From Magnetococcales bacterium (GTDB lineage: Bacteria; Pseudomonadota; Magnetococcia; Magnetococcales; JADFZT01), in contig JADFZT010000034.1 in the NCBI GenBank assembly GCA_015232395.1, forward strand, positions 1 to 47,915: a stretch of 47,915 nt of DNA, read 5' to 3'. The position numbers and the translations under genes are program-made. Below the pieces are notes generated by a model. It was not told the DNA's origin. It saw only the letters and a list, made by a program, of their open reading frames with translations, and searched no databases. Of this stretch, positions 1 to 47,915 are shown in pieces. Within the stretch, counting starts at the first letter, position 1. Each line of letters starts with the position of its first letter.

Positions 1-76
1 GACAGATATACATGCAGGCCGTTTTATCCTGACCTTTGCATCCGTCACACTTGTCGCTGATTACAAAACTCGGCAT
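1..76 (-). CDS. aprB: APS reductase beta subunit AprB, N-terminal fragment
   Basis: Only the first 25 codons lie inside the window; the gene runs off the left edge. The peptide begins MPSFVISDKCDGCKG and continues with DKTACMYIC, the start of the ferredoxin-like [4Fe-4S] fold of adenylylsulfate reductase beta subunits, whose known members begin almost identically. An AAGGAG ribosome site (85-90) sits 8 nt before the ATG. AprAB interconverts sulfite plus AMP and APS in the cytoplasm, oxidatively in sulfur oxidisers and reductively in sulfate reducers. hppA ends 41 nt upstream on the same strand, so the two are probably co-transcribed. The call rests on about 25 residues; another small ferredoxin with a similar N-terminus is possible but less likely. 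Confidence 0.8.
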   Translation of the reverse strand, partial: MPSFVISDKCDGCKGQDKTACMYIC

Positions 77-117
77 TGATGTTTCTCCTTTTTTCCAAAA
101 AAACCGGACGAATTCGA

Positions 118-2154
118 TTAGACGATCAGGGACACGATCAGGAGTGCCACGATATTGGTGATCTTGATCATCGGGTTGACGGCGGGGCCAGCGGTGTCTT
201 TGTAGGGGTCGCCTACGGTGTCGCCGGTGACGGCAGCTTTATGGGCTTCGGAGCCCTTACCGCCATGGTTGCCATCTTCGATGTATTTCTTGGCGTTATC
301 CCAAGCGCCACCACCGGTGGTCATGGAGATAGCGACAAAGATACCGGTGATGATGGTACCCATCAGAACGCCACCGAGAGCTTGAGGACCAAGCAGTACA
401 CCAACGATGATGGGGGCCAAAACCGGCAGCAGCGAGGGAATGATCATCTCGTTGATAGCGGCCAGGGTCAGCATGTCCACGGCTTTGGAATAGTCCGGCT
501 TGGCGGTACCTTCCATGATGCCGGGAATCTCTTTGAACTGCCGGCGGACTTCAACCACCACGGCGCCAGCGGCACGACCGACGGCTTCCATACCCATGGC
601 AGCGAAGACATAGGGCAGCAGACCACCGATGAAGAGACCGATGATGACCATATGGTTGGAAAGATCAAAGGTCACACCTTCGACAAAGTTGCTCAATTCG
701 TGGGTGTAGTCGGCAAAGAGCACCAGAGCAGCCAGACCAGCGGAACCGATGGCATAGCCTTTGGTCACGGCTTTGGTGGTGTTGCCCACCGCATCCAGAG
801 GATCGGTGATGTCGCGGATTTCAGAAGGCAGCTCGGCCATCTCGGCGATACCACCGGCGTTGTCGGTGATGGGGCCATAGGCGTCCAAGGCGACGATGAT
901 GCCGGTCATGGAGAGCATGGCGGTAGCGGCAATGGCAATGCCGTAGAGGCCGGCCAGGCCATGGGCGGCAAAGATGGAGAGACAGACCGCAATCACGGGG
1001 GCTGCGGTAGACTTCATGGAGACGCCGAGACCGGCGATGACGTTGGTGCCGTGGCCGGTTTCAGAGGCTTTGGCAATGTCACGTACCGGGGCATACTCGG
1101 TGGCGGTGTAATATTCGGTGATGACCACCATGGCAGCGGTGAGCAACAGGCCGATGAAGGCAGCGCCGTAGAGGGCTCCCACGGAGTGATGGCCGTTGTC
1201 GGTCATCAACCAGGTGGTGACAGGCCAGAAGAGTACGGCAGAGGCGACGGCGTTGACAGCCAAGCCCTTGTAAAGGGCAGTCATGATTTTTTGACCAGGC
1301 TGGGCTTTAACCGCAAAGACGCCGGCGATGGAACCCAAAATGGAGACACCACCCAGGGCCAGCGGATAGACCAGGGAGTTGCCAAAATCAGGCATGAGCA
1401 GTGCGCCCAGCAGCATGGAGGCGATCACGGTCACGGCATAGGTTTCGAACAGGTCAGCCGCCATACCGGCGCAGTCACCGACGTTGTCGCCCACGTTGTC
1501 GGCGATCACGGCGGGGTTGCGTGGGTCATCCTCGGGGATGCCTGCTTCCACTTTACCCACCAGGTCAGCACCCACATCCGCGCCCTTGGTGAAGATACCG
1601 CCACCAAGACGGGCAAAGATGGAGATCAGCGAGCCACCAAAGGCGACACCAACCAGAGGCTTCAGGAGATGGGGTAGATCAGAGGTGTCGCCCACCTTGA
1701 TCAGAATGGCAAACATCACCGAAACGGCGAGAATGCCCAGACCCACCACCAGCAAGCCGGTGATGGCGCCACCCCGGAAGGCCACCTGAAGGGCTTCGTT
1801 AATTCCCCCCTTGGCGGCTTCGGCGGTGCGGACATTGGCTTTCACCGAAATGCCCATGCCGATGAAGCCGGTGGCCGCTGACATCACCGCACCCACCGCA
1901 AAACCGATGGCCGTGGCAAAGTCGAGGAAGATAATCAACATGACAAAGAGCACACCACCCACATAACCGATGGTGGTGTATTGCCGCTTCATGTAGGCCA
2001 TGGCGCCTTCTTCAATAGCGCCAGCAATTTCCTGCATTCGTTCATTCCCGGCCGACAGACCCAGGATCCAGTTCCTGGACATGACCCCAAATACCACTGC
2101 TCCCAGACCACACATAATGGCCAGGGTGATCCCCGCACCCGACAGTTCAAGCAT
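118..2154 (-). CDS. hppA: Membrane-bound proton-translocating pyrophosphatase
   Basis: A 678-aa integral membrane pump that couples PPi hydrolysis to ion transport and can run backwards to make PPi. The family signature [11 protein letters not shown] is at about 193-203, followed by the metal-PPi binding DNVGDNVGD at about 219-227. Many hydrophobic helices span the whole protein, and the length is normal for the family. Residue 461, in [10 protein letters not shown], is Lys. In this family Lys at that position marks the K+-independent H+-pumping type, whereas K+-dependent members have Ala. The start is supported by a GAGGAAGG-like ribosome site about 10 nt upstream. It lies between adk (65 nt upstream) and aprB (41 nt downstream), which suggests a role in PPi economy around APS metabolism. 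Confidence 0.96.
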
Positions 2155-2219
2155 GACCTAAACCCCTTCCTCAAAAAAAAAGCCTACGATTACAGAAAAG
2201 TTTCTCATCAGAAGGTGCA

Positions 2220-2861
2220 TCAATCCAGAATGTCGCAGAGAGCCTGGAATACGTCATCCATGGCTCCCATGCCGTCCACTGATTTGAAGGCACCTTTGTC
2301 TTTGTAAAAGCCGATCACCGGAGCGGTCTGGGCATCGTAGACCGAGAGACGATTGCGTACGGTCTCTTCGTTGTCATCGGCGCGGGTGGTAAGTGTCCCG
2401 CCGCACTTGTCGCAAACCCCATCCTTGGCGGGTTTTTTGTTGGTCTTGTGATAGCCTTCACCACAGCCGGAGCAGGTGGAGCGTCCGGTAATCCGGGCCA
2501 CCAGCGCTTCGGAGTCGGCAGCAATGTCGATTACATGGTCGATCTTGAGGGAGCGGCTTGAAAGCATGCCTTCCAGGGCATCGGCCTGGGAGACGGTGCG
2601 GGGAAATCCATCGAGGATGAATCCCTTCTTACAATCAGCCTCATCAATGCGGTCACCGATGATACCCACCACGATATCATCCGTCACCAAGGCTCCTGCC
2701 TCCATGGCCTCCTTGGCTTTCAGGCCCACAGGTGTTCCCGCCTTGACGGCAGCCCGGAGCATATCTCCGGTGGAAAGTTGTGGAATGCTGTATTTTTCCG
2801 CAATTCTGCGTGCTTGTGTTCCTTTGCCGGCACCCGGCGGCCCCATGAAAATCAGATTCAT
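2220..2861 (-). CDS. adk: Adenylate kinase with zinc LID
   Basis: Catalyses AMP + ATP to 2 ADP in the cytoplasm. The 213-aa protein begins [16 protein letters not shown], with the P-loop at about 7-15. The AMP-binding segment (TGDMLRAAV) and the FILDGFPRT motif follow. The LID domain carries four cysteines (about 130, 133, 150, 153) in a C-x2-C-x16-C-x2-C pattern, the zinc-binding type. The reading frame extends 11 codons further upstream, but the ATG at 2861 is preferred: it begins exactly at the conserved N-terminus and has a GGGAG ribosome site 7 nt before it. It is the first gene of a likely adk-hppA-aprB unit. AMP is the acceptor consumed when AprAB oxidises sulfite, so the placement makes sense. 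Confidence 0.97.
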
Positions 2862-2945
2862 CAACGGACTCCCTTTTCCACGATCCCAGACCAAAACTTC
2901 ACAGTACGATTAAGAAAGACAGAATATTCGGATTTACTTGAAAAC

Positions 2946-3236
2946 TCAAACCCCCGCAACAGAAAAATGACGGCTTTTTGCAACCTGGGCGATCAGCTCC
3001 CGATCCACATCAGCAGGAAGGGGTTTGATCTCCATGATCCAGTCGAGAAGGTCGGCGTCAGGAAGGTCCAGCAAGCGCAAAAAACGCAGGCATTGATCCC
3101 CATCCATCGTTTCCAGATGTTGGGTCAAATAGCGGTCAAAAATTTGTTCCATTTCCGGCATCGCCCGACGACGGGCCATAAAGGAAAGGCGGCGGCGCAT
3201 GGCAGAGATTTCCAGATCATCACCGGGCATGGTCAC
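2946..3236 (-). CDS. sdhE: SdhE-type FAD assembly factor
   Basis: A 96-aa protein of the SdhE/Sdh5 (DUF339) family, small helical proteins that help attach FAD covalently to the flavoprotein subunit of succinate dehydrogenase or fumarate reductase. Family features are the Arg-rich MRRRLSFMARRR start, then ...IFDRYLTQHL and LRLLDLPDADLLDWIM. The conserved RGxxE motif reads RAMPE (about 24-28), so its Gly is replaced by Ala. The frame opens with GTG at 3236, overlapping the TGA of the upstream pentapeptide gene; an ATG at 3230 is an equally plausible start. The pair looks translationally coupled. Its target may be the frdA product encoded about 6 kb away, although that FrdA lacks the usual FAD-linked His. 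Confidence 0.85.
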   Translation of the reverse strand: MTMPGDDLEISAMRRRLSFMARRRAMPEMEQIFDRYLTQHLETMDGDQCLRFLRLLDLPDADLLDWIMEIKPLPADVDRELIAQVAKSRHFSVAGV

Positions 3237-3868
3237 TCACCGTCGTAGGTCACCAGTTTTTCGGAAAGATTGTCTTGGGCTGTGAGGTGGCCATCCCAGG
3301 GAGAGCGCCCATAGTAGAGGGTGTTCGTTGTTTGAACATCCTGAAAAACGGCGTCAGGGAGATTGGTTTTTCTGAAGTCAGCGCCTCGCAGATCACAACC
3401 GATAAATTTGGCGTCTTTCAGTTCACATTCCCGAAAATTGACTCTTTGCAGGGGAGTGCCGGAAAAATCAGCCAGGGTCAGGTCGGAGCCTTGCAGATCG
3501 CCTCGGTTGAGATTGGCGTTGCGAAAGGAAGCCCGTTCCAGTTGTGAGAGAAAAAATTTGGCGTTTTCCAGGCGTGCACCATCAAACACGCAGTCATCCA
3601 TTCGGACCCGCTGGAAGAAGGCGTGTTGCAGGTTGGCCCCCTTGAAGCTGGCCTCCTGGAAAAAACTGTCCTGGGTATAGCTGTTTTCCAGGTTGGCCTC
3701 ATCAAAGATGGCCTGCCGCAGGATGCTGCCGGAAAAATTGGTTCCTGATAGATCCAATCCGGAAAAATCCATGCCGGAAAGATCCAAAAAACCCAAATCC
3801 GCATCCATCAGAGAACCCTTCTTGCCGAACCGCTCAATCAGGGCTGCCTTGCTTTCGATACGCTCCAA
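3233..3868 (-). CDS. Pentapeptide-repeat protein
   Basis: About 211 aa, made almost wholly of A(D/N)LXX-type pentapeptide repeats, which fold into a right-handed quadrilateral beta helix. Clear repeats run from about residue 25 to 190 (for example LDLSG MDFSG LDLSG TNFSG). There is no signal peptide or membrane segment. The function cannot be told from the repeats: family members include gyrase-protecting proteins, effectors and scaffolds. The start is uncertain. The frame is open to a TTG at 3898. The TTG at 3868 chosen here follows an AGGAGG about 12 nt upstream, and an ATG at 3808 has an AAGGG about 7 nt upstream. Its stop overlaps the start of sdhE, and it is preceded by a good promoter candidate at 3923-3951. 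Confidence 0.8.
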   Translation of the reverse strand: MERIESKAALIERFGKKGSLMDADLGFLDLSGMDFSGLDLSGTNFSGSILRQAIFDEANLENSYTQDSFFQEASFKGANLQHAFFQRVRMDDCVFDGARLENAKFFLSQLERASFRNANLNRGDLQGSDLTLADFSGTPLQRVNFRECELKDAKFIGCDLRGADFRKTNLPDAVFQDVQTTNTLYYGRSPWDGHLTAQDNLSEKLVTYDGE

Positions 3869-3922
3869 TGTTCCGCCGAGCCTCCTACTATACTGCAACA
3901 GCTGAATGACAGAAAAAAATAT

Positions 3923-3951
3923 AAAATAGCCTTATATGCAGAATCTTGCAA
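3923..3951 (-). promoter_or_regulatory. Candidate sigma-70 promoter for the pentapeptide-sdhE pair
   Basis: On the minus strand TTGCAA (3946-3951) and TATTTT (3923-3928) are separated by exactly 17 nt, close to the -35/-10 consensus. The predicted start would be near 3916, upstream of every candidate start codon. A 14-base imperfect direct repeat (TGCAACAGCTG followed by A/G-AT) occurs at 3894-3907 and 3947-3960; the second copy overlaps the -35 box. Confidence 0.5.
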
Positions 3952-3970
3952 CAGCTGGATTCACAAAGAA

Positions 3971-4018
3971 TCAGCCCCGCATTTTCCAGAGATCTTTATC
4001 TGGAAAATGCGGGGCTGA
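3971..4018 (-). terminator. Perfect 20-bp hairpin after korB
   Basis: The arms at 3971-3990 and 3999-4018 are perfect inverted repeats of 20 bp with an 8-nt loop. The hairpin lies about 60 nt past the korB stop. On the minus strand it is followed by TTCTTTGTG, an imperfect T tract. It probably ends the frd-suc-kor transcript; it could instead protect the mRNA 3' end. The weak T tract keeps confidence moderate. Confidence 0.65.
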
Positions 4019-4079
4019 AGGAAGCGTCTCTCAGGCCTGTTGCCAGGCTTGAGAGTGAGTCAGCAGATCAACGACCAGC

Positions 4080-4961
4080 TTAGGGGCGAGACATCTGGAT
4101 GATCTTGTTGACGTCGTAGTCGGCATGTCCCCCAACCTTTTCGACGATTTCCTGCATCCGTTCGTCCAGGGTGGGCTTGTCCTTTTTATAGAGAAGGCCC
4201 ATGGGGGCTTTGCCACCATTGCTCTCCGGGCGGGAAAGCTCAATGGCACGTCCCAGATCGCTTGTGTCGTGATCCTCAGGAATCTCCTGCACCAGATTGC
4301 GATAAAACTGGATGGTGTCGATTTTGTTGAAGGAGGGGCACTGGGAGAAGATGTTTACGTAGGAAAATCCTCTGTGCTCCAAGGCGCCCTTGATCAGCTC
4401 GGCGCAGAGTTTGGGCTTCCCGGCAAAGGCCTGAGCCACATAGGTGGCACCATAAGTGAGCATGTAGAGCAACGGATTCATGGGATCTTCAGGACCACCG
4501 TAGGGGGTGGTATAGGCTTTCATCTCCGGACGGGAGGTGGGGGAATATTGCCCCTTGGTGAGCCCATAGATGCCGTTATCGTAAAGCACATAGGTCATGT
4601 TGACGTTTTTGCGCGCCATGTGGGGCATGTGACCGCCACCAATGGAAAAGCCGTCACCATCACCACCAGTCACCATCACGGCCAGATCAGGACGAGCAAG
4701 CTGTGCGCCAGTGGCTACCGCACCTGCCCGACCATGCAGGGTATGCATCTTGTAGGACTGGATAAAATAGGGGGTACGGGAGGAGCAGCCGATACCCGAA
4801 ATGGACATGAGCTTGGTCGGATCGACACCGGCATCAGCCAGTGCCCGGTAGACACCGTTCAGAATGCCGTGGTGACCACATCCAGGGCACCAGACCACAG
4901 GCACCTCGGATTTATATTCCTTAAACTTCATCTGCACCTTGTTGAGAGCGGCAACTGACAT
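4080..4961 (-). CDS. korB: 2-Oxoglutarate:ferredoxin oxidoreductase, beta subunit
   Basis: A 293-aa thiamine-diphosphate subunit of a two-subunit 2-oxoacid:ferredoxin oxidoreductase. It has the WCPGCGHHG motif (Cys25 and Cys28) and the ThDP/Mg motif GGDGDG at about 99-104, followed by the downstream Asn in LYDNGIYGLTKGQ. With KorA it would carboxylate succinyl-CoA to 2-oxoglutarate using reduced ferredoxin, or run the reverse oxidation. The ATG overlaps the korA stop by one base (TGATG), so translation is coupled. It is the last gene of the frdBA-sucCD-korAB block. Substrate assignment comes from the sucCD neighbours; sequence alone does not exclude another 2-oxoacid. Confidence 0.93.
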   Translation of the reverse strand: MSVAALNKVQMKFKEYKSEVPVVWCPGCGHHGILNGVYRALADAGVDPTKLMSISGIGCSSRTPYFIQSYKMHTLHGRAGAVATGAQLARPDLAVMVTGGDGDGFSIGGGHMPHMARKNVNMTYVLYDNGIYGLTKGQYSPTSRPEMKAYTTPYGGPEDPMNPLLYMLTYGATYVAQAFAGKPKLCAELIKGALEHRGFSYVNIFSQCPSFNKIDTIQFYRNLVQEIPEDHDTSDLGRAIELSRPESNGGKAPMGLLYKKDKPTLDERMQEIVEKVGGHADYDVNKIIQMSRP

Positions 4962-6676
4962 CAGATCACCTCCTTGACTTTATCAACAACCATGGCGGGG
5001 GTGAAAGGCAGTCCACCGCAGATGGTGTAGGGTATAGGTTGGATCGAAGTTTCAGACCGAATGAAGTGGGAAAGCTGTCCCTGGAAGTTGACCTCAGGCA
5101 CCAGAATTTTCTTACAGGTCTTGGCAAACTCTTCATATTGATCCACAGGCATGGGCCACATCAGCTTGGGATAGAAGCCCTTTACCTTGTGCCCGTCGGC
5201 CCGCAGGCGAGCAACTGCTTCACGCACCACACCGATGGTCGAACCCCAGGTGATGACACCGACATCCGCATCCCCATCGCCATCCACTTCCACCGGAGTG
5301 TATTCCTCTACCACGGGTTTGATTTTGTTGAAGCGCTTCCGGTGCATGAGTTCATGGTTGTCCGGGGTCCATTTGGGCGCGCCATTTTCACCATGCTCAA
5401 GACCAGTGGCAATATGCATGGCGTTTTCAGTACCAGGATCGGCCATGGGTGAAATATTGTCATCAGTCAGTTTGTAGCGCAGATATTCTCCTTCACCGTC
5501 CCAGCGTTTACGGTTGATGATTTCATAGCTGCTGGGATCCGGAGTGGGAATGGTCTGGGTGGAAAAGGCCAGGGAGCCGTCGGAGAGCAGGATGACAGGG
5601 TTCTGGTATTTTTCCGCCAGGTTCAGAGCCTCCACAGTCATATCGACGCAATCCTTCACATCTTCAACGCTGAGTACGATGCGAGGGGCGTCGCCGTGGG
5701 TGCCATGGATGGCCAGGAAAAGATCGGACTGCTCATGTTTGGTGGGTAGGCCGGTGGAAGGGCCGCCACGCTGTACATCAACAATAACGACCGGGATTTC
5801 CGCCATGGAGGCCATGCCCAGCATTTCGGCCATGAGGGAGAGTCCCGGGCCGGAGGTGGAAGTCATGACTTTTGCACCGGCATAGGAGGCGCCCATTAGT
5901 TGGGAGACCGCTGCAATTTCATCTTCCGCCTGAACCAGGGTTCCACCTAGTTTCGGAAGATGAATGGAGACATATTTGGCCACCTCGGTAGAGGGGGTGA
6001 GAGGGTAGGCGGAAAAAAAACTGATCCCACCGATAATTCCACCGAGCCCGGCAGCGTCGTTGCCGGAAATGATGATTACATCCTTGGGATCTTTGGGGTC
6101 AGCCAACTTGAAGGAGTCGGTCTTCTCCATAGCCTGGGCCAACTCTTTACCCTTGCTAAAGGCTTGGAGGTTCAGGTCAAGAATTTCCTTTCCCTTCTTG
6201 CCGAATTTATCGCTCAAAACCTGCTTGAGGGTCTCCTCAGGGATATTGAACAGCACTGACAGCGCCCCCAGGGCGACCATGTTTTTCGACCGGTAGGATT
6301 TCAAATCTTTCGCGGTCTGGGACATGGGAATGGGATAACCATGAACCCCTTCAGGCAGCGCATCGGGCTCGAAGTCTCCTCCGGGATAGTCGTAGACCAC
6401 CGCTGTGCCAGGAGTGAAGAGATGTTTGTTGACTTCAAAGGCCTCGCCGTTGAAAGCGCAGAAAACGTCAAAGGTGTCGCCTTGGTTGACCACTTTGTCA
6501 GGGCTGGTACGCACCTGATACATGGCATAGCCACCTTTGATTTCGGCCGGAAAGGTTTTGAAGGTGTAAACTTCCTGGCCAGCACGCGCACAGGCGGCGG
6601 CGATGAAGTCACCTGAGGAGATGATACCTTCTCCTCCCTCCCCGGCGACCCGGATAATCAGGTCATTTTTCGCCAT
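4961..6676 (-). CDS. korA: 2-Oxoglutarate:ferredoxin oxidoreductase, fused gamma-alpha subunit
   Basis: A 571-aa fusion. The N-terminal ~190 residues are the gamma domain (RVAGEGGEGIISSGDF, then FKTFPAEIKGGYAMYQVR). The rest is the alpha domain, with the YPLTPSTE variant of the YPITPST signature, STSGPGLSLM and a substrate-pocket segment QRGGPSTGLPT. Fused gamma-alpha chains paired with a ~290-aa beta subunit are the usual KorAB form. A ribosome site (AGGGGA) lies about 8 nt before the ATG. It is 73 nt downstream of sucD, which supplies succinyl-CoA, so reductive carboxylation in the rTCA cycle is the likely role. No ferredoxin-domain subunit is encoded beside it. Confidence 0.93.
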   Translation of the reverse strand: MAKNDLIIRVAGEGGEGIISSGDFIAAACARAGQEVYTFKTFPAEIKGGYAMYQVRTSPDKVVNQGDTFDVFCAFNGEAFEVNKHLFTPGTAVVYDYPGGDFEPDALPEGVHGYPIPMSQTAKDLKSYRSKNMVALGALSVLFNIPEETLKQVLSDKFGKKGKEILDLNLQAFSKGKELAQAMEKTDSFKLADPKDPKDVIIISGNDAAGLGGIIGGISFFSAYPLTPSTEVAKYVSIHLPKLGGTLVQAEDEIAAVSQLMGASYAGAKVMTSTSGPGLSLMAEMLGMASMAEIPVVIVDVQRGGPSTGLPTKHEQSDLFLAIHGTHGDAPRIVLSVEDVKDCVDMTVEALNLAEKYQNPVILLSDGSLAFSTQTIPTPDPSSYEIINRKRWDGEGEYLRYKLTDDNISPMADPGTENAMHIATGLEHGENGAPKWTPDNHELMHRKRFNKIKPVVEEYTPVEVDGDGDADVGVITWGSTIGVVREAVARLRADGHKVKGFYPKLMWPMPVDQYEEFAKTCKKILVPEVNFQGQLSHFIRSETSIQPIPYTICGGLPFTPAMVVDKVKEVI

Positions 6677-6749
6677 TTGGATTCCCCTTGTTCTTTGTGA
6701 AAGTCACAGATTGGAGCAGATTTCCTTGGCCTGATCGAGCAGATGTGGC

Positions 6750-7622
6750 TCAGGCGGACATGGCCTGCTTGATCACCACCCCCATTTCGGCAGGAGAGCG
6801 GGCGATATGTACACCCGCTTCCTCCAGGGCGGCAAATTTTTCGGCAGCGGTTCCCTTGCCGCCGGAAATGATGGCGCCAGCGTGGCCCATCCGTTTTCCT
6901 TTGGGTGCGGTGGCGCCAGCGATAAAGGCGGTCACCGGTTTGGACATATTTTGTTTGATCCAGGCAGCAGCTTCTTCTTCAGCGGTACCACCGATCTCAC
7001 CAATCATGATTACACCCTCGGTATCCGGATCCTTTTCGAACCGCTCCAGGCAGTCGATAAAGTTGGTACCGTTGATGGGATCCCCACCCAGCCCGACGCA
7101 GGTGGTCTGGCCGAGTCCTACGGCGGTGGTCTGGGCGACCGCTTCGTAGGTCAATGTGCCGGAGCGGGAGACAACGCCGATATTACCAGCCTTGTGGATA
7201 TGGCCGGGCATGATGCCGATCTTACACTCTTCCGGGGTGATGATGCCGGGACAGTTGGGGCCGATGAGGCGGGTGTTTTTGCCTTCCAGAAACCGCTTCA
7301 CCTTGACCATGTCCATCACCGGAATACCTTCGGTGATGCAGACCACCAGATCAATGTCTGTAGAGGCCGCTTCCATGATGGCGTCAGCTGCAAAGACCGC
7401 TGGAACGTAGATCACCGAGGCGTTGGCACCGGTATCCTTGACCGCATCAGCCACGGTGTTGAAAACCGGCAGCCCCAGATGCATTCCCCCACCCTTGCCA
7501 GGGGTTACACCACCTACGAGCTTGGTGCCATAGGCCAGAGCCTGTTCCGAGTGGAAGGTGCCGTTGGCACCGGTAAAACCCTGGCAGATGACACGGGTAT
7601 CCTTGTTGACCAGAATGCTCAT
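6750..7622 (-). CDS. sucD: Succinyl-CoA synthetase, alpha subunit
   Basis: A 290-aa subunit with the N-terminal CoA-binding fold ([18 protein letters not shown]) and the active-site phosphohistidine loop [10 protein letters not shown] (His near 247). Length and both motifs match SucD. With SucC it makes succinyl-CoA from succinate, CoA and ATP or GTP, the direction needed for the rTCA cycle. The ATG follows sucC by 3 nt and has a GGGAGG ribosome site 7 nt upstream, placed in the end of sucC, so the two are coupled. korA follows 73 nt downstream. Confidence 0.97.
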
Positions 7623-7625
7623 GAC

Positions 7626-8792
7626 TCAACCTCCCTGAATCGAAGCAACAGCCTTTTCGGCGGCTTCGTTCAAATCGTTCGCAGTGATGATGGTCAGACC
7701 CGATTCGGCCAGGATCTTGTTGCCCAACTCCACGTTGGTCCCTTCCAAACGCACGATCAGTGGTACTTTGATATCCACCTCCCGAGCCGCCTGCACCACC
7801 CCTTCGGCAATGACATCACAACGCATGATGCCGCCAAAAATGTTGACCAGAACAGCTTTGACGTTGGGGTCGGATAGGATCAACTTAAAAGCCGCCGTCA
7901 CCCGCTCGGTGGTGGCTCCGCCCCCCACATCCAAAAAGTTGGCCGGGCTTGAGCCTTTGAGTTTAATGATATCCATGGTGGACATGGCCAGTCCCGCACC
8001 ATTGACCATACAGCCGATGTCACCATCCAGGGTGATATAGTTCAAGTCATGCTTGGAAGCCTCGATCTCCTTGGCATCCTCTTCGTTAAAGTCACGAAGT
8101 TCTTCAATATCCTTGTGACGGAAAAGAGCATTGGAGTCAAAGTTCATCTTGGCGTCGAGGGCGATGATGTCCCCGGAACCGGTGACCACCAGAGGATTGA
8201 TCTCCGCCAGAGAGGCGTCAGAATTGATGAAGGCAGTGTAGAGGGCCATCATGAATTTGGCCGCCTTGCCGACCTGCTTGCCTTCCAGTCCCAGCCCAAA
8301 GGCCAGATTGCGGGCCTGATAGCCGGTGAAACCCACCGCAGGATCGATCGCTTCCTTGAGGATTTTTTCCGGCTGTTTGGCGGCCACTTCCTCAATCTCC
8401 ATGCCCCCCTCGGTGGAAGCCATGAGGGTGACTCGGCTCGAACCACGATCAATCACCATGCCCAGATAAAGCTCCCGGGCGATGTCGCATCCCTCTTCCA
8501 CATAGACCCGTTTGACCTCTTTACCCTGGGGGCCGGTCTGCGGGGTGATCAGAGTCATGCCCAGCATCCGTTTGGCTTCTTCACGGACTTCCTGGATGGA
8601 TTTGACCACTTTCACGCCACCACCCTTGCCTCGGCCACCCGCATGAATCTGCGCCTTGACCACGAAGACATCGGAGCCTAGCTCCCTGGCGACATTTTCC
8701 GCTTCCGCCGGTGTAAAGGCCACACTCCCTCGGGGGACGTTGACGCCATAACCGGCAATGATCTTCTTTGCTTGATACTCATGAATATTCAT
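7626..8792 (-). CDS. sucC: Succinyl-CoA synthetase, beta subunit
   Basis: A 388-aa ATP-grasp subunit, the standard SucC length, beginning [17 protein letters not shown]. The nucleotide-binding segment [18 protein letters not shown] is at about 43-60 and the C-terminal CoA-ligase domain has [10 protein letters not shown]. The open frame continues far upstream through low-complexity shadow sequence antisense-like to frdA, but homology starts precisely at the ATG at 8792, which has a GGAAG-like ribosome site. It lies 83 nt after frdA and 3 nt before sucD. Adenine- or guanine-nucleotide preference cannot be read safely from the sequence. Confidence 0.97.
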
Positions 8793-8875
8793 AGGGCTTC
8801 CCGTTCCTTCAGATGGTTTTCCCAGATAATCAAAGGATGGCTCCGTCAACCTGCCCGGAATCCCATCCCCCTCCC

Positions 8876-10540
8876 CTATACCGGACGGACCTTCCCATAG
8901 ACTGGCAGTAAACGGGGAGCGGTCCGTTGACGGTCGATTTTGGCGACCGTCAGTTCTTCCAGAAAGGCGTCCAGATGTGAAAGACCAGGCTTTCCTCCAG
9001 CGCCGAATTCCGCTGCAAAACGGGCCGCACCCTCTCCTGCTCGGCGGCCAAAAACCAAAATTTCCAACAAGGCATTCCCCATCAGTCGATTTTTTCCATG
9101 CACCCCACCGGTCACCTCCCCGGCAGCAAACAGGCCCGGCATGTCGGTGGCAGCATCCGTACCGGTCACCACACCGCCATTTTGGTAGTGCAGGGTGGGA
9201 TAGGCCAGCACTGGCCACTTGCGGATGTCAAATCCTTTGCCAATAAACTCTTTGAACCGGCCCGGAAATTCCCGCTCAATGGTGCCTCGACCATGAAGTA
9301 GCTCAATCAAGGGAATGTCCAGCCAAACGCCATTGACACCCCCGGGAGTCTCTACACCGTTATCGTATTCACTGCACTCCCGAATGATCGTGGCGGTGGT
9401 CACATCCCGGGGTTCCAGATTGTGGACAAATTCGTCCCCATGGCGGTTTAAAATCTGTGCCCCCAGCCCGCGAAATTTTTCGGTAAGCAGAAGTCCCAGT
9501 TTTTGTTCAGGGTAGGCCACACCCGTGGGATGGTATTGGCAGGATTGGATGTCCCGCAATGGTAGTCCCGCACGATAGGCGATGGCCAAACCGTCAGCAG
9601 TCGCTCCGTAGTGGTTTGAAGTGGGGAAATCCCTGAAGTGAAGCCGACCAAACCCACCTGTTGCCAGGATGACAGCCTTGGCTCGGACCACCAGGGTCTC
9701 TCCCTGGGGAATCCGCTCCAAAACCACCCCGACTGCCCGTCCATTTTCATCGGTCAGAAGCTCCACCGCCGGGTGAAACTGGATGGTTTCAACACCAAGA
9801 TATTCCGCACGGTCCTGCAAAACCCGCATGATTTCAAGGCCGGTGACATCCCCACAGGAGTGGAGCCGCTTGCGGGAAGTACCTCCACCATGACGGGTTT
9901 TCATCCGCCCCGTGGCATATTTATCAAAAAGCAGTCCCAGCTCTTCCAACCAGCGCAATGTTTCCGGGCCGTCAGTGACCAGAGCCTCCACCATATCGGG
10001 GTCGTTGGTAAAGTGTCCCCCACCCAACACATCCAAAAAGTGCTGAACCGGAGAGTCGCACTCCTGGTCTGCAGCCTGGATGCCCCCTTCGGCCATGATG
10101 GTGTTGGAATCACCAGGGCGCAGCTTGGTGGCGATAGTGACCTTGGCCCCGGCTTCGGCAGCGGTGATGGCTGCTGCCATACCTGCGCCGCCACCGCCAA
10201 TGATCAGCACATCGGTAACGTGATCAGGCTCCTGGGCCAAGCGCTTATCGCTATCTTCGTAGAGCGAAAGCACATTGGCACGGGGCCAGGCTTCCAGAAG
10301 ATCGGCCAACTCCACAGGGGTTTCCATACCCTTGGAAGGTCCCACTCCCAAAGTACGGCGTCCTTCCAGTTGGTAATCGGGATGATACTCTTCCAGCCAA
10401 GCCCGACGGTCGGAAAGGGAAAGCAGGGGAAAGGTTTCACCCCGGAGCAGGCGGGCCAGCCGCTCTTCCCGGGTTTTTTCTACCAGCCGCGCTGATTCCC
10501 TTAAGGATTCAGGTAGCGTATGTGATTGATTGACTGCCAT
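8876..10540 (-). CDS. frdA: Fumarate reductase flavoprotein subunit, non-covalent FAD type
   Basis: A 554-aa flavoprotein of the fumarate reductase/succinate dehydrogenase family. About 108 residues precede the dinucleotide motif [15 protein letters not shown]; this N-terminal extension is unlike E. coli FrdA, where the fold starts almost at once. Active-site features are present: [13 protein letters not shown], the PRDV motif with the proton-relay Arg, HYQNGG and [12 protein letters not shown]. The segment that carries FAD-linked His in covalent enzymes (SHT) reads SNT (Asn146), so FAD is probably bound non-covalently. The ATG at 10540 is 2 nt after the frdB stop; the frame extends 14 codons into frdB, but coupling favours this start. 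It heads the route from fumarate to 2-oxoglutarate with sucCD and korAB downstream. No membrane anchor gene is present. Confidence 0.88.
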
Positions 10541-10542
10541 CC

Positions 10543-11286
10543 TCAACCCATCATGATCAGAGTGCGATCTTCGGGAAGCCAAGTCCCGGGGGGCGCATTC
10601 TGGGGTTCGATTTCACGTCTCTGGTAGAGTGCCTGAATCTCCACAGGCTTCATTCGTCTGAGACGTCCGATGACCGCATGGATATCTTCCTTACGGTTTT
10701 TTTCCAAGGCGCGGGTGAGATGTTCCGCTTGGGGTACCTGATGCCGGCCATGGAAAAGGCGGGCTGTCAAGGCGGCGTTGGGCTGGGGAATCTGCCCGGG
10801 ACATCTCAAGGCGCAGGCCTGACACTGAACACAGGTAAAGGATTCCCAGGCCGCCTCCCGGAGTTCCCCCCGTTTGATCATGCCCACATACCCCATGACA
10901 TCAATTCCCACCGGGCAGAGGCGGCTGCACTCGCCGCACATGATGCAGCGGTTGATTTCCGGATAGTAATTCACCACCCGATAGTGGGGGGTCTCCCCTT
11001 CCGGCAGATCCAGGCTGTGACGTACTTTTTTTTGCGGAAAATAGGGCAGAGGCAAAATTTCCATTTCCGCCTGAACCGGTTCCTGACACATCAAGGCGGC
11101 ATGAAACTCGGTCTCGTCAGATATCCGATAAAGCACGGTACAGGCTCCGCAGACGCCGCCACGGCAGCCAACGCCACGCACAAAGCCGATGCCGATCTCT
11201 TCCAGGGCTGAAAGAATGGTGCGCCCGGAGGGAACTTCATGCTTTTCTCCATCGTAGAGGATGGAAACGTGATCTGCTCTGTCCAT
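10543..11286 (-). CDS. frdB: Fumarate reductase iron-sulfur subunit
   Basis: A 247-aa electron-transfer subunit. The N-terminal [2Fe-2S] domain has Cys41, 46, 49 and 67. The C-terminal domain has two complete C-x2-C-x2-C-x3-CP motifs (Cys114/117/120/124 and 152/155/158/162), predicting two [4Fe-4S] clusters. Classical FrdB and SdhB have one [4Fe-4S] and one [3Fe-4S], so this resembles thiol:fumarate reductase or HdrC-type proteins, but it has no C-terminal CCG domain. It is first in the frdBA-sucCD-korAB series. Without a cytochrome b anchor nearby, a soluble enzyme fed by an unknown low-potential donor is likely. Naming as FrdB rather than SdhB is from context. Confidence 0.85.
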   Translation of the reverse strand: MDRADHVSILYDGEKHEVPSGRTILSALEEIGIGFVRGVGCRGGVCGACTVLYRISDETEFHAALMCQEPVQAEMEILPLPYFPQKKVRHSLDLPEGETPHYRVVNYYPEINRCIMCGECSRLCPVGIDVMGYVGMIKRGELREAAWESFTCVQCQACALRCPGQIPQPNAALTARLFHGRHQVPQAEHLTRALEKNRKEDIHAVIGRLRRMKPVEIQALYQRREIEPQNAPPGTWLPEDRTLIMMG

Positions 11287-11783
11287 TCAATCCCATTCCA
11301 AATGATATCGAAGCCTTGAGGCTTCCAGCCAATAGGATATCGCCAGCTCGACCCAGCCATGCAGTCATGCAATCGGGCGTGCCGGGGCTATGAAAGGGTA
11401 TTTAGGGCTGGTTTCAACCGTATTGAGGGATCAGCGTCCGCTCGATGTCCCAGCCCTCTTTATGCCTGGACCGAGGCTGATTCTCTACCATTCAAACATG
11501 GCCGGTTGAGGGAATGAGTTCCTTCCCTGGGAGGTATACCAGGATAGATCAGGAGCCCACCCAACCTTTGCGGCCACATGACCCCACCGGAGTCGGGTCA
11601 GAACAGATATTGGTTGCCCGGGTCAATGGAATGTAGCGGAATGGAAAAACGTTCTTTGGAGCCTTTTCCCATTCCGGGAGGTGGTGCCCGATAACGACTC
11701 CAGACACCCTCGTGACATTCCTTGCCCCCTTCAAAGCATCGGGAGCATGCCACGAACCCCCCCCGGAATCAAGGAAGGGGCGT
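11287..11783. other. 497-nt intergenic region between frdB and the 262-aa gene
   Basis: No convincing gene on either strand; open frames here are short or continue as shadows of the neighbours. It should hold the promoter for the frdB operon, but no clear -35/-10 pair was recognised. A small 6-bp stem with 4-nt loop lies at 11310-11325, just upstream of frdB. A C-rich/G-rich pair near 11760-11782 could form a weak hairpin after the next gene's stop; neither is strong. Confidence 0.4.
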
Positions 11784-12572
11784 TTATTTGCGTAGATCGG
11801 CGAGAAAGGAATGGGCCATGGCGAGGCGAAAAGCCTTGATTTGGTTGCCGGTATGGCGTGAGGCGATGGCCTTGGACTGGTAATGGGCCAGCTGTTCGTC
11901 AAATACCGGATGTTCTTCATCTTTTTGGTAGGAGTCCACCAGATTTTCGAGCTGTTCCACCAGGCTTGAAAGGGTCGTAGGACGGTAACCCCGGACAAAG
12001 TCTGAGAGAAAGATGAGTTTATCGGTTTGGTAGGCGTTGTTCTCTTCCATGGCTGTGAGTGCCTCGGTGAGAAGAGCTATATTGCGTTTATTTTGCCAAA
12101 CCCGCCGCCGAGCCTGAGCGAACGCCCGGTGACGCTCTTCTGATTTTACCAGACGGTTGAGCCTTTCAGCCACTCCCGGGTCTATCTGGCATTCCAGGTT
12201 GAGCAGACGCACAAACCGCTCCAAAACCACCTCGGGCAGCGCCAGTATTCCCTCCTCCTGGCCAAAAGAGAGAGGGCAGGAGAGCTGCTCCTTGGCCAGA
12301 GTGGTCACCAGATCGTTGGTTTCATCAAGAGAGAGGCCACTGCCGGGAAGATGGGGTTCCAGTTCTACCCGTTCCTCCATACCCGGGGTGAAAAGAGGTG
12401 CCAGGAGCAGTTCCTGTTCATACTCCTCCATGGTGGCCAGGCGGTCTTCCGACAAACCTGCGATGGGATCTGTCACACTCAGAGTGGTGGAAATGGTGCT
12501 GGCCACTTTGGCCCGCATGCTGCGGGGGGTGGTGAGCTGGGCTCTCACGGCGTTCAAAAGGTCCATGTTCAT
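11784..12572 (-). CDS. Hypothetical protein, 262 aa
   Basis: Not recognised. The protein is soluble, with no signal peptide or membrane segment, rich in Leu, Glu and Gln, and looks largely helical. The C-terminal half (about 140-262) is charged and may form coiled coil (SEERHRAFAQARRRVWQNKR and following). A weak AGGGA ribosome site lies about 10 nt before the ATG at 12572; ATG at 12566 is an alternative. It follows the membrane glycosyltransferase gene by 61 nt on the same strand, so co-transcription is likely. Frame length and the lack of a better overlapping frame support it as real. Confidence 0.7.
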   Translation of the reverse strand: MNMDLLNAVRAQLTTPRSMRAKVASTISTTLSVTDPIAGLSEDRLATMEEYEQELLLAPLFTPGMEERVELEPHLPGSGLSLDETNDLVTTLAKEQLSCPLSFGQEEGILALPEVVLERFVRLLNLECQIDPGVAERLNRLVKSEERHRAFAQARRRVWQNKRNIALLTEALTAMEENNAYQTDKLIFLSDFVRGYRPTTLSSLVEQLENLVDSYQKDEEHPVFDEQLAHYQSKAIASRHTGNQIKAFRLAMAHSFLADLRK

Positions 12573-12633
12573 CTTGATTTATCCCTGCAAGGCTGGAATG
12601 ACGGCTAAAAATCGCTTCGGAAAGACCTGACAC

Positions 12634-14793
12634 TTACCAAGCCCCTCCCCTCTGTTGGAATCGATCCTGGGGCTGAGGTTCCATCAGAAACAGCCTGGGC
12701 GAAAATATTTTCAACGGTTTACCAGAGCCTTCAAAGAGCAAACGAAACGCTCCAAACCCCCTGGGAAGCCAGCTCCAGAGGGTGGCCTCCTGCTGCCGAC
12801 GCATGGCAATCACCTCCCCCATATAGCGTTTGACCGGTGGTTTTTTATCTTGGTCTAGCCCCTCCTCCATCGGCCAACCCAGGAGATAAACCTTTACCCC
12901 AGCACGCATTTCAGTCATTTGCACGCCAAACCGGACCTGAATCAGACGCTCTTGCGGCAAGGGGTTGGCGTTGGGCCGTTCAAGCAGAGGTGTGGTGCCG
13001 GAGTAGAGTTGTTTTCCCCGACTGACCAGCCAGCCCCCCCGTTCGGATAGAACAGCTGCCTGGGAGTCGTCGGAGCCACCAAAGGACCATCCCGGGGGGA
13101 GATCAGCGGTGATTTCAGTGGCTGGACGTGGGGTGACTGAAGGGCCGACCCGATAGGCTTCGGTGAGAAAAAAGTGCCTGCGGTGGCGGAAAATCGGGCT
13201 TTGGTGCTCAACCAGATGGTCGTAGGGGCGGATCAGCGTATCTGTCCGTTCGCCATACTCCAGATCGTCATAGTTATAGCGTCGCCAATCCATCACCAGA
13301 TAGCCCGGCTGAGGAAAAGTGGGGTCCATCTTGGCGTGGTGCCACCCTTTTGTTTCCGGCAACAGCAATTTCATCACCCGGGCAGCTCCCCCCCCCAGAT
13401 AAAGCGTCCCGGCGGTCTCTCCACGGTGGGCCATATCCTGCCGGATCGCATCAGCAGTGGCAATATAAGCATCATTCCCATTTTTGGCCAAATATTTAAA
13501 CTGGTTGACTACCATGAGGTTAAAAAGAACCAGTACCAGGGGGGCAGCCAGGATTAAAAAAGGGGCGGGCCGCACCAGCCATGAAAGTCGCAAGTTGGCA
13601 GCCAGGTTGCGAAAGTTGGAAGTAGCGGACCAGTTCAGCAAAAAGAGAAAAAATTCCACCGCCGCCAGATAAAAGAGCGGGGCTACGGTCAGATATTGGC
13701 GGACACTTTCCCGCATGGCCGGGACTGGCGGGTGCCAGCTTTTCATGGTGAAGGCGATAAAACCGAAAGCCAACATAAACACAATGATTTTAGGGGGGTT
13801 GACTCGCTTGCGCAGGTTGCCAAGCCACACCATCGCTCCGAGGAAACCAAACAAATGGAAAAATATTTCACCGCTGCCGGTGTTGTAGAGCATCTTCGGA
13901 TAGCGCAAAACAACCAGCCCCAAGGTGGAGAGCCACTGGGAGAGTGAAATCGTGGGTTGCGCAGCCACACTTTTGACTTTGGCCAGAGTGGGCGCTGTGG
14001 GCGTAAAGATGGTCCCCACCACCCGCCCGGTTTTTTGGCTGTAGCCCAAGAGCGCTTTGATGCGGATGAAGGGATCGTCAAAAACGATGGCCAGGTGGAT
14101 CAGTTCCAAAAGCCCGCCAAGCCCCATGCCCAAAATAAGAAAGAGCGTCACCTGTTTGCGGTGTGGACTCCAAAGGGCGGTCACCACCCCGGCCACCACA
14201 TAGACGGCAAAGGTGACCCGCACCGATACCGCTGCCCACAGCAACAGCCCTCCCAGGAAGGCGACAATCAGGGCTTTGGGATCAAATGGGGGGCTCCCTT
14301 CCCTGAGACGCCCCGCCCAGGCCACCGCACCCAGCCCCAAAAGCGCCAGGGAAATCCCCAGATTATCCGGTAGCAATCGGGTGCCTGACAAAATGTAGGG
14401 GTAGCTCGTCACCCATAGCACTACCATCAGGAGTGCTACTCGGTCGTTGCTGAAGGCTTTGGTGAAAAACCAGATAGCCAGGAGAGAGAGCAGGGCGTGG
14501 AGATGAATGGTGCCGTAAAAGGCCTCCACCGTGGGGCCCAGTAGCAAGACCATGAGCTGGATGGACCAGATCAATACCGAGCGCAAAGCCCCGGGACCGA
14601 TCTGGTCAGCACTGGGGAGCAGCTCTCGGGTGGCATAGGTGAAATAGGTCAGATCGTCGGTATTGGCCGGTTGTTGATAAAACCAGACCCGTAACCCCAT
14701 CCCCACCATCCCCAACAGCAGCATGAGCCAAACTGCCCAGCGGTCAAAGGGATGGTTGGGAGCGTGGAAAAAGCCAGCCAGTTTTTGATTCAT
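12634..14793 (-). CDS. Membrane glycosyltransferase, GT-C fold (GT39/ArnT-like)
   Basis: About 719 aa. The N-terminal ~430 residues contain roughly ten hydrophobic helices. The first periplasmic loop has NTDDLTYFTYA, matching the acidic DD/DE motif of GT-C transferases that use polyprenyl-phosphate sugars (PMT, ArnT). The C-terminal ~270 residues are soluble and probably periplasmic. The acceptor and sugar cannot be inferred. The frame extends to a TTG at 14844, but the ATG at 14793 (MNQKLAGFF) is preferred as the more usual start; neither has a strong ribosome site. It lies downstream of the por terminator, so it should have its own promoter between about 14800 and 14930. Confidence 0.72.
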   Translation of the reverse strand: MNQKLAGFFHAPNHPFDRWAVWLMLLLGMVGMGLRVWFYQQPANTDDLTYFTYATRELLPSADQIGPGALRSVLIWSIQLMVLLLGPTVEAFYGTIHLHALLSLLAIWFFTKAFSNDRVALLMVVLWVTSYPYILSGTRLLPDNLGISLALLGLGAVAWAGRLREGSPPFDPKALIVAFLGGLLLWAAVSVRVTFAVYVVAGVVTALWSPHRKQVTLFLILGMGLGGLLELIHLAIVFDDPFIRIKALLGYSQKTGRVVGTIFTPTAPTLAKVKSVAAQPTISLSQWLSTLGLVVLRYPKMLYNTGSGEIFFHLFGFLGAMVWLGNLRKRVNPPKIIVFMLAFGFIAFTMKSWHPPVPAMRESVRQYLTVAPLFYLAAVEFFLFLLNWSATSNFRNLAANLRLSWLVRPAPFLILAAPLVLVLFNLMVVNQFKYLAKNGNDAYIATADAIRQDMAHRGETAGTLYLGGGAARVMKLLLPETKGWHHAKMDPTFPQPGYLVMDWRRYNYDDLEYGERTDTLIRPYDHLVEHQSPIFRHRRHFFLTEAYRVGPSVTPRPATEITADLPPGWSFGGSDDSQAAVLSERGGWLVSRGKQLYSGTTPLLERPNANPLPQERLIQVRFGVQMTEMRAGVKVYLLGWPMEEGLDQDKKPPVKRYMGEVIAMRRQQEATLWSWLPRGFGAFRLLFEGSGKPLKIFSPRLFLMEPQPQDRFQQRGGAW

Positions 14794-14929
14794 GAAAAGC
14801 CGTCTCGAAACCGGGGGTTGGGGTGATTCTGACGTGGTGAACAACCATGGCCCGGCACCAGGGTGAAAATCATGGAGTCAAAGAGTGATGGGCACCCCTG
14901 CATTATGTCGAATCGAAGAGAGTTTGCCA

Positions 14930-14968
14930 GAAATAAAACGCCGCCAACCCTTCTAGGGTGGCGGCGTT
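14930..14968 (-). terminator. Rho-independent terminator of the por operon
   Basis: On the minus strand a GC-rich stem (AACGCCGCC paired with GGCGGCGTT, with further pairing inside) is followed directly by TTTTATTT. It begins about 37 nt past the porB-like stop codon. Stem, position and T tract all fit an intrinsic terminator. Confidence 0.9.
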
Positions 14969-15004
14969 TGGATTCAGCAGTCATCGTGGATCAAGAGCAG
15001 AGGG

Positions 15005-16636
15005 TTATTTTTTTTCAGCCTCTTCCCGATCCTTGTTTTTCACTCCGGCCAGTTCTTGCAGCAGGTGCCAGTTTTCCAGACGTTCCTGTTGAGAACGGAG
15101 CAGGGTGTCACTGGGATTGCCATCCTTGTCGAAATGTTTCTGGAAGCGACCCTCGGTTCTGGCAAAGGAGATGAAATCAACTTTCTCCAGACCTTCCTTG
15201 GTTTTCCGGTGGTGCCAGTCACGGTTGACCGAAGGGTTGCCCTGCAGAGAGATACGGGAGGCCAAGGTGGGGCCACCGTCGGGATTGTAGGTAAAGACGG
15301 GAAATGCTCTGGATTCCACCGCCAAGCTCCCCTGCTCACAGGAGACATCGTCCGCCACCTGATGTTCCGGCTGACAGGTGGTGTAGACGTTGATCACCGC
15401 CGGGCCGTTGTAGTCCAGGGCCTGCTCTACCGATTTGTAGAAGTGGTTGATCATGGGGCCGGTGGTCTGCACCACAAAGGTGTTGGGGTGCATCATGGCG
15501 ATATTGGCAATTTCCTTGCGGCGCTCCATCTTGCCGGGGACCGCCTTGCCATGAACCGACAGCTTGGCATTTTGACCGATATAGGTCGCGGTAGAGGCCT
15601 GACCACCGGTATTGGAGTAGACCTGGGTATCGAGCACCAGGGCTTTGATGTTCATGCCGGAAGCCAGCATCCGGGAGAGCGCCTGGAAGCCGATATCGAG
15701 CATGGCACCATCCCCACCAAACACCAGGATGTGATGTCCCTCACGACCGGTTTGATCCCAATGGGCGCGGATGCCCATGGCCACAGCCGGGGCATTTTCA
15801 AACAGGGAGTTGGTCCAGGGTACCCGGAAGGGGTTGTAGGGATAGGTGGAGCCGTAGACCGTGTTGCAGCCGGTAGCCGCCACGATGCCGTAGTTTTGGC
15901 CCACTTTTTCGGCGGTGATTGCCAGCAACTGGCGGATTGCCGATGTTTCGCCACAGCCCATGCAGGAACCACCACCACCAACAAACTGGTTGGCGGACTC
16001 CTTGAGCATCAGGTCCACCTTGAGGCGGGGATTGACATATTCCGCAGGGGTATCGCCAATGCGTTTATAGGCTTCCCAGATGGTGAAATAGTTGGGCAGG
16101 TTGTCCCGGGTCTTTTTAATCATCTTGAGGGCGTCGTGCTCACCACAAGCCACCACGCACTCGCCGCACCCCTTACACTTGGTGGGGTCGGTAAAGATGC
16201 CAAACCACGCGCCACCAGGGGCGTTGGGATCCTTGGCCTTTTTCTTTTCGTAGGTTTTCCAGAATTTGGTGGTCTTGACCAGCTGGCTCTCAATGAGGCT
16301 TCTGTCTTCGGGATCTGAAAGCCCGGACATGTCCTCTTCCAGGGTCTCCGGTGTGATCACCCGCCCCCAGATGGCTGAGTCGGGGCAGTTTTGTACGCAC
16401 TCCATACAAGCGACGCAGTTTTCCGCATAATATTCCGGCAGATCCGGGGCGATGTAGGAAAAATCCCGGTAGGAGCCGGTAGCGGCTGGAACCAGAGAGG
16501 CTCCCACAAAGCTATCAGCAGGCTGACCAGAGCCTGCACCGGTGTTATAGGCCTCAATGATGTCCCGCGCCCGCTTGGCGTCATACCACTGGGGGGTCGC
16601 CTGGGTATAGATCTTGGCGTTTTGTTCCTGACTCAT
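15005..16636 (-). CDS. porB: Pyruvate:ferredoxin oxidoreductase, fused delta-beta chain
   Basis: A 543-aa protein with two parts. The N-terminal ferredoxin (delta) region has two [4Fe-4S] motifs (Cys74/77/80/84 and Cys154/157/160/164). The C-terminal ThDP (beta) domain starts with SCMGCGET (Cys225/228) and holds GGDGAMLDIGFQAL and the NTGGQAS segment. These are domains V and VI of single-chain NifJ-type enzymes, in the same order. A GGAGG ribosome site is 6 nt before the ATG. It lies 78 nt after the alpha-gamma gene. Together they would reductively carboxylate acetyl-CoA to pyruvate in autotrophy, or oxidise pyruvate. The C-terminal ~100 residues are highly charged. Confidence 0.92.
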   Translation of the reverse strand: MSQEQNAKIYTQATPQWYDAKRARDIIEAYNTGAGSGQPADSFVGASLVPAATGSYRDFSYIAPDLPEYYAENCVACMECVQNCPDSAIWGRVITPETLEEDMSGLSDPEDRSLIESQLVKTTKFWKTYEKKKAKDPNAPGGAWFGIFTDPTKCKGCGECVVACGEHDALKMIKKTRDNLPNYFTIWEAYKRIGDTPAEYVNPRLKVDLMLKESANQFVGGGGSCMGCGETSAIRQLLAITAEKVGQNYGIVAATGCNTVYGSTYPYNPFRVPWTNSLFENAPAVAMGIRAHWDQTGREGHHILVFGGDGAMLDIGFQALSRMLASGMNIKALVLDTQVYSNTGGQASTATYIGQNAKLSVHGKAVPGKMERRKEIANIAMMHPNTFVVQTTGPMINHFYKSVEQALDYNGPAVINVYTTCQPEHQVADDVSCEQGSLAVESRAFPVFTYNPDGGPTLASRISLQGNPSVNRDWHHRKTKEGLEKVDFISFARTEGRFQKHFDKDGNPSDTLLRSQQERLENWHLLQELAGVKNKDREEAEKK

Positions 16637-16714
16637 GGGTTGCCTCCGAAACGGGTACCGGGCATTTGGTATGCCCGGTTCCGATTGTGTGCTTTAGATG
16701 ACCCGACTGTTGCT

Positions 16715-18754
16715 TTAGATGATAAAGGCCGAAACGTCCTTACCCTTGGCCTCCCACTCCACCCGGCCCTGTTCATAGACCTCGGCAGGTGTTTGGTCCA
16801 TAATCTCGCGGCTGACTTCCATCACGCGGCTATACCCCCGTTTCACCGCATCCAGATTGTCATCCACAACCTTCTGGCCGCGTTTTCCGAAATATTTGTC
16901 CAGAGGTTGACGCACCTTGGAGAAGAGTTCCTCCTCGCTCATTTTGGCGTCTGACTGGAAGGGGGTGACCCGCAGGAACACCCCGAGCAGAACCACCCCC
17001 TGGAAACGTTGAATCAGGGAGGAGTCGGACTTACAGCATTCCCGGGCAATTTCGATGGTGTCCACGCCGTGAAAGCGAATGCCATTTTCCTTGATGAAAT
17101 ATTTGGCGTAAGGGGGCAGAGAATCCCATAGTCCCTCCGCAGTGGTTTCATCGGTGTGCTGAAAAACAATGCCGGATTCGCCCATGCCCACCAGGGGATT
17201 GCCCATGTGCCAGGTGGTGGGATCCATCAGGGGTACAAAGTCCACCTGCTGAAGGTCGCAGTGGGCGAGAATTTTATCGCCGGGAGAGACCGCCAGGAAG
17301 GAGTTGGTGGGAAGTCCCTTCTTTTCCGAACCATATTTGGGCGCGGCTTGTACCTTGAAGCCAAAGATATCCCCCAGCATGGTGGCGATAACTTTGTTGG
17401 TGGTGACCGAACCATAACCACCCACAGAGTGGACCCGCACCGAAAAAGCGCCCTGAGGCCTGACATCGGGCTCTTCTTTTTCCAGGGGTAGGCTCGTGGG
17501 ATGATCCAGACCCAGTGTGAAGAAGCGTCGATTTTCTCCCCCCGGGGCCATGTTACGGGCTATGGAGATGATGTGGCCGGGGGTGACGTTACGGGAACCA
17601 AGACCACCGACACCGGAGTAGATTTCAGGGATCGAATCAACTTTGGGAATCCCTTCCCGCCCCATGATAGCCTGGGCCAGAATCGCTTCGATTTCGGTGG
17701 TGAGGGGGTTGCCCGCCATGGTGGGGACATCGCACCGCTCCAGCACCGTGACCACTTTGCAGCCAGCAAGCGCCTCGACGAGTTGGGCAGCCGGAAAGGG
17801 TCGGAAGCAGGTAATATCGACGATACCCAGCTTGATGCCCAGCTTTTCCCGAATGATATTGACCGCAGACATGGCGGTTTCCGAGGTCGTCCCCATCGCA
17901 ACCAGGGCATACTCGGCATCCTCCATCTGATAGGTGTCTATCATGTTATAGCGGCGGCCCGTCAGACGGTAAAACTCGTCCATGGCGTTTTGGATCACAC
18001 CAGGGAGTTTGTCATAGACCCAACGCTGGGCGATCTTCCCGGACATATAGCTGTCTTGGTTTTGCACGGTACCCGATTGCAGGGGAGCATCGGTATCAAA
18101 CAGGTTACGGATCCGATCCCGGGGATTGCCCAGATATTCCCGGATCAGATCATCTTCGGGATAGTTCAGGTTTTCGATGGTGTGAGAGAGCAAAAAGCCA
18201 TCTTGAACGTTCATGAACGGCGTCAGGCCATCTTCGGCGGCCCTTCGGCTGATCAGCGAGAGGTCGGAAACCCCCTGCACGTTTTTGGAAAACAGAATCC
18301 CCCAGCCGACATCCGCAACCCCCATCACATCATCGTGCCCGGCATGGATGCAGAGCCCCTGTGAAGTGAGGGTTCGGGCGGCGACATGCAACACGGTGGG
18401 AAGTCGCTTACCGGAAATGGTGTAGAGCACCTCCTTCATGAGGATCAGCCCTTGCCCGGAGGTAAAGTTGGTGATGCGCCCCCCGGCCAGAGTAAATCCT
18501 TCACAGGACGAGGCGGAGCTATGTTCCGACTCCAGCTCCATCCAGGCCAGCTCTTTATCCCATAAATTTTTAAAACCGTTGGCTACAGCAATTTGGAAAA
18601 ATTGCCCCATGTTGGTGGATGGCGTGATGGGATAGGCAGCAGCGCCGTCCGTGGCACGGGTTTCAACGTATGAGACCGCCTCGGACCCGTCACCGGTCCC
18701 AGCAATGCCAGGATAGGGAAAGTCCTCTGCTTGTTTGGTCGATTGTTTGGCCAT
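16715..18754 (-). CDS. porA: Pyruvate:ferredoxin oxidoreductase, fused alpha-gamma chain
   Basis: A 679-aa protein. The alpha domain has AAYPITPSTNMGQ at about 40-52 and the pyruvate-binding region ARTLTSQGLCIHAGHDDVMG. A transketolase C-like domain follows (~280-410), then the gamma domain (HSVGGYGSVTTNK) from about 460. This corresponds to domains I-III of NifJ. Alpha-gamma plus the next gene totals 1,222 residues, close to a full NifJ chain of about 1,200, so the enzyme looks like NifJ divided between gamma and delta. GGAG lies about 10 nt before the ATG. It is first in a two-gene operon; a promoter should lie in 18755-18885. Confidence 0.92.
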   Translation of the reverse strand: MAKQSTKQAEDFPYPGIAGTGDGSEAVSYVETRATDGAAAYPITPSTNMGQFFQIAVANGFKNLWDKELAWMELESEHSSASSCEGFTLAGGRITNFTSGQGLILMKEVLYTISGKRLPTVLHVAARTLTSQGLCIHAGHDDVMGVADVGWGILFSKNVQGVSDLSLISRRAAEDGLTPFMNVQDGFLLSHTIENLNYPEDDLIREYLGNPRDRIRNLFDTDAPLQSGTVQNQDSYMSGKIAQRWVYDKLPGVIQNAMDEFYRLTGRRYNMIDTYQMEDAEYALVAMGTTSETAMSAVNIIREKLGIKLGIVDITCFRPFPAAQLVEALAGCKVVTVLERCDVPTMAGNPLTTEIEAILAQAIMGREGIPKVDSIPEIYSGVGGLGSRNVTPGHIISIARNMAPGGENRRFFTLGLDHPTSLPLEKEEPDVRPQGAFSVRVHSVGGYGSVTTNKVIATMLGDIFGFKVQAAPKYGSEKKGLPTNSFLAVSPGDKILAHCDLQQVDFVPLMDPTTWHMGNPLVGMGESGIVFQHTDETTAEGLWDSLPPYAKYFIKENGIRFHGVDTIEIARECCKSDSSLIQRFQGVVLLGVFLRVTPFQSDAKMSEEELFSKVRQPLDKYFGKRGQKVVDDNLDAVKRGYSRVMEVSREIMDQTPAEVYEQGRVEWEAKGKDVSAFII

Positions 18755-18885
18755 CCGGAATCATCTCCAATGGATCAGGTGTGTGGATATCCCCGCTTAA
18801 CGCAGGCATCTAAACCCTCATGCCCGTGTTGCGGGGTACGCCTTATACCAATTTATCGGAGCATTTGGCAGGGTAAAACTGCAGA

Positions 18886-19482
18886 TCAATAGTCCCGTCT
18901 GCCTGCCAATGCTTGGTAAAGTGTTGATTCGTCAAGATATTCTAGTTCTCCGCCCATCGGTAATCCATAGGCGAGTCGGGTGATGCGTTCGACACTTGGT
19001 TTGGCCAGTTGCGCCACATAGTGGGCGGTGGCCTCACCAGCGACGGTTGGATTGGTGGCGATGATCAGTTCTGTGATCCCACCCCGAACCAGCCGCTTTT
19101 CCAACTCCTCCATGTGGAGTTCGTCCGGCCCAATACCATCCAGAGGGCTTAACTGCCCTCCCAGGACATGATAATGCCCTTTAAAAAGTCCTGCATTTTC
19201 AATGGCTATCAGGTCAGCAGGCTCTTCCACGATACAGAGATGAGCCGACAGGCGTCCTGGATCCCGACAGATTCGGCAAAGGTCTTCTTCGGCCAGATTA
19301 AAACAGATTCCACAGGGGCGCACCCGGTCTCGTAATCTTTCTAAAGAATCAATCAGCTGTCCGGTCTCTTCCCGCCCTTGACGCAGCAGGTGATAGACCA
19401 TTCTTTGGGCACTTTTTTTTCCAACTCCCGGAAATCGGGCAAGCTGGATAATCGTCCGCTCAACAGTAGGAAGCCCAATCAT
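18886..19482 (-). CDS. recR: Recombination mediator RecR
   Basis: 198 aa, the normal RecR length. An N-terminal helix-hairpin-helix (FPGVGKKSAQRMVYHLL) is followed by a C4 zinc finger (Cys57, 60, 69, 72) and a Toprim domain (LCIVEEPADLIAIE, then ATNPTVAGEATAHY). RecR acts with RecO, and RecF where present, to load RecA on gapped DNA. It is last in the widely conserved dnaX-ybaB-recR order, 40 nt after ybaB, and converges on nothing: the por operon follows in the same direction. Confidence 0.98.
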   Translation of the reverse strand: MIGLPTVERTIIQLARFPGVGKKSAQRMVYHLLRQGREETGQLIDSLERLRDRVRPCGICFNLAEEDLCRICRDPGRLSAHLCIVEEPADLIAIENAGLFKGHYHVLGGQLSPLDGIGPDELHMEELEKRLVRGGITELIIATNPTVAGEATAHYVAQLAKPSVERITRLAYGLPMGGELEYLDESTLYQALAGRRDY

Positions 19483-19522
19483 GGGGTGCCCGAAATGCGT
19501 TGTTTTTGTCAGTGATTATGGA

Positions 19523-19843
19523 CTAGAACGGCATCATGCCCGGGGGGAGGTTGAGCCCGCCGGTGATTTGGGAAAGCTGTTGCTTTTGGAGATCCTGAAG
19601 CTTGGCATGTGCGTCGTTGAAGGCAGCTGCAATCAGATCTTCAAGCATTTCCACATCACCTGGATCCACCACTGTTTTATCGATCCGAATACTGACCATC
19701 TCCTGTTTACCGTTCAGGGTGACCTCCACCATGCCGCCTCCGGACTGGCCAACCACGGTTTGAGCAGCCAACTCTTCCTGCATTTTGGCCATCTTGCCCT
19801 GCATCTGCTGGGCCTGTTTCAGGAGATTTCCCAAATTTTTCAT
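19523..19843 (-). CDS. ybaB: YbaB/EbfC nucleoid-associated protein
   Basis: 106 aa starting MKNLGNLLKQAQQMQGKM, followed by a Gln/Met-rich helix and GGGMVEVTLNGKQEMVSIRI, the core of the YbaB/EbfC DNA-binding dimer family. It ends in a Pro-Gly-Met-rich tail. Family members bind DNA as dimers and influence nucleoid organisation. It sits between dnaX (105 nt upstream) and recR (40 nt downstream), its standard location. Confidence 0.97.
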   Translation of the reverse strand: MKNLGNLLKQAQQMQGKMAKMQEELAAQTVVGQSGGGMVEVTLNGKQEMVSIRIDKTVVDPGDVEMLEDLIAAAFNDAHAKLQDLQKQQLSQITGGLNLPPGMMPF

Positions 19844-19948
19844 GTATTCATCCCTGTTTCATCCACCTCAAATGTGTGAGGCTTTATCCGTTCAGGAGAT
19901 TGAGACAATCCCGTCAGAGTAACCCAGATCGCCTTCCGGGCCAACCCA

Positions 19949-22003
19949 TCAGATTTGTTGGAGTCCCAAATCGTCCAAAGGTTCCACTCCAGACAGTCGT
20001 GCCTGAAAATGACTGGTCAGCAGGCGGGCCGCCGGATGCGCCAACACTTCCTGTTCCAGTTGGGAGGTGTATTCGCGTTTTTGTCGGTCCACCCCTTCCT
20101 GGACTGTTTCGGGCCGGGGTTGATTGGAGGCAGGTCGGACCGATATCTGAAAGACCTCACACTCATGTTCCGTTAAAAATTCCCCCAGGGTTTTTTCCAA
20201 ACGGGCCGGAGGTCCAAAACACTCCTGGGTCAGTTGCAGCTCCAGATAACCTTTGGAGTCCTGATCTCCCGTTTTAAATCCCAAACAGGCGACCTGCTGC
20301 TTTAATTTGAGGGCCAGGAGTGGGGCTTTTTGTCCGGCAAAAGATAGCAACTGCTCCCACGAAGTCAAATCCCGGACATTTTTTTTTTGCAATGCCCCGG
20401 CCGCATCTCCCTGCAATGCGCCTTGATCTGGGGGTGGTCTGGGTGGAGAAAATGGATGCGTGGCCGGGGATCTGGCTGGGTTTAAATCAGCCTGATCTCC
20501 TGAAATATCAGCTGGTTTCTTCCGGTCAGAAGCTTCATTCGAAGGGTGTGGGGGTGTGGGATGAAGCACATTCTGGGAACGCTCCTTCCGGGGGGACGTC
20601 GAAGCCGGGAGGGGAGGAGATTTTGTTGCCGTCCTACCCGAATTGGCATGGGGGGTGGGACTCTTTTTTTTTTCTTCGGCCTGGCTGGGAGGACGATTGG
20701 TGGCGTTTTCCCCGGCCTCATTTCCGGTTTGCAGTGCACCTTGGATGGAGGTGTTGCCCGATGACCCGGCGGAAGGAGTCGATGAGGAGGAGCCTCCGGG
20801 AGCCCCCCCTGACGAGCTATCGGAAGAGGTCGGATGACTGCCCCCCTGCCCCCCTGCCCGGCCCCCACCTGGCGACGGCCCCAGAGAACGGATCAAACGA
20901 TCCAGATCCGGCACCGGCTTGAGATAGGCGACCCGGATCAGGAGCATCTCCAGGGCCTGCTGGGGATCGTTGGCCATGCGCAGATCATCCTGCCCCCGTA
21001 ACAGCACCTGATAGATCATCTGTAGCCGCTCCTGACTGGCGCTGCCGGTGATCTGGGCGATGCGGTTGAGTTGGGGATCCTGCTCCAGTAGCTCGGGGCT
21101 GGAGGGTCGAACCTTTTCTCTTACCCCCTGGTGGATACCATCCAGCAGTTCGTTGACCAGGGTTTTGGGCTCCACTCCCCCTTCATGAAACTGTCGGGCT
21201 GCGGCCAAAATTTCCGGCCCTTTGGCGTTTAGCAGGTCAGCCAAAAGGGTGAGCACCCCCTCCCGGTCGGTAAGGCCCAGGAGATGTTTGACGGTTTCAT
21301 AGTGAACCGATCCCTCACCGTGGGCAATCACTTGGTCGAGCACCGAAAGCCCATCCCGCACCGAGCCGTCCGCAGCCCGAACCACGGCAGCCAATCCCGG
21401 TGGGTCAAAGGCCACCTTTTCAGCTTCCAGAATTCGGGTCATGTGTCCGGTTAAAACCTCCCGGGGAACACGCTTGAGGTCGTAACGTTGACAGCGGCTG
21501 AGAATGGTGGCGGGAATTTTGCGGGATTCGGTGGTGGCAAAGATAAATTTGACGTGGTGTGGGGGCTCTTCCAGCGTTTTCAACAGGGCGTTGAAGGACT
21601 GGGTGGAGAGCATGTGCACCTCATCCAGGATATAGACCTTGAAGCGGGAGGCGGACGGGGCGTAGCAGACGGTATCCAGCACCTCCCGCATCTGGTCCAC
21701 CTTGGTGCGTGAGGCTGCATCGATCTCTTGAACGTCCGGGCTTCGACCACTGATGATTTCCTGGCAGGAGGAGCACTCACCACAGGGGTCTGGGGTGGTT
21801 TTTTCCTCGCAATTGAGGCACATGGCCAAGAGGCGGGCCAGGGTGGTCTTGCCGACACCGCGAATACCGGTGAAAAGAAATGCGTGGGGGATCCGGCCAC
21901 TTTCCAGGGCATTTTTCAGGGAGCGGGTAACGTGATCCTGCCCCACCAAAGCCTGGAAGCTTCGAGGCCGCCACTTGCGCGCCAGGACCACATAAGAGGG
22001 CAT
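19949..22003 (-). CDS. dnaX: DNA polymerase III subunits tau and gamma
   Basis: A 684-aa clamp-loader subunit. The AAA+ module has Walker A in GIRGVGKTTLA (about 46-56), a four-Cys zinc site (Cys65/74/77/80) and the Walker B segment DEVHMLS. A Pro/Ser/Gly-rich linker (about 370-560) leads to the C-terminal tau domain. In the linker an A10 run (20664-20673 on the complement) contains GAA AAA AAA AAG, the A AAA AAG heptamer used by E. coli dnaX. A -1 shift ends at TAG (20634-20636) after nine further codons, giving a gamma-like form of about 456 aa. The frame is open 58 codons upstream, but that stretch overlaps the SRP RNA; the ATG at 22003 matches family N-termini (MPSYVVLARKWRP). No strong ribosome site is visible. 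Confidence 0.97.
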   Translation of the reverse strand: MPSYVVLARKWRPRSFQALVGQDHVTRSLKNALESGRIPHAFLFTGIRGVGKTTLARLLAMCLNCEEKTTPDPCGECSSCQEIISGRSPDVQEIDAASRTKVDQMREVLDTVCYAPSASRFKVYILDEVHMLSTQSFNALLKTLEEPPHHVKFIFATTESRKIPATILSRCQRYDLKRVPREVLTGHMTRILEAEKVAFDPPGLAAVVRAADGSVRDGLSVLDQVIAHGEGSVHYETVKHLLGLTDREGVLTLLADLLNAKGPEILAAARQFHEGGVEPKTLVNELLDGIHQGVREKVRPSSPELLEQDPQLNRIAQITGSASQERLQMIYQVLLRGQDDLRMANDPQQALEMLLIRVAYLKPVPDLDRLIRSLGPSPGGGRAGGQGGSHPTSSDSSSGGAPGGSSSSTPSAGSSGNTSIQGALQTGNEAGENATNRPPSQAEEKKKSPTPHANSGRTATKSPPLPASTSPRKERSQNVLHPTPPHPSNEASDRKKPADISGDQADLNPARSPATHPFSPPRPPPDQGALQGDAAGALQKKNVRDLTSWEQLLSFAGQKAPLLALKLKQQVACLGFKTGDQDSKGYLELQLTQECFGPPARLEKTLGEFLTEHECEVFQISVRPASNQPRPETVQEGVDRQKREYTSQLEQEVLAHPAARLLTSHFQARLSGVEPLDDLGLQQI
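20634..20673 (-). promoter_or_regulatory. dnaX -1 frameshift signal
   Basis: The mRNA has ten consecutive A, read GAA AAA AAA AAG, so an A AAA AAG heptamer is in the zero frame with AAG as codon 447. The -1 frame then reads GAG TCC CAC and on to a TAG ten codons downstream. An imperfect 9-bp stem (GTCCCACCC with GGGTAGGAC, one C-A mismatch) starts 1 nt after the heptamer and could stimulate slippage. RNA polymerase slippage on A10, as known for Thermus dnaX, is an alternative mechanism. Confidence 0.8.
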
Positions 22004-22055
22004 GAGCGGGTAACGGTCCGAAAGAGGGTTGGAAAACCGGTGCGAAAAGAGTAGA

Positions 22056-22173
22056 GGGCGGCTCAGGCCAGGCGTACCACGGCACACAGATGATCCCGTT
22101 ACCGCTGCTACCTTCCGGTCCTGACGGAGTTGGCGGGTATCTGTTGCGTGGGACCTGGCCGTCAACGCCGCCC
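22056..22173 (-). ncRNA. ffs: Small signal recognition particle RNA (4.5S)
   Basis: On the minus strand the conserved SRP core GTCAGGACCGGAAGGTAGC is present with the GGAA-type apical loop and the asymmetric internal-loop residues. The ends pair: GGGCGGC at the 5' side (from 22173) with GCCGCCC at the 3' side (to 22056), and GGCCAGG with CCTGGCC further in, giving one long hairpin of about 118 nt. This is the helix-8-only bacterial form, which binds Ffh. It ends 52 nt before dnaX. Exact ends are estimated from pairing. Confidence 0.93.
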
Positions 22174-22257
22174 ACAATCAGCAATAAATCTATATCAAAA
22201 ACAGATCCGACAAACGCCGATTCCAGATTTTGGAAAGGGTGTTGATCGGGAAAGTTC

Positions 22258-22347
22258 TGGCGGAGAGAGAGGGATTCGAACCCTCGGTACCTGTTACAGT
22301 ACACACGCTTTCCAGGCGTGCACCTTCAACCACTCGGTCATCTCTCC
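22258..22347 (-). tRNA. tRNA-Ser(GGA)
   Basis: A full cloverleaf with acceptor GGAGAGA/TCTCTCC, anticodon loop CTGGAAA (anticodon GGA, reading TCC and TCT), a long class II variable arm (GTACTGTAACAGGTACC) and the T arm GAGGGTTCGAATCCCTC. The discriminator base is G and the 3' CCA is encoded (22258-22260). The long variable arm and G discriminator confirm serine identity. Confidence 0.97.
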
Positions 22348-22420
22348 TAAGAGACTTGTAAGCTCGGGTTCAGGATCGACCCGATGACGCGATCAAGATA
22401 TCGTCAGGGGCCGAATTAGA

Positions 22421-22900
22421 TCAGGTTTTACGCCGTTGCTCAAAGAAAAAATTTAACATTCCCCCACAAGCTTCAGCCAAAGGGTCTGAACTATCCAATC
22501 CAACAGGCTTTTTTGCTTGAGCCGTCTGGTTTGAAATAGGCGCTTGGTGCATCACTTTTGTCGGATCTCGAAACGTGGCAAATTGGACCGACCCCAATCG
22601 GGCTTCCACTCCAGCAGCCTGGCAGATGGCGCAGGGCTCAAGGCTGATGGCCAGCGTGGCATTGGTTAAACGGTAGTTGTCTGTCCGGGTGGCAGCCTGG
22701 CGCAGGGCGCGGATTTCTGCGTGTCCCAAGGGGTCTGATCCTTCCAGGGTGCGGTTGGCTCCCTGGGCCAGGATAAATCCCGTATTCCCCCCTACCACAG
22801 CCCCCACCGGCACCTCCCCCCGAGCCCCACCTTGGGAGGCCTCTACCAGCGCCAGTAGCAGTTGGCCACGGGACTCTTCCAGAAAATCAGAGGTGTTCAT
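22421..22900 (-). CDS. tadA: tRNA-specific adenosine deaminase TadA
   Basis: A 159-aa zinc deaminase that converts A34 to inosine in tRNA-Arg(ACG). The zinc and catalytic residues are present: HAE (His60, Glu62) and EPCAIC (Cys90, Cys93), plus the early GEVPVGAVV strand and the C-terminal DPLAEACGGMLNFFFEQRR helix. TadA usually has PCxMC; here it is PCAIC, and the segment after it is less conserved. The CMP/dCMP deaminase fold is certain; the alternatives (guanine or other deaminase) fit less well because of the C-terminal helix. It lies between two tRNA-Ser genes. Confidence 0.87.
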   Translation of the reverse strand: MNTSDFLEESRGQLLLALVEASQGGARGEVPVGAVVGGNTGFILAQGANRTLEGSDPLGHAEIRALRQAATRTDNYRLTNATLAISLEPCAICQAAGVEARLGSVQFATFRDPTKVMHQAPISNQTAQAKKPVGLDSSDPLAEACGGMLNFFFEQRRKT

Positions 22901-22949
22901 GAGCTGTTTTTTTTGAGTTTTGTTGGGGCGACTGAAAAAAACAACCGGA

Positions 22950-23498
22950 CTATTGTGACCCCTGGGAATAGATATCCCCTTCTTTGGCCAACTGTGCCAC
23001 AGGCCCCAGAAAGGTAAGGTCGTAACGGTGGTGATCCCAGGCGTTCAGGGACATGTCCCGGGAAAAGGCCCACCCTTCGTGAAAGAGTGTCCCTTCCTGG
23101 CTGCTGAGCACCACCCAGGCGGCTGGATTGACGTGTCCTTCCGGCCCATGGAGTGATTTTTGCCGATGGATCAGGAGGTCCGGCACATAAGCGGTGGGGT
23201 TGAGTTCTCCCCCCCAAGGGCCTTCCAGGGAGGCCCCTACCGGGACATCCAGACGATAAACCTGAAGAGTGCGTTTATCCAAAATCCGGAAGCGCAGAGG
23301 AATGCCGACACTCTCCTGAACCATCTCTTCAGTGGGCAGGGCTCTCACCTGATCCACGTGGGGGGCCAGGGGCAATCGGCTCATCACCTGGGATTCCACA
23401 GGCAGATAAACCTCTTTGGGTGGAGGGGGGTCCAAGTTGAGATTGCACCCGGTCAAAAGGAGCGCAGAGAGCGTGAGAGTCAGGGAAAGCAGGCGCAT
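22950..23498 (-). CDS. Putative lipoprotein, 182 aa
   Basis: Begins MRLLSLTLTLSALLLTGC, a short lipoprotein signal peptide with lipobox LLTGC, so Cys18 should be lipidated and the mature protein anchored in the membrane facing the periplasm. The rest has a Pro-rich linker (DPPPPKE) and a soluble, probably beta-rich domain; no family is recognised. It lies 49 nt upstream of tadA on the same strand and just downstream of tRNA-Ser(GCT). Confidence 0.8.
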   Translation of the reverse strand: MRLLSLTLTLSALLLTGCNLNLDPPPPKEVYLPVESQVMSRLPLAPHVDQVRALPTEEMVQESVGIPLRFRILDKRTLQVYRLDVPVGASLEGPWGGELNPTAYVPDLLIHRQKSLHGPEGHVNPAAWVVLSSQEGTLFHEGWAFSRDMSLNAWDHHRYDLTFLGPVAQLAKEGDIYSQGSQ

Positions 23499-23523
23499 GG
23501 GAGCCGGGAGAGGAAAAGCGAAA

Positions 23524-23615
<92 letters not shown>

Positions 23616-23872
23616 GTTGATTGCCATAGGATCGGAGCAAATCCGGTCCTTGTCAATCCCCCCATCGCCCCAAAAAGGAAAGATCTTTATCAAGGCGAAC
23701 AGGAAACTGGCTCATTCTACAGAAAAACGGAAACCTTACAAGAAAAACCAGTCATCATTCCGAAAAAAGAGCCTGCCATCCCACCAGGGAAACCGTAAAG
23801 GTTTTTCGTGCCATCCCCATTCCTCCAGGCCAAAAACCAACACCAGACCTTATTCCAGATGGCTGCCAGCCG

Positions 23873-24868
23873 TCATCCCATCCACTCCAGGGGCCGCTCT
23901 TCCATCATGGATGCCTGCTCCCTGAGAGATAAAATATGCTCATCCCAATAACGGCCATTGTTAAACCAGGGGAAGGCTCGGGGAAAGGCCGGGTCTTCCC
24001 AGCGTCGGGCGATCCAGGCGGCATAGTGCATCATGCGTAGGGTGCGCAACGCTTCGATCAGCAAAAGTTCCCGGGGATCGAAGTCATAAAACTGGCCATA
24101 CCCCTCCAATAGATCTCCCAGTTGTGCGGTTCTGTCAGCCCGCTCACCGGAAAGACACATCCAGAGATCCTGTATGGCCGGTCCCCTGCGGGCGTCGTCA
24201 AAATCGACAAAATGGGGGCCAGCATCGGTCCAAAGAATGTTGCCCGGGTGGCAATCGCCGTGAAGACGAATCAGGTTGACGCTCCCGGCCGCATCAAAGC
24301 TGGCCCGAATGCGGGAGAGAAGGTCTTCAGCCAAGGTGCGGTAAGGGGTTTCCAACTCCAGGGGAATAAAACCGGATTCCAGCAAAAACACCATGGAAGC
24401 CTCACCAAAAGAGGCGATATCAAGGGTGGGACGTTCGGCAAACTCGGTCACGGCACCAGCCGCATGAATGCGCCCGAGAAAACGCCCCAACTGTTTGAGG
24501 TGGTCGGAATTTTCCAGGTCTGGGGCGCGTCCTCCCCGACGGGGATAGAGAGCAAAACGAAAGGTGGCGTGGGCGTGAAGGGTGGCGCCATCATCCAGAG
24601 CCAGAGGGGGAATGACCGGAATTTCCAGGTCGGCCAGCTCCTGGGAAAAGTGGTGTTCCTCCAGGATCGCTTCATTGCTCCAGCGGTTGGCTCGATAAAA
24701 CTTGGCTACCAAGCCGTCTCCCTCCTCAATGCCCACCTGATAGACTCGATTTTCAAAGCTGTTGAGAGCCAGCAAGCTGCCGTCACAACGGTAGCCGATA
24801 CTCTCCACCGCATCGAGAATGGCTTCCGGCCCCAGATTTCGATAGGGGGTTTTGTCCTCTGCCATCAT
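23873..24868 (-). CDS. srkA: SrkA/YihE-type stress-response kinase
   Basis: A 331-aa kinase of the aminoglycoside-phosphotransferase fold. The catalytic loop reads RLHGDCHPGNILW (about 198-210) and the metal-binding loop FVDFDDARRGP follows. NSFENRVYQVG near the N-terminus is the nucleotide-loop segment typical of SrkA (formerly RdoA/YihE). E. coli SrkA is a Ser/Thr protein kinase that protects against stress-induced death. Two adjacent Met codons make the start 24868 or 24865. It follows the chemoreceptor gene by about 70 nt; that gap contains an 18-bp direct repeat. Confidence 0.9.
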   Translation of the reverse strand: MMAEDKTPYRNLGPEAILDAVESIGYRCDGSLLALNSFENRVYQVGIEEGDGLVAKFYRANRWSNEAILEEHHFSQELADLEIPVIPPLALDDGATLHAHATFRFALYPRRGGRAPDLENSDHLKQLGRFLGRIHAAGAVTEFAERPTLDIASFGEASMVFLLESGFIPLELETPYRTLAEDLLSRIRASFDAAGSVNLIRLHGDCHPGNILWTDAGPHFVDFDDARRGPAIQDLWMCLSGERADRTAQLGDLLEGYGQFYDFDPRELLLIEALRTLRMMHYAAWIARRWEDPAFPRAFPWFNNGRYWDEHILSLREQASMMEERPLEWMG

Positions 24869-24879
24869 GGTTGGCTCCG

Positions 24880-24929
24880 ATCCCTGAATGAGTTGATATC
24901 AGAGACCTGGAATCCCTGAATGAGTTGAT
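24880..24929. repeat. 18-bp direct repeat between the chemoreceptor and srkA
   Basis: ATCCCTGAATGAGTTGAT occurs at 24880-24897 and again at 24912-24929, separated by 14 nt. Both copies fall in the short gap after the chemoreceptor stop and before srkA. It may be a recent local duplication or a paired protein-binding site. Confidence 0.85.
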
Positions 24930-24937
24930 TTGGACCC

Positions 24938-27454
24938 TTAGCGTACCTGGCTGAGCTTGTCCAACAGCCTGAAGAGGTCCTGGAAGTGGCTGACAAAATT
25001 TTTATTTTCTTCTTCAATCTGTTGGTTGACCTCTTCCAGAGTGATTTTTGGGGTCGCCTCGTCATCTGAATCATCATCAAAAAGATCGAACACATCGTCC
25101 TCCGCTTCTTCCGCTTCCTGAGCCAGTTGATCCCGTTCACTGATCAAGCGGGCGATGGTTGTGGCGGATTGGTGCATCTCTTCCTGAACAGTGACCAACT
25201 CCTTAAAATCAGTCCGTTTACCGTAGAGCATCTCCCCGGTTCGACTACGCCATTTACCCAGGGAAGTCTCTTCTACAGAGAGCACCTGATCGGACTGAAT
25301 CGTGGAGCGTCCACATTTCCAGTTTTCGATCTGCTCCATCAGGGAGAGATATTCTGATTTGAAGGTTTGGATGTCGAAGGCGGGGCAGGAGATGGTAAAC
25401 CCGGAGGCGTTGATGATGAGATCGTCGGTGGACATCCGGGCCAGCTGGATCAGTTTGCCGGTATTTTGAGCCGAGCCACTGGAGTGCTTGGAAATTTGAA
25501 TCAACTGTAAGGTTTTTTTCTGGACGTTGATGGCGCTTTCCAGCACTTCGTGGGCAGAATTTTGCACTTGTTTGGTTTTGAACGCAGCACCAGAGCTGCC
25601 CTCCATCACCTGAATGGCGCTGGAGGAGGCTTCGTTGGCTTCTCCAGCAATTTTTTGGGTGTTGTCGGAAGCTTGGTTTGCGGCTTCGGCCACTTCAATG
25701 GCCGCATTGCCCAGATTGGCGGCGTTGCTGGTCACCTCTTCAGAGGCCTTGGCTACCCCATCCATGGAGTTGGCGATATCCTGAATCAGGTCTGACTGAT
25801 CAGCTACCGATTGGGTGATCTCTTCGTTGGCTTTGCGGACCAGATTCATTCCTGTGGCCATGGAGCGGGTGGATTCCGCTACCCGGCCTGCCTGGGATTG
25901 AATCTCCTCGATCTTTTCGGCAATCATGCGGGTGGCATTCTCAGTAGCCCGGGCAAGATCCTTGACCTCGTTGGCCACCACCGCAAACCCTTTGCCAAAC
26001 TCACCGGCTCCGGCAGCTTCGATGGCGGCGTTCAAAGCCAGCATTTGCGTCTGCTCGGCGATGCTGTTGATCACCTCCACCACATTTTCAATCTCCCGAG
26101 CCGAGCCGTAGAGGGATTCCATCGCCTCCAGGGTCTGGTAGCTGCTTTGGCTCGCCTGATCAGACTCCGATTGGGCTGTTTCGCACTGCTTGCGCACACC
26201 CACCAGAGCGAGGCGAATTTTGGAGACTGAGTCGGTAACGGATTGCACCGAGGCGTTCACCTGTACCAGATTGTCGTTCACCCCGTGGAGGTCGTTACTC
26301 ATCTGCTGGGCAGAAGTGGCGACCATGCTGACGCTTTGGCTGGCCTCCTGGGAGGCTGAGGCGATGGTGCGGATATTATTGGAAAATCGGTCGATGGCCT
26401 GGGAAGCCTTTTGGACGTCGTCGGTGGATTCCTCTGCCTTGGATTTGAGAATATTGGTTTCGTCGTGGAGATAGCTGTTGAGGGCCAGCACCTCTTCGGA
26501 GAGCTGCTTGGAATCAAGCGTATCCTTCTCCAGAGTGTTTTTGATTTCGGAAAGCTGTTCGGTGAGGATGTCGACAGTTTCTGACTGAAGAAAGACCGCC
26601 TGGACCGTGCGCACCAGGTTTTCGGTCATCAAGGCAAAAGCCTTATAGATCCGGCCCAGTTCATCCATCTCGCCGATGCCGGAGGTGTCGGTCTGAAAGG
26701 TCAGATCACCACCGGATATTTTTTCGGTCATGTCGATGATCTGTTTGGCCTGACAGCGAAAACGCCGTAACAGGATCGTCAGCCCCGCTCCCAATACCAT
26801 CAGGGTCAGAAAGATCAAAAAGGTGAAAAACAGCAATCTTTCCCGGAATGAATCATCACCTGCCTGAACCTGTTGCAGCTTTGCTTCCATGCGCTGATCG
26901 ATGGATTTTTTGATCGTTTCGATCAACACCCCCATGGCTTTGGTGGGCCCCCGATCCATGCCTCGCACCAGATGATCCACCTGTCGGTGACCGAGGGGAT
27001 CCTGACCGTCAAATCGAAGCAAAGCATCCTCATACGCTTTACCCAGACGTTCGTGTTGTTGGATCAGTGCGGTGACCAAGGGGCCGATTTCATTGTCGAA
27101 CCCCAGTGTTTTCGTCTCTTGACCAACCTTCCCGAGAAGCTCTCGAACGTTGTTTTCCTCATTGCGAAATTGGCGTTGATATTTTTCAAAGTCTTTGGGG
27201 TTCCAGCCTCGCAGGAGAATGTTTTTCCACTCCTGGACCTGTTTTTTAAAATGGAATTGGCTCTGGTGGGCATGGTCCAGAAGATTGGACATGGCGGTGG
27301 TTTCCGAGGAGTCGAGCATGCGGCCTCGGATCAGGGCAGTGCCTTCGATACCGTAGGAGATGACCGTTGAGAGGATCAGAAAAATCAGGAAGCCGGTGAG
27401 GATAATGATCCGGGTGGAAAAATTGACGGGTATGAGCTGCATCAGATGTTTCAT
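24938..27454 (-). CDS. Methyl-accepting chemotaxis protein
   Basis: An 838-aa transmembrane chemoreceptor. TM1 is at about 15-35, a mainly helical periplasmic sensor of about 170 residues follows (possible four-helix bundle), TM2 is at about 207-230, then a HAMP domain and a long signalling coiled coil. The conserved hairpin [19 protein letters not shown] and following [15 protein letters not shown] is clear. After the signalling domain a ~130-residue tail resembles a CZB domain but with Ser in place of its Cys (TSLGKW), followed by an acidic segment ([14 protein letters not shown]). The ATG at 27454 has a GGGGAG ribosome site 8 nt upstream; the 12 extra codons of open frame do not. The ligand is unknown. 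Confidence 0.94.
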
Positions 27455-27656
27455 CAGGGGTGCTCCCCAGGAATTGCGAATAAGAGCCATTATGGTTGTT
27501 TATTGCTATTGAAATCAATGGATAGGCGGAAGTTTTTAACCAGTAAGGAAGAGCGATAGTCAAAGGGGGGTGTCTGATTCAGCCAGGGAGGGTAGATCGT
27601 CATTAGGAGAAGGAGGGAGGATTGGATGAGGAGGGCTTAAGGGGGGGACGGTTCTC

Positions 27657-27675
27657 CCTCTCCTGTATGGAGAGG
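27657..27675 (-). terminator. Small hairpin after the GNAT gene
   Basis: A 7-bp perfect stem (CCTCTCC/GGAGAGG) with a 5-nt loop lies about 60 nt past the stop of the GNAT gene. No T tract follows, so an intrinsic terminator is only possible. Confidence 0.3.
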
Positions 27676-27735
27676 AAGAGGTTTCAATCATGATGGCAGC
27701 TGATTACCGATGGACCGGCATCAAGGTATGATGGG

Positions 27736-28281
27736 CTATCGTGGCTCGGGTTGGTTGTTGAATTCAGGGGCCAGGAGTCCATAAAAAAGGGAATCGGTCC
27801 ACCCTCCTTCCGTCCAGTGGGTTTGTCGGTGGGTTCCCTCCAGGGTGAAGCCAAGATGGTCGAAAAAACATTTTTTATCGTTGTCGATGCTATAAATTTC
27901 CGCCCAAATCCGGTGGAGTGATAACTCCTCAAAACCATATTTCAGCAATACCCGGGCGGCATCCAGGGCGTAGTGATCGTCGATGTAGAGGTCGTCGTGG
28001 CCGATATAGATGGACAAATCGGCGTTGCGGTTGATTCCGTCGATATAGCAGAGCCCGGCAGCCCCCAAGAGTTGATTATCGGCCAGGGAGACGATGGCAA
28101 ACATGCGGGTGTTGGGATCCCCCAGCACCACTTTTTCGAACCAACGCTCCTGCTGGGCCATGGAAAGCTCCCGATATTCCCGAAAATAGCGGCGGAATTT
28201 CGGTTTGTTGCGCCAATTGAGGAGGGGTTTGAGATCATCGCGTTCGATGGCGCGAAGGCCGGTATGTTTTCCAGTCAGCAT
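27736..28281 (-). CDS. GNAT acetyltransferase of the sugar island (PseH-like)
   Basis: 181 aa of the RimJ/RimL-like GNAT fold. The strand-helix core AGLCYIDGINRNADLSIYIG leads to the CoA-binding helix region DDHYALDAARVLLKYGF, and the end has IYSIDNDKKCFFDHLGF, the usual motif B area. It is 6 nt after the NeuB/PseI-family gene in one operon, so acetylation of an amino sugar on the way to a nonulosonic acid (PseH role) is the best guess. N-acetylation of another nucleotide sugar is possible. Confidence 0.78.
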   Translation of the reverse strand: MLTGKHTGLRAIERDDLKPLLNWRNKPKFRRYFREYRELSMAQQERWFEKVVLGDPNTRMFAIVSLADNQLLGAAGLCYIDGINRNADLSIYIGHDDLYIDDHYALDAARVLLKYGFEELSLHRIWAEIYSIDNDKKCFFDHLGFTLEGTHRQTHWTEGGWTDSLFYGLLAPEFNNQPEPR

Positions 28282-28287
28282 GGTCTT

Positions 28288-29373
28288 TTACTCTTTTCCC
28301 GCAAGATCGCTTATCCAGAGGGTTTCCCCAGCCACTTTATCTACCCGTAGTCGCCTGCCAAGAACCTCTGCCAGTCGATAGGGGGGCAGGCTGTCGGCGG
28401 GGGCTGGGCGCAGGCTTTCCAGGTGTGTGGCGTCGAGTAGCGTTCCTGCTGGCAGATTCCGACACAATCGCAGGCAGCGGCGCTGGACGATGACAGTGTC
28501 AGTTTCATTGGCTTCAATGCGTTTGATACCGTCTCCCAGGGCCATCTCCAGCTCCCGGCTGCGATCCACCATCTCCCGCCAGGTTTGGGGATTCATGGAA
28601 AAGCCGTGGTCCGGGCCGTTGCGGTGGTTGTCGTCGGTAAAATGTTTTTCGATCACCCGGGCGCCCAGAGCGATAGCTCCCAGTACCGCACTGTGTCCCG
28701 GGGTGTGGTCCGAAAGCCCCAGCACCATGCCGGGATAGTGAATCCGGAAGCTTTCCAGCACCCGGAGGTTGACGCTACGGAAATTATCCAGGCTTCCGGT
28801 ATAGTTGGTGTTGCACTGCATGAGGCCGAGCTGGGGGTTGACTTTGAGCACGGCCGCCACTGCCCGCTCCACATCTGCCAGGGTAGCCGCACCTGTGGCC
28901 AGAAAGAGCGGCTTTCCCCTTTGGGATACCTGCTGGATAAAGTCGGGCCAGGTGATGTCCCCGGAGCCGATTTTATAAGCCCGCACCAGGGCGTCGACCT
29001 CTTCCACGGCAGCGAGATCATAAGGAGTGGTCATAAACTCCACATCAGCCCCCCTGGCGGTTTCAGCCAGAGCTTCATTCCAGCTGCGGTTGAATTCATA
29101 CTGTTCATAAATCTGATAGACCGGCTTGTCCCACTTTTCCTGGTGGGACATCTGCCCCCCCAAATTTCGGAAGCCGTGGTCGCTGACGATATCCTTGGCC
29201 AAAAAATGTTGAAACTTGACCGCATCCGCCCCCGCCTCCCGGGCCAGATGAATGAGATCCTGAGCCCGGGCCAGATCGCCGTCGTGGTTGGAGGCGATAT
29301 CCGCGATAAAATAGGCTGGAGCGCCAAGGGAAATTTCCCGCTCGCCAATGTGCAGTGTCGAATGATAATTCAT
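28288..29373 (-). CDS. NeuB/PseI-family nonulosonic acid synthase
   Basis: 361 aa. An N-terminal TIM-barrel of the NeuB family (FIADIASNHDGDLARAQ, ADAVKFQ, EFMTTPYDL, KIGSGDI, GLSDHTPGH, VIEKHFT, GPDHGFSMNP) is followed by a C-terminal SAF (antifreeze-like) domain from about 295 (CLRLCRNLPAGTLL to VLGRRLRVDKVAGE). Such enzymes condense phosphoenolpyruvate with a 6-carbon amino sugar to make sialic, legionaminic or pseudaminic acids. With PseB and a PseH-like GNAT in the same island, the pseudaminate type is favoured, but the substrate cannot be fixed from motifs. The start overlaps the stop of the upstream RmlD-like gene (ATGA). Confidence 0.88.
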   Translation of the reverse strand: MNYHSTLHIGEREISLGAPAYFIADIASNHDGDLARAQDLIHLAREAGADAVKFQHFLAKDIVSDHGFRNLGGQMSHQEKWDKPVYQIYEQYEFNRSWNEALAETARGADVEFMTTPYDLAAVEEVDALVRAYKIGSGDITWPDFIQQVSQRGKPLFLATGAATLADVERAVAAVLKVNPQLGLMQCNTNYTGSLDNFRSVNLRVLESFRIHYPGMVLGLSDHTPGHSAVLGAIALGARVIEKHFTDDNHRNGPDHGFSMNPQTWREMVDRSRELEMALGDGIKRIEANETDTVIVQRRCLRLCRNLPAGTLLDATHLESLRPAPADSLPPYRLAEVLGRRLRVDKVAGETLWISDLAGKE

Positions 29374-30263
29374 GGTGTGGATTTGCGTTCCAGATAAAGG
29401 TTGACCAGTGAGCGAATCACCTGCTCCAGATCCGGCAGGAGATAGCCAAGCCTCTCTTGTGCCCGGCTGACATCCAGCCCCAGGCTCTCCCCCCGTGGGG
29501 TTGGCAGTGAGGTGACCCGACCGATTTTAACGTGGTTCAAGGGGCGTTCCAAGGCTCGGGCCAGGGATTCGACAAACACCTGTTTGCTCACCGCCTCCCG
29601 ACAGCTGACATTGAGAAGACCAAGAACCTCTTGATCCAGGAGATCAAAAAGAATCCGGGCGAAGGCGGGGGTATCCAGGGTGGAGGTGATGAAATCTTCA
29701 AACAGGGTCACGGGCAGGTCGTTGTGTATGGCCGCCATGGCCCATTCGATAAAGGTGGGACGCCCCGGCCAGCCACGAAAGCCGGTGATGTTGGTGCGCA
29801 CCACCAGGGAACCCTCATAGCTTAAGGCAAACCCCTCCCCGGCCTGTTTGGAGCGGGCATAGTCGTTCAGGAGTTGAATGGGATCGGTTTCCCGGTGAAG
29901 TTGATGGCCATCGCCACGATACCAGTGATCGGTGGAGATCTGGATCAACCGGCGTCCCCGCTCCCGACACCACTGGGTGAGGATGGCGACCGCCCGGGCA
30001 TTGATCCGGTAGCTCAATCCTGGATCAGCCGCGCACTGATCCAGGGAGACGAGCCCAGCGGCATTGATCACCACTTGGGGGTCCGCTTCGGTGAGGGTGG
30101 CCAGGATCGAAGCCTCTTTTTCCAGATCGAGGGTGAGATCGCAATGGTGGCGGGCGGCACCAATGATCCCCTGCCCCTGCTCATCCCCCCTCCTCCGCCT
30201 TTTGGCCTCTGCCATGAGAGCCTGGCCCAACATGCCGCTGGCCCCTGTGATGAGGATGGTCAT
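29370..30263 (-). CDS. RmlD-like NAD(P)-dependent sugar reductase
   Basis: 297 aa of the extended SDR family, closest in pattern to dTDP-4-dehydrorhamnose reductase (RmlD). The Rossmann motif is ITGASGMLGQAL, followed by VINAAGLVSLDQCAADP, and a STDHWY segment where RmlD has STDYVF. The YxxxK motif is YARSK. The rest of a rhamnose pathway (RmlA, B, C) is absent here, so it likely reduces another keto sugar of this island. First gene of the minus-strand sugar operon; transcription diverges from 30264-30510. Confidence 0.8.
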   Translation of the reverse strand: MTILITGASGMLGQALMAEAKRRRRGDEQGQGIIGAARHHCDLTLDLEKEASILATLTEADPQVVINAAGLVSLDQCAADPGLSYRINARAVAILTQWCRERGRRLIQISTDHWYRGDGHQLHRETDPIQLLNDYARSKQAGEGFALSYEGSLVVRTNITGFRGWPGRPTFIEWAMAAIHNDLPVTLFEDFITSTLDTPAFARILFDLLDQEVLGLLNVSCREAVSKQVFVESLARALERPLNHVKIGRVTSLPTPRGESLGLDVSRAQERLGYLLPDLEQVIRSLVNLYLERKSTP

Positions 30264-30510
30264 GCCCTGCCCCTGCCCGGTGAGAGAAAAGTGTGGATAT
30301 CAGTCATGGCAGCACAATGGCTGGGCATCCGGGTGGGGTCAAGGAAAGCCCATCCGGGTGACGTTGGGGAGATCGTCAAAAGCCCCTTCACGAATCCTGG
30401 TCTTTTCCTGTTTCAATACGCCCCTTGCGCCCGGAGTGCGTCACCACCGATGATGGTGGGTGGTGACGGAATCGACCGGTGGCTGGGCTCTCCATTTCAG
30501 GAGCGGGTGG

Positions 30511-31311
30511 GTGAAAAAAACGAATTCGGTTTTGGCCATTTTGCAAGCCCGCACCTCCTCCAGCAGACTGCCGGGTAAAGTGCTGCGTCCCCTGCTCGGG
30601 CAACCGATGCTTCAGCGGCAGATTGAGCGAATCCAACGGGCAAGCCTTTTGGATGGGCTGCTGGTGGCGACGAGCCTGAAACCGGAAGATGATGGGGTGG
30701 CCAAGCTTTGTCAGGAAACTGGTCTTCCCTGCTTTCGCGGTAGCCTGGAGGATGTCCTCGACCGCTATTATCAGGCCGCCTGCCGCCATGAACCAACACA
30801 CGTGGTGCGCTTGACCGGGGATTGTCCTCTGGCCGACCCTGAGGTGATCGACCAGGTGATCCGCTGTCACCTGAAGGGAGGGTATGACTACACCTCCAAC
30901 ACCTTTCCCGCCACTTGGCCCGATGGCTTGGATGTGGAGGTGATTCGATTTTCAGCCCTGGAGAGTGCCTGGCAGGAAGCGCGTCTGCCTTCGGAGCGGG
31001 AACATGTCACCCCCTTTGTCAGACACGCTCCCGACCGCTTTGCCATCGGCCATGTGCGACATACCGAAGATCTCTCTCACTGGCGTTGGAGTGTCGATTA
31101 TGGGGAAGATTTCGAATTGATCAGCCGGATTTATGAGGCTCTCCATCCCCAGCAGCCCGATTTTGGTACTGGAAAGATTTTGGAACTCCTGGCGAAAGAT
31201 CCCCAGCTGGCTAAAATCAATCATCACTACACCGCCAACGATGGCTGGTTTAAATCCTTGAACGAAGATGAAGCGTTTCTAGCCGCCAAGAAGCCTCACC
31301 AGGTATCATGA
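30511..31311 (+). CDS. Cytidylyltransferase-like protein (SpsF/PseF-type)
   Basis: 266 aa. The N-terminal nucleotidyltransferase signature is LAILQARTSSSRLPGKVL, then RLTGDCPLADPEVIDQV with the metal-binding Asp. This is the SpsF/CMP-sugar cytidylyltransferase family; an activating role (CMP-sugar formation) for the product of the NeuB-type synthase is plausible. The frame is open 17 codons further upstream, but the GTG at 30511 is chosen because AGGAG lies 7 nt before it and homology starts here. First of five plus-strand genes. SpsF-like proteins in other clusters act on other substrates, so specificity is open. Confidence 0.82.
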   Translation: MKKTNSVLAILQARTSSSRLPGKVLRPLLGQPMLQRQIERIQRASLLDGLLVATSLKPEDDGVAKLCQETGLPCFRGSLEDVLDRYYQAACRHEPTHVVRLTGDCPLADPEVIDQVIRCHLKGGYDYTSNTFPATWPDGLDVEVIRFSALESAWQEARLPSEREHVTPFVRHAPDRFAIGHVRHTEDLSHWRWSVDYGEDFELISRIYEALHPQQPDFGTGKILELLAKDPQLAKINHHYTANDGWFKSLNEDEAFLAAKKPHQVS

Positions 31312-31379
31312 AAGCCAAAAATCATCCCGACTGGAAGGTGCGGGATTCCCAACCATGGAATGGACAAAGAGCGTAAAAC

Positions 31380-32705
31380 ATGAAATCAAATCCCCGCTAC
31401 AAGAGATCCCAGGAACTGCTGAAACGGGCCACCCGCACCATCCCCCTGGGTTCCCAGACCTTCAGTAAATCCCATCAACAGTTTCCCTCGGGAGCCGCAC
31501 CCCTGTTTCTCAGCCATGGCCAGGGGGGGCGGGTGTGGGATGTGGATGACAACAACTATGTGGACCTCATCTGTGGATTGCTGCCGGTGGTGTTGGGCTA
31601 TCGGGATCCGGATGTGGATGCCGCCATCCGTAAGCAGCTGGACCGGGGGATCTGCTTCAGTCTGGCGACGGAGCTGGAGATGGAGCTGGCGGAACGATTG
31701 GTGGAGATCATTCCCTGTGCCGAGGGGGTGCGGTTTGGCAAAAACGGTAGTGACGCCACCTCCGGGGCGATTCGCCTGGCACGGGGGGTGACCGGTCGGG
31801 ATCGGGTGGCGGTGTGTGGCTATCACGGTTGGCAGGATTGGTATATCGGCTCCACCAGCCGGGACAAGGGGGTACCCCGGGCGGTATCGGAGTTGACCCA
31901 CCGTTTTGTCTACAACGACCTGGACGATTTGAACACCTTGCTGAAATCTCATCCGGGGGAGTTTGCTGCGGTGATCATGGAGGGGATCAACAGCGAGGAG
32001 CCCGATCCGGGATATCTGGCGTCGGTCAAGGAGCTGACCCATCAACACGGGGCGCTCTTTATTCTGGATGAGGTTATCACCGGTTTTCGCTTTGCCCTGG
32101 GGGGAGCCCAGGAAATGTTTGAAGTGACCCCGGATCTGGCCTGCTTTGGCAAATCCATGGCCAACGGCATGCCTCTTTCAGCTGTGGTGGGGCGGGCTGA
32201 CCTGATGGCCCAGATGGAGGAGATCTTTTTTTCCTCCACCTTTGGCGGCGAAACCCTCTCCCTGGCAGCCGCTATCGCCGTGGTGGATAAAATGAAACAG
32301 GGGGAGGTGATCAAGGGGTTGTGGGCCAAGGGGAAGCGTCTGGCTTTCGGAGTGCAAATGCTGTTGGACAGCTCCGGTTTGGGAGAGTTGATCACCCTCC
32401 ACGGCATGTCCCCCTGGAAGCTGATCGCCTTTCACGATCATCCCCAGGCTCGGGCCCAGGCCATCCGGACCCTCTTTATCCGGGAGATGCTGGAAAACGG
32501 CATCCTGATCGGCAGCAGCCACAACCTCTGCCACGCCCACGATGATGACGATCTCGAACGGGTGTTGAAGGCTTGGCGAAATAGTCTCGCTGTGATGTTC
32601 GTGGAGCTGGATACGGGGAAGCTGGAAGAGCGCCTCGAAGGCCCGGTGATTGAGCCGGTCTTTACGGTTCGCGGTGGGGGGGGAAATCCCACGGCGGGCC
32701 GGTGA
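31380..32705 (+). CDS. Class III PLP aminotransferase (GSA-aminomutase-like)
   Basis: 441 aa. PLP-binding features include KNGSDATSGAIRLAR, the Asp of ILDEVITGFR (Asp230) and the Schiff-base Lys258 in CFGKSMANGMP. The fold is that of glutamate-1-semialdehyde 2,1-aminomutase, but the gene stands in a sugar cluster, where class III members transaminate sugar or small-molecule precursors. It could replace the DegT-type PseC that is missing here; that is inference. The gap to the upstream gene is 68 nt. Confidence 0.83.
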   Translation: MKSNPRYKRSQELLKRATRTIPLGSQTFSKSHQQFPSGAAPLFLSHGQGGRVWDVDDNNYVDLICGLLPVVLGYRDPDVDAAIRKQLDRGICFSLATELEMELAERLVEIIPCAEGVRFGKNGSDATSGAIRLARGVTGRDRVAVCGYHGWQDWYIGSTSRDKGVPRAVSELTHRFVYNDLDDLNTLLKSHPGEFAAVIMEGINSEEPDPGYLASVKELTHQHGALFILDEVITGFRFALGGAQEMFEVTPDLACFGKSMANGMPLSAVVGRADLMAQMEEIFFSSTFGGETLSLAAAIAVVDKMKQGEVIKGLWAKGKRLAFGVQMLLDSSGLGELITLHGMSPWKLIAFHDHPQARAQAIRTLFIREMLENGILIGSSHNLCHAHDDDDLERVLKAWRNSLAVMFVELDTGKLEERLEGPVIEPVFTVRGGGGNPTAGR

Positions 32706-32807
32706 TGTGTGTGTCGGTTTGGTGATATGTGAGTCGGATCGCTGATGTCTGGGGCGGGTCTGGGGATTCGTTACCTGGATGGTGTGTTGGGATGGGGGAG
32801 GTGTGGG

Positions 32808-34328
32808 GTGAAAGGCAAAAGGGTTTTGATCTTTCAACAGCGGGCCTGGGGCGTTGGGGCGGGGCACTATTTTGCCAAGAGGCTCCAGGAAGAGGGGGCC
32901 GAGTTGGCCGCCCTCACCCTTAAACAATCCACCCACGCCTTCACCCTCTCCCAAAAGGAGGTTCACTATCAGCTGGTGGTCAACAACGACCAGCTGATGA
33001 TGGATCCCAAGGCCTATCTGGGGGAGGATGACTATTCCCTGGAGGAGATCTGCCAGGAGCTGGGGGAGGATTCCATCTGGCCCATGGTTCAATCCCTGCG
33101 CAACCACGTCAAATCCTATCAGGACAAGTTTTACTATAGCTTTCGGCAAAACCTTCCGGATGAGGAGATCATCGACTATGTGAAGGCGGTCTATAAATGT
33201 GCCCGCCATATCTTTGATGAGTTCAACCCCCAGGTGATTTTGGGGCTTAATTTTGTCGCCCTGCCACAAATTTTTTTCAGCCTGTATGCCCGAACCCGGG
33301 GATGCCGGTTTGTGGCGATACACGACTCCAAGGTGCAGGGGATCTCCATCTTTTCGACGGATCATCGCTATACCGAAGGGAGCTTTCACCGCAGGCTGGA
33401 GGCGTTGAATCAGGGTCAGGTGGAGAGTGACAACCGGCAGCGGGCCAAGGGGTATATCGCGGGGTTTCGCGACTCTTTCAAAATTCCCCTCACCGAAACC
33501 CCTCCCCCCCCCATGAGTGCCTACGAAAAATTCAAGGATCTCCTACGCCCCTACATCGATACCGTCTATTGGCTGCGCAGCAAGCCGGTCAACCGCATGG
33601 CCAATTTTGGTCCCACCATCGACCACCCCACCCCCCGGATTATCGTTCGGGATCACTATAGCCGAAAACGCTATCGCCGGAGCGCTGAAAACCGCCGCTA
33701 TTTTCCGGTGGAGGGGTTGAGCAAATATGTCTATTTCCCCCTTCAGGTGCAGCCGGAGCACTCCATCGATGTCGCGGCCCCCTATTTCAGCAATCAGATC
33801 GAAACCGCCCGGCTGTTGGCGATGTCCCTCCCGGGAGATTATGTCCTCGCGGTGAAGGATCATCCGGCCATGGCCGAGCTGCGTCCCCCTTCCTACCTGG
33901 AAAAGGTGGCCCGCACCCCCAACGTCAAGCTGCTGGATTTTCGCATTCCTTCGGAGCGCTTGTTAAAGGGGGCGGCTCTGGTGATCAGCCCCAACTCCAC
34001 CACGCTTTCTGAAGCCACCTTTTTTCACATTCCAGCGATCCAGCTGGGAGATCTGGGCACCACCCTCAAGCTTCCCAACGTCTTTTTTCACAGCGATATT
34101 CGCTCCATAGCGACCAAAATCAAAACGCTTCTCGCCACCGATTTTCACACTGAGGCCTATGAGCGACAGCTGGAAAATTTTGTCGCTGCCGCCTTCGATA
34201 CCGGTCTCACCTGCGACTATTATGGCAAGGGTTCTGATGGCCAACCCGCCATGGAAGAGCTGTATCAGGGCTATAGGCGGGAGGTGGTGCAGATTTTTGC
34301 CCAGGAAAAAGGATCAGACCCATCATGA
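32808..34328 (+). CDS. Capsule-synthesis-like glycosyltransferase
   Basis: 506 aa, not closely recognised. The C-terminal half has the pattern of capsular polysaccharide (KpsS/KpsC-like, Capsule_synth) proteins: YFPLQVQPEHSIDV, then AVKDHPAM and VVISPNSTTLSEA-like sequence (LVISPNSTTLSEATFFHIPA) for nucleotide-sugar binding. Such enzymes use CMP-activated acidic sugars, which fits the NeuB/cytidylyltransferase neighbours. The N-terminal ~200 residues look like an additional acceptor-binding domain. The start chosen is GTG with GGGGGAGG about 7 nt before it, at VKGKRVLIFQQ; the frame is open 21 codons upstream. Confidence 0.68.
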   Translation: MKGKRVLIFQQRAWGVGAGHYFAKRLQEEGAELAALTLKQSTHAFTLSQKEVHYQLVVNNDQLMMDPKAYLGEDDYSLEEICQELGEDSIWPMVQSLRNHVKSYQDKFYYSFRQNLPDEEIIDYVKAVYKCARHIFDEFNPQVILGLNFVALPQIFFSLYARTRGCRFVAIHDSKVQGISIFSTDHRYTEGSFHRRLEALNQGQVESDNRQRAKGYIAGFRDSFKIPLTETPPPPMSAYEKFKDLLRPYIDTVYWLRSKPVNRMANFGPTIDHPTPRIIVRDHYSRKRYRRSAENRRYFPVEGLSKYVYFPLQVQPEHSIDVAAPYFSNQIETARLLAMSLPGDYVLAVKDHPAMAELRPPSYLEKVARTPNVKLLDFRIPSERLLKGAALVISPNSTTLSEATFFHIPAIQLGDLGTTLKLPNVFFHSDIRSIATKIKTLLATDFHTEAYERQLENFVAAAFDTGLTCDYYGKGSDGQPAMEELYQGYRREVVQIFAQEKGSDPS

Positions 34329-34382
34329 AACATATAGTCGTGATATCCCGTCAGATATCCCCACCATCCTGAGCCTGCCCCC

Positions 34383-35555
34383 GTGATATTCAGAGACAAA
34401 ACCCATCCACCCACCCAAAAAAGACCGCCCCTGGTGGTGGGATGGTTGGGTCATGGCAATTTTGGCGATGAGGCGATGGCCCTGGCTCTGCGGCTCTATC
34501 TGAAACGCAGGCTCAACCACACCCGCTTAAGCTATTATGATGTGGGGGAGATTCCACTCTTTCAGCAGCCCGACGACCTTGCCTTTGACGCCCTGCACCG
34601 GGTGGCCACCCCCCGGAAAATCAAGCAGCTGCTGGATCGTTTATATCTGGACCGTTTCGGCACGATCCTTTTGGGTGGCGGTGGCATCCTGCACTCTGAA
34701 AATTCCATCTCCTGGAAGCTGAAAATCATCGACAGGCTGAAACGGCGCCACCCCACCCGACCCACTGGGGCTGTCAGCATGACCCTGGGGCCGTTCAAAA
34801 CCGACGGGGCCAGAAAGCTCTGCCAGAAACTTTTGCAGCGACTGGATTTTTTTCACTGCCGGGATCAACCATCAGCCGCCTTGGCCCAATCCCTGAACCC
34901 ACAGCTGGAAATATTCAGCTCATTCGATATTTCCCTCACCCTGCCAACCCTCTGCCCGGAAAAGTGGCCGGCTTCCCATACCAAGAGTGAGGCAGGTCCG
35001 GTGGGGCTTTTTTTATTTAAACATGCCGCCCGGGAAGGGATCTCTTCACAAAACCCTCTGGAAAAAAAACAGTTGCGCCTGGTGAATGAAATATTGGCTC
35101 GGGGGCGCAAGGTGCAGCTTTTTACCATCTATCTGGGACAGGGGTGTCTGGATGCTTCCCTGAATCACTTTCTTAAAGCGCAATCAGCCGATCCCGAAGG
35201 GGTATCGATCCACACTTTTGATGGGGATATCTTCCGTACCATCCAGGCGATGCAGCGTTGTGAGGCGGTGGTCTCCATGCGCTACCATGGGGCTGTGTTT
35301 GCCCATTTGTTGGGGATTCCCTATTTATCTTTGGCCTATACCCCGAAAAACAGCTGGTTTATCCGTACCATGGGCTACCCTGAAGAGATGGATTTGGCCT
35401 TCCACAACCCGGATGCCCCCTTTGAACCGGTTTTGGCGGGGATCGAGGGGCTGTTTCAACAGGGGAAACAGCTGTATGATCACACCGTGCCTTTGGAGAG
35501 AGCCATGGCCGCTACCAGAGAGGATATGGAGCGGGTGATGGAACGATTGGCCTGA
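34383..35555 (+). CDS. Polysaccharide pyruvyl transferase family protein
   Basis: 390 aa. The N-terminus has VVGWLGHGNFGDEAMALAL, and later TILLGGGGILHSEN and VVSMRYHGAVFAHLLGIPY, the hallmark set of the PS_pyruv_trans (CsaB-like) GT-B-fold family. Members transfer pyruvate from PEP to a sugar, but related ones have other roles. GTG start with no strong ribosome site; 54 nt after the previous gene. It probably modifies or extends the same surface glycan. Confidence 0.82.
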   Translation: MIFRDKTHPPTQKRPPLVVGWLGHGNFGDEAMALALRLYLKRRLNHTRLSYYDVGEIPLFQQPDDLAFDALHRVATPRKIKQLLDRLYLDRFGTILLGGGGILHSENSISWKLKIIDRLKRRHPTRPTGAVSMTLGPFKTDGARKLCQKLLQRLDFFHCRDQPSAALAQSLNPQLEIFSSFDISLTLPTLCPEKWPASHTKSEAGPVGLFLFKHAAREGISSQNPLEKKQLRLVNEILARGRKVQLFTIYLGQGCLDASLNHFLKAQSADPEGVSIHTFDGDIFRTIQAMQRCEAVVSMRYHGAVFAHLLGIPYLSLAYTPKNSWFIRTMGYPEEMDLAFHNPDAPFEPVLAGIEGLFQQGKQLYDHTVPLERAMAATREDMERVMERLA

Positions 35556-35674
35556 AGGGGATCGGGTGGGGTCGGGTGATCCCGCTGCCAAGGCCACTAC
35601 TCCCTTCCTATTATGAGCGGCTCATCCATAATGATGAGCGGCAATCCGTTATTTGTCCCCTTGAGGAATTCAGT

Positions 35675-36703
35675 ATGGAAATTATTCCCAGCAGCAGCCC
35701 CCTCTTTGCCAAACATTTTGCCAGGCTGTGGCGTCTGACGGCTTGGCGACATCCCCTCTATCAACCCCGCTCCATCCGCTATGCCCAGGCCTATACTCAA
35801 ATTGAAAAGGCCCGCAATCTCTCTTTTGTGGTGTGTGAGGGGGGAGTGCCCCTGGCCGGGGTTCTCTGGTTTGCCCTCACCCGCGAAGGCGAGCGGGAGC
35901 TGTCGGTTTTTGGGTGGCCGGTGCTCTATCTGGAAAACCAGCAGCTGGATCCCACCTTGAAGCGCTCTTTGGGGATTCAGGTGAAGGAGCAGGTGCAACA
36001 AACCCTGGGGATGGAATCCCCGGCCCTGGCACCGGCCAAGCTGCTCTATATGGATCCACTGCTCCAGGGGCGGCTCTCCTTTTTTGGGGAGATGCTGCTA
36101 TCCATTGGGGCCAGAGCCCAACCCCGGGTCATCACGGTGGTGGATCTTTTCCAGTCCGAAGAAGCCCTGTGGCAGGGGGTGCGCAAAAGTTATAAAAGCC
36201 TCATCAACTGGGGAGAAAAACATCTAGAGCCCCAGATTGTTTCAGGCCGGGAGATGACTGGAGAGAAAATGGAGGCCTTTCGCCAAAATCATATTCAACA
36301 GGCTGGTCGGGAAACCCGTTCTCCACAAACCTGGGCGCTACAGCGGCAGATGGTGGAGGCGGGTGAAGGTTTTTGTGTGTATGGCCATTGGCAGGGGGAG
36401 TTGGTCAGTTCATCGCTTTTTCTTCACTCCGATCACTATACCCTCTATGGGGTGAGCGCTTCGGAAAGAAAGCTGTTCGACAAACCCTTGGCCCACAGCC
36501 TTATCTGGAAAGCCATGGTGCATGCCAAATCCCTGGGGCATCGCTATTTTGAAATGGGGGATCGGTTATACCCGGAGCTGGGTGCCACCGGCCCTGTGCC
36601 TTCGGAAAACCGATCCGAGCCCACCCCCAAGGAGATGGGTATCAGTCGTTTTAAAGGGGGGTTTGGCGGGGAAGAGTGGGTTCATCTGGAGCTTTACCTC
36701 TAG
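35675..36703 (+). CDS. FemAB/GNAT-like peptidyl or aminoacyl transferase
   Basis: 342 aa. A tandem-GNAT (FemAB/BioF2-like) fold is suggested by SFVVCEGGVPLAGVLWFAL, the middle VRKSYKSLINWGEK helix, and GVSASERKLFDKPLAHSLIWKAMVHAKSLGHRYFEMG. Typical members add an amino acid or acyl group to a glycan or cell-wall precursor. The start is the ATG at 35675, 7 nt after GAGGA; the frame is open 33 codons upstream without such a signal. Last plus-strand gene; it meets the minus-strand AKR gene head-on 15 nt away. Confidence 0.72.
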   Translation: MEIIPSSSPLFAKHFARLWRLTAWRHPLYQPRSIRYAQAYTQIEKARNLSFVVCEGGVPLAGVLWFALTREGERELSVFGWPVLYLENQQLDPTLKRSLGIQVKEQVQQTLGMESPALAPAKLLYMDPLLQGRLSFFGEMLLSIGARAQPRVITVVDLFQSEEALWQGVRKSYKSLINWGEKHLEPQIVSGREMTGEKMEAFRQNHIQQAGRETRSPQTWALQRQMVEAGEGFCVYGHWQGELVSSSLFLHSDHYTLYGVSASERKLFDKPLAHSLIWKAMVHAKSLGHRYFEMGDRLYPELGATGPVPSENRSEPTPKEMGISRFKGGFGGEEWVHLELYL

Positions 36704-36718
36704 GAGCCTCCCTGGGGA

Positions 36719-37681
36719 TCAGGCTGTTTCCCAGAGGGCGGGGTTGAGAAACCGCTCCCCCTTTAAGGCAAAGGGCTCCCAATCAGGAAAAGTATCGTGC
36801 ACGGTGGCCGCCTCCTCTACGATATCGGCGAGTTCATCCGAGGTCGCAACCCCTACCAAAATGTGATCGAGTTCTTCCAGGCTCATCACGAAAGCCAGTG
36901 CCCCCCGCAGCCGGGACCAGCCGATCTCCTGAAGATATTTTTGATAGCGTAAGAGATCCCCCCGAACCGGCTCGAAATAGTCGGGAACCGCCTCAGCGGC
37001 CATCAACAGCACTCCCTGTAGAAAAATGGAGCGGGCGTGGATCTCCACCCCCCGATCCTTGAGGCGGCGTAGATGGCCGGAAGCGATCAGACGTTGATCG
37101 AAAAGATTGATCGGCAGCTGGATCAGGGTGGGTGAAAACCGCTCCAGGATGGCATCGATCTCCTCCCCGCTATAGACCGAAACCCCGATTTTTTCCACCA
37201 GGCCAGCCTCAACAAGCCCCTGCATCTCCAGCCAAAGCCTCTCCCCCCCCGGCATCAGAAGATCCGCTGCACGGTGGATGAGCAGGCCATATATGCGAGG
37301 TATGCGTAGCCGTTTCAAGGAGCGCTGGAAACTGGCTACAAGCTCCAAAACGGATTGATCGCTGATGTGGGATGATTGAATAAAAGAGGGGGTTTTGGTG
37401 ACGATTTTAAAGGGGTGGGTCGGGTGCAGAAAGTTGCCCAATACCTGTTCCGATTGGCCATAGGCGGGGGCGGTATCCAGGAGGGAAAGCCCCTCCTCCC
37501 TGGCCAGATTCAGAATGGCTTGGGCTTCTTTGAGTCCGGGCTGGCCATGGTGGTTGGAGAGACCATAAGCCATCCCCAGCTGCACGGTGCCAAGGCCGAA
37601 TCGGGCCAAGCCGGAAGCTTTCGTGGTGGGTGTCGGATTCACACGCCTCTTCCCATCGTCGAAGTCCCTTCCAAACAGCAC
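36719..37681 (-). CDS. Aldo/keto reductase
   Basis: 320 aa with the AKR TIM-barrel tetrad: Asp69 and Tyr74 in LLDTAPAYGQSE, Lys96 in IVTKT, His136 in YGLLIHR. GTG start with AGGAG 4 nt before it. The barrel closes with HILVGVATSDELADIV. It follows pseB by 40 nt in one operon. AKRs with this placement in nonulosonate or related sugar clusters reduce a keto sugar intermediate; the substrate is not known. Confidence 0.85.
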   Translation of the reverse strand: MLFGRDFDDGKRRVNPTPTTKASGLARFGLGTVQLGMAYGLSNHHGQPGLKEAQAILNLAREEGLSLLDTAPAYGQSEQVLGNFLHPTHPFKIVTKTPSFIQSSHISDQSVLELVASFQRSLKRLRIPRIYGLLIHRAADLLMPGGERLWLEMQGLVEAGLVEKIGVSVYSGEEIDAILERFSPTLIQLPINLFDQRLIASGHLRRLKDRGVEIHARSIFLQGVLLMAAEAVPDYFEPVRGDLLRYQKYLQEIGWSRLRGALAFVMSLEELDHILVGVATSDELADIVEEAATVHDTFPDWEPFALKGERFLNPALWETA

Positions 37682-37721
37682 CCCGCTCCTCTTGGGGATC
37701 AGAACGATGCCGGGCTGAAGT

Positions 37722-38732
<1,011 letters not shown>

Positions 38733-38841
38733 TCACGCTGCTGGGAGGGCCAAGGGGGAGGTGAAGTGTCCACAATGCTGGCGCATCAGGGGTGCCGAAA
38801 AGGCTCGGGTGCATTTGGCACACTGAAGCTGCCAGGAGCGG

Positions 38842-39576
38842 TCATTCCCCAACCTTGGAAAAGCGATCCACCCACATGGCGGTGGCTCCAGCTACAGCGG
38901 CCGGCATGGCGAGAAAATTGACCCCCGGAATCAGGGTGGCCAACATCACCGCAAAGCCAAAGCCCAGAGACATCATGCGGCTGGTACCCAGTCGGCGGCG
39001 TACCTGCTTGCCGCTCAGGTTGTGATTGCCCAGGGGATAGTCGGCATACTCCACCGTAAACATCCAGGCGGTGAAGAGCATCCAAAAAATGGGTGCCGCG
39101 ACGTTGACGACGGGAATGAGGGTGATGATCAGAAGCAAAATGGCCCAGCGCAAAAAATAGAGCCATTTGGAGAGTTCGTTCCAGATTGCGGGCACCAGGC
39201 GCTTCAGCACCCCGCCTCCCGGTCCACCCTCAAGGCCACGACCCATCAGATGCCCCTCCACCCGCTCAGCCAAAAGGCCGTTGAAGGGGGCTGCGATCAG
39301 GTTGGCTACCAGGGCGAAGAGGAAAAAGACAATCACCGCCGCACCGATAAAAAAGAGCGGCAGCAGCAACCATTCCAGCCATCTCAGCCAGCTGGGCAGC
39401 CACTCGGTAAATTGACCGATGTAAAGCTCATACCAGCCAAAGCCGTACCAGGTGCCAAAACCGAACAGCAGGGAGTTTAACAGGAGAGGCAGAAAGACAA
39501 AACGGCGCAGACCGGGCTTGAAAATCAGCCCAAGGCCTCGGAAAAGATAGAAAAAGCCCTTGATGGGGTCGGTCAT
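38842..39576 (-). CDS. cysZ: CysZ/EI24-family membrane protein
   Basis: 244 aa of the EI24 domain family, with about four hydrophobic helices (around 25-45, 70-95, 140-165, 205-230). CysZ imports sulfate; typical pieces are GFFYLFRGLGLIFKPGLRRF at the start and a pro-rich LIAAPFNGLLAE after the second helix. Its start overlaps the stop of the Sel1 gene by 4 nt (ATGA). No other sulfate assimilation gene is next to it. CysZ role is taken from the family. Confidence 0.85.
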   Translation of the reverse strand: MTDPIKGFFYLFRGLGLIFKPGLRRFVFLPLLLNSLLFGFGTWYGFGWYELYIGQFTEWLPSWLRWLEWLLLPLFFIGAAVIVFFLFALVANLIAAPFNGLLAERVEGHLMGRGLEGGPGGGVLKRLVPAIWNELSKWLYFLRWAILLLIITLIPVVNVAAPIFWMLFTAWMFTVEYADYPLGNHNLSGKQVRRRLGTSRMMSLGFGFAVMLATLIPGVNFLAMPAAVAGATAMWVDRFSKVGE

Positions 39577-40136
39577 TTGGGTTGCCAGTCATCGCTTTTG
39601 GCTTGGGCTTCGGCGATCTGCTCCGGGGTCATGTCTTGAGCCGCGATGGCGCGATTGTCAAGCCCGTCGGTGAGGCCGTTCATGGCGGCCAGGGTAAACC
39701 ACATGTAGGCGGCCACCAGGTCGGGGTCGACCCCTTGTCCCGTGGCATGGAGAATGCCCAGATTGTTCATGGCGTTGGGGTCTCCCTGTTGCGCGGCCAG
39801 TTGAAACCACTTGCCCGCTTCCACAGGGTTTTCCGGCACTCCCAGGCCTTCCATGTGCATGGTGCCCAGATCGTGCTGGGCGGCAGCCATGCCCTGCTCT
39901 GCTGCCAGGCTGTGCCATTTGAAGGCTTCGGCATAGTCCTGGATGACCTCCCGGCCTTCCAGAAAGAGGGCGCCGAGATTGTGCTGGGCCTTGGGATCAC
40001 CCCACTCGGCCATGGTAACCAGAGCGGTGAGATAGTCGTCCTGTCCTCCCAGGGCGTGTAGACCCTTGGGCATGTCCGATGGGGGAAACGCCATGGGGTT
40101 CGCATCCTCAATACTGATCATTTCCGGTAGCGCCAT
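39573..40136 (-). CDS. Sel1-repeat protein
   Basis: 187 aa with three consecutive ~36-residue Sel1 (TPR-like) repeats at about 47-154 (for example PKAQHNLGALFLEG, AAAQHDLGTMHMEG, PNAMNNLGILHATG). These give a helical scaffold for protein-protein contacts. No signal peptide, so likely cytoplasmic. It overlaps cysZ by 4 nt and lies 95 nt after the ExeA-SPOR gene. Confidence 0.9.
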   Translation of the reverse strand: MALPEMISIEDANPMAFPPSDMPKGLHALGGQDDYLTALVTMAEWGDPKAQHNLGALFLEGREVIQDYAEAFKWHSLAAEQGMAAAQHDLGTMHMEGLGVPENPVEAGKWFQLAAQQGDPNAMNNLGILHATGQGVDPDLVAAYMWFTLAAMNGLTDGLDNRAIAAQDMTPEQIAEAQAKSDDWQPK

Positions 40137-40231
40137 TTTACCAGCCTATCCTTGTTTTCCCAACCGGGTATGAAACGATTTCGAAATCAATCGAGCCGTG
40201 TTCACGAAAAATCCGGTGGATGGTGATCCCT

Positions 40232-42313
40232 TTAGGATTGACCCGCCTCTTTGGCCAAACCCTGGGCCAGGTGGGAGGTTGGGGGGGAAAGACGGTTGAT
40301 CTTGACCCGGATGTCCCGAACCGGCAGCACATAAGGACCGGCCTGCCGTAGCTTGGGGCTCAACTGGGCGATGGAAGCTTTGGCTGCCTTGTAGGAGGAA
40401 AAATCTCCCAGGAAAATCAGGTAGCGGTCATCCTCCAAGGGAAAAAGGTGGAGATCATCCCCATCGAAGGCGTTTTGGTCACTGATGGAAGAGGTGTCGA
40501 GTTTTTCCGCAGCCTGTTTGCGCACAATCATCAGCTGAATGGAATAGTGACTGCCATTGGAGTTTTCCAACCATGCTCTGGAGGCGGACTCCCGTTTGGC
40601 CAGGATCGATCCATTCAGTGGGCCGGATTGGCCGGGTTTGACGGAGGCATGAGAAGCCTTCCGGACCCGGACAGGTTCGTGGCCGATGGCGGTTTGAATC
40701 GCCTTTTGGGTGGCGGTATGGAGTGCCAGTTTGGTGGTTTTTTGACTCGCCTTTTGACTCGCCTTTTGACTTGAAGTGGATTTCACTGCCTCCCCCATGG
40801 GAGCCGTTTCAGTGATCCGCTTCAGGGGATGGGGTTCCGGCAAGGCCTGGATACTCGCTACCAGTGTGGTGCGGGGATCGCTGTTTTTGCCATCCCAGGA
40901 GCCGTGGTCGCCAAAGCTGCCACTTGAAGCCATCGTGACCACAGGGGTGTTATGGCTGTCAGTGGAAAGCGTCTTTTTGGTGGCAGTCTCAGCTTTGGTT
41001 TCGGCTGATCCAGCCAGGATTCCAGCCAAAACCGGCCTGGGGGAGACATCCATCACCTCGATCTCCTGGCCACTGTGATAGCCGCTGGTGGCGGGATCGG
41101 AGCCTTTGCTTTTCATGGCGCGCTGGAAGGCCACCCGGGTTTGGTTTAAATGTTCGAATTCGGGCTTGGCCGGGCTTGCTATGGCCGGTTTGGGCTCCGG
41201 CGTGGATTCGACGATTTTTTCCCAACCTGGGGAGAGCAGACCGCTGCCGATGAGAAGGGCCAACCCCGAGGTGGCTGCCAGGGCAACGGCAGGGCGCCAC
41301 ATCTCTGACGGATCAATCCGCCGCCCCCGGGAGAGCACTCTCAGGCTTCGTTTGCGTGGATGTGGGTGTTGGGGGAGTTCCTCTTTGGAGTCACCCCGGG
41401 AATCGGATGTTTCCCCAAGTTGATCAGAGGTTGCTTTGGGAGCCACCACAGCCAGGGCTTCCTCCCCCTCTCGGATCGCTCCCAGCACATGCCACCCTTC
41501 GATTTCCGTTACCCGCTCCCGATAGCCTTTCAAAAGGGCCATGTGGGCCAGACGATTGAGTTCCCGCAGGCGTCCGGCGCTGGCGGCATGCATCTCGTGA
41601 ATGGCCCCTGGGGTAAAGGGGCCGGGCTCTTTGCGTCCGGTTTTGGTCAGGCGGTGGTGGATGTAGCGTTCGGTCTCTTCCTTGGCCAGAGGGGAGAGGT
41701 GAAAAAAGCCGGAAAGCTTGTCCACAAAGTGACCGGTGCGGGAAGAGCCCAGCAGTTCATCCAGTGGAGAGCGGCCCAGAAGCACCACGCGCAGGCCGTT
41801 TTTGTTTTCCCACCCCTTGTCCCCCAGCAGGGCGATTTCTTCCAGAGAGGTCAGGGGCATGTCGTGGGCGTTGTCGATGAGAATCACCACCGGCTTGAGA
41901 GGAGACGCATCCAAAGCCTCTTGGGTATCGACCCACTCCTCGCCAGCGCTCTCTTCTTCAGCCCAGATGCCTCCCAGACGCTCTTTGAGGCGGCGGGTGG
42001 CTTTGCCGGGGTTGGGTAGCTCTTCCAGCCCCAAACCCCGATCCAGCAGAGCATGGACCTCTTCAGGTAAAATGTTTGGATGAGGCAGACGAATGGGGAT
42101 CATCTCTTCGGTGAGACGCTCGGCAAGCATGCCACAAAGCAGGCTCTTGCCGCTGCCTCCGGGGCCGATCACCTTCCAGATTCCCGGACCACTCAGAATG
42201 GCATCCACCATGGCGTCCAAGGCAAATCCCCGACCACCGCCATCAAAAAAGAGGCTGGTGTCGGTATCGTTGCTGAAGGGAAACCGGTCCAAACTGTACT
42301 GTTCCAGATACAT
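40232..42313 (-). CDS. ExeA-type AAA ATPase with SPOR domain (DamX-like)
   Basis: 693 aa. The N-terminal AAA domain is of ExeA/GspA type (begins MYLEQYSLDRFPFSND; Walker A GPGGSGKS at about 50-57; Walker B VVILIDNAHD). A single TM segment is near 338-360, then a long low-complexity Ser/Thr/Lys-rich linker with a repeated SQKA unit, and a C-terminal SPOR domain (about 590-690) that should bind denuded peptidoglycan. The architecture matches DamX-like divisome proteins. The ATG at 42313 has GAGGA 7 nt before it; the frame opens 27 codons earlier. Confidence 0.86.
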   Translation of the reverse strand: MYLEQYSLDRFPFSNDTDTSLFFDGGGRGFALDAMVDAILSGPGIWKVIGPGGSGKSLLCGMLAERLTEEMIPIRLPHPNILPEEVHALLDRGLGLEELPNPGKATRRLKERLGGIWAEEESAGEEWVDTQEALDASPLKPVVILIDNAHDMPLTSLEEIALLGDKGWENKNGLRVVLLGRSPLDELLGSSRTGHFVDKLSGFFHLSPLAKEETERYIHHRLTKTGRKEPGPFTPGAIHEMHAASAGRLRELNRLAHMALLKGYRERVTEIEGWHVLGAIREGEEALAVVAPKATSDQLGETSDSRGDSKEELPQHPHPRKRSLRVLSRGRRIDPSEMWRPAVALAATSGLALLIGSGLLSPGWEKIVESTPEPKPAIASPAKPEFEHLNQTRVAFQRAMKSKGSDPATSGYHSGQEIEVMDVSPRPVLAGILAGSAETKAETATKKTLSTDSHNTPVVTMASSGSFGDHGSWDGKNSDPRTTLVASIQALPEPHPLKRITETAPMGEAVKSTSSQKASQKASQKTTKLALHTATQKAIQTAIGHEPVRVRKASHASVKPGQSGPLNGSILAKRESASRAWLENSNGSHYSIQLMIVRKQAAEKLDTSSISDQNAFDGDDLHLFPLEDDRYLIFLGDFSSYKAAKASIAQLSPKLRQAGPYVLPVRDIRVKINRLSPPTSHLAQGLAKEAGQS

Positions 42314-42677
42314 CTCGTTTTCCTCGATTGAGTCTGGGGGGTGGCGTTGGGGTGTCAGTCCCGTCTTTTCACTTGAAAAGAGAGTGCCTGCCAAATTTTT
42401 TGGCTAAATCGTGACAGGGAGTATGCGATATTCATGCCATATCCAAGGGCACTGATTTCGAATCATTTCATTCCACCACACCCTTTCCAGTGCAGCCCAG
42501 GGTGGGAAGGGGTTCGTCAATTCAGTGACGGAATCCAAAAAAGGGGGCGTGCAAGGGAAGACGAGAGGGGTGCAAAGCGGCAGAAGAGGGCAGATTTTGC
42601 CTGAAGAGGGAAAGTTTGTTTGGGGAAAGATCTTTGCTTTGCATAGGGGGGCTTCAGGGAGATGGGGGGAAGGATCA
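42314..42677. other. Gene-free region upstream of the ExeA-SPOR gene
   Basis: No credible gene on either strand. It should contain the promoter of the ExeA-SPOR gene, but no clear pair of boxes was recognised. A 7-bp perfect dyad (TCTTTTC-ACTT-GAAAAGA, 42364-42381) lies about 50-70 nt before its start codon and could be an operator. Confidence 0.4.
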
Positions 42678-42723
42678 GGGATGAGATCAGGCCTGCCCCA
42701 TACCCCCGGCCTGATCTCATCCC
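42678..42723. terminator. Perfect 16-bp hairpin after nupC
   Basis: GGGATGAGATCAGGCC at 42678-42693 and its exact complement at 42708-42723 form a stem with a 14-nt loop, about 60 nt after the nupC stop. No T tract follows on the minus strand; on the plus strand a T7 run starts about 10 nt after the stem. Probably an end-of-transcript structure. Confidence 0.5.
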
Positions 42724-42784
42724 TTGTCAGACTTTTTTTCTGGAGCAGCCTGGCCAGAATCAGCAGCCAACCCCATCGAAGGAA

Positions 42785-44029
42785 TCAGCCAGCCACCACC
42801 CCAACCACCGCACCGGTGAGACAGGTGGCCAGGGTACCCGCCACAATGGACTTGAAACCAAGCTCGATGATCTCCCCCCGTCGCTCCTTGGCCATCTCCC
42901 CCATCCCCCCAATCATGATGCCGAGACTTCCCAAATTGGCAAAACCACAAAGAGCATAGGTCATGATGAGGCGACTGCGGGGAGAAAGGGCTTCGTCGGA
43001 AAGCTTGGCCAGATCCAGATAAGCGATAAATTCGTTGAGTACCGTTTTGGTACCCATGAGCGCCCCGGCCTGAAAACTCTCCCCCCAGGGGATTCCCATG
43101 AGCCAGGTGACCGGCGCCATGATAAAGCCCAAAAGTCGCTGGAGGGTGATGGCGGATTCTCCCAAATGGGGCAAGAGCCCCAGGAGTTGATTGGCCAGAT
43201 TCACCAGGGCTACCAGCACCACCAGCAGGGCCAAAATTTGGATGAGGAGCGAAACTCCCTGGGTGGTGCCCCGGGTGATGGCATCCATGGCGGAGCTGGT
43301 CGATTCCGGCATGACCAGGTGACCGCTGGTGGGAGGGCCGTCATCGGGTACCATTAAAAAAGCCACGGTGATCGCGGCTGGAGCGCTGATGATGGAGGCG
43401 GTCAGAATATGTCCCAATGCTCCGGGAATGACCGGTTCCAAAATGGCTGCATAGAGCACCATCATGGTGCCGGCAATGGTGGACATCCCGCAGGCCATCA
43501 AGGCAAACAGTTCACCCCTGGTCATCTTGGCGAGATAGGGGCGGATCAGGAGGGGAGCCTCCACCATACCGACGAATACATTCATCGCAGCCCCCAACCC
43601 CAGAGCACCGCCGATGTTGAGTCCTTTTTCCAGCAGCTTCGAAAACCCGCGCACCACCCAAGGCAATATCCGCCAGTGAAAGAGCAGCGCCGACAGGGCG
43701 CTCATCACCAATACCAACGGCAGCCCCCGGAAGGCCAGAATGTAAGCCGCTCCCGGAAAGGGTTCGGCAAAAGGCAAACTCCCCCCGCCCAGATAGCCGA
43801 AAACAAACCCGGTTCCCGCTTTGGTGGCCCCTTCCAGCGCCAATACCAAGCTGTTGAGGGTGATGAAAAAATCTTTGAAGAGGGAAAATTTTAAAAAGAG
43901 TAGTGCCAGTAACCACTGAAACAGGATGCCTGCGATGACGGTTTTCCAGCGGATTTTGCCGCGATTTTCACTCACCCCCCAAGCGAGCCCCAAAAAAACC
44001 AGAAAACCGAACAATCCCTGTATCATCAT
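42785..44029 (-). CDS. nupC: Concentrative nucleoside transporter (CNT/NupC family)
   Basis: 414 aa, an inner-membrane transporter with roughly eight to ten hydrophobic helices. Family signatures include GLNIGGALGLGAAMNVFVGMVEAPLL, ELFALMACGMSTIAG and the later GTKTVLNEFIAYLDL, ALCGFANLGSLGIMIGGMG. CNT proteins import nucleosides with H+ or Na+. It begins 53 nt after the epimerase stop, so it may be co-transcribed with that gene; the two have no evident functional link. Confidence 0.93.
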   Translation of the reverse strand: MMIQGLFGFLVFLGLAWGVSENRGKIRWKTVIAGILFQWLLALLFLKFSLFKDFFITLNSLVLALEGATKAGTGFVFGYLGGGSLPFAEPFPGAAYILAFRGLPLVLVMSALSALLFHWRILPWVVRGFSKLLEKGLNIGGALGLGAAMNVFVGMVEAPLLIRPYLAKMTRGELFALMACGMSTIAGTMMVLYAAILEPVIPGALGHILTASIISAPAAITVAFLMVPDDGPPTSGHLVMPESTSSAMDAITRGTTQGVSLLIQILALLVVLVALVNLANQLLGLLPHLGESAITLQRLLGFIMAPVTWLMGIPWGESFQAGALMGTKTVLNEFIAYLDLAKLSDEALSPRSRLIMTYALCGFANLGSLGIMIGGMGEMAKERRGEIIELGFKSIVAGTLATCLTGAVVGVVAG

Positions 44030-44082
44030 GGTGGCCCCCTCCCCTCCTCAATCCCATCAATGGCAACGGCTTTGAACATCCA

Positions 44083-45093
44083 TCACTTTTGGCCGTAATA
44101 GTCGAGATACCAGGTAACGAAACGATCGATGCCCTCGGTGACGGTGGTTGCGGGCTTGAATTGGACATCCCGGGTGAGATCGGTGACATCGGCGTAGGTG
44201 TCGGGCACATCCCCCGGTTGCAGGGGCAGCATGTTCATCGTGGCCTTTTTGCCCAGCCTCTTCTCCAGGGTCTCGATATAGTCCATGAGATCCACGGGGT
44301 TGTTGTTGCCGATGTTATAGACCCGATAGGGAGCCAGGCTTGTGGCCGGGTCTGGGGCATCGCCGGACCACTGGGGGTTACCCTGGGGAACTCGATCCAG
44401 CACCCGAATCACCCCTTCGACGATGTCGTCGATATAGGTAAAATCCCGGCGATGTTTGCCGTGGTTGAAGACATCGATGGGCTCACCGGCCAAAATTTTA
44501 CGGGTAAAGAGAAAGAGTGCCATATCCGGACGACCCCAGGGGCCGTAGACCGTAAAAAAGCGCAAGCCGGTGGTGGGGAGCTGATAAAGATGGCTGTAGG
44601 TGTGGGCCATCAACTCGTTGGCTTTTTTGGTGGCGGCATACATGGAGAGGGGGTGGTCGACGTTGTGATGCACCGAAAAAGGCATGTCGGTGTTGGCGCC
44701 GTAGACCGAGCTGGAAGAGGCGTAGACCAAGTGCTCCACCCCGTGGTAGCGGCACCCCTCCAGGAGATTCATAAACCCTACCATGTTGCTCTCGACATAG
44801 GCGTGGGGATTTTCCCGGGAGTAGCGCACTCCGGCTTGGGCGGCCAGGTTGACCATGCGCTGGATCCCCTCTTTGGCAAAGAGATCCTCAATCCCGGCCC
44901 GATCCGCCAGATCCAGTTTTCGGAAGGTGAATCGTTCCTGATCCTCCAGGCGCTTCAGGCGGGCTTTCTTGAGATTGACATCATAATAGTCGTTGAGATT
45001 ATCAATCCCGATCACCTCGTCCCCCCGCGCAGTCAGGCGCAGACTCAGTTGAGAACCGATGAATCCTGCTGCTCCGGTAACGAGGATTTTCAT
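44083..45093 (-). CDS. UDP-glucuronate 4-epimerase-like nucleotide-sugar epimerase
   Basis: 336 aa of the extended SDR family: [16 protein letters not shown], then [18 protein letters not shown] (typical of UDP-glucuronate epimerases), [10 protein letters not shown] and YAATKKANE (Tyr/Lys of YxxxK), and [19 protein letters not shown]. It would interconvert UDP-GlcA and UDP-GalA for surface polysaccharide. The frame opens 21 codons upstream, but the ATG at 45093 matches the family start; an AGGCG lies about 7 nt before it. Confidence 0.9.
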
Positions 45094-45287
45094 GTTTTCG
45101 CCTATATGGGGTCGATGTCCAAAGGAGGAAAAATTTAAAAAAAATCCCGAAACCATGATGTTGGCCCCGGGGTGGTTCAGGCTTGGAGTGGACTCCTCCC
45201 CCCCGCTCTCTTGACGGAACGAGGGGAAGGAATCCGGTTCAGGTGTATTTCAACAGGTATGGATCAACCTGGTGAAAGATATCCGAC

Positions 45288-47225
45288 TCAGGCTTGCTGC
45301 TGGGCGAAATAGGAGAGTGCACCACCCGAGCGAATCATGGGCAGATCTTCCTTGCCTTGGGCCAGATCCAGGGGAATCTCCTTGGAGCCGTTGACCTTCA
45401 GCGTCAACTTTCCGCTCTCCAGGTTGGAGGTGTCCAGGGCGAGCTTGTCCCCTTGTTCGATCTGGTCATAATCGGCTGGATTTTCAAAGGTGAGGCCCAG
45501 AATGCCGAAGTTGGCCAGGTTGGCCAGATGAATCCGCTCGAATCCTTTGGCGATCACCGCTTGAATCCCCAAAATCCGGGGGCACAATCCGGCATGCTCC
45601 CGGGAGCTACCCATTCCGTAGCCGTCACCGGCAACGATAAAGCCGTGACCACCGGCATCACGCAGGGTGATGGCACGGCTGCTGAAGGTGGGGTCGGCCT
45701 GGATAAAGGTGGCCTGCTTGGCATACTCGTCGGCGTTGGAGCGCAGGGCGAGATATTTACCAGCGGGTTGAATCAGGTCGGTGGTGACCTCGGGTCCCAG
45801 TTTCAGCAGTACTTCGCCTTCGAGGGCGGCAGGCAGCGGCGCCAGGTCGGGCAGGGATTTGATGTTGGGGCCAAAGCGCAGCTCCACCTTATCGGCTTCT
45901 TCTTGGGGAAGAGGTGCGATGTAGGCGCCCATATCCACCACCATGGGGGTTTCGTTGATGGTGATGGCACCATTCGTGACTTCCCGCACATCCACCAGCT
46001 TGCCAGCGACGGCACTGGCGGCAGCGGTGGCCGGGCTCACCAGATGCACATCAGCATCTTGGGTTCCGGAGCGACCGGCAAAGTTGCGGTTGGCGGTGGA
46101 GAGCATGACGCCGTTGGTGGGGGGGCTGAAGCCCTGACCGATACAGGCGCTACAGGCATTTTCCATGATACGCACGCCTGCGGCAAAAAAGACCTCCATG
46201 TAGCCCGCTGCGGCCAACATCCGGGCCACAGCCTGGGAGCCCGGGGCGATGGCGGTATCCACCTGGACCCGTTTGCCCCGGAGGATTTCGCCCACTTTGG
46301 CCAGGTTGGCATAGTTGGCGTTGGTACAGCTGCCGATAAAGACCGCGTCAATCGCCATGCCCGCATGGTTGGGGACCGGCTCCATGGATTTTAGGCGGGG
46401 ATAGAGGGCGATGGTGGGGGCCAGTTCCGACAGGTTGATTTCCACTGTGCGGGAATAGGTCGCCCCTTCGTCTGCCATCAGGGGTTGATAGTCATCCTTG
46501 CGCTGACGCTGGGTGAGATAGTCCTGGGTGACTTCGTCGCTGGGGAAGATGGAGAAGGCCACGCCCCCTTCCGTTCCCATATTGGTGATGGTGGCCCGGT
46601 CCGTGACATTCAGGCTTTTGAGGCCCTCTCCGGTATATTCGAGGCAGATCCCTTTGTTGCCCTTGATGCCGATTTGGGCCAGGACATTGAGGATGACATC
46701 TTTGGCGAGGATACCCCCGGGCAGAGAGCCGGTGAGCCGGACTTCGACTACTTCGGGCATCGTGATCTTGTAGGGTTTGCCCGCCATGGCAAAGCTGACA
46801 TCGGTTCCACCGGCACCCATGGCCAGCATACCCATGCCACCGGCGTTGGTGGTGTGGGAGTCGGCTCCGAGGACCGATTTTCCGGGCTGGGCGAAATCTT
46901 CCAGAAAGACGCTGTGGCAGATGCCGTTACCGGAGCGGGAAAACCAGCAGCCATATTTTTTGGAAAAGGTTTCCAGATAGCGGTGGTCGTCGCCATCAAT
47001 GAAGCCTACCTGCAGGGTTTTGTGATCCACCACGATGACGGCGGTGGTTTTGACCCTGGGAACACCCATTTTTTCGAAGGCCAGAGCTGCGGCGGTGCCG
47101 GTGGCATCCTGGTAGAGGGTGTGGCTGAATTGGATCTGCAGAGGTTGTCCCGGAGCGGGCAGTTCAGAGATGCCCCCAGCGGCGTTGGCCAGCAAGATTT
47201 TCTGCGCTACATTCAGTGCTTTCAT
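45288..47225 (-). CDS. acn: Aconitate hydratase, Aquifex-type
   Basis: 645 aa, the short single-chain aconitase type found in Aquifex and many anaerobes. The cluster ligands are in IGSCTNANY and CSACIGQG; SVLGADSHTTNAGG and DGYGMGSSREHAG carry active-site residues. Aconitase isomerises citrate and isocitrate, a step of the TCA cycle in both directions. It stands alone at the right side of the window with its own candidate promoter. The isocitrate dehydrogenase and citrate-cleavage genes are not seen. Confidence 0.94.
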   Translation of the reverse strand: MKALNVAQKILLANAAGGISELPAPGQPLQIQFSHTLYQDATGTAAALAFEKMGVPRVKTTAVIVVDHKTLQVGFIDGDDHRYLETFSKKYGCWFSRSGNGICHSVFLEDFAQPGKSVLGADSHTTNAGGMGMLAMGAGGTDVSFAMAGKPYKITMPEVVEVRLTGSLPGGILAKDVILNVLAQIGIKGNKGICLEYTGEGLKSLNVTDRATITNMGTEGGVAFSIFPSDEVTQDYLTQRQRKDDYQPLMADEGATYSRTVEINLSELAPTIALYPRLKSMEPVPNHAGMAIDAVFIGSCTNANYANLAKVGEILRGKRVQVDTAIAPGSQAVARMLAAAGYMEVFFAAGVRIMENACSACIGQGFSPPTNGVMLSTANRNFAGRSGTQDADVHLVSPATAAASAVAGKLVDVREVTNGAITINETPMVVDMGAYIAPLPQEEADKVELRFGPNIKSLPDLAPLPAALEGEVLLKLGPEVTTDLIQPAGKYLALRSNADEYAKQATFIQADPTFSSRAITLRDAGGHGFIVAGDGYGMGSSREHAGLCPRILGIQAVIAKGFERIHLANLANFGILGLTFENPADYDQIEQGDKLALDTSNLESGKLTLKVNGSKEIPLDLAQGKEDLPMIRSGGALSYFAQQQA

Positions 47226-47283
47226 CGGATTTATGGACCCCTTTTATGTGCTAGAACGTATCTATATAACGAGAGCGCCCAGC

Positions 47284-47312
47284 AGAATATCCCGGTCGAT
47301 CCGAAAAAACAA
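47284..47312 (-). promoter_or_regulatory. Candidate promoter of aconitase
   Basis: On the minus strand TTGTTT (47307-47312) and TATTCT (47284-47289) are 17 nt apart, 59 nt or more before the start codon. The match to the sigma-70 consensus is partial. Confidence 0.4.
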
Positions 47313-47479
47313 GTCAGCCTGCCAGCATGTTGTTCCGATAGCTGTAATTTAAGAATAAATCTTTCTTGTAAAATGGCTGGATCAGGTGGGGAACATCTCT
47401 GTTCAGTGGGAATTCATGCCCTGGAGGCGCGAGGGAATGGACATGGAAAGCCCATCCCGATCGTGATCATCGGCGTGGG

Positions 47480-47537
47480 TTGAAAGGTGCGTGGTTTGGC
47501 CATGATTGTTGAAAGGTGCGTGGTTTGGCCATGATTG
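47480..47537. repeat. 29-bp tandem direct repeat, two copies
   Basis: An exact 29-bp unit occurs at 47480-47508 and immediately again at 47509-47537. It contains GGTGCGTGGTTTGGCCATG. No further copies were seen in the window. Non-coding; origin unknown. Confidence 0.9.
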
Positions 47538-47843
47538 GGGATGGGGGTTATACCAAAGCTGAAAAAGGGTGTGGCGGCAGGAAAGAAGGGCCTTGAAAAA
47601 AAAGAGGTGGAACTCCAACGGGGTGGGGCTATGATGACAAGTTTGTGGGATGGAAGGTAGAGTCAGGGAGGACGATCTTTTCTGGCATCAGGTTTTCTTG
47701 ACCCAAGAATTATTTTTTTGTTTTAAAACATATAATTACAACATTCAAGTGGCGCTGATGGAAGGTTGGGGATGAACTGAATGATCAAGGTGTGGCTGGG
47801 GGGATGGGACCAACAGAAGTTAGGTTAGCTTGTCTAAGGGTAA

Positions 47844-47915
47844 CTATTCAGCTTCGTTAGACTGCATGAAGGAGGGCCGCTGACCTTCAAACAGCAATTG
47901 CAGGGCTTCGGAAGC
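47844..47915 (-). CDS. Possible 3' end of a gene cut by the window edge
   Basis: The minus strand is open from the window edge to a TAG at 47844-47846, giving 23 residues ending RPSFMQSNEAE. Stretch and composition look protein-like but are too short to identify. It could be a chance open frame. Confidence 0.35.
   Translation of the reverse strand, partial: ASEALQLLFEGQRPSFMQSNEAE

Follow-up and report, generated by a model that had tools for sequence, protein, structure and literature searches.

The dnaX gene of the Magnetococcales bacterium studied here, which is uncultured and related to magnetic bacteria, is likely to be recoded into gamma-like short forms of the DNA polymerase III tau subunit, as judged from its sequence. 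The route that we favor, with some confidence but not a great deal, is slippage of RNA polymerase on two runs of ten A's (A10), similar to that in Thermus, with ribosomal frameshifting playing a minor part. The gene lies in a window of 47,915 nucleotides, the whole stretch of DNA that was analyzed, which is contig C34 of a draft genome of 4.94 Mb. We propose that RNA polymerase slips on both A10 runs, which are situated in the linker between domains I to III and domain V. Transcripts with 10 A's (or 10 ± 3n) would encode tau of 684 aa, whereas the gain or loss of a single A would lead to gamma-like proteins without domain V, of 456 or 506 aa for slips at run 1 and of 576 or 545 aa for slips at run 2. 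Ribosomal -1 slippage at the heptamer A_AAA_AAG may contribute, probably to a minor extent.

Why would a cell maintain such sites? The need of cells for the short clamp-loader form, gamma, has long been disputed, and the variety of routes to gamma is itself an argument that gamma matters. Both known recoding routes seem to occur in the Magnetococcales, a single order, together with a swap of roles between two species of one genus; the proposed connection between a lineage's lysine tRNAs and its use of ribosomal or transcriptional slippage thereby becomes directly testable in close relatives. Our literature search on dnaX in Magnetococcales found no earlier work. The trick as such is known; the window gene would extend it to a new lineage, among whose relatives another variant of it appears to be in use.

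The dnaX gene encodes 684 aa from an ATG start (22003-19949, minus strand), and its frame stays open through both A10 runs. The following features were identified, all on the minus strand; those in the linker come from reading the sequence.

22063..22160, minus strand: gene for the small SRP RNA, immediately upstream of dnaX (RF00169, 82.5 bits)
19949..22003, minus strand: dnaX, DNA polymerase III tau subunit (TIGR02397 dnaX_nterm 3.7e-131, PF13177, PF22608, PF12169)
20885..21304, minus strand: DnaX domain III, retained in every product (PF12169; residues 292-431 of a 742-aa reading, converted to coordinates)
20664..20673, minus strand: A10 run no. 1, codons 444-447 (GAA AAA AAA AAG)
20663..20669, minus strand: heptamer A_AAA_AAG in the 0 frame, overlapping upstream with A_AAA_AAA
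20631..20661, minus strand: imperfect stem-loop (4 bp, a mismatch and 4 bp; GUCC-C-ACCC / GGGU-A-GGAC), 1 nt past the heptamer
20634..20636, minus strand: TAG, the -1-frame stop nine codons past run 1, within the 3' arm of the stem
20379..20388, minus strand: A10 run no. 2, codons 539-542 (CAA AAA AAA AAT), at the boundary of linker and domain V
19952..20371, minus strand: tau domain V (alpha binding), residues 545-684, absent from every shifted product (weak PF12362, E. coli tau chain 5fku_E at E 0.02, KH-like model)
19523..19843, minus strand: YbaB/EbfC gene, downstream of dnaX (TIGR00103)
18886..19482, minus strand: recR (TIGR00615), giving the gene order dnaX-ybaB-recR

The AAA+ clamp-loader domains I to III were identified by profile and domain V by weaker profile and fold matches. 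The similarity of residues 545-684 to the tau C-terminal domain is weak but consistent. PF12362 matches the C-terminal region in 10 of 36 relatives and PF12170 in one. The AlphaFold model of domain V (pLDDT 88) has a KH-like topology, with weak fold matches that include 5fku_E, 5fkv_E and 2aya; the structure search with this domain gave no match below E 0.001, and E. coli tau chains were among the weak ones. Between the two parts, the linker that follows domain III is a Gly/Ser-rich stretch.

An earlier note on this DNA had proposed a programmed -1 frameshift in dnaX, and the elements that it described at run 1 are present. The exact E. coli heptamer lies in frame within A10 at 20669-20663, the TAG at 20636-20634 follows after nine codons and would give a product of about 456 aa beside the 684-aa tau, with the reading frames exact, and an imperfect stem (20661-20631) begins after 1 nt. 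The -1 continuation past run 1 reads ESHPPCQFG and then stops, so that the 456-aa product of an E. coli-type frameshift would end in ...KKKESHPPCQFG. The same 456-aa protein would result from a transcript with one additional A (or two fewer), and one A fewer would lead to 506 aa (stop at 20484-20482). The earlier note had overlooked the second A10 at 20388-20379, and it is run 2 that has counterparts in relatives. Run 2 has a phase identical to that of run 1 and stands just before the C-terminal domain; its -1 frame leads to 576 aa (stop at 20276-20274), with an off-frame peptide that reads CPGFDFVGAVAIF..., and its +1 frame leads to 545 aa (stop at 20367-20365). For runs 1 and 2, respectively, the off-frame stops follow after 9 and 34 codons in the -1 frame and after 59 and 3 codons in the +1 frame. 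All four shifted products keep domains I to III and lose residues 545-684. Judging from E. coli, such short forms would act as gamma does there, loading clamps without binding the polymerase subunit alpha. The runs, their frames and stops, the scarcity of long A runs in genes, the tRNA-Lys(CUU) gene and the related genes are read directly from sequence, whereas slippage, the ratio of its products and the role of the short forms are inferred.

The A10 runs in dnaX exceed what is expected by chance. We sampled 1.2 Mb of the window genome with 874 predicted coding sequences (997 kb coding) and took the expectation from synonymous shuffles. Sense-strand runs of A6, A7 and A8 were about twofold above this expectation (105 A8 runs were seen and 45 expected), A9 was depleted (7 seen and 12.3 expected), as were runs of at least nine A's (9 seen and 17 expected), and the only runs of at least ten A's were the two in dnaX. 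Baranov et al. noted that selection against slippage shows as a sudden drop and that the threshold is nine in many genomes (PMC1088944); the abrupt fall at nine suggests that selection acts from this length here as well. Lysine is encoded by AAA more often than by AAG (7974 versus 6345 codons), and A10 is among the commoner synonymous spellings of EKKK and QKKN. Since A10 is thus not an unlikely spelling of these motifs, the statistical argument draws on there being two such runs and on the depletion. The matches listed genome-wide include 11 distinct runs of at least ten A's; outside dnaX, a single one of them was seen to lie in the sense strand of a gene, which encodes a histidine kinase.

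Some further observations were made on long runs in this assembly (G000). This histidine kinase gene, with DAHL/GAF/PAS domains (L179, G000:C55:30500-34500; ORF 3-3221, minus strand), carries its A10 at codon 374. All 11 distinct listed A/T runs of at least ten are T on the plus strand of the contig and none is A, an asymmetry that is perhaps an assembly artifact; the count of long runs may therefore be too low, with the other orientation perhaps missing from the assembly. A T10 in contig C157, around positions 2753-2762 (L184), is flanked by two copies of CGGTCCATCCCCACGGGTGTGGGGAACAC-like repeats, which are probably a CRISPR array.

The relatives compared for dnaX are Magnetococcales genomes outside the family of the window genome. 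A long A run in the linker was found in four Magnetococcales dnaX genes, namely, those of the window genome (two A10), G003 and G014 (A9) and G022 (A8), and most others have none. Across 39 Magnetococcales dnaX genes, runs of at least eight A's were absent from 43 kb of clamp-loader coding sequence and occurred five times in 24 kb encoding linker and domain V. Neither A10 run is conserved, and the dnaX of the nearest relative (51% identity) does not even contain A6, which counts against slippage. Run 2, the A9 of genus g4 and the A8 of G022 share a position, in each case where QKK or KKK precedes a Trp that is invariant in domain V. Long A/T runs are numerous in the G022 genome (406 nine-base matches in 5.9 Mb), and for this reason we regard its A8 as weak support.

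The strongest evidence for slippage, drawn from sequence comparison, is the pair of sister genomes in genus g4, G003 (L118, G003:C151:19200-21700) and G014 (L122, G014:C33:3700-6000). Their DnaX proteins are 73% identical and the A9 is kept, with differing flanks and linkers. The G014 gene has domain V in frame, and its off-frame stops lie 11 and 1 codons past the A9. The G003 gene would end in the 0 frame two codons past the A9 (391 aa); as its domain V lies in the -1 frame, tau would need recoding there. Conservation of the A9 together with a swapped frame is expected for transcriptional slippage, since slips in both directions make either frame tolerable (the criterion of PMC3711429), and both layouts, with tau in the 0 frame or with tau needing a shift, are known from other dnaX genes (PMC3711429, PMC5009743). 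Matches to nine-base A runs are rare in g4 (7 in 2.0 Mb of G014 and 22 in 3.1 Mb of G003). The frame in G003, a metagenome-assembled genome (MAG) with 6% contamination, could be a homopolymer assembly error. A frame break in the dnaX of G042 (L012/L131) was also considered as recoding and was dropped, as it coincides with an N-gap in the assembly. Among 75 alphaproteobacterial dnaX loci, we found no in-frame A_AAA_AAG, and a run of at least eight A's occurred only once. This single run is an A10 at dnaX codon 409 of an AT-richer alphaproteobacterial MAG from termite gut (L076, WRDR01000001.1), followed by stops at once in the +1 frame and after three codons in the -1 frame, a Thermus-like layout.

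Two other members of the order, both in genus g12, carry a full E. coli-type signal at dnaX codon 390/391 (L120, G011:C1:2148000-2150700; L121, G023:C8:163700-166200). In E. coli, AAG is paired only weakly by the one lysine tRNA present, tRNA-Lys(UUU), and the site slips for this reason; the presence of two lysine tRNAs in Thermus is given as a likely reason for transcriptional slippage there (PMC5009743). The closed genome G011 has 43 tRNA genes with tRNA-Lys(UUU) as the single lysine tRNA, and G023 gave no match to a tRNA-Lys(CUU) gene. The window genome encodes tRNA-Lys(CUU) on contig C147, as do most other Magnetococcales tested, and slippage on A_AAA_AAG should therefore be weakened. A gene for tRNA-Lys(UUU) was not found in its incomplete assembly; however, this tRNA must exist in the host, as it is needed to read AAA. 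G003 carries both. We tentatively consider, as a possibility and no firmer than that, that dnaX recoding within one order switched mechanism in step with the lysine tRNAs, with an E. coli-type signal in g12, and with poly-A slippage in the window genome and g4 in the presence of tRNA-Lys(CUU), there being two tandem sites in the former and swapped roles of tau and gamma in G003. This correlation draws on a very small number of lineages, one bearing the E. coli signal and two bearing poly-A, and we therefore treat it as a lead; it leaves out G014 (a MAG 69% complete), and several Magnetococcales genomes that lack tRNA-Lys(CUU) have neither signal.

Could the 456-aa protein be made by the ribosome, as in E. 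coli? In such a scheme, tRNA-Lys would slip on A_AAA_AAG aided by the stem, and about half of the ribosomes would stop at the TAG. The exact in-frame heptamer in the linker, the -1 stop after nine codons, the downstream stem and the signals in G011 and G023 of the same order all speak for this scheme, but the details at run 1 make it doubtful. In one scan for pairing with the anti-Shine-Dalgarno sequence, the duplex energies were -7.4 kcal/mol for E. coli K-12, -7.5 for L120 and -8.6 for L121, whereas the window site reached -2.5 kcal/mol, that is, it has no upstream Shine-Dalgarno sequence. The spacer between heptamer and stem is 5 nt in E. coli, 5-6 nt in L120 and L121 and 1 nt in the window, the folding energy beyond a 5-nt spacer is -6.9 kcal/mol in the window versus -18.7 kcal/mol in E. 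coli, and the -1 stop comes one codon after the heptamer in E. coli, L120 and L121 and nine codons after it in the window. The run 1 stem as a whole (-11.2 kcal/mol) has a z-score of -1.23 relative to dinucleotide shuffles, 23 of 200 of which fold equally well, and about 20% of 40-nt segments across dnaX do so too; it was dropped as evidence and is probably not a frameshift stimulator. We judged it by spacing and not by energy because shuffle z-scores fail to separate even the true E. coli stem. The nearby -1 stop was likewise dropped, such stops being common. A_AAA_AAG occurs in frame in 66 of the 874 sampled coding sequences, a -1 stop within nine codons follows 17 of 61 usable in-frame heptamers in the window genome and 24% of dnaX codons, and none of these 61 combines a near stop with a Shine-Dalgarno sequence. 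The combination of heptamer and near -1 stop is thus no more than chance. The recR gene has an A8 at its GKKS motif (19413-19420, minus strand) with A_AAA_AAA in frame, which illustrates how readily lysine pairs yield slippery strings in this genome. An Rfam search at the run 1 site returned no frameshift-element family among its matches, and likewise none for L120 and L121. The site has no counterpart in the relatives compared, and ribosomal frameshifting at run 1 leaves the second A10 unaccounted for. With two of three cis elements missing (the Shine-Dalgarno sequence and the stem spacing) and tRNA-Lys(CUU) encoded, where the E. coli site relies on its sole tRNA-Lys(UUU), we prefer to see run 1 as a site of polymerase slippage in which the heptamer occurs by coincidence. 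Of the frameshift proposed in the earlier note, a short gamma-like product remains plausible, and of its suggestion that two mechanisms overlap, polymerase slippage on A10 as in Thermus is the better-supported part and the ribosomal part is probably minor.

It is also conceivable, if rather unlikely, that no programmed event takes place, in which case the A10 runs would be lysine codons that a disordered linker tolerates, slippage would be noise, and tau would be the sole working product or gamma dispensable. Most Magnetococcales dnaX linkers are indeed free of long A runs and slippery sites, slippage is least harmful in a linker, and EKKK and QKKN are likely to be spelled with A10. However, two independent A10 runs in a genome that avoids runs of at least nine A's in genes speak against this reading, as does the A9 that is conserved with swapped frames in a sister family, where tau would require slippage. 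The Magnetococcales lie near the Alphaproteobacteria, and the window linker is Gly/Ser-rich, which would suit partial proteolysis of tau by ClpXP that halts at the low-complexity linker and makes gamma, with the A10 runs incidental. Caulobacter produces its gamma1 and gamma2 in this way (PMC5422525), but proteolysis predicts neither the A10 runs nor the frame swap in G003, and we consider it improbable here. Sliding of ribosomes on poly-A lysine codons, in place of polymerase slippage, does occur on consecutive AAA codons; in an E. coli cell-free system, though, A11 caused robust truncation and A9 and A10 caused little (PMC4363877), and with both runs here being A10 we give this explanation hardly any weight.

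Transcriptional slippage on the two A10 runs can be set beside several known systems. Like DnaX of Caulobacter crescentus, which belongs to a related class, the window protein would have short forms that end in the linker; in Caulobacter, these are made by a protease and not by recoding. The dnaX genes with two ORFs and 7 to 10 A's, such as those of Chlorobium and Chloroherpeton (Antonov et al. 2013, PMC3711429), share the poly-A run, and G003 has their two-ORF layout with a 0-frame stop past its A9, whereas tau is the 0-frame product in the window. With E. coli the window gene has in common an in-frame A_AAA_AAG in the linker between domains III and V and a predicted product without domain V. 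It lacks the Shine-Dalgarno sequence that the E. coli type has about 10 nt upstream of the heptamer, its stem follows at 1 nt and not at 5-6 nt, its -1 stop is nine codons away and not one, its host has a tRNA-Lys(CUU), and its heptamer is embedded in A10. The closest parallel that we propose is Thermus thermophilus, in which an A9 in dnaX is the site of transcriptional slippage (Larsen et al. 2000, according to PMC1088944 and PMC5009743). The window gene has two A10 runs instead of one A9, its off-frame stops (9, 59, 34 and 3 codons) are not all close, unlike those in Thermus, and its slippage is a prediction from the DNA sequence. In both cases, tau is encoded in one ORF, a sense-strand run of at least nine A's lies late in the gene with off-frame stops downstream, and two lysine tRNAs are expected in the window host, of which tRNA-Lys(CUU) was found; as for slippage of the Thermus type, the window genome avoids runs of at least nine A's in its genes.
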